A DNA stretch of 64,000 nucleotides from contig NC_052399.1 of NCBI RefSeq assembly GCF_009389715.1, positions 2,124,938 to 2,188,937 on the forward strand, written 5' to 3'. The stretch's first letter is position 1. Every line of letters begins with the position of its first letter. The DNA comes from Phoenix dactylifera. Its lineage: Eukaryota > Streptophyta > Magnoliopsida > Arecales > Arecaceae. Below are positions 1-64,000 of this stretch, piece after piece. The notes below the pieces were generated by a model. The model saw only the letters and a list, made by a program, of their open reading frames with translations. It ran no database searches and was not told the DNA's origin. Position numbers and translations under genes: made by a program.

Positions 1-83
1 TGCTGTTGTCTGCACCATGATTTTCACTAAGGTGGTTTGCTGAAGGGCATTTCATATTGATTTCTCCTTTGTCCTTTGTTTAG

Positions 84-549
84 ATTTCGCTATGGGATTA
101 TATAATCCGTGATAAGGATCATGCAAAGTTCCAAGCACAGGTTGCCAGCAAATATCCCTTGATCGATCAGGCAAGTTTTTTCAGAATCGATACCTCCTTC
201 AGTACTCATAGTGCGAAATATAATCAAGAATGTACATTACAATCTTAATACACAGTATGTTACCCGACTGTTTTGACATGACAATTGAGATTTTTTTTAA
301 GAAAGGGAGCTCTCTCTTGATCTAAAAGAAAGATGTCAAAAAGATTTCTTAGACTAATTCATAATACTTAAATCCATGAGATTGGCTATCAAGAAACTAA
401 TGGTTTACATTTATTTCGTCCAGGGAAGCAACCTTCGTGGTAAGAAAGTTGAATTTGTTCTCCACTGGCATGTTATGCCCAGTACAGGTAGAATGATTGT
501 AGATAAGATGGCCTTGTCCAAATTCTATCTACCTGAGGCTTATACATAG
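84..549 (+). CDS. SPCS3: Signal peptidase complex subunit 3 (SPC22/23), C-terminal part
   Basis: The last two exons of SPCS3 are present, exons 84-170 and 424-549; the 5' part lies off the window. SPCS3 is the ER-membrane accessory subunit of the signal peptidase complex, with one N-terminal membrane segment and a lumenal domain. Exon 84-170 reads ISLWDYIIRDKDHAKFQAQV onward and ends in LIDQ. The next exon begins GSNLRGKKVEFVLHWHVMP and ends LPEAYT-stop, matching the family's C-terminal block (LHWHVMP.TG). The phase is closed only if the intron starts at 171 with GC (CAG/GCAAGT), so this is a GC-AG intron. The acceptor before exon 424 is AG at 422-423. The gene is tail-to-tail with the TKPR2 gene. 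Family identity is secure; the start is not visible. Confidence 0.9.
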
Positions 550-2825
550 TTTACAGCATGTCCCATTCCTCACTGATTGTCTGTGATAATTCATGGGTAC
601 TATAGTCCGATCTTAGGTGAACTTCTGATTAAGTGTATTCTTTCTGGATGCCTATTGTTCTCTTTCTCAAAATCAATTTTGTTAAGTGTATTCTTTCTGG
701 ATGCCTATTGTTTTCTTTCTCAAAATCAATTATGTTGCATCCCTTGAGTAGAGACATTAATAATTATCAGTGGGCTCTCGTACTACATCAAAGTTAGCGT
801 ATGCTCATGCCATAGCCATTTCACTTGATGCTCGTAACTCCCAGAGGCTTTATCGAGTGTGTAGTGTCAGTAGATTGCATGTGGTGCTCAGCAATCTAAA
901 TAAACTGATACACTATTACAAGTTTGTTTAATATACTGCAAGTACGTATTTATTTGTGATGGTACTAGAGTTAAAGCAGCTCTCCAGCTGAAAGAGGCGA
1001 TGGCTTTCTCCCGCTGATTGTCTCACAGGGCCAATCACCTCTTTAGAGAGAAAAAAAAAGCAGGAAAAAAAAGCTTGATGCCTTCTAATTATGATGGTGC
1101 TTGATAAACCCAATCTAACTTGCACGTCGTGAATCAGATCTCTCTCTTTTTTTTAGCATGGGTTGAGTCCTGTGGACTGCATTATAAAATTTACTATCTT
1201 AATATTAAGATGATCTGAAAACTTTCATATTTATTTTAATTTTCCCTAAGTTATTCGAGATGACTTGAGTCAAGCTAAAATAGCCAATAACATATATCTA
1301 TTTATTAACCAATTGGCTTTTTAAATTTGACTCATTTATCTTATAGCCAGTAATCGTAGCATCTGGAGGTGCCTACAAGGCTAACCATATCTTTCATGGT
1401 CTATCTTAGTTTTGCATAATCCTACTATTGATTGAAAACTCCCAGGCAAATCTATAAAAGTTTTTCTTTTCTTTTTGAGAAAGTACAGATTTATTATGGA
1501 CTGACATTAGATTGGGAGTTGTGGAGTTACTAGTATATGGCTATCTTTATCACGCAAATGTTTTATTGGCGAGATGTTGTCTGTTACAATAGCCTATTCT
1601 GTAAATGTTTATTGATTATTTATTTTTGCTTTTTAAGCAATTTCTATATTTATCATATTTTCTTTTTAAATTTTTGATTGTTCAACCTCTAAATTTATCT
1701 GAGTTACGAAATGAACTAAAATTCATCTCCCGTGACTACTGCCGAAGCCACCCACCCAAGTACCTAGATGGGTCCCAGGAATTGCGTTGAAATATTCCAG
1801 AATAAAACATTTAAATAATCCAACCCCTAATCTTTTACTTGGTATGTCTAACCAGAGTTCTAATATCTGCTACAAAACCAATTCCCCCAACACCAATTAC
1901 CGGTGCTCTAATTCTCCCTCCCCATCACATTAAATCCACCATATTATTCAGGAAAACACGAAAACAAATTAGCTTATACTCCACTTCTAGTTTCCGAGTT
2001 CCAACATATGTGGAAGCCAGTAGATTAGGAACATGGGCCAACGGTCGCGTGGAAATTTCGAGTCAGACCTCGTTTTGGTGTTGGTCGCAATCTCATACGG
2101 AATCATATAGACTGGTGGTTAAGCAGCAGCATCAGCCACCAAGGGACTAATAAACGCACCTGGAAGGCAAGGTTTTCAAAGATGGCCGATGTCTCCGGCC
2201 ATCCCCAAGACCTGGCTTCCTAGGTTCACCCAAGCAGTAGTTGACTGAATTAAAGTGTGATCCCATTGTTGTGTCACAACATTAGAATTTCCGGAGCATG
2301 TCATTGTCACTAGTTAACTTTCATGTAATTTGAAAACAAGCATTTGGAAATTTTCTTTGGGAAGTTGGTGTAGAGATTACACTGACTTAAACCTACCAGT
2401 CTTCTTGGTCTTTGTAAACTATACACCAATTACTATAGAGATAACACCGACCCAAACTTACCAGTCTTCTCTCCCACTTTCTATCTTTCCTCAATTTCTA
2501 GAGTCTTTGGTCCAAAGCTCACCGTGGAATTACCTATTTTAACATGGGATTTAGCAGAGAGCTCAAACTTTGGCTTCACAAAGGAAGTCAATCAAGGTTC
2601 CTAGAATGATGGGATCACAGGTTAAAAAAAAAAATTATGTTCTCAAACCTTTCTAGTCCGAACTCCGGGAGATCATCAATAATGGATATTAATATTAAGC
2701 GAACAACTTCATCTGCAAATCAAACCAAACTCATAATGATAATGCTACTGGAGAAGTATCTTAAAATTGACATGCATTGCTGTTCTTAGGTGCAAGATGG
2801 CCATGATAGGCGGCTTTCGATAACC
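550..2825. other. Intergenic, SPCS3 to TKPR2 (tail to tail)
   Basis: AT-rich sequence with no credible coding frame. It holds a 53-bp tandem duplication (629-734) and a degraded duplication with a period of about 65 bp (about 2369-2500). The 3' UTRs of both flanking genes must lie here. I see nothing else. Confidence 0.6.
629..734. repeat. 53-bp tandem duplication
   Basis: Two copies, starting at 629 and 682, of a unit that begins TTAAGTGTATTCTTTCTGGA. They differ at only a few bases, so the duplication is fairly recent. Confidence 0.9.
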
Positions 2826-4687
2826 TCACAGAAATTTCTTCTCTTGGAAACTCTTAATGCAGTCATCAAACATCTGGGGAAGAGTTTTGAATCGCGGAAA
2901 CCCCAGTTCTCTTATCTTGGTGGTGTCCATGCTGTGTGGGTTGCTATTTCCTTTCTGATCGCCACATCTAGTATACACCAACATCAAATTAGGAAGAGAA
3001 TCTCATAATTATAGAACAAGAAAGGACTCAAAATGAAGAAAACCAAAGGGGAGTCTCACTTATTTGGGATTGGATAGTATGGATATTTGGCCCTGAGCAT
3101 CTCAACTATCTCAGACCAGTGAGCGACGCTGCTCGAACAAACAAGCCTTCCTGAGGCTCTGCTATCCTCCATTGCCAGAATGTGGCCGAGGACCACATCA
3201 TCAATGTGAACAAATCCTACTGCCATGTTTGGATAATCAGGGCAATCTCCTGGATGTCGATGACCAAATTGGATTATAAATAAGATAAACAAGTGTATCA
3301 TATGTTTATGATATCACGAAACCAGTAAGAACGTGATATCTGAACATATATATACATGCTTTGAGCTAGGATTACATGTTCAACCTTTTAACAACGAGAG
3401 TATCATAAGGAGGGTGCTTGTGGGCTGTGGCGCAAGCAATGGTCCGACAACAAAAGATGGGTTCACGACCACAAGATCGAGTTGAAAATCCTTGGATAGT
3501 CTCCAGGCCTCTTTCTCAGCGAGCGTCTTCGCATAAGCATACCACAGCTGCCATTCAAATAAATACGTATCTAATAATCCAATTCGAATGATGAATTGAT
3601 GCTGTTTAATCTAAGCGATAGCACAGTGCGGGCAACTAAAGTCCCAATTAAAGTCATCCTACTCGAGCAATAACACAGGATACTGAATGGTATTTCCATT
3701 CTATTCCACCATTCAAACTCCAATCTGTGCATGAAGTGTGGAGTAGAGGGCGAAGCATTTCACATCAGATACTAGTAGAGACTATTTAGACCAAAATACT
3801 AAAAGGAAGATGAAGCATTACGCTGTATCTCTTGCAGTAGTCTAAGTCACTCCAGATCGACTCATCGAGCGGGGAAGCCTGAGTAGCATCGTCTCGATAC
3901 CTGATGGAAGAGCATGAAGAGGTGAGCACAACACGGCGCACGGAACTCGCTTTAGAGCAGGATTTGAGCACATTTGCTGTGCCTTTCACGGCTGGATTAA
4001 TTAACTTTTCCTGCGAACAATTTTGACATGATGAATTATAACAAAGCAATCAAATTAAAGAAAGGTCTCATATAAAGGAATATTAGATATAGGGGATATA
4101 TAGCAGCGTTATATCTACCGTTGAGTGCTGGATATAGTCAGTATAGCTTATGAGTTTTTCTCCTATAATTAACAATGCTCAGCCACAGAGCAGAGGAAGC
4201 GCTCAAAAAAGGATCAGAAAGACTTTCAAAAACCACTTAGGTGCCAATATTTCTAGCTGAGGACAAGGGATCTACCTTTTTAGATTTATAAGAAGAACTT
4301 AGATACGACCATTAATTTGGATCTACCTCGATGTTTGGGTCATTGGAAACAAAAACAGGGCACGCCGTGTGGAAGACTCCATCAACCCCGTTCACGGCCT
4401 CGTCAAAACTTCCCTCCACCAGTAGATCAGCCTTCACCAACCTGAGCCTCTCCTCGGCTCCATCCAAGCTCCGCAGAAACCCGACCCTGGACTCATCCCC
4501 TAATAAGACAACTCTTGAGAGCCTCAGTATGAGGAGGAGGGGAAAAAATTCCGAGTGGGAGGCATCTAAGAGCTCAAGTACCTGGATCTCTGACGGTGGC
4601 CCGAACGGTGTAGCCCCTGGCCAGCAGCTCTTTGACGAGGTAAGCGGCTATGAAGCCAGTCCCCCCGGTCACACAGTATTCCGGCAT
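2826..4687 (-). CDS. TKPR2: Tetraketide alpha-pyrone reductase 2-like (CCR-like SDR)
   Basis: Six exons read on the minus strand: 4582-4687, 4327-4499, 3822-4010, 3385-3547, 3060-3249, 2826-2967. All introns are GT-AG and the phases close to 963 nt, 320 aa. The start is [14 protein letters not shown] (ATG at 4687). It is an extended short-chain dehydrogenase: NADP(H)-binding GGTGFIA at residues 8-14, Arg33 in TVRDP, the SSCSS strand near 124-128, and catalytic Tyr159-x3-Lys163 (YAYAK). Length, GFVHIDDVV and the C-terminal blocks HSMDT and MFDDCI fit Arabidopsis TKPR2/CCRL6 better than true lignin CCR. TKPR2 reduces the keto group of tetraketide alpha-pyrones made from fatty acyl-CoA in tapetum cells, feeding sporopollenin synthesis. 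A TATA-like stretch lies near 4803-4815. The reading frame looks intact. The alternative is another CCR-like reductase. Confidence 0.9.
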
Positions 4688-7600
4688 CCTCTCGCCGATC
4701 CTCGATGCTTTCTTCTCCAATTTCTCGCACGCTCTGCCTCTCTTTCTCTGCAGACCCCTCTGTTTGCTGATTGGAACCCGTGGTTGCCTTGGTCCGAGCC
4801 TTTATGTATATTATTATGCTTTTGTCGTTTGGCATGAGTTGGGTTCTGATGCAGGTGAGTCACGAGAGGGGTGGTGGTGTCGTAGTTTGGCTCGCGCGTC
4901 GTGCATGGATACTATATCATGGCTATCGCGTAATATCTATGCTGATAGCCGTGATTGTGGAATCCAATTGCCCAGTTCGGGACCTGAACTTAAGAAGGAT
5001 ATATCGAGGCTCTTGTCAATTGGTATGCATCACTGAGCCAGTTAAGTGTGGCTGATTTAGCTCAGCTTAGTATTTCTTTTTTCTTTTTATGTAACGTGAA
5101 TGTGGAAAAAATTGATTACATTCAATTTAGCTCAGATTAGTGAGGTCTCCCCATTTACTGAATGGTTTTTAGGTTTCATAGTTAGTCCTATAAAATCAAG
5201 GTTGCAAAGCTTGTATACAACTAAGATGGCTTATTATTATCTAAGATTATTTATAAGGCGATTGTACTTGTTTATATTTCATTCGCATCCGCCTGCCTCT
5301 ATCACTTGTCATTAGATTCTAGCAAGCAGCGCTTTAGATACCAGAAAGGAGATCCAAAGAGTCGCCCTTCTGTCTAACACTGAAGCGATATGTTCAGATC
5401 ATGTTCCAGACAGTGACAGGGATAGGTGCCAAAATTTCTCGAAAGTTGCGCAAGAGGATATGGCTTTAAAAAGGGAAGATTCGGAGAGGAGCCGAGAAAA
5501 CAGGTAAAAGGTCATGCCCCTTTAGAAAAACCTTATTGACTGACCTCATCAGCGACCAAATTAAGGCAATAAACGAGCACCCAATGGGGACTGAGGGGCG
5601 AGAACCAAAAGTCAAAAAGAAATATATGAGGTGCCTGTATATCGCCCTCCATCTACATAATACTATATTTGAGCTGACGTAGTGATCCATATAATATATG
5701 CTTTTATCTGTCAGAGCCATGCAATTAAATAAATATTGACTTTTTAAGGAAGGTTTCAATAAACATATTAACATATTAACAATAGTAATGATTATCTTTA
5801 AGCTAATTTTAACATATTAACAATATTACCTTTCTTTACTATAAATGTTTTAAGCTTAAAGTATATCCCATAAACATAATTCAAGCTTTCAATAAATCTC
5901 TTAAATGAGATGTTTGTGAACAACTCCAGCTTGGCTTGAGTATAAATCAAGTTGATCTTGTGCTAGGCCTAGCTTGCTTAAGCTTGACTTGTTTATTCTC
6001 TTAATTAAATGCAACGTCCGTGGCTTTGTATATGTTTTCAAGAATAAATTTTGTAGAAATGAAAGATATATATACTCATATTGAATGCTAAGAAGAAATC
6101 TTTCAGAGAGTGGTCAAGAGTAGCGGCTAGAAGCTAGGTTGTATCCTTGTATGTATATTTGGACCTGATCTTTTCATCAGCCATGGTTTAGAATTTTATG
6201 AAACATTAAATGTCTGTGTTTCTAGTGCTAAAGCATTTCCTTGTCATAGAAAATACACATCAAGGCTTTTGAAGCTTAATATCTGGGACATCTCTATGGG
6301 TGGCAGATGCCAAAATGAATGGAGATTCCAGTTAATTTCAACTAAGATGAAAAGCTAGAAAATTTGAAAAGAACATAATCTGTGACGTTGACTGATAGAT
6401 TAGACATTTAAGTGCTAGCTGCTGTATTAAAATAAAGATACATTATAATTTAATAATTAAAAAAACCAGATCGTAAAAGAAAGGTTGGAAACAACATATT
6501 AACATACGGCTGATATCTTGAGGTCATATTAGACGATAGCGGTCGAGGTAAAGGCCAATATATTATATACCAATTGCCGGGTGTCTATATAAATATAAAT
6601 TCATATCTTGGCTAAAATGGAAATTTTGATACACATAATAGAGTTCTGGTAGATGAGGATGCTAGCTTTATCCATTAGAAATTTAAATATCCTACTCTTT
6701 TCAGAAAAAAAAGAAAAGGAAAAGAAAAATTCATGGCACTGAAGCTGAGTAAGTGGTGTGACTGTCATAGGCAGTAGAGAAACTCAACGCCCAGTCCTCT
6801 TTTTTGACTGCCAATTTGCACTACTTCGAACACAATTAGCATTTTATGTTTCATCTTTTATGCATTTCCGATCGGAAAAAAAAGAAGATAATTGCTTGAA
6901 AAACTTGTGAAATTCATCTGATGGGCTTTTCTTTCCATTGAATAGGAATCGCCAGGTCTACAATAATAGCTGCTTGCCTCCTTCGATGAAGACAGATTGA
7001 TTGCTAGCTTTAGTATAGTTAGGCTCGTTTTGGCATGCGTAAATACTAGTTTCATTATATATATATATATATATAAAGATAGAGTTTTACTTTTAAAAAA
7101 AACATAAAATGGCAGTTAACATATGCTCACAACCGATAAGGTTTAGTAGCTACGCGTAACTGTAAGGAAGTTGCCATTGCAGGGCAAATCCTTGGAGCTC
7201 GGTCATTTAATGCTTTGCATGTACTGCAGCATTGTCCCAGATGCTGTGAGTAATCATTTTGGATATTTCCATGGAGCTATGGCCGTCACGTTCGGGCATC
7301 AAATAGAATGGTAGTTTTGTATCAACATTCCAGTACTCCAACTAGCAGCAAGGAACCTAGAAACGAACCAACGGGCAAATGTTTTGAAGGATCGGTCAGT
7401 AGGGAGACCCAACCACTTGCTTGCACCCTGTAGGACGAGACCATGCACCAAAACCTCAATATTGCATGCCAACTGCTACCCTGTATTCATGTCCTCAGTA
7501 CGTACGTACGTCTTTCTGTCCTTTAAATAGTCGGTACGGTAGTGGTAAAGGTATGTACTCACAAATGATTACCTCGAAAAGCTCAAAAAAATCTACACAA

Positions 7601-8173
7601 GTATCATGCACAGTGGATGAGATGTACTCCAATTATGACACCATCCATCAAATTTTGCTATTTAAATGCCCTAGATCATGCCTGAAATACTTCCATTTAC
7701 AAGCATCTGCATGGTTTTATTTCGTTCTTTTCCTATTTGATGTGAGTTAAGTAACTAATGATATATAAGTGGTTTGCCAACACAACTGCAAAACAAACGT
7801 TCTACCATCGGCCATCCATGTCAAGTTGATTCGTGCATCTATTCTTCTTCTTCTTTTTTTTTTGGAATAATTCGAGCATGTATTCAAAGTGATAATTGTA
7901 TCATAGGATACAAAGAGTTCTTCTATTAGAACTCAGTGATAGCCAAAAAAATATAATTGTGTCATGGGAACAAACTGGCTGCACTGCCATCCACCTTGTT
8001 TCCCTCACTTGGCCTTCCTAAATCCTAGCTAATACAAGTACATTGCTAACCTTAGGAAAAGACCACAATCTACCTTTCATTTAAGGCTTCAAACTAATAT
8101 TGAGAGAGGCTTCAAACTAATATTAAGAATCTCTCACTTAATATTCACTACTTCAATATTAAGCAATATCAGG
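4688..8173. other. Intergenic, upstream of TKPR2 and downstream of the MYB gene
   Basis: TKPR2 promoter side plus MYB 3' side. It is AT-rich and contains only short chance frames. A TA run lies at about 7055-7075 and a 23-bp tandem duplication at 8084-8129. No transposon ends or coding domains were recognised. Confidence 0.55.
8084..8129. repeat. 23-bp tandem duplication
   Basis: Two copies, at 8084 and 8107, of a unit starting AGGCTTCAAACTAATATT, just downstream of the MYB stop codon and so probably in or near its 3' UTR. Confidence 0.8.
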
Positions 8174-10238
8174 TTAGCTAAAGAGGAGGAGTGTCGGTTT
8201 GGTTGCATTCCCTAGTTCCGATGGTGCCTTCAACTCTTCGGATTCTTGCCTCCACTCCATAACTGTAGTAGGCGGAGAAGGAGCGGACTTAGTGAGATCA
8301 AGGTTCAAGTCAGGCAACATGTAGGCATCGTCCTCCAGGCAGCTCGCAGTATCAGACACCCGATCATTCTCCGTCGCCGAGTTCAGTTGCTGGCATTCCC
8401 TGCGTTCGTGGCTCGCAGGACCGCCTAATAACGTTACATTCCTCGAGCTTTGAGGCTGGCGGAGAGGGACGCTCTGGCTGACGCGATGGTTGTTGGGATC
8501 GATCCCCATACTTATGAGCTTCCTCCTAAGATGAGAGTTCCAATAATTCTTCACCTCGTTGTCTGTTCGTCCAGGCAGCCTTCCAGCTATCAGCGACCAC
8601 CTAAAGCCAAAAGATCATAAGATGAAATAAAATCAGTAAATCAGTATATGCTTACTTCTGGTATCTTTTGAACAAGGTTGTATACATCACTGGAGCATAT
8701 GGTGTGCTTCATTTGCATCACTGAGGTCCTATATATGTCATATTTCATGCAAGGATGTGAATAAAAAAAATATGCATGCACTACGTGATGTCCTCACTAT
8801 GAGAATATAATTGATTTTTTTTTTTTTTGTAGGAATTATGTGACACGACGACACCACCGGAGTGCAATGCCTCCACCTCTGCCTCGAGCAACGGCAATTT
8901 CCTCGTCTACATAAAACCAGATGAAGAAGGGATCCTTGGTGCAGCGGTGCTAGGCTCCCTCTCCTCTTCTCATAGGCTAATCTGCAAAGGGCCAAATGAT
9001 CCTACCTTTATATAGGAACACACTCAAAAATGAGTGCCAATATCCTGTTCTTCCAATGAAAATTTGCCTTCAAAGGTTAGACACTCCATTATCGATCCTC
9101 TTTGCCTGATAACCCAAATCAATGTTACTAAATGTATCCAATTTCATTACTCATTTTGATTTAACGAACAACAATTTCAGTCTTGCACCTTACAAAGATA
9201 ATAATAAAGCCAAAAAAAATTAATATGTAGGTTATAGCAAAAATCTGCACCTATTAATCGCATTTTCCATGAACAGTAATTTGAAGTGAGGCTCCTAACT
9301 GTATGTATGTGCGCTCATGGTGATCCTACTACACATCCTAGTATATCTCTAGAACTACAAATGAAGAGATCCCAACAGCTATACACCTCAAAACCATCTA
9401 TGTCGAATATTCACCTTGCAGGAAGAAAAATAAAGGACCTCATGAAACCCTATGAGACTACAGGCCAGGTCGCAAATAAATATAAACTTGGAAAAAAAAG
9501 CTTCAGGCAGCTTAATCTATTCACCAGAGAACATTGCCCTTATCAGCATGCTATATAGCTATCACACTGGACAAGATCCAATTAGAAAGAAACCTCCACA
9601 AGCTACCTCAAGGTAGTTGGTTGCTTAAAAATTAATGTTCTTACGGATACCTAGCTCGACAGGTAAATTCAAGGTGCTGCACTAATACGTTGTGTCCATG
9701 CATGTTCAGAAGTCTTATAAGTAGCAATATGATTTACCATTTACATCATGATTCTGATGTTATGTTCTGATCATTAGGAATGGAAGCCCTAAGCCATACA
9801 ATGTAAATAAAAAAAAAAATACGACTGAGTATGATGAAACTCTTAATTTCTACAAATCCTTTAGTATTAATATTACTGCTTCTTCATTGAAAGCTGAGCA
9901 TACCGATTGCCAAGAAGAGCGTGGAGCTTAATGATGAGGTCCTCTTCATCCTCCTCAAAGTTCCCTCTCTTAACGTTGGGCCGTAGGTAGTTTATCCATC
10001 GCAGCCTACAACTCTTACCGCACCGAAGCAGTCCTAAGAAGAGTAGGAACAATTAGCCAAGGAACCCATGAAATCATTCATAACACTCGGACTTGAGGTG
10101 TGCAACACCTGCAGCCTTGGGGAGTGATCCCCAAGAACCTTCTCCATGGGCGCGGATGTAGTTAATGAGTTTCTCGTCCTCCTGCTTCGTCCATGCTCCC
10201 TTGTTGGTGTCTTGCTTATCACAACAAGGCTTCCTCAT
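8174..10238 (-). CDS. R2R3-MYB transcription factor, subgroup 4 repressor type
   Basis: Three exons on the minus strand: 10109-10238, 9904-10033, 8174-8600. They are in phase, 687 nt, 228 aa, with introns at the usual R2R3-MYB positions. R2 spans about residues 13-63 and R3 about 66-114. The bHLH-interaction signature DLx2Kx3Lx6Lx3R is complete (Asp75 to Arg94). After R3 come the subgroup-4 C1 motif ([12 protein letters not shown]) and a C2/EAR repression motif (PDLNLDL). Such proteins (AtMYB4 and FaMYB1 types) bind promoters of phenylpropanoid or flavonoid genes and repress them, alone or with bHLH partners. An oddity: the usual GCWRSLPKAAG of R2 reads [11 protein letters not shown], so a normally conserved Cys and Arg are changed. 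The N-terminus [16 protein letters not shown] is most like the FaMYB1 branch. Confidence 0.92.
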
Positions 10239-13200
10239 TGTTCTCCCTCTATTTGCGTGTCTGAGAGAGAGATGAGGAGGGAGAGAAAGATAAAGGGCCG
10301 AGGGTATGGAGCAGACGGCAAGGGCGAAGGATATATAATAAAGATTTTTGGGCTGTACAAAGATATGGAATGACTGAGACGAAGTTGACCATCGACCAGA
10401 AGAATGGTTGTTTGGGAGTGGGGGGTGAGGGGGAAGTGTGGTCTGTTAGTTGCGGTTAGAAGCCTTTGTTTTGTTTCAGGCTGCTAACAAAAACGATCCA
10501 AGATTTCTCCTTGGAGAGTGATGGAAGCCGGTTGGTCACACGTTCCGCGCTGACTGATAGCTTTCCCCATGTATCCGTACCCGTCTTATTTGTGCCCGTA
10601 GATGGGTTTGAGATCGGCTTTAATTAGGGTCTCGCTTTTGGAAGATTGAGGCTCGGAAGGCTTCATCTTTGGTACATGGTGTGCTTCATATCCATGATGA
10701 TTAATTTAAGTGATCGGTATAAATATAGCGTCATGAGATAATTGTCAAGCTATTGCATGGTTCAAGCATCCGCAAGGCCCTATATAGCTTAGATAAGGCA
10801 CCACAAGAACTGCAGCAGGAACAAAGGTTGAGATGGGTTACCCTAAGCCCCAGGAGAAATTGTTGGTCGGACTAGGTCGACCAACTCAACAGTGGACCAC
10901 TCTAACACTAACGGACATTTGTAATCATGGACAGAAAAAGGAGGAGGAGAGAACGGAGCAATACAGATGTTCGTTTGTAGTTAGATTGGTCCGAGCAATA
11001 CAGGTGTTCTTGACCTAGTATAAAACTTAGAGCCACCTAAGTTGACAAGTTGATCTATTGGATCAGACTCAAGCATTGCTAACCATGCAAGAATTGGATG
11101 CTGATCCCTAATTATGATGGTTGGCTGTCGGTTGGCGGTCGGTCGCTGCAAAATTTTGTACGTATTGCGAGGCTAGCACGTTGCAAACCAACCGTCCACC
11201 TCCCACAAAATATGAAGCTTTAACCATTCAAAGATAAGATAGGTTCGCATATCACTACTTTTAGAAGAACAAATAGATAGAATACGATAGTTGCCAAATT
11301 TGGTTAGTTCATTACTTTTTTAAAAAAATCGATTTTCTCTTATTCTCGAAAAACTCACCTCTTAATATTATTGTAATGAGAATTGTATAATCTCCGGAGA
11401 TATTCCAAGCCCCGAGCTCTTGCTCATCCTTGGATTGATTAATAAGTTTCTTGATTCTATGGCATACAAATGAAGTACTAACATAGTTCAACACTTCAAC
11501 CACAATTTTTTGCTCATAGACATTTTTTTTTCTTTTTTGGTTTTTATGTACCCTCTACCTTCCAGTCTTCATACCAGACCAGTTTAAAAAAAGATCTCAG
11601 AACATGGACAAACGGGAGGATTTTACTTTCTTGCTGAACATGGATATCATGTGGAAGTGCAATCAAGCTAGCACCAAGGTGGTCAATCAATTTCACGTCC
11701 GACGAATAAAGGATTATGGACTGGTTGGTTGGACATAGCAAACCACCTTGGAAACTCCTGTTCTCCGCGCTACTAGATTGCAGAATATGGTGAAACTAGA
11801 ATTCCAGCCGACCACGAAGACAAGCGACCGATAAAGAGGTTATGCATCGTTCTCATTCATGGCATGAAATGACCCTTCGCTTCTGTTACTGGGTCAGCAA
11901 TTGTGGATAGGCTGGGCCGATTGGATATGGAGTAGTTTGGAATCCTCATCAAAGATATCCATCAAACAATAGCCTCTGATTGGATGGCTTTCTATTCGGT
12001 GGAGCATTTTTCTAACACTCTGCAGATTCATTTGACATCTGTTTCTTCACTATTTTATAATATTTTGTTTTTAATTTTATAAGATATATTCATACTCCGT
12101 ACGATGATGCAATTTTGTCTTCAACATGATGTTAAAAACAAAAAAAACAAAGCAACATGATATGTAAATATATTTTTATATTGTTTAATAGTTTAAGATA
12201 AAGAAACAAACTATATATAACAGCCAAAACTGAAATTTTGTATACCATATTAATAAATAATAATAACTTCTATTTATACGACTCAGAAGCAGTGCTATCT
12301 TCTATATGCATAATACATTGGGCTACAATTTATTTCAACTTAATGGAGGTTGCAGCTGAGAGCTTTCAACATGCATCTTGAATGTTAATTCTAGTATCAA
12401 ATACTTAATAACAAGATACCTTTAAAATACTTAAATATCATCGAACAATATTTTATCTAATTTATCAGTTTCGTTATCTTTGATTGATACTATCAAATTT
12501 ATTAAATTTACACAATAGTTAATCTCAAAATTCGTATATCGGCTGAGATATCAATATCTCTATTCCCGTTGACGAGGTTTTGAACCATGTTGATTTCTTT
12601 TAAAATTCTTCCATTTCTGTCGCAACTAAGATTAATCATAGAGATGCCTGTTCCCGCGGTCGGAGACCTTGGCGGGCCTGAACTGCGTCCTTCCAAGTGG
12701 CTAGTCCGTCTCCAGACCTGGCAGATCTCCATTGGATTAGATGGTGGAACCCACAGGTCTTATCCGTTGGGTCCCATGCTGCTATAACTTCTATTTCCAC
12801 AGCTCGTCATTGTATTCTTTTTCCCGGGTACAGACATGAGCACAAGCTTACTCCAACTCATCGTATTTGAGCAAGCAGAGGTTCGTCATCAGTCATGCAT
12901 GAAAGCTGCTTCCTGTTTTTGACTGGTACAAGTAAGCTCCATCTCTGCAACATCTGTTCTTGTTTTCTTCGAAAAAAGCCCAAAGACGAATATATCGCAT
13001 GCAGAACTTAGCATCTGTGGGATCCAACTTGGTCGGTAGATGGGGCTTCCACACAGTAACACAGGAGCCAGATCTTGCGTCTATAAGTTTTGTTCTTAAT
13101 GTAATAATGGTGGCATGATCATTTTAAACCCTCAACAGAGGCCTGAGTGGAAGCCGTATTGGTGTCTGTATGTCTCTGGAATCTTGAATTGCTAAACACA

Positions 13201-13470
13201 TATATGAATGTAACAGTTTCATGTCAGATAAGCATTTCTCCCTTCATATGGCATCCTGAATGCATGTAAATATATTTCTAGGTTATTCCAGTTCTTTTAT
13301 ATCAAAAATCTGGGAAGCATTTCAACCAGAAATGTTTTACACTATTGACTTTTGTAAAGCTTGGACTCATCAAGAGTATCTAATTTCAACAGAACTTGAT
13401 ATGTATGGAACCGCATTATTTCCTTTTTCGCTGATAAATGAATATATTCAGAATGAACTGTCAAAAAAAA
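10239..13470. other. Intergenic, MYB promoter side to 3' side of the DUF3326 gene
   Basis: The MYB promoter and, at the far end, the probable 3' UTR of the DUF3326 gene (about 13.1-13.47 kb). There are several short frames but no recognisable domain. No clear transposon termini were seen. Confidence 0.5.
10331..10340 (-). promoter_or_regulatory. Putative TATA box of the MYB gene
   Basis: A TATTATATAT stretch on the minus strand, about 93 bp upstream of the MYB start codon. It is followed by a CT-rich leader typical of plant 5' UTRs. This position would give a leader of roughly 60 nt. Confidence 0.45.
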
Positions 13471-16400
13471 TTACAATGAATAAACTCGATCGTGCAATGA
13501 AGAGGGCAAAGAAGCTTTATGATCATTAGAGGACGGCATTGAAAGGCGTCTGATATTATCAATCCCTTCTCTTCTGAGGGCTTTTAGTTCTACACCTGCC
13601 CTGTGAGCTGCAATAATCCCTATAGCTTCCCAGTAATTTAGGACCTTCACCTGAAGAATGAGAATCAATGAAGTTCATATATATTTGAGCGCGGCAGCAA
13701 GGAAGGTTTCAAGTGAGTGATGCATACCACTTCAATCCCAAACTTCTCAGGTGTATCGTCGAGCACTGTCTCATTCTCCTCAACAGCAATTATCAGAGGC
13801 TGCAAAAGGATTATACTCGCACCTTTATATAGAAAAGCATATCCATTTAAGACATCACAGGCTAAAATTAAGCCATCGGCATTTATGTGAAAAATGGTCA
13901 AAACTGCTAACCAGCAAAAATGATAATATAGCAATTAAGTATTCAGGAAATAGGCATATTTGAGACAGTTCTACTGCACAGGCAATGCTCCTATGAGCCT
14001 AATCAGGGCAAAGATATAATGGAACCTTCTTCAAGTTGGTTAAGTCAAAGAGGACTCAAGAAAGGATGCTTTTGTAAGCCTTAAAAGATATGTACACAGC
14101 AAAACCAATAAACTCTTATCGTGTACCTTATTGTTTGTCATGCTCCTTGCAAAAGCAAGAGCACCATCTCCTCCACAAGCATCAGCAGGAAGAATTACAC
14201 TGTCAACATTACTAGCGACTATACAATCACTATTCAAGGATCCATGCTTCTTGGTCACATATTGGGGTGCATAACTTAAACCAGCAAGCACACAAGGAAG
14301 AAAGGTATACCCAAGCTGCAGCAAAGATAAAGAGAAGATCATGTCAATACAAGTATTGCTTGCTAAAGAAATCAGTCTCCAGGTAGCAAACACAACTTCG
14401 TAGCTGATATTTTTGTATTTTTAAGCAGAAAAAAATAAAAAAAGAAGTTCTAAAAACTAGGGTATATTTCATTATTTTGAAAACCTTCTTCCAGTTATTT
14501 GAGGTATAAAATTAACTATGCACTCACTAAGACACCAATACACACAATGCATGGTTTTGAGCAAGACTGCCTGAAGGGTACAAAATGGGATGATCATTCA
14601 GCCTACGCCCATTTGAAAACCGTGTAGATACCAAGATGCAGAAGAGGATGTCAGTTCGGTAAAATATGAAAAACACCAACAAATTATCTTCATTCCAATA
14701 ATGACTTCAAGGGTGAACCAGTAGTCCGGAGTTTTGATGTGTATTTAACATGCAGCTCTCTTACATTAGTGAGTAAAAAGAAAAGGTTAGATTTGTATAT
14801 GCTTTTGGTAGTGTTCGAAACATTAAGCAGAAATGCTAACTTCTATGCCATAATTGAAAAGAATTGAAGGCTTAATGGGAATAATGACATTAACTTTTCT
14901 TTTATTATTTGGTAAGAAGTTGATGATTTTGTAATGCATTCCTTTCTTGTCTTTTAATATATTTATGATTCTTTTCTTATTGCTGAATATTTCCGGACTC
15001 TTAGGTACCAATCGTATGTGTAATTCTGGGTGTCAAAACTAAATTCACACTCCAAAGATAAAGAATTGAAGTGGAGAAAAATGACATGGTCACTTTACTC
15101 TTCATTAGAGTTAAGGGATTCGTCAACTTCAAATTCTTTTCTCACTTTAACCTCTCTAAAGCAGTATGTAGACACAGCTGGAGTGTAACAATAAAAAGAT
15201 GAGTCTACATCAATCGCCGTTTTATATGGTGAGCCATTGATAAGAAATGCTTAGGCAGACCAACTTTTCACAATACACGCCCTTAAATAGTTGAGATGCA
15301 AATCCTGAAGCAGCAGGGAAAATATGAATATATTAATTTAACCAATACACTCTTCAAAGAGTTCTCTTTCAAAAAGAAACAATATCACCCTCGTTTACCA
15401 TATCTAGCCTTGTCATCTAGGCATCACACAGAAACATCTCAAGAAGCCTTAATCAGCTCTTGAACTCTCAAATCTCCAGTCTCTATGTGTTAGGATTTAA
15501 AATCTTGCTACTGTTGGAAGTCTGAAGTCTGGATCGAGCATTTGCATGGTCTGAGTTTTGTAGGTTTGTCAGAACCAGAAAGAACTTGGGATAAATATGA
15601 GACTAGAAACCCCAACCATTGAAATGCTAGGAAAAGAGGGCAGGGCAATCTCTACCTTTCTAATTAGTTATATTTCTTTATTCCCCACAAGTGCTACCTG
15701 ATTTTAGGATTGGATCACAAGTCAGATGACATCATTAGGATAATCAAATATGATACTCTAAGCATAATTTTCAAATAATATGTATGTTCAAGGCCCTATG
15801 GCAAGTGTGTGTGATATTGGGTATTGTGAAGGTGCGTTTGTCCAAGCAATTCTCATTGACTATTTCATATATGAAGCAAAATGAATGTAGTACTACAAAT
15901 AGTGTGAAAGGCTTTGCATCCAACCACAAGACAGGCAAGCCTTTTGTGCAACGTTCCCCCTCCCATCCACTCACATCTCCCCTCTCCTTATAGACACTGA
16001 TAGTTAATGGATTGACTCCTTTAAATAGAGTTTTGCTATCCTTGGCCTCAAGAACTAAAGGAGTGCACCATCCAAAAGTGGGTGACTGTTTATCAAATCA
16101 CACAAACAATAAAACAATTTTGCAATTGCTGGAGAGATCATAGCCATCCATGCTTCTTCCTGAATGCATCACATGTGCCGAATACTAGTATACATTTATC
16201 CCTTTTTTATTGATGCACTCCATTGTTTCCATTATAGAGAGAGAGAGAACAAAAAGAAACTTGAAATTTGAGAACCCTACCAAATGATGAAGAGAAAATA
16301 CAGCTCACTATTTTAATTTATTTTTAATTTTAATGTATCGAAATATTTTTCTGCCCTTCCAATTACAAGACAGAGTATTTAACAAGCATATGACAGACAA

Positions 16401-19400
16401 AATGAAGGGCAACCCTTTTACTTAACAGACACATGCTTTGTATGTCTAATATTTCACAGAGACATGGGCAAAATGGATTAATGATATTAAAAAAAGAAAA
16501 AACCTGTCAAAAAAAATGAAAAAATGATGCCATTTTACTTTGTCTATTATTCATGGAATAAAAATTTACTTTTCTAACCTTAAAGTACGAATAGTAGCAC
16601 TTAAAATAATTTTCCTTTTGCTTCCACTTGCAAATGGTAAGAAAGCAATATGTTGAAGCAAATTCTAAAACCCCATAGAAATCTATTGCTTCAACGTAGA
16701 ACGCATGACTGAAAGAACGATATTCCTCAATGACATTTACATTTTAACTAAGCCAACTATTTCATTGAAAAGGAGTATATATTTTTGGTTTTTGCTGCGA
16801 GCAATAATGACATAACCAACTAATCCCTCTATCAAATTTATGTCCTAGATTAAACATCTATTGAGCTAAGCTTTTTATACACTACTGTTGCCTTAATATT
16901 CCTACCATTCTTTGTCCAGTTGTGGAGCATGCATGTCCAAAATTTTTGGTCTAACCCTGTTTGCCAATATCACCAAATTTGATTTTTATCCTCATATGTT
17001 TCTTGATGTGAGTTGATCTCATAGCCTTTCCTAACTTCCAGATTTCACTTTCTAAATGAGCATTCTAGACAAATGAAATACCTGCTCTTCCACAATTCAC
17101 AGCTCACATGGATTCTTGATATACTTGGTTGCTCCATGAGTGGTGATTTAATGCCTGCTTGTAATACAGAATTGATATTATATCAGTTGTTTACCAAACT
17201 ATTATTCTAGTGATAAGAATTTCTCTAGCTAGTCAATCTAGTGTTATTCTGCCAATGAAATCCATATTCTGGTTGACAAGATCTTATTTCAAGATTTCAT
17301 ATCAAATCCACCTAATCCAAAGAAATAGAGAGAGCTTATGGTGTCTTCAACACAGTGCATGAGGTTGAGAGCATAGCAACCAAAATTCTTCGAGTGCAGA
17401 CAAACTATTAGGTCCAATTCAGAACCAACTTCTAAAAGCCTGTGAAATCCCTCGTTGAGAACCTCTAATAATTAAAACTTAGAGATGACCTGTTTATGCT
17501 TGTGGATGAAATTCTTTTAATTAATAAAAATTTTCATATCCTTGGTGCTCAAGGGAAAAAATTTGCATCCTTGGAGGTCTCTCTGTAACTGTTATACAAC
17601 AGAAATGTATCTATAGCAGGAGTAATGCATTCACCATTGGACGCTTAAAAAGAATGTTATCAAGACTTTCAGAAGCTTATGTTAACTTTAGCATGGAAAG
17701 ATTGTACACACCTCTTCAGCAGCGGATCTCGGAGACAGTGACGTGCTAAGAGGGATAGGTGATACTGCAGGTGCATGAGCACAGGGGATCTGGAACTCCT
17801 TCGCAACAAGATGGCTGATAATTGCCTCGACTCCTGCCAATGAATCTACTCCCTGCAAAGGATACAGGACGTCAAAATAGTTTTGATGTAGCATCCAGGG
17901 CAACAATATGCTCACCTCTCACACAATCCCATGCCCAAAGCAAAGCACTGCTCTTTCATTTTCTTACATATTGTTCAAGCCTTATTTTACATACAGCATG
18001 CAGGAGAGTGCTGCCTAGCTATATCTGCATTCACTAATCTCCTAAAATATAATTCCATATGACAGACGCATAAATTAAAAGTAAAATGATTAAAAGCTCC
18101 ATGAGCCAGCAAACATACTGATGACAAGAGAAGTTAAATGCATTCAGAATAAATAAGCAGACACTGGCATGCATGTTCCGGTCATGAACACAATCAAGTC
18201 ATTATATAAATTTGCAATACACACATCATATATTAAATATTAAATTAAAAAACTATGTCCATAAATAGAATGTTTCGAGAGAGACACCATCCAGCTGGAA
18301 AAAGAGAATGGCAAGCTATGGAACATCACCTAACAGATCATGAATAATAAAAATTACCTTCCCTTGTCTGTAGTCTTCCATGTCTTCTATATCGTCATCT
18401 GGAAAGCGCCCCACAACTGCAACTGCACTGACTTGTGAATGGTTAACTAAAGTTTGTACGGCTCTTAATAATGAATCAGGGTGTTTGATCCTTCCTGTTG
18501 ATTTCCCGCATTTTGGATCGATCCATGTCTCAACCTATAAAATAAGATAAAGCTCTCAGCTGATAAATTAGCACTCTGGTTTTACTTTGCTTTTAAGATG
18601 TTCGACGATAGATTAAATCCGTCATATACAAGATGCATATAACATGATAAATCAATCACATGCTCAGGAAAGGAAGAGATTGAACATAAAGTTTATAGTG
18701 TTGTTTCAGTGTCCAAAAGTTCCCAGTTTCAAGGGATCTGGGTACCAATAACAATCTGAGCATCTTACTGAAAGTCTAATAATGTCAACAATTTATAATC
18801 AATACCGTATCAAATGGAAATATGCAACCAAGAACGATATTTTGACATTGGAACTAATAAGAAGTATCAAGATCTTGATGGTAGGCAAAAAAATTAAGAA
18901 CTGGACTTCTATTGACTGAAGGTGTTCCTTAGAGCCAAAGTCATAGCATTTTCAGAACTTGAACGATTAACCTGATCAAATAGTTGATCAACTGAAAGCC
19001 TTTTGATTGCAAAGATTGGCTTAAATATGGCAAGAAGTTATTATATGTAAATTTTAAAGCATTGGTCTTTTCACTGAAATGTTTATAATTTGTCATGTTC
19101 CTTCTCTTGTCACCACTCATCAATGGCCTCTCTTTCAGCTAGATGTATAGAACTCCATAATGCATGGTGAATGTATGCACCAACTTTTTATCAAATGATC
19201 GGCAAGCTCTGAAGAAGCAAATGGAACATATTTGTACAATACTTTAGCAAACTTTTTGGCCTTGTACCAATTATATTAGAACCTGTTAAGTTTCATTGGC
19301 CTGCTTCCATATGCTCTCACCCTTAAAACTCCAACACTACAATCTTTTTTGCTCGATTACTCTATTCTACAAAAATAGCCTTTCGTTATGTTCATCTTTC

Positions 19401-21003
19401 CCCAGAGTGCACCTTCAAAGGAGTATCTGTAACAATATACTCCACGATAGGCAAGCCTAAGGAAGCCCTTGTAGCATCTGCAACCTGCAAATGGCGAATT
19501 CGGAGCTCTTCCTCCATTCCAGCATCGAGTACCAAACCTACCTGGGTTCCAAGAATAGAATTTTGTTAGGCTAATGTAAGAACCAACAAAATCCGTAGGA
19601 AGTCGCTGTTGTGATATCGGGAGGTTATGTATCCATGCATGCTTGTGTGATTGTGTAACTATATACAACCATGTATGTTTGTGACCAATTTCTGCTTCTA
19701 TGACAATGCATGAACTCTAATTTACATTATCAATTATAAAAGTTTTGGTCTAAAATAAACTAAAAGTTCCAAAATGGGGAATGGTGTTAATGATTGTTTC
19801 GCACTACATTGATCTTACTCTTTTTGATTCTTTTACAAAATAAGGAATTAATCAACAAGCTAACTTATTTTCTTCAGAATGCAGATAAATGTACCTTATT
19901 TTGGTGGACAGGTTGTAGAGCCCAAGATCCTTCTGCAAACCTGTCAAGCGCATATCCCTCAACGTAAAGAACATTTGGCATTGGCCAATAAAGCATTGCC
20001 GCATTTAACACCTGCCATGTTAGAAAATGCAGGGATAAATGGGATATTCATAATTGTTGTATGACAAGTCCTATAGACATCCCGCCACAACAGAGATTGC
20101 AAGCAACAAAAATAGTCGAAATAAACTGATGGGGTTGATTGAGACACATTTCACAGGGCGGTAACTTCGATCAAGATGTGTCACCTTTTTTAAGTTCCAC
20201 AGGAACCAAACATCAAACATTATGAAGTCAATTAACTGCGTCTACACAACTACACAAAACCGCGATCCTAGGCAGATTTAAATTTAAGATTCCAGTACAG
20301 GGGATCAGAGTCCTCCTGCCTGACACCCAGGCTATTGGCGGTGGAACGAGAAACAACCAAAGAGGTGAGGCACATAAAATGGATTGAGTCCAACAGTTGG
20401 GCAAACCCCAACGAATTTGGTCTCTACCACACATGTTCCGGTTGTTCATGCCCATGTTTCTTGAACCAATCCTACGTCTTGCTGTACTCAAATGGATCCC
20501 GAGCCTAGTCGAACATGTTCCATGCTTCAGAGATCTACCCAGACCCCTTTTTTGCGTTACTAAATAAAGGTTCCAAAACAAGAAGCTAGTAGTCTAAGAC
20601 CGAAAAATGACAACAGATAAGGATGAAAGAAGAGAGGAAGAGGGATACGTTGGGATGGGAGATGACGCAGTCGGCGACGGAGGCGAGGGTGCGGGCGACG
20701 GGCAGCGCGTCGCCTGCGAAACCGCCGATGGACGCGCCCACGCCCGTCGGGACAATCAGCACCGTCGTGTATGGCCTCCGGAACTGCAGGATTTACCGGC
20801 AAACAACGAGCAAACACTTGGTTAGAAGCCCAAATAGAGGAGGAGTTAAGAGGTGACACGCATACCTTGGGATGGGGAAAGGCGGCCGAGCAAGTGACGC
20901 GAAGGTTAGACGGAGAACGGGCTCCGGAGATGGGCAGGGAAGGAAGGGATGGACGGATGGAGGCTCTCCCCCAATGGACCGGACGGCAGTGAGGGAGCGC
21001 CAT
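13471..21003 (-). CDS. DUF3326 protein, predicted plastid-targeted, cyanobacterial-type
   Basis: Nine exons on the minus strand: 20866-21003, 20649-20783, 19895-20011, 19413-19541, 18358-18534, 17712-17852, 14127-14315, 13728-13799, 13471-13650. Every exon is a multiple of three (all introns phase 0), giving 425 aa. Exon 1 encodes a 46-residue leader rich in Ser, Pro and Arg with no acidic residue, as in a chloroplast transit peptide. The conserved domain starts at exon 2 (VLIVPTGVGASIGGFAGDA) and runs through LNAAMLYWPMPNVLYVEGY, GRFPDD, CAHAPAVSPIPL, LGYTFLPCVLAGLSYAPQ, PADACGG and EENETVL to IIAAHRAGV. This matches the DUF3326 proteins of cyanobacteria; the biochemical role is unknown. The start was set at ATG 21003 because the upstream in-frame codon at 21060 is GTG. 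Intron 6 is 3.4 kb. The gene is head-to-head with PDXK across 4.9 kb. Confidence 0.9.
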
Positions 21004-21539
21004 TTGGAACGCGAGTGGAAAGAAGCTGGCCGAGCACGAAACTTGAGGATTGTCTGCCACAGAGCGCCTGTATTGGTTTTTAGATTTTGTGGCCTTCTAA
21101 ATATCAAATTGTATATAAATATTTTTTTAAATTAATATATATATATATATATTTGAAAAATATTTATTTTTGTTATTCTATTTTTTTATTTTTATTTTTA
21201 TACATATCCATGCTATTTAACACTATTAAAAAATTAACAATTTTAAATTAAAATAATTAAAATATTCTTAATAAGTAGATGTGCAAAAAAAATCCGTAAT
21301 TGAAAAAAAAAATAATTTTAAAGTTTTATTTTATTTTTAATTAATATAAATATAATTTTTATTAATGATGTCAGAAGAACCGTTGTATTAGAAATATTTA
21401 TGTAAAAATAGTATTTTATGAAGATTAAAAAAAATTATTAATATTAAAATAAAATTTATATAAATTTAAATTTTTAGAAAAATATTTATGTAAAAAATTA
21501 TTGATTTTTAATGATAGACCCAAAAGTCCACTGCCCCAT

Positions 21540-21718
21540 CAGGGTCGTGGGTGTATCTTTTGCGTGAAAAAAGCCTTCATCCAAATGCACCATTGGATCA
21601 TCCATGGATGGCTTTTAGAGCGGCACAGGAGGATGAATAGATCGTTCAAAAAGCTTTGGGCTCCCAGCGGAGAATGACCCAATGGTGGGTCCGTGCGAAA
21701 GATACAACCCCAACCCTG
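21540..21718. mobile_element. Small TIR element (MITE candidate), 179 bp
   Basis: The left end reads CAGGGTCGTGGGTGTATCTT. The reverse complement of the right end reads CAGGGTTGGGGTTGTATCTT, so the ends are inverted repeats with a few mismatches. There is no coding capacity. I could not find a convincing target duplication. CAGGG ends would fit hAT or CACTA-like families, but the superfamily is not settled. Confidence 0.5.
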
Positions 21719-22504
21719 CAAATTTATCTCAATGGTGCCTGTCGAGTGTCTAATCAAATATATTTTTATATGGTTACTTAAAAATGGACTGCATATTTTT
21801 TTAGTGTTAGGTTTGTAAAGGTGCTAACTTGGTAAGATTATAATAGTATACCAGATATTCTGGGGTCAAACCCTTAAGAATATTAGAGAAGGGCTACCTT
21901 CGTTACATGGTCCATTACCATATTATATATATACATATACGTACATATGCAGTGCGCAAAGCAAGTTGTACGGAATTGGAAACCGAGAAGAAGTACAAAA
22001 GGATGAGTAATATAATCCAATCCAATCAGCAAACTTGTTGCTTTCGTCATAGACCGCACCCAAGAGAGCACAAAGGTCAATAAGGTGCAACCCTAGCATC
22101 GTTAATCCAAGAAACCATCATGGAGGAAGCTAGTCGCTTGAGACTGCTCTCCAAACCTATTCCATTATATGTTGTAAAAAAAATAAAAGATAAACCAGGT
22201 AGCTAGCATTTTATTTGTTATACTTACCTATACGCTTGTTCTACCTTTCCCTGGCCCTCGCTGCTGCTCGATATCCTCTACTCGAACACCCGACTCAGAA
22301 GCTCCAAGGTGACCCATTATTGTCCCCGGAGAGTTTCATGATTTATTTTCCTTTTGAAGCCATGGTTGTGTTTACAAGTTTTTGTATTTAGTTAACCCCA
22401 ATTATCTAAAATATTATGTTGCAATGGTTGTATAAGCCATTGTTACCCGGATATCACCCCTTCGAAATATGAAAATAACTTTTTCATATGATGGATAAGT
22501 TTAT

Positions 22505-23186
22505 GGCCCTATTTGGCAAATTTATTGGCAGTAGAGCTTTCGGAAGTAAAACTTTTATAAAAAGTCATTTGTTGTTTGTAACTATATTTTTAAAGTGTTG
22601 TGGAACTTTAATATGTATTTCGTAAACAAATTGCGAAAGTACTTTTGGTATAACAAAATGACCATAAAAGATATTGCATAGTATTATACAATAGAGCATA
22701 ATAAAATATAATATATATTAATACATAAATATATAATATAATATAATATTACTATAATACAGTATAATATTATTATAATATAGTATATTGTATACTATAA
22801 CATAATAATATAACATAAGTTGATATTATATAACATAACTTATCAATGTATTATGATATAATATAATATAATATTATATTATAGTATAGTACAATAATAA
22901 ACATATAAAATATTATAATTATTGGTGTAAATTAATTCTTGTAATTATAAAGGGACATTCCTGTAATTATAATATTTTATCATGGGTATTTTAGTTAGAA
23001 AATAAAAAAATTTATAAATCAAAACAGCTTTTGGATGCATGCTAAAGGTTCTTTTAAGCTCTATTTTAAAAAGCTGTTTTAGCTTTCTAGCAAAACTAAA
23101 ATAACTTTCTGATTTTTTTACTAGACACTCATATTCCATCCAAAAGTATTTTTGGAGGGTCAGCAAAAGCTCTGCCAGACAGGGCC
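22505..23186. mobile_element. Non-autonomous TIR transposon (MITE), 682 bp
   Basis: The left end is GGCCCTATTTGGCA and the reverse complement of the right end is GGCCCTGTCTGGCA (12 of 14 match). It is flanked by TAT at 22502-22504 and 23187-23189. The interior is extremely AT-rich with no coding frame. GGCCCTGTTTGG-like ends and a 3-bp duplication fit PIF/Harbinger (Tourist-like) elements; that assignment is an inference. Confidence 0.65.
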
Positions 23187-24340
23187 TATGTATATTTGAG
23201 CCTCTCTAGATCTCGAAACTCTATATCTCAAGATGACAAAAGCTTCATAATTGGGACATCTTTTTTGGTTTAGCTATTACTATAAGGCCAATTTGCATTG
23301 GGACGTTGCTTTGTTAAAAAATGTTCAAACAAATACTCAAAAAATATTAAGCTCTCTCCTTAGAAATCAGCATAAGATCAACTTGTGGCAGCAACTTTTT
23401 GGGACATATGGAAGGAAAACACAACATGATCATTTTTTCAAAAAACAGCTAGAACACTTGATCAAGCCTCATGTTGCTTCCTCTATTGTGTTATCCTACC
23501 AAAGGTGATGAAGTTTTTCTCCTTTTTATCAAGGAAAAAGAAGGATATTGTTGCGATTAAAATTCAGCCTGACCTCGATGCTGAGCTATTGGATGGCTGT
23601 GAGAGATCCACAGGTTATCCATTCAGATCGGCAAGGGTAGCCCAAGCCTGCTATTGGTCTCCGAGATAAGGTAGAATTGCTTGACGTCAGTGGTTGCACT
23701 CGGATGGAGGCTTCTACGTCAGATTCGATATGAAATGGAAAAAACGTAAAAATTCAATTATTAGAAACTGTCCAAGAGGAGATCCTCCAAATGCCTAAGT
23801 TATGTGCTAATCTCAGAGACAACGGAGGTTCAGAGATGACATAATGGCAGTATAGTAATGGAGTCGAGAAAACTCATCCGAGGGTCATTAGGGGTGTGCT
23901 TTATATGGGCGAGGGTCAGCATTCATCATCGAGCAAATCAAGCATGTGTGTTGACCTTTTTGGTAACAACCCATGTATCTCGCTAGAGTATCATGTGTGC
24001 GCATTTCAGCCGTGCAAATTGCTCTCATATCATGCATGTAAGAAAACCGCATGTGATCGTGGGCCGAGATATCGCCACCTGGAGATTAGTTTAAAATTGA
24101 ATCGCTTTGCATGCGCTTTTATGGTCAGCCACAAGACGAGCTTTCGTTGATCAGTAAACCACATTAATCATGGTCGACTCTTCACTGGTGATTTAATGAA
24201 AGACAGTATTCAATGACTTTAATATCTTCCAAAGTTGCCTTTGAGTTGATTTTAAAAAAAACATTAATTGTTGGCCATATCTGATTGAAGAAAAGAATTT
24301 AGCCAGGAAAGCTCCTAAGGTCCCAATTTCCTAGGAAGCT

Positions 24341-24408
24341 AACAGCTATATAGATCCTGTTTTTATAACCTTTCAACAGCTATACATATCCTGTTTTTAT
24401 AACCTTTC
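24341..24408. repeat. 34-bp tandem duplication
   Basis: Two near-identical units at 24341 and 24375, both containing CCTGTTTTTATAACCTTTC. Confidence 0.85.
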
Positions 24409-24495
24409 TTTTCATGATTTCAGCAGATGTTCCCTTATGAATACATTGTACTCAATTTCTATCGCATAGATCACATAAAACTAAGAAGTTCTTTT

Positions 24496-24516
24496 TGTGT
24501 GTGTGTGTGTGTGTGT
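24496..24516. repeat. GT microsatellite
   Basis: About ten uninterrupted GT dinucleotides. Confidence 0.9.
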
Positions 24517-25868
24517 TGGGAAACAAGGGATATATCAATGTTCTACTGTATAATACCAATTTCTCTATTATGTTCCTGCCTAAGATGTGTCCAACTATTT
24601 GCATTCCCCCCCTCCTATCTTCAGTTATCCTGCATTTTGTCTTATATTTTCCCCATCCCATAAAAACTAGGAAATCAGGCTGCCTAGACCATTGTGGCTT
24701 TTAGGTACAAGCTTGAAGGTCATGTCCTACCTCTAATATTTATCAACATTTTATCTTTGTTGATGAATCTTTTTGTTATTTTAATAAAATAACACAAAAT
24801 CTTCTCATGTCCCACATCCTGTTCAAATATTTTCTTCAGCATTTATTAATTCTAAATAAAAATACTTCCATTGCAGCTCCCACACTCTAATCCTATTAAT
24901 CATAACCCAAAAGAAAACATTAAAATAATCAATCTTGATAAGATCCAGATGTGCATGCTTGGAGGGGTTTACAATTACATGGAAATATGGGCATCAGCAA
25001 AACAAACGGTACGCGGAAACCCACCACCTCTTCGCTCTAAGCCAAACTCCCACTCACAAGGAATGGTCCAAGGCCTCCGTGACATTTGTGTACCTCTTTG
25101 AGTCGCACATTTACTACAACGTCAACTGCCACACTGGACAAGGAACTATAAATAATTAGGAAAGAAACATGGTACATCTAGGACAAACTATGACCGATTT
25201 TTTTTTTTTTTACTCTCAAATTTCTGCCCTAACTTGCCTAATTCATTGATCTACATGTTATAGATTTGATTATATAAGGAATCATATTCGGGTTTTTTTA
25301 AAAAGAAATTATACCCTGCACTTTGTGCATCGTGCAACGCCTTGTTTTGAATGGGTATAATTTTTCTATTTATAGGTTCCATTGCTTGCCCTCCGCATCG
25401 ATTGACCGCCGCCGGCGGCCTTTCCTGAAAAACTCCCAGGACTTTTTTATAAATTTTAAGTTTCTGACTTTACTGAGACCGTTGGATGCAACAGCTGTGT
25501 GATTCATGATGCGCCAAAATGCTCGGCAAGGGCGTATACGTAAATTAGTAAGTAACTCAACCAGGAAACATCGTTGCGCAACGGGTGCACGCTAGCGCTT
25601 TAAAATTGCGCCCATCCCGGTCCTCGCTTCTCTCCTCTCCCCCCGAAAGTCGTATGAGAGGCGTGCTCCTCCCCAGACCCAGCCGCCCCGACCTCCGACC
25701 AAGAACCCCCCGTCTCTCCATCGTCTCCAGGTAAGAAAGAAACCACCCCCTTCTCCCCCTCTCGCTTCTCCAAGAGCGAGAAAGATTGCGCCTTTTTTTC
25801 GAGTCTCAGAGGAGTTCTTCTTCCTCGCTGGCAGGTCGTCGAAGCGCTCCTTCTCGAGGAGATTGGCA

Positions 25869-46912
<21,044 letters not shown>

Positions 46913-48586
46913 AGATAAAATGATCATGGCAAGATGCTTCTCTTGCCTGAGGGATAGAGAATAGAGCTGCTACATTTGCATAGGTATATTGGTGCCATTT
47001 TGTACGTCATTTGCCTATCGAGGATTTTTAACCATATGGGTTGAAGATTTTAAAATCAAAGGGCCATCTTTCATTGATATTGTAAAGATATTATAGAACT
47101 ATATTGCTCTAATTACAGAGGTACTGATTATTGACTATAAAATAAAATGGGAATTTCTATGATGCCTCATTATATTTTTTTATTGAAAAGTGGAGATTAA
47201 TTCTGACTATTGATCATTAGTGGGTATCCGGGGAAATTTACGTCACCTGGAAATCTGGATTGGTCGCTTCTCAACTACTAGTATATTTGTCTCTAAAATC
47301 AACACAAGGGTATTTGCATTTTGTCTGCATCAGGATTCAGGATTAAATGATCTTATCAGTTGAATTATGGAGAATTATGAATCTTCAGCTAAGTTTAATG
47401 TGTTTTGACATCCAATATAAAGTTTGCTTCCGTGAGTACCACAATCTGCAATTGCCGAGGGGTTGCCACCGCTGAGGGGATGATGGGATGGGTTTGATGA
47501 GAAGTGGCCGGGGAAACGGCAAGTATGGTGGCCCTAAAGTGAATGCAAGGAAATCGAATGGAACCTTGAATCTGAGCAGTCTGGGGGGCCTCTAGGCATG
47601 ATTTTTTAACAACTTAAACATGGCGAAGGCGAACTTTTTCGTGTTCTTCCAGGACCTCTCATATGATACACCCCGCATTATTGGGGAATATAAGTAGGAG
47701 ATTTTGATTCATGGCAGTTTAGACAATTACTTGTCAATCTTGTTATGATCGATCAGAATTTCCTCATTTTCCATTGCTTTCCCGGTATCCTTGTGCATAC
47801 GACATCATGTACGCCGTTGGGAAATACTAGAGAATTCGATTCAGCAGAGACAGATAATTGCAGGGGCTTCAATAAACTACAGAAGCATGGAGGCCATCCA
47901 ATTCCAAATCCTTATAAATCTACAAATTTTTGGCGTGCTCTAACATCCTGAATTAGGGTACCATATCAAAGCATCTACTCTGTAAAGAGAGGAACATGGG
48001 AAATGGCTTATCAAGAAAAACAAGTAGCTGGATGACATGCCCAGGGGTCACTTTTTTTTTTTTTCTTGGGTGATATTTCATGTTGACCATATATTGTTTC
48101 AAGCAAAATGCTTCGACGTGCCTCCCGCACACGTCAAAAATTCATAAATACTGGTGTGGCAAAACAATAGTTAGCCAACCTCATGTGCAATAATAAGTGG
48201 ACGACTCGCACCGACTTCCTCATGTTATATGGCAAGCGAACCGATCATGCGAATGTAATTAATGGGAGCCGTAGCACTACGCTTATATGTAGGATAGCTA
48301 TGGTGGCATGTCAGACCTGAAGCACGCACAGAAATTTTTATTCACATGCACCACGCTATCAAAGGTGCCTATTGCATTACAATTTCTCCAACTTCCCAGT
48401 TGTTTGCCTTTTTTTATTTTTATTTTTAGTAGAGGATCTCCAACTTCTTTTGATCTTTTCACAAGCATATGGAGGCTATAATTTCTCCCAGTCCAAGCTA
48501 ATTTTTTTCCCCGTCTCGGTAGAATTGGAAACGTGGGAGATGGACGACGATTTCCAATTGGTGGTTGGGTGAGTCCTCCACGACCT

Positions 48587-48590
<4 letters not shown>

Positions 48591-48642
<52 letters not shown>
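48591..48642. repeat. TA microsatellite
   Basis: About 26 uninterrupted TA units. Confidence 0.95.
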
Positions 48643-48645
<3 letters not shown>

Positions 48646-48743
48646 CGTTCTGGCTATAAGATTAATCCTATTTATTTTTGATCCAATCATGTGCGATGAC
48701 TTAACCACGGCATCCTCTGTCGAAGGCATGGACATGCTTACGC

Positions 48744-48861
48744 AAAACTAATCAATTAGTACAGCTGCCACGGTCGCAGGAAGTTGGCGATGAGTCGGCA
48801 GGAGTCGCCAACTTCCTGCGTGTCTTCCAAGTCCAAAACTAATCAATTAGTACAGCTGCCA
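48744..48861. repeat. 27-bp direct repeats enclosing a perfect 16-bp hairpin
   Basis: The direct repeats 48744-48770 and 48835-48861 are identical (start AAAACTAATCAATTAG, end CAGCTGCCA). Between them, 48775-48790 (CGCAGGAAGTTGGCGA) and 48805-48820 are perfect inverted repeats with a 14-nt loop. The function is unknown. Confidence 0.85.
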
Positions 48862-50852
48862 GGGTGGAGGCGTGGAGCCACCTTCTAGATCACCAGGTCG
48901 CCCAAATGAAGAGATGTATCAAGTCAAAGACTTCGGAATTTTGTTAGCTGACTTTTTTTTTTGGACGGAAATCGGTTAGCCGACTTTTGAGACCAGTTAG
49001 AAGACAAGGCATGAGCATGGTCTTCTTCGGTGCCTTGGACAAGCAAGGAAGAAAAGTAATATCCAAGGATTTCTTCCTTGGTTTCAAGAAAAATATTTTT
49101 GTATGATCTGAGATGTCTGAGGTCCGACTCCCAGTGGTTCCCTTCCTACCCTGGGAGCATGCATGATGCCGGTTGGTGCACCGTACGTCCTCCCCATGCA
49201 AACGATTTTGTGTGCTGGAAATAATTTCCACGAGAAGCAACTACCCAATCACTGAATCTGGGCTATGGATTATTTTGGTTTGTCTGTAAAAAATCATTGT
49301 CGATGAGCCCATCGATTGAATCAGGCGCCGATGCAGGACCGCAAGAGTATATCGTGGCTAATATGAATTAACAAGTGCAGAACCTCCGTGGGCTTTAGGC
49401 TGTTTACTCTCAGCTTGATCGTAAAAACAAAGCTCGAGTTTGAGGTCAAATCTTGAATCGGGGCTGATTTCTTATCCTTTTCGCATTCCAGTAATGTTTT
49501 GATCTCGCGTCATTTACAAGCGAAGTAGTGAAAGGATGAAAGTTGGAGCTTGAATTTGCCCACTTTACCAAATGAACAGGCTTCAGCTGACTATTAATTA
49601 CTGAGCCGGTTCAGCTGCTCATGAACTGCTTGGTTCTTCTCAGCCATAGCAGAAAAAATTACTGTAGCGGAGAGTTTACATATATCTTTGTAGAAAGAAT
49701 GGTCATTCATGTGGATAAGTATATTTTAGTTCTTTGTTTTGTTAATTATGGTGATATTTTGGGTGTTTTAATACCTTTTCTCTAACAAGGTACCAATGGC
49801 CGAGTTGATAAAGTCTCTGAACATGTCAAAAAGATCTGGTTTTGTTTACTACTTTCACTTAAATATGGGGTGGGGCTCCGTGTCTGCCGCTCCTACCTAT
49901 CAAGGAAAAAATATTGATTTATTGATCTCGTGATAATTGTAATTTATTTCTAATTCCTATTCATAGAAATTAAATAGATGAGCTCTTTTTCATATGCAAT
50001 ATGCATTGTCCTTTTCCAAATGTCTTTGTCTTTTAGACTCCCGGATAAATATAATTGTGTGATAAGAGTCACATTCGGCCGTATATATTGATGTACTTCG
50101 AAGAGAAGCAAAGTTGTTGAATTAGAATACGTGTTAACAAGAAAAGAATTTTTAACAAATCTTACTTCATATACTTCTCAACAGCAGATACGTTCATCCT
50201 TTCTTACCTTCATCCGCATGTTCTTACAGTGCCGCTCCTTTTGGATGCCATTATCCAAAGAAGATATTGTAGGATATGATCAGTATATATATATACATAC
50301 ATACGTGTGCATATATTGTACTCAAATCAACTTCTAATAGCCAGTGTCGAGCAAAATTCATATATTATAAAAAGAACCAAAATATACTTATTATTTGGGT
50401 GGGTCGGATGGGAAAAATCATAGCCCAACCTTGCACTGCTTCATCCTTCAGGATCAAGCAACTACAATAGAAGGGTCCAAATGACTATCCAATGATTAGT
50501 CTAGTTAACTTAAACTGAAAGTATAATGCTTCGTTATGTTTTGGCCTCTTATATTTAATTTCTAGTTATTTTAGATGTCACATCTTTTGGACTATGTTAT
50601 ATTTATAATTGTGAGGATCTTTATGCAATAGATAGATGGATCTCAGATACTTATACAATACTAAATAATTCAGATACTATTTTCATGCTAGTTTTTTTAG
50701 GTAAGATTCTCAATTGTTGCAATAATGGCCTATAGACTTGCTACTTTTTTATCATATAACGTAAGGTAGGCATAAAACCATATATGTGGCTGGGATTTAT
50801 TACTTGGTTTGTATGTAAGAACTATTGAGATGAAAGTGAATGGCAAAACAGG

Positions 50853-51112
50853 CACTACAGGGAAAGTCGGTTTTACCGATGCTTTTTACAAGCGTCGGCA
50901 ATTTTCGGTCTAATGTCTAAATATGGCGACGCTTGTAAAAAGCGTCGGCAAAAAACGACGCTAATACGTGTTGGTGTAATCGCAGACCTAAGACGACGCT
51001 AAAAAGCGTCGTCGGAAGCCAACGACCCAAAATTTATTGCGTGTCCAACGAGCCCCACCTCCCCCTTCGTCCTTTCCGTCTATAATATCTTCTCCGAGAA
51101 GCTATAGTCCAC

Positions 51113-51144
<32 letters not shown>

Positions 51145-52545
51145 TGGAGCTCCAAAACCTTCGCAATGGCGACCCTCCGAGCTCCGAGCTCGCAGAACCC
51201 AACCATGGCGAACACTACCTCGACCCTCCCCTCTCCCCCCTGCGCTTCCCCTCGGACGATGTCGACAGCTCCTGCTCCACTCCCTACGCCAGCGCTCCCT
51301 CCAGCCCCGGCCGCGGCGGCGTCGCCGGTGGTTACTTCTTTAGCGCCCCCACCAGCCCCATGCACTTCATCCTCTCCTCCGCCGGCGGCGGCGGAGGCCG
51401 CTTCCCTTCCGACTCCCCCGACGCCTCCGTCGCCGGCTCCTTCGAGTTCGAATTCTCCGCCCGATTCCCCTCTGCCGCCGCCTTCGCCACCGGATCCATG
51501 ACCTCCGCCGACGAGCTCTTCCTTAACGGCCAGATCCGCCCCATGAAGCTCTGCTCCCACCTCCAGCGGCCCCAGGTCCTCGCCCCCCTCCTCGATCTCA
51601 ACGAAGAAGAAGACGACGACGATGAATCCGAGCGTCACCCGCCGAAAATGGCCGCGAGGGGGCGGGATCTGAAGCTCCGGAGCCGATCGATTCGCCGGAG
51701 GGCCAGATCCCATTCCCCACTTCGGAACGCGCCACTCCATTGGCAAATGGAGGTCGAAGAACGAGAAGATAGAGCGAAAGATGTAGAGCCGGTTCCAGAT
51801 CCGAAGTAGATCGAGGCGGAGGCGGCCACTCTATCCGTCTCGGCTTCGTCCTCCCGGTCCTCCTCCACATCCTCCTCCTCCTCCTCCTCCTCCTCCTCCT
51901 CCTGAAGAACCTCCAAGAAGTGGGTCTTCCTCAAAGATCTCCTCTATATAAGCAAGAGCGAGGGAAGAGAGAGAGGAAACACCAAAGAGAAGTTCTGGCA
52001 CTCGATCTCTTTCTTGCCTTACCGTCGGGGCCTGCTCGGCTGCCTGGGCTTCACTTCCCGCAGCTATGGCGCCATTAACGGCATCGCCTGTACCCTTCAC
52101 CCCGTCTCTTCCAAGTAAGCCACGCCGTCTCGCTTCAGTGGCAACGAGAGGGCATCTGTGGGATCTGAGGGATGCGATGAAGGAGGCGGAGAGGAAATTG
52201 GGGAGGAATCGAGGCTCTGATTCAAAATATTTTTTAAAATATTTTTTTTAAAAAAAAAATGTTTATAACGACGCTTTAAAGCGTCGGCGAAAACCCAAAA
52301 CTGGTTTAGGCTTTCCTGACACTTTAAAGCGTCGGCGAATGTTGTTTTTGCCGACGCGTTTATTAGCGTCGGGAAATCCCTGTTTTTACCGACGCTTTCT
52401 CTTAGCGTCGGCAAAAACCGGACCCACGCCCACCTGCCCGACGTCTGACCCACGCTTCGGGGTGCGTGGGCTGGAAATTCGCCGACGCTTAAAAGCGTCG
52501 GTAGAGACTAAAAAACCGTCGGGAGATATTCTTTCTTTTGTAGTG
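50853..52545. mobile_element. Pack-CACTA (CMC/EnSpm) element, 1693 bp
   Basis: The ends are CACTACAGGGAAAG and ...CTTTTGTAGTG (reverse complement CACTACAAAAG). The target duplication AGG lies at 50850-50852 and 52546-52548. Both subterminal regions are packed with inverted and direct copies of GCGTCGGC / GCCGACGC-type words (at about 50.88-51.02 and 52.26-52.52 kb), the usual CACTA transposase-binding arrays. There is no transposase, so it is non-autonomous. The interior from about 51.02 kb is host-like, GC-rich coding sequence. Confidence 0.9.
51144..52118 (+). pseudogene. Captured DUF1645 gene inside the CACTA element
   Basis: A single frame from ATG 51144 to TAA 52116-52118 (324 codons before the final stop) reads as a complete DUF1645-family protein apart from two in-frame stops, TAG at 51807 and TGA at 51903. 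Family landmarks in order: SSCSTPYASAPSSPGRG, GYFFSAPTSPMHFILSSA, SFEFEFSARF, SADELFLNGQIRPMKL, RSIRRRARSHSPLRNAP, a poly-Ser tract (TCC repeats, about 51866-51902), SKKWVFLKDLLY.SKSEGR, KFWHSIS, and the C-terminal block RRGLLGCLGFTSRSYGAING. A GA-rich stretch before the ATG looks like the donor gene's 5' UTR. DUF1645 proteins are plant-specific and poorly understood. This is a capture of an intronless gene; expression is unknown. Confidence 0.85.
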
Positions 52546-52921
52546 AGGGAAGCTGGTTATGAGGTTCTAGTACGCCAGCGCCAATATTTAGAATCAAAAC
52601 TAATAGCTAAGAATAATTGGCCAGTCTCCCTTTTTTTTAATTTTGGCTTCAATAGATGACTCCTACGATTCTAGCGCAAATATATATATTAAAAAAAAAA
52701 AAGTATTGCAGCACTACAGGCAACTCCCTAGTAATCCACAGGTCCTAAAATAGACCCTATTGCAATAAATCCTATTCACTTATTGTTCTCATCCCGTATT
52801 AGGTTCACATTGGAAAGAAAAGTCTCTCTCTCATACCCAACAGTAAATAATTGGAGAGTTGTACTTTTATCAACCATCTTTTGTCATGTTAGTTTTTTTT
52901 TATTTAATTTTTTTGCCCGTC

Positions 52922-53457
52922 TTTTTTTTTTTTTTTTTTTTTTTTTTGCTGAAAACAAGTTTTCATACGAAACGTGTACAAATACATCCAATAAAATCAA
53001 AAAACACTAACTCATGGAGAGCTAGTGGCAGCTCCCCCTCCCCCGCCCAAAGAGTGTACCCTGAATGCTGAGCCGCGAAGGCAGCCACCCAGTCGGCTGC
53101 CCCATTGGCTTCTCTGAATACATGTTTGGCCTGGACGGCCACCCCAACTCCACACATCATCCCTATATCCCGAACCAAGGGGTGGTTCGTGCCCTCACCC
53201 CTCAGTCCCTCCTGGATCCAACTGATAACTGATAACTGTTTCTCCAAGACAATCGAGCCAGCCTGCAATACCTGCCTCGCATATCGAAGATCCGTCCAGG
53301 CAGCTCGTAGCTCTGCCCCGAAAACCGATGTGCCGAACAACTGACAGCCACCTGCTGCCATCACTCTAAAGTACGGGTCTTGTATCACAAAATCTGCACC
53401 ATTTCGCGCGCCTCCATCCAGAACGGCGGTTCCTTGCGATATGGCAGCCAGCCAAAC
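52922..53457 (-). mobile_element. 5'-truncated LINE, 3' RNase H-like tail with poly(A)
   Basis: On the minus strand an open frame from 53457 to the stop at 52963-52965 encodes a LINE-type C-terminal RNase H domain: VLDGGARNGA, FGAELRAAW, ISWIQEG, HPLVRDI, HVFREANGAADWVA. Fifteen nt after the stop comes a 26-A tail (T run at 52922-52947). The central catalytic Asp is missing (LEKQLSVI where LEGDS-type is usual), so this copy is dead. The upstream reverse transcriptase is absent, as expected from 5' truncation. It sits right beside the CACTA element. Confidence 0.75.
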
Positions 53458-54121
53458 TTACATACATGCTAATCTTAGGAAAAAGTAAGGACTCAAGGAC
53501 TGCAAGACAAACATTGTGGGGTCTCTCTTGCACTGCCCACAGGTTTCCATGCATTTAACTATTATAACTGCTTTCATAGACTCTAATAGCCCAACGTGGA
53601 GCTCGTAGATTCTCTTTAATTCTAAAATATGGGACCATGGTTGGTTTGATGCACTCCACCAACCAAAACCAAAAAAGCAAACAACGAAGTGGAAGGAACA
53701 AGAGATGATCGGCGCAATTAAGTACGTTATGCCAACCACAACCATCGATCCCATTTCCTCCGGTGGATCTTTTTAGTTTTAGGCGTTGACGTTGAGCCCA
53801 GAAATTGATATAACGACAGAAGGCAAAGAAAGGAGCCGTCTCTTTACGATCATGTACCTTTTTTTAATCACGTAATTGGTTTCTTGTCACAAAGTGGAAG
53901 GCCAGCTGGGGTTGATATCTCTCTTATGGCAGAATATGTATAGAGATGGATTCCAACTATGCACTCCTTTTAATATGAATCCTTAAGATGAGGCCAGGTT
54001 GCATCTGGCGGGGTGGCTTTTGGATATGTCCTTCGCTTTCAGGCTATAAAAAGGGGCCATTACTCTATGGCCAAAGCAACGGACTTGTGCCCGGCACACG
54101 TCCCTCTTAATTTTTTCCTTT

Positions 54122-54200
54122 GGTCGTGGCATCTCTGTGTGTGCGCACAATATTTAGGTCGTGGCATCTCTCTCTCTCTCTCTGCGTGCAAAATATTTTA
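54122..54200. repeat. 35-bp tandem duplication
   Basis: Units at 54122 and 54157 start GGTCGTGGCATCTCT and end in a similar GCA.AATATTT. The second unit contains an expanded CT run. Confidence 0.8.
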
Positions 54201-55317
54201 TTTTCTATCATCTTCAGCTTCAAAAAGTTCCTAGTGATAGCTCTTTGTTCCCACAATTAAGTAAATTCCATGCATACGCATGCATTAGTAAGTTTACGTC
54301 TTTTGTAAAGCACTATGAAGGTTAATATTTTGATGAAATCTAGGTGCCTTTTTTTTCTTTTCAGATTTGGAATGTAGCTAGCCATTAATTATTTTGGCAT
54401 TTATTCTTCATTTCCAATGTTATTTATTGCTTCAATGATTTGTGCGTAAATATTAATTTGGGAAACTTCAATATTCCAAGATTTTCCTTGGAACCAAATA
54501 TAGGATTTTGATACCACGCTAGTTGCATATGTTTCAATATAATTTAAGGTGAATATAATATTTTATCTTGATTGGAGGGAAATTCTTACTCAAAAAATAA
54601 TATCAATGATTCTAATATTCATTGTTCATGATCTATCTCAACACTATAGAAATAGTTGATCGGCTAAGCTGAGAGGTTTTATGAAATTACATAGTGCTAT
54701 CCACATATTTAAGTACCACTTTTATCAATCTCTTATAAGCATTGCAAAAACGAAACCCCTACTTACCAACCAGCAATTGGTCTAGAGGTTGGTGCCTTGG
54801 CTTGTATCTCAAGGAAAGTGGCGACTTTGGTCATGCGATTTAATGGTTATATAAGGTGTGATAATTCAGCTGCCTGCTGGTGCATATATAGGTGAAGTTA
54901 GGTTGCTGTAATTGTTTGGTGGATATATGAAACAACCATTGGGCCTACTTAAGGGAGGACCAACCTTGTTGTGCTTATGTAGCTAAGTACTAGATTATGG
55001 GCTGATCTTTAGTTTTATATGGAGTTGAGAATCTTCAACATATCACAAACAATTCTACCCTTGTCCACAACTAATGCAAATATCCAAATCAAGTTGAAAC
55101 TGAAATCGGTGTCATCAGTTTAATACCTAATGCCACACCAAAATCAATTCAGGTCTAGCTTTGGAGTTCAACTCCACTCTGGCGATTTAATTTATTTGGA
55201 AACATGACGAGAAACTACTCATAATCAACTACATATATTCAGGACCTTAATTTGAACTGCTGCTAAACATTGGTGATTCATGCGTAAATTTTGACAGGTA
55301 AATCACATCGCTCGAGA

Positions 55318-55866
55318 ATGAAGAGCAAAATGGAGCTAGTTCTTATGCTACTCTTAATGATGTCCCTCGCTGGTGCACAAAACCCATCTCCTCCCGTGAC
55401 ACAGCAAACTCTTCAACAGGTGGCTGGCTCGTTGCAGATGTATGTTGATCCGCTTCCCAACATGCCCAAGATTTATGGCTACTCCATGCAAAATGGCTCC
55501 CCAAAACCTGTTACTCTTACTATAGGCATGTACCAGAAGACATGGGTACGCTCCTAGTCTTAATTTGTATCCTTAGCCCTAAACAATGTGCTTCAACTGG
55601 ATAATGGTAGAAATGACTACTCTACAGCATGCTCATTTTTTTTATAACCGAGCTAGCTAACTTCAAAAAAATTTCATCTGTAGAATCTAAATTGATATAG
55701 TAACAGTAATAAGAAGAATATTATTTTTTGAAATCACTAACAATATAAAAGTTATCTTTTTTATATCAATGAAAACTTGGAGCCTAGCTATCTGTTTGCT
55801 TGCGTTCTCGGCGAAGATCTTTTCATAACTTAACAGAATCTTCAAGATTTTACGAGCATATCTCCA

Positions 55867-55943
<77 letters not shown>

Positions 55944-58685
55944 ATGACAGTGGTCCAATGAGAAAGAAAGACGAGGGGGTAGGATTCATCGTGGTCGGGC
56001 GAATTAATTCCATGAAAGAAAAAAAGAACGGAGTCACCTGAACAGTCAGTTGAGGAACGATACCCGAGGATGGGATGGGGTTAGAGCTAGCTTCCCAGTC
56101 TAATGGTTGGGAAGAAGAAGTTTTTCCTACATGGATGACAAGGGGAGGTCCAGTCCACGGGTGTTTCACGACCGCAGAGGAATTCATTCTTATAAAAGGA
56201 ATATAGAATTTTGCCTTGCTTTGCTACCGGAAAATACTCTCTTTCTCCTCCTATTATATATACATGTATATGTATATGTATATATGTATATGTATATGTT
56301 CTTGGTTGCCACAAGGGTCGTGTGGGGCTCAAACAAAAGAGTAATCAAGTACGTTCTCGCATATGTAGCTCCATTTATTTATTATTATTGGTATGTTTTT
56401 TCTGCAGAAATTTCACCGTGACCTCCCTCCCACGCCGGTCTTCGCCTTCGGCACCAGCGCGAAGGCCGCCACCTTTCCGGGCCCCACCATCATCGCCCGC
56501 CAAGGCGTCCCCCTCTCCGTCACCTGGCAGAACCACCTCCCGTCGTCCCACATCCTCCCTTGGGACCCCACCGTCCCCACCGCCATCCCCAAGAACGGCG
56601 GCGTCCCCACCGTCGTCCACCTCCACGGCAGCGTCCACCCCCCGGTCTCCGACGGCAGCGCCCTCGCCTGGTTCACCGCCAACTTCCAAGAAACCGGCCC
56701 AAAATGGACCCAGGCCACCTACACCTACCCCAACGTCCAGCCCCCCGGCAACCTCTGGTACCACGACCACGCCCTCGGCCTCACCCGCGCCAACCTCCTC
56801 GCCGGCCTCCTCGGCGCCTACGTCATCCAAAACCCCTCCCTCGACGAGCCCTTCAACCTCCCCTGCGGCGACACAATTTGACCGCCACCTCATCATCGCC
56901 GACCGGAGCTTCAACGTCGACGGCACCCTCTTCATGAACGCCACCGGCGTCAACCCCTCCATCCACCCCCAGTGGCAGCCCGAGTACTTTGGCGAGGCCA
57001 TCACCGTCAACGGCAAGGCCTGGCCGTTTCTCGCCGTCCACCGTCGCAAGTACCGCTTCCGTATCATCAACTCGAGCAACGCGCGTTACATCCGGCTAGC
57101 ATTATCCAACGGCCTTGCATTCTGCGTCATCGGCTCCGACGCATCGTACCTGGCGGCGCCGGTCACGTCGCAAAACATCCTCTTAGCCCCTGCGGAGACC
57201 GCCGACGTCATCGTCGACTTCTCGTTATCGACAACCAATGAGGCCGTGCTGACCAACGATGCACCGTACCCATATCCGACAGGCTCGCCGGTGGGGCCTC
57301 TTAACGGTAAAGTGATGAAGTTCGTGATACTACCAAAGGGAACGCCGCCGGAGGATCCCGATAACTCGACGGTGCCGACGAAGGAGGGGAATTTTACATC
57401 AGTGGTGCCGACCGACGTGGCGTTAACGAGGTACATAACGATGTACGAGTACACCAGCGCGACGGGCAGCCCGACGCACCTTTATATCAACGGCAAGAGG
57501 TTCGAGGATCCGGTGACTGAGACGCCGACGTCCGGGACGACGGAGCTGTGGAACGTGATCAATTTAACGGGGGATAACCATCCGTTACATATACACCTGG
57601 GGGTGTTTCAGGCGATTAAAGTGCAGGAGTTGGTGGACTTGACGACGTTCAAGAATTGTATGACGGCCATCAATGACGCTGTCAAGTGTAACGTGGCGGG
57701 GCACGCGGTGGGGAAGGTGGTGCCGGTGCCGGCCGGAGCACGAGAAGACCTGGAAGAATGTGGTGAAGATCGATCCCGGGTACATGACGTCCGTGGTGGT
57801 GGCGTTCAAGTTGGTGGAAACCAATCAGAAGTATCCGTTCGATGCCACAGGGGAGCCTGGTTACGTCTACCACTGCCACGTGAGTTCCTAATCTGGCTTC
57901 AGTTGATGACTTAGTTGGTCCAACCCATTAGTATCCATGACACCATTAAACTTTAAACCGAAGTAGCGTCAAGGAGATTGCAGGATCCATGAACCAATTT
58001 TAAATTTATGGCTTGGGTACGGGTCTGACAAGGAAATTGCTGAACCAAAACCTGATCCGGTTATGTCCAACCAGACAAAGAAAGGGGTAACGATGGTTGA
58101 CTTAAAAATAATCTTCTTATGCCAAATTTACCAAAAAAAAAAAAAACAATCTTCAAGAAATAGATCGAGGCCTGCAAGACCGCAACTGGCTAGCGAGTGC
58201 TCTTAGCCTTAGAGTTCGAGTTGTATCTTTCATGCAAAGAAAAAGTTTACCTTTCTTATGTAGGCCCGGTTTATATGGCAAAAAAAGAAAAATAATAATA
58301 AAAAAATCAATCATTCTTCGGCACTAAAGATACAACCCGGAACCTTCGGTCTTTCGGCCCGCAATGGATACTAATCAAGGTGGATGCGGTCCTGCGGATA
58401 TGGCCACAAGGGTTAATTTAGCATGCAACAAGAATAAAGGTCCCCATAACTGGGTCTTGAATCTTGATCTCAGCCCGGTCTATTTGACCCTCTAGCCACG
58501 GATTAATAATTTGGCCGGCTTGGCGGGCCGGGCTATGTGATTACTAACAGGCCTGTTTTAAGTCCACCTTAGTTCTTTAATGCTTAAGATCGATAGATTT
58601 ACTCGCTCTCTCTCTCATTTCTACTTTGCAGATATTGGATCATGAGGACAAGGCTATGATTCGGCCAATGAAGATGCTTCCTTGA
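55318..58685 (+). CDS. LPR1-like: LPR-type multicopper oxidase, with two apparent frameshifts
   Basis: Exons 55318-55545, 56408-57879 and 58632-58685 with GT-AG introns. The start [20 protein letters not shown] is a secretory signal peptide. All copper-ligand motifs are present: [29 protein letters not shown] and, split by intron 2, [12 protein letters not shown]. The closest known family is Arabidopsis LPR1/LPR2, a cell-wall ferroxidase that oxidises Fe(II) and arrests root growth on low phosphate. Exon 2 is broken twice: one extra base near 56875 (between PCGDT and FDRHLII) and an extra GCCG at about 57732-57735 (a tandem 4-bp copy, before EHEKTWKN). Without these two changes the length would be 581 aa, exactly LPR1 size, with no other stop. 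Either a very young pseudogene or sequence errors. Confidence 0.88.
55870..55931. repeat. TA microsatellite in LPR intron 1
   Basis: About 30 TA units followed by TGTA repeats. A second TA/TG-rich tract lies at 56257-56300 in the same intron. Confidence 0.95.
58212..58350. repeat. Small inverted repeat in LPR intron 2 (MITE-like)
   Basis: The left arm has GTTCGAGTTGTATCTTT. The right arm, read as reverse complement, has GGTTCCGGGTTGTATCTTT. The shared GGTTGTATCTTT also occurs in the ends of the 21540-21718 element, so they may belong to one family. Boundaries are approximate. Confidence 0.35.
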
Positions 58686-59131
58686 AGAATGACGCTGGTG
58701 ATACAAGCAAAACCTTGACTAGTTTTTGTTCGCCACCCAGCATTGGATGAAGCATGTGTCCGATTGTGATCTAATTGGCGTACAATGTTATTATTTTGGT
58801 TGCAGTTAGAAAGTTCTAAGTATTGTACCTAGGTATTTATGGGGTTTTAATTAGTGGTCCGTGTGAGAGAAGCTTTATGAGATACTGTAACTTATTAAAG
58901 CATCCACATGCAGCTTTGTGTCATTTTTAGTTTACATGTTCCATAGTATCTGCATGTATAATGTAATCGGTTCATCTATAGTATTATACTCATTTTAATA
59001 AATATTCAGCTTTGTTTTTGAATTCACACCAAATTTCACAATTGCGAGCATCATTTTAGAAATTGATAACTACAATCATGCCAATACCTACTGCAAACTG
59101 TCCAGTTTAACCCACGCTTAAACAAACGACT

Positions 59132-59249
59132 TGCAATTTTGAATTGCAAGGAGCAACCGATGGAGCAGAAAAACGACTACTTTCTTTTCTGCAATTTTGA
59201 CTTACAAGAAGCAACCGATGGAGCAGAAAAACCACTACTCTCTTTCTTT
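59132..59249. repeat. 59-bp tandem duplication
   Basis: Units at 59132 and 59191 share GCAATTTTGA and GCAACCGATGGAGCAGAAAA, with a few differences. Confidence 0.85.
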
Positions 59250-59274
59250 TAAAGAAGTAAGACTCAATATCCGA

Positions 59275-59392
59275 TGTAACAACTCAGGACCTCACCTACA
59301 ATGGCTAGCTAAAAAATATTTTTTTAGATTTCTTAGTCCTGTATAAATACTCAAGATCTGCCTAGTGAATAACTGATGTGGAACTAAACACA
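59275..59392 (-). mobile_element. Possible solo LTR fossil of a TRIM-like element
   Basis: Read on the minus strand it starts TGTGTTTAGTTCCACATC and ends GAGTTGTTACA, resembling the end repeats of the TRIM at 29834-30241 in layout (a TTCCACATC-type motif near the start and a GTTACA end). It is a single copy without a partner repeat. An old relic; the family assignment is tentative. Confidence 0.35.
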
Positions 59393-59947
59393 CTCCTGCA
59401 CGTCTCCTCATATTTGATTTGAACCTTGAACTTCTCCAAAAGGTCAAAAGTTAGAATTAGCTGAGCCAAGACGGGTGGAAAGAAGGCTACTTATAAGATA
59501 TTTCTTCGGTGTCGCATTTTCTTTAAAATAGTGCGAACCTCCATAATCCTAAGTCCTTGAGATATACACATCGTCGTGACCAAATATTAATTTCAGCACA
59601 GTTATTGGAACATTCTAGTGTGTATATTATATGATTGGCATCGTTTGTAAATTTTTTAAATGTAGTGTCGAAGGGCTCTTTATGCAAACCAACTACTCAT
59701 TCTGCACTCGGTATATGAACATGTCTTGCTGATTGAGTGATTGGTAACATTTTGCACCGAACTTCCACTCAAAATGTTTGTATTAGTAGTCATTTTTACT
59801 AGCTCTATAAAAGTTTATCACATTTGATATTACGGTTGCAACCTGGAAAATACAACCTTTGGATACTTTACCATCATAAATAGCATGATTGCTTCTCTCC
59901 TTTATCAATTGAATATCTCTTTAAATATTACTCGGCCTTTCGATCCA

Positions 59948-60019
59948 TCAATAGATCCTGATGTCACAAGGTATGAGCTTTAAAGGCCTCGTCATCTTGC
60001 TATCTTCATGATCTGAAAT
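59948..60019 (-). pseudogene. Orphan last exon of an LPR-type multicopper oxidase
   Basis: After a splice-acceptor-like TGCAG (minus strand) the frame reads ISDHEDSKMTRPLKLIPCD and runs to a stop (24 codons). It is clearly the LPR terminal exon (ILDHED..M.RP.K in the neighbours), keeping the copper-ligand His and Met but extended past the normal stop. No other LPR exon lies between it and 61804, so it is the remnant of a third gene copy or of a partial duplication. It has the same orientation as the 61804-64000 gene. Confidence 0.7.
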
Positions 60020-60953
60020 CTGCATTGCAATTTGAACAAAAAAGATAGTCAGCTCAAGTTCTTTTAACAAACTATAAATACAAGCAAGAAATTAATTAGA
60101 AGACTAGCATTTTTTTCTCCAGTTTCTCCAAAACTAAAAAAGAGAGAGAGAGACTCCTAGCTTTCCACTCCGACAAAAAAGTCGGAAACATACATGGCCA
60201 CTCTGACTAGAAACACATCACCAGAATCAGATTGGATTTGGTTATAATGGTGGTGATTTTTCAGTGACGCAAATGTTTGCGATCTTGGCTTAGTGGTGGA
60301 CAAAATGGAGGTAGTGGTGGTGCACAAATTAGGTGGCAAATGATCAAGATAAAGGTTGAAGGCAGTGGAGGATTTAAAAATGATCAGTGGTGGGTGCCAA
60401 CACAGAAGTCAAGAGGGAGGAGTAGAAGACTTTAGAACAATTAAACAATGAAAAGAAAAAAAAATCCTAAGAAAATAGAAAGTATTATCAATTTGAGAAG
60501 CTTACGACATTACTGTGTTACATGGATGGCGCCCAGAAAACATCCAACTGCTCCCATTTTAGACTTTGAATTACCGGGTAGGGGGCAGGTAGCATTGCTC
60601 CTGACTAAATATAACAGGCCAATAAGAACTAAGAAGGGAAGAACAAATGACACCTCATGTAAGAACGAGATCGATGACAACTTTTCTCATCATGTCATTT
60701 GGATACATCTTGCACTAAACATCTTGTTGCGACGGATAGAAAGAATAATGAAACAAGAAGGAAAAAGAAAAAAAAAAGTGCACACAATATTTATATGATT
60801 CGGTATATTGACCTATATCCACAGGTAAAGATAATGTAAAAAAATTTATTATAGAAAATCAGAGTGTATAGAGTGCAAAGTTTTCTCACAAACCTTTGCC
60901 ATCAATATACCTAATCTCTAGAACTCTCAATTACTGACTTCAATATTGATTAC

Positions 60954-60956
<3 letters not shown>

Positions 60957-61022
<66 letters not shown>
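60957..61022. repeat. TA microsatellite
   Basis: About 33 TA units. Confidence 0.95.
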
Positions 61023-61026
<4 letters not shown>

Positions 61027-61803
61027 AGGTGGAGCACCCGCACCTTTGGCTAACTAATCGTGCAATCCAAATAAAACAAGTATGGCTGTCAAAGGGAAGA
61101 GGCAAGAACCTTTTTTTCCCTCTGCGCCACTTTTTGCGCTATATTTCACTTGCTTCACTCCGGGAAAAGAAAGGTTTTACTTTGCTTGTGTAGAGCTTGT
61201 AAACTCAAGATATACCCAACACATCTTATAAACTAACCATTCATTTAATGCATGGCATCTATCCTTGACTCTACATTTCATTCGGTAATGGGAGGGCACG
61301 TCTTAGTTAAAATGTAGTCCACGAGCCTCTTCAGGCAATTGAACCAAGTCAGAGTGGTTGCTTGCAAAGACTCGGTATGGTTGTAGCAAATCAAGGACAC
61401 TGGCAAAGGAGAAAGTATTTGAATTCAATGGGACGAATGAAGGCACAATTTCCCATACCACATGCAATAATCAGCAGATGCTGGAGATTAATTCCCATCC
61501 GAAAGATAAGCATTTCTCAACACATTTTTCAAAACAAATGACATATATATTGTAGAAAAGAAAAACATACTGGAGTATAGATTATTTATGGGAAAGCAAC
61601 TAATGCAAACAAAGTGCTTGAGCCCCTCGTAAAGCAGCTATTAGAATGCAATAAACTTCTAGTTACATTTTTTTGATAAAATGAACTTTTACATGCACGA
61701 AAACAGATCATCATGATATTCAATCCATACTAGACTTTTTTCTACTTAAGCACGAAGCTTGGTCCACCAAGAAATGCTTGTCTTTTTTCGGTTTGGCATG
61801 GCA

Positions 61804-64000
61804 TCAAGAAATTAGCTTCATAGGTCGGATCATTGCATTGTCTTCGTGATCTAGAATCTGCGCATATAAAATGTCAAACGATCAGTACACAAGTGACAAG
61901 AAAATAGACCTCAAAATTTCTACATGGATATGGGGGTTTGCTATCTTCTTGGTTAGTTGACATTCTTGTGATGCTTCTAAATGCATGCATGCACATGATG
62001 GATGCGTAGGATCATACGCTGCATCTTGACTTTATCTCATGGCCTGTCTTACCTTACCTCACCCACTGAATCGTACTAGCCTTTGACTTTAGTTTAGAAG
62101 GTTGGATTTATTTTTCCTCTCATTGAATAAAGTAATCATCTAAAATGATAGTTTTGCAACCAGAGAAAAAGGATTGATTTTAAATGAAAATTTTGAAAGA
62201 AAATAGAGAATAGTTAAGCCATCAACTTATTCTCCTCCCAATTTTCCAAAAAATTATTAGTTGGGTCAGATGAACCAAGAACCACTAATAAATTTATTCT
62301 AGTGTGTGTTGCTATTACATATAAAAAGAAGAAAGAGGAGAGAAAAAGGATTGCTACCACACGTGTTGCCTTTTTGTTGGACTAGTTTATGGTGGATTTG
62401 ATCTTAACTGATACTTTCTCAACTCTATGAAGCTTGGGCTCATATTTTTTTCAATTAATATTCACTTGTCTCTGGTTTCCGTCTCTATCCTCTCCCTCTC
62501 TTCCACTCACCTTATTAGTAAGATAGGGGATCCATGGATTTGAATTTATGACCACATGCATAGCTAAAGAAAATCAACAATTAAAATAAAATTTGAAGAA
62601 CACAAATATATTCAATTAAATAGATATATTGTTTTATGAATTTAGTCATTTTAAGCAAATTATGGTATTTCAATAATCAGTTATTTTCATTAAAAGAAAT
62701 CAATATTTTCTAGAAAATGAATGAAAAAATAAATATATTTTATATTCTTCATCTAATATTCTAAATCTTTACCGTGTAACATACTTAAAAATGTCAATAC
62801 TCAAGCATATTATTTTCTTATATTATATTTAATTTCTCATTCTTCTTTATTTTAGATATTTTTTCTTTTTCTTTTATTTTCTTAAAAATAATTTGGTCCA
62901 ATTAATTTGTATAATCATTGCAACAGTGATATGTTAAGCCAAACCCTTGGCCAAATTAACACAAGTCCGAGTTTACAAGTATGATAATTGGGGTAAGTCC
63001 TCCTCAAAAAGATAATTGGAGCAGGTCTGCAAACGGGACCAAAAATAATAATTAGAAAATATCATTTAATTTAAATCATGTACAAAAAAATATTATTTAA
63101 TTTGATTTTTAGAACTCTTTAGGTTCTCGGAGTTCAATTTTGGAAAACACTGCCAATATTTACATATATCTGCCTACAATAGGATCGTAGAACATAAGCA
63201 AATCTAGCACTAGCTTCTCTCATGTAGTTAAATCCATTGGGATTATCCTATTAATTAGGTTTATTAAAATAAAGATCCAGTCCGGTAATAAAAAGGATGA
63301 GATAAGAGCTTACGTGGCAATGGTAGACGTAACCCGGCTCCGCCGTTGCATCAAACGGAAACGGCGCATTCGTATCAATAAGCCTAAACTTCACCACCAC
63401 CGTCGTCATGTATCCAGGCTCAATCTTCACCATATTTTTCCACGTCTTCTCGTACTCCGGCACCGGCAGCAACTTCCCCACCGCATGGCCCGTGACGTTA
63501 CACTTAACGGCGTCATTGTTCGCCGTCATGCAATTGCTAAACGTCGTCAAGTCCACCAGCTCCGTCACTCTCACGGCCTGGAACGTCGCTAGGTGGAGAT
63601 GCAACGGATGGTTATCCTCCGTTAGATTGATCACCTCCCACACCTCGGTGCTCCCCGGCCGCGGCGTCTCCGTCACCGGGTCCTCGAATCTCTTCCCGTT
63701 GATATAAACGTGCGTCGGGTTCCCGGTCGAGCTCTGGTACTCATACATCGTAATGAATCTCCTCACCGTCGCCTCCCCCTCGTTGGCCGCCGGATAATTC
63801 ACTAGGCTTGCCGGGATCCTCGAATTGTCGGTCGGCGTATCGGCCGATATGACGAACCTCATTACCTTGCCGTTGAGCTGGCCGGCAGCGGTACCATTGG
63901 GGTACGGGTAAGGTGCACTGTTGGTTAGCTCAGCAGTTGAGGTAGTTGATTTCGAGAAATCGATCACCACATCGAAGGTCTCCGCCGGCGAGAGGAGGAT
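61804..64000 (-). CDS. LPR1-like: LPR-type multicopper oxidase, 3' part (runs off the window)
   Basis: Two exons on the minus strand: 63314 to the window edge at 64000 (the frame opens with [15 protein letters not shown]) and 61804-61857. The intron is GT-AG, phase 0, at the same place as intron 2 of the plus-strand copy, and splits the [12 protein letters not shown] ligand motif in the same way. Visible domains are the end of cupredoxin domain 2 and all of domain 3, with [28 protein letters not shown] and EPGYVYHCH. The C-terminus is IRPMKLIS. No frameshift in the visible part, so this copy may be functional. Its function is as for LPR1/LPR2, apoplastic ferroxidase in the phosphate/iron root response. 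The upstream half, including the first two copper motifs, is beyond the window. Confidence 0.92.

Follow-up and report, generated by a model that had tools for sequence, protein, structure and literature searches.

A CACTA element enclosing a DUF1645 pseudogene in the genome of Phoenix dactylifera

Structure of the element

The window analysed here is a stretch of 64,000 nucleotides of Phoenix dactylifera DNA (assembly GCF_009389715.1, contig NC_052399.1, positions 2,124,938 to 2,188,937 of the forward strand), and all coordinates below refer to positions within it. A CACTA element occupies positions 50853-52545 (1693 bases). It opens with CACTACA, whose first base is 50853, and closes with TGTAGTG, whose last base is 52545, so that the CACTA termini are in inverted orientation. 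The element is bordered by the two copies of an AGG target-site duplication, at 50850-50852 on the left and 52546-52548 on the right (neither assigned a strand). The left end (50853-51015, plus strand, 163 bases) comprises the CACTACA terminus and subterminal palindromic repeats with six GCGTCG/CGACGC hexamers, and the right end (52263-52545, minus strand, 283 bases) comprises subterminal palindromic repeats with nine such hexamers, followed by the TGTAGTG terminus. The two ends are unequal in length, and the terminal inverted repeats match over only ~7 bases.

Among pairs spaced 100 bases to 20 kb apart, no CACTAC...GTAGTG pair in the window other than the one bounding the element has matching 3-base flanks; the CACTAC ends and perfect AGG duplication described in the initial annotation are both present. 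A second CACTA element in the window was considered and rejected, there being no other flank-matched CACTAC...GTAGTG pair; a CACTACA-like site at 59655-59667 (minus strand) has no flank-matched partner in the window, and no second copy of the element was seen within it. Searching with the 5-base CACTA alone returned 23 pairs with matching flanks in the window, that of the element included, and it is therefore the 6-7-base ends together with the repeats that carry the case for the element. As a control, 300 sequences as long as the window were generated with a first-order Markov model, and one of them contained a CACTACA...TGTAGTG pair less than 2 kb apart with matching flanks.

The dense subterminal arrays noted previously were recovered by two counts. 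The window contains GCGTCG/CGACGC hexamers at 24 places: 15 within the 446 bases that make up the element's two ends, two in the cargo and seven outside the element. All seven copies of GCGTCGGC in the window are located inside the element's ends (0.16 copies expected; none of 100 shuffles reached seven). Every one of the 15 end hexamers belongs to a palindrome whose arms measure 8 bases, with no more than one mismatch and a loop of 0-8 bases, as found in a scan that considered only arms containing the GCGTCG/CGACGC motif and that was not set against shuffled sequences. Over ~30 bases the left end can be aligned with the right end in reverse complement, and direct and inverted repeat pairs are present in both ends, which are related to each other as inverted repeats of palindromic units. 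We conclude that the element at 50853-52545 is real.

The DUF1645 cargo

The cargo frame, on the plus strand, runs from an ATG at 51144 to a terminal stop at 52116-52118 and comprises 324 codons when read through its two in-frame stops, which had been counted in the initial annotation and are located at 51807-51809 and 51903-51905. The first, open part (51144-51809, plus strand, 221 aa) matches positions 1-68 of the DUF1645 profile PF07816 (E = 8.1e-15) up to the first of these stops, and the remaining frame (51810-52118, plus strand) contains the second stop, continues the PF07816 match to profile position 118-119 (~51989) and closes with the terminal stop. When the cargo is read through, PF07816 is matched with E = 3e-29. 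The last piece on its own matches profile positions 95-119 (E = 4.4e-05) at 24.6 bits, just missing the cut-off of 25, which a shortened cut of the same piece slightly exceeded at 25.3 bits, and the middle piece of 31 codons has no Pfam match. The cargo frame is without an intron in the matched region. Its G+C content is 0.626, versus 0.312 and 0.386 in the ~600 bases on each side, and within the first part third codon positions reach 0.765. The content of the window is that of a plant, and the contrast of G+C-rich coding with A+T-rich non-coding DNA is suggestive of a monocot. That the cargo is a copy of a host DUF1645 gene, extending from start codon to terminal stop, is well supported.

The proposal that a host gene stands in the place of a transposase was upheld by the PF07816 match and by the lack of a transposase domain in the scanned element frames, among which no family besides DUF1645 reached the cut-off. 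Element frames accounted for three of three, five of ten, four of seven and four of ten proteins in the four Pfam scans, and a 110-codon frame at 51598-51930 (minus strand) and shorter frames outside the cargo lay outside these scans.

The cargo lacks an internal block of the domain. The PF07816 match ends at cargo residue 282, and seven residues separate it from the FLP at residues 290-292 (52011-52019), with SISF directly joined to LPYRRGLLGCLGF. The profile end was located using family peptides as PF07816 probes, two of which matched positions 165-188 (E = 3.1e-09) and 158-185 (E = 1.6e-08), the FLP in the probe corresponding to the last three profile positions. A third probe, reaching from eight residues before the profile end into the tail, had no PF07816 match, which places the GLLGCLGF tail outside the profile; this tail of the cargo is one that we take to be a feature of the DUF1645 family. 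Seven cargo residues therefore replace ~67 profile positions (119-185), or 66 by the last piece's own alignment, indicating that the block is absent without a change of frame. Consistent with this, the profile end (158-188) found no match in the cargo, and displacement of the missing block into another frame was rejected, as one other plus-strand frame and the scanned minus-strand frames gave no DUF1645 match.

The cargo thus does not hold the whole domain that would mark an intact DUF1645 protein, the match covering profile positions 1-118 of 188, and with two in-frame stops and one internal block missing it is a pseudogene. The claim in the initial annotation that every family block is kept from the first Met to the last residue is contradicted by the absence of positions 119-185, and its description of a nearly whole gene is accurate for the start and terminal stop and overstated for the interior, which is short of those positions and interrupted by the stops.

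Between the left end and the cargo, the stretch at 51016-51143 (plus strand, G+C 0.484) contains a TATAATA-like string and, ahead of the ATG, a (GA)n tract, and is probably the donor 5' UTR or the edge of its promoter. The donor 5' UTR suggested in the initial annotation is a putative one, although the (GA)n tract does precede the ATG. Following the cargo stop, a G+C-rich (0.598) stretch at 52119-52220 (plus strand), with no Pfam match in three frames, may derive from sequence 3' of the donor gene or from another captured piece. The junction between the cargo and the right end is formed by a tract consisting almost entirely of A+T (52221-52262, no strand, G+C 0.048).

Probable gene capture and alternative readings

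The locus is very probably a non-autonomous CACTA (En/Spm-type) transposon of the gene-carrying (Pack-CACTA) kind with a DUF1645 pseudogene as its cargo, and we infer gene capture from the anatomy of the element. CACTA transposases that act in trans depend on both CACTA termini and clusters of subterminal repeats. The CACTA termini and the palindromic CGACGCT...AGCGTCG clusters at both ends are what such a transposase would use, and the element would have been mobilised in trans by an autonomous CACTA element and inserted at this site by a presumed cut-and-paste event of which the 3-base AGG duplication is the visible trace. Most likely, the cargo itself has no role in transposition.

An unlikely alternative is that the cargo is active, either through expression of its open 221-codon part (51144-51809) as a truncated DUF1645 protein or through small RNAs from it that silence the donor gene. 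The open codons contain PF07816 positions 1-68, a promoter edge may precede them, 26% of the CACTA-captured genes in wheat were transcribed (PMC4290129), and CpG is undepleted in the cargo, with an observed/expected ratio of 1.01, as against ratios of 0.35 for the upstream 600 bases, 0.60 for the downstream side and 0.64 for the window. However, the two stops and the missing conserved block point to decay, and a stretch of the nearby multicopper oxidase gene has a CpG ratio of 1.12, so that CpG retention in the cargo may reflect coding origin only; it would suit a copy that is young or has little methylation, but does not date it. The low stop count is weak evidence for the recent capture that had been suggested and does not establish it, since two or fewer stops in 324 codons occurred in 132 of 2000 Markov sequences built from the cargo and one reverse frame of the cargo has a single stop. 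It is improbable to a still greater degree that the element moves a DUF1645 copy together with a promoter edge and that the 221-residue protein or small RNAs act on an intact donor gene, although if this were true the trans-acting cargo would constitute a mobile trans-regulator for the host, drawn from a stress- and growth-related family.

Going by published models, capture probably took place when two elements on either side of the gene fused or were excised aberrantly, or else when a gap was repaired faultily. Rubin and Levy are said to have ascribed capture to faulty gap repair. A model in which neighbouring elements fuse and so capture a gene has been published (PMC8903248 and PMC13317346), and PMC8978399 refers to Rubin and Levy for a mechanism. 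No CACTAC/GTAGTG vestiges with 0-1 mismatch were present at the inner junctions (50990-51060 and 52200-52300), and the data therefore favour neither mechanism of capture.

The same junctions bear on the reading in which a resident DUF1645 pseudogene lies between two separate CACTA-derived insertions that do not form one unit. Ends of 163 and 283 bases with only short repeats in common would suit such an origin, and the fusion model of capture likewise begins with two neighbouring elements (PMC8903248), but the outer flanks have identical AGG, as expected from a single insertion, and the inner junctions show no CACTAC or GTAGTG within one mismatch in the stretches given above, making this reading highly doubtful. 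To the reading of the cargo as an mRNA retrocopy, with the A+T tract at 52221-52262 as a poly(A) remnant, we give almost no credence, since the absence of an intron from the cargo frame and the position of the tract at the 3' junction are offset by the intron-less structure of a known DUF1645 gene (PMC10298434), by the mixture of T runs with A runs in the tract and by the TATA-like string before the ATG, which may fall outside an mRNA.

Relation to known gene-carrying CACTA elements

Pack-CACTA elements have been described in maize and rice (PMC8903248), and the Pack-CACTA/Pack-TYPE elements of Arabidopsis, rice and maize covered in that survey resemble the present element in having non-autonomous CACTA ends around host coding DNA and no transposase. 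They differ in that the cargo here is one recognisable gene, from start to stop codon, and in that the target-site duplication given for CACTA elements in the survey is 5 bases versus 3 bases here. On wheat chromosome 3B, 140 capture events involving 145 genes were reported, with 46% of the genes structurally likely to be functional and the transcribed fraction quoted above, and the authors regard gene fragments as the majority of captures (PMC4290129). As at the present locus, these are CACTA elements around host gene copies, with intact-looking genes as well as pseudogenes among them and mostly fragments; their average CDS (488 bp) is shorter than the 324-codon read-through frame of the pseudogene found here.

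Tpn1 of Japanese morning glory shares a captured host genic interior, retained terminal and subterminal repeats and a 3-base target-site duplication, and is distinguished by 28-base terminal inverted repeats and tandem repeats of 122 and 104 bases (PMC5105172), compared with an inverted repeat of ~7 bases and short palindromes here. Tgm-Express1 of soybean is likewise a CACTA element with host gene pieces, its 5.7 kb containing five gene fragments unrelated to one another (PMC1947982), as opposed to one recognised gene in 1.7 kb, and gene-carrying CACTA elements are also on record from Chenopodium (PMC8978399). DUF1645 genes have been linked with grain length and drought response, the intron-less member mentioned above being from maize (PMC10298434).

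In our literature search, CACTA and DUF1645 were nowhere reported together; among the matches listed, those for CACTA and the subterminal octamer included no transposon paper by title, and those for CACTA and transposon capture in oil palm included nothing relevant by title or start of abstract. A DUF1645 cargo in a CACTA element thus seems to be unreported in the searched literature, while the kind of element is itself known. Searches of other contigs returned 36 pattern matches for the first cargo piece in viral contigs and 184 for the last cargo piece in bacterial and archaeal contigs, none of them confirmed as a relative, and viral contigs yielded nothing for the left end of the element or for the one subterminal palindrome searched; plant DNA is not expected in any of these collections. 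Gene capture being documented in several plants, the view of the CACTA mechanism is unchanged by the present element, which provides a clean single example of a host gene carried, start codon through stop codon, within 1.7 kb, and which is relevant to annotation because the cargo might be misread as a gene of the host.

Other features of the window

A reverse-transcriptase-like fragment lies ~420 bases from the CACTA element at 52963-53457 (minus strand), with an RVT_3 match (E = 3.1e-04) whose 21.1 bits are below the cut-off of 21.6. The multicopper oxidase gene is represented by frames at 56196-57914 and 56369-56881 (both plus strand), with Cu-oxidase_3 in one frame and Cu-oxidase and Cu-oxidase_2 in another, indicating an intron or a frame change between ~56840 and 56985. 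From within this gene, an inverted repeat of 319 bases with 80% complementarity (57414-57732 and 63457-63775) connects to the far end of the window, where it probably marks a second, inverted copy of the gene. Two pieces of MYB DNA-binding sequence on the minus strand, at 8174-8614 and 10074-10445, are possibly exons of a single MYB gene.
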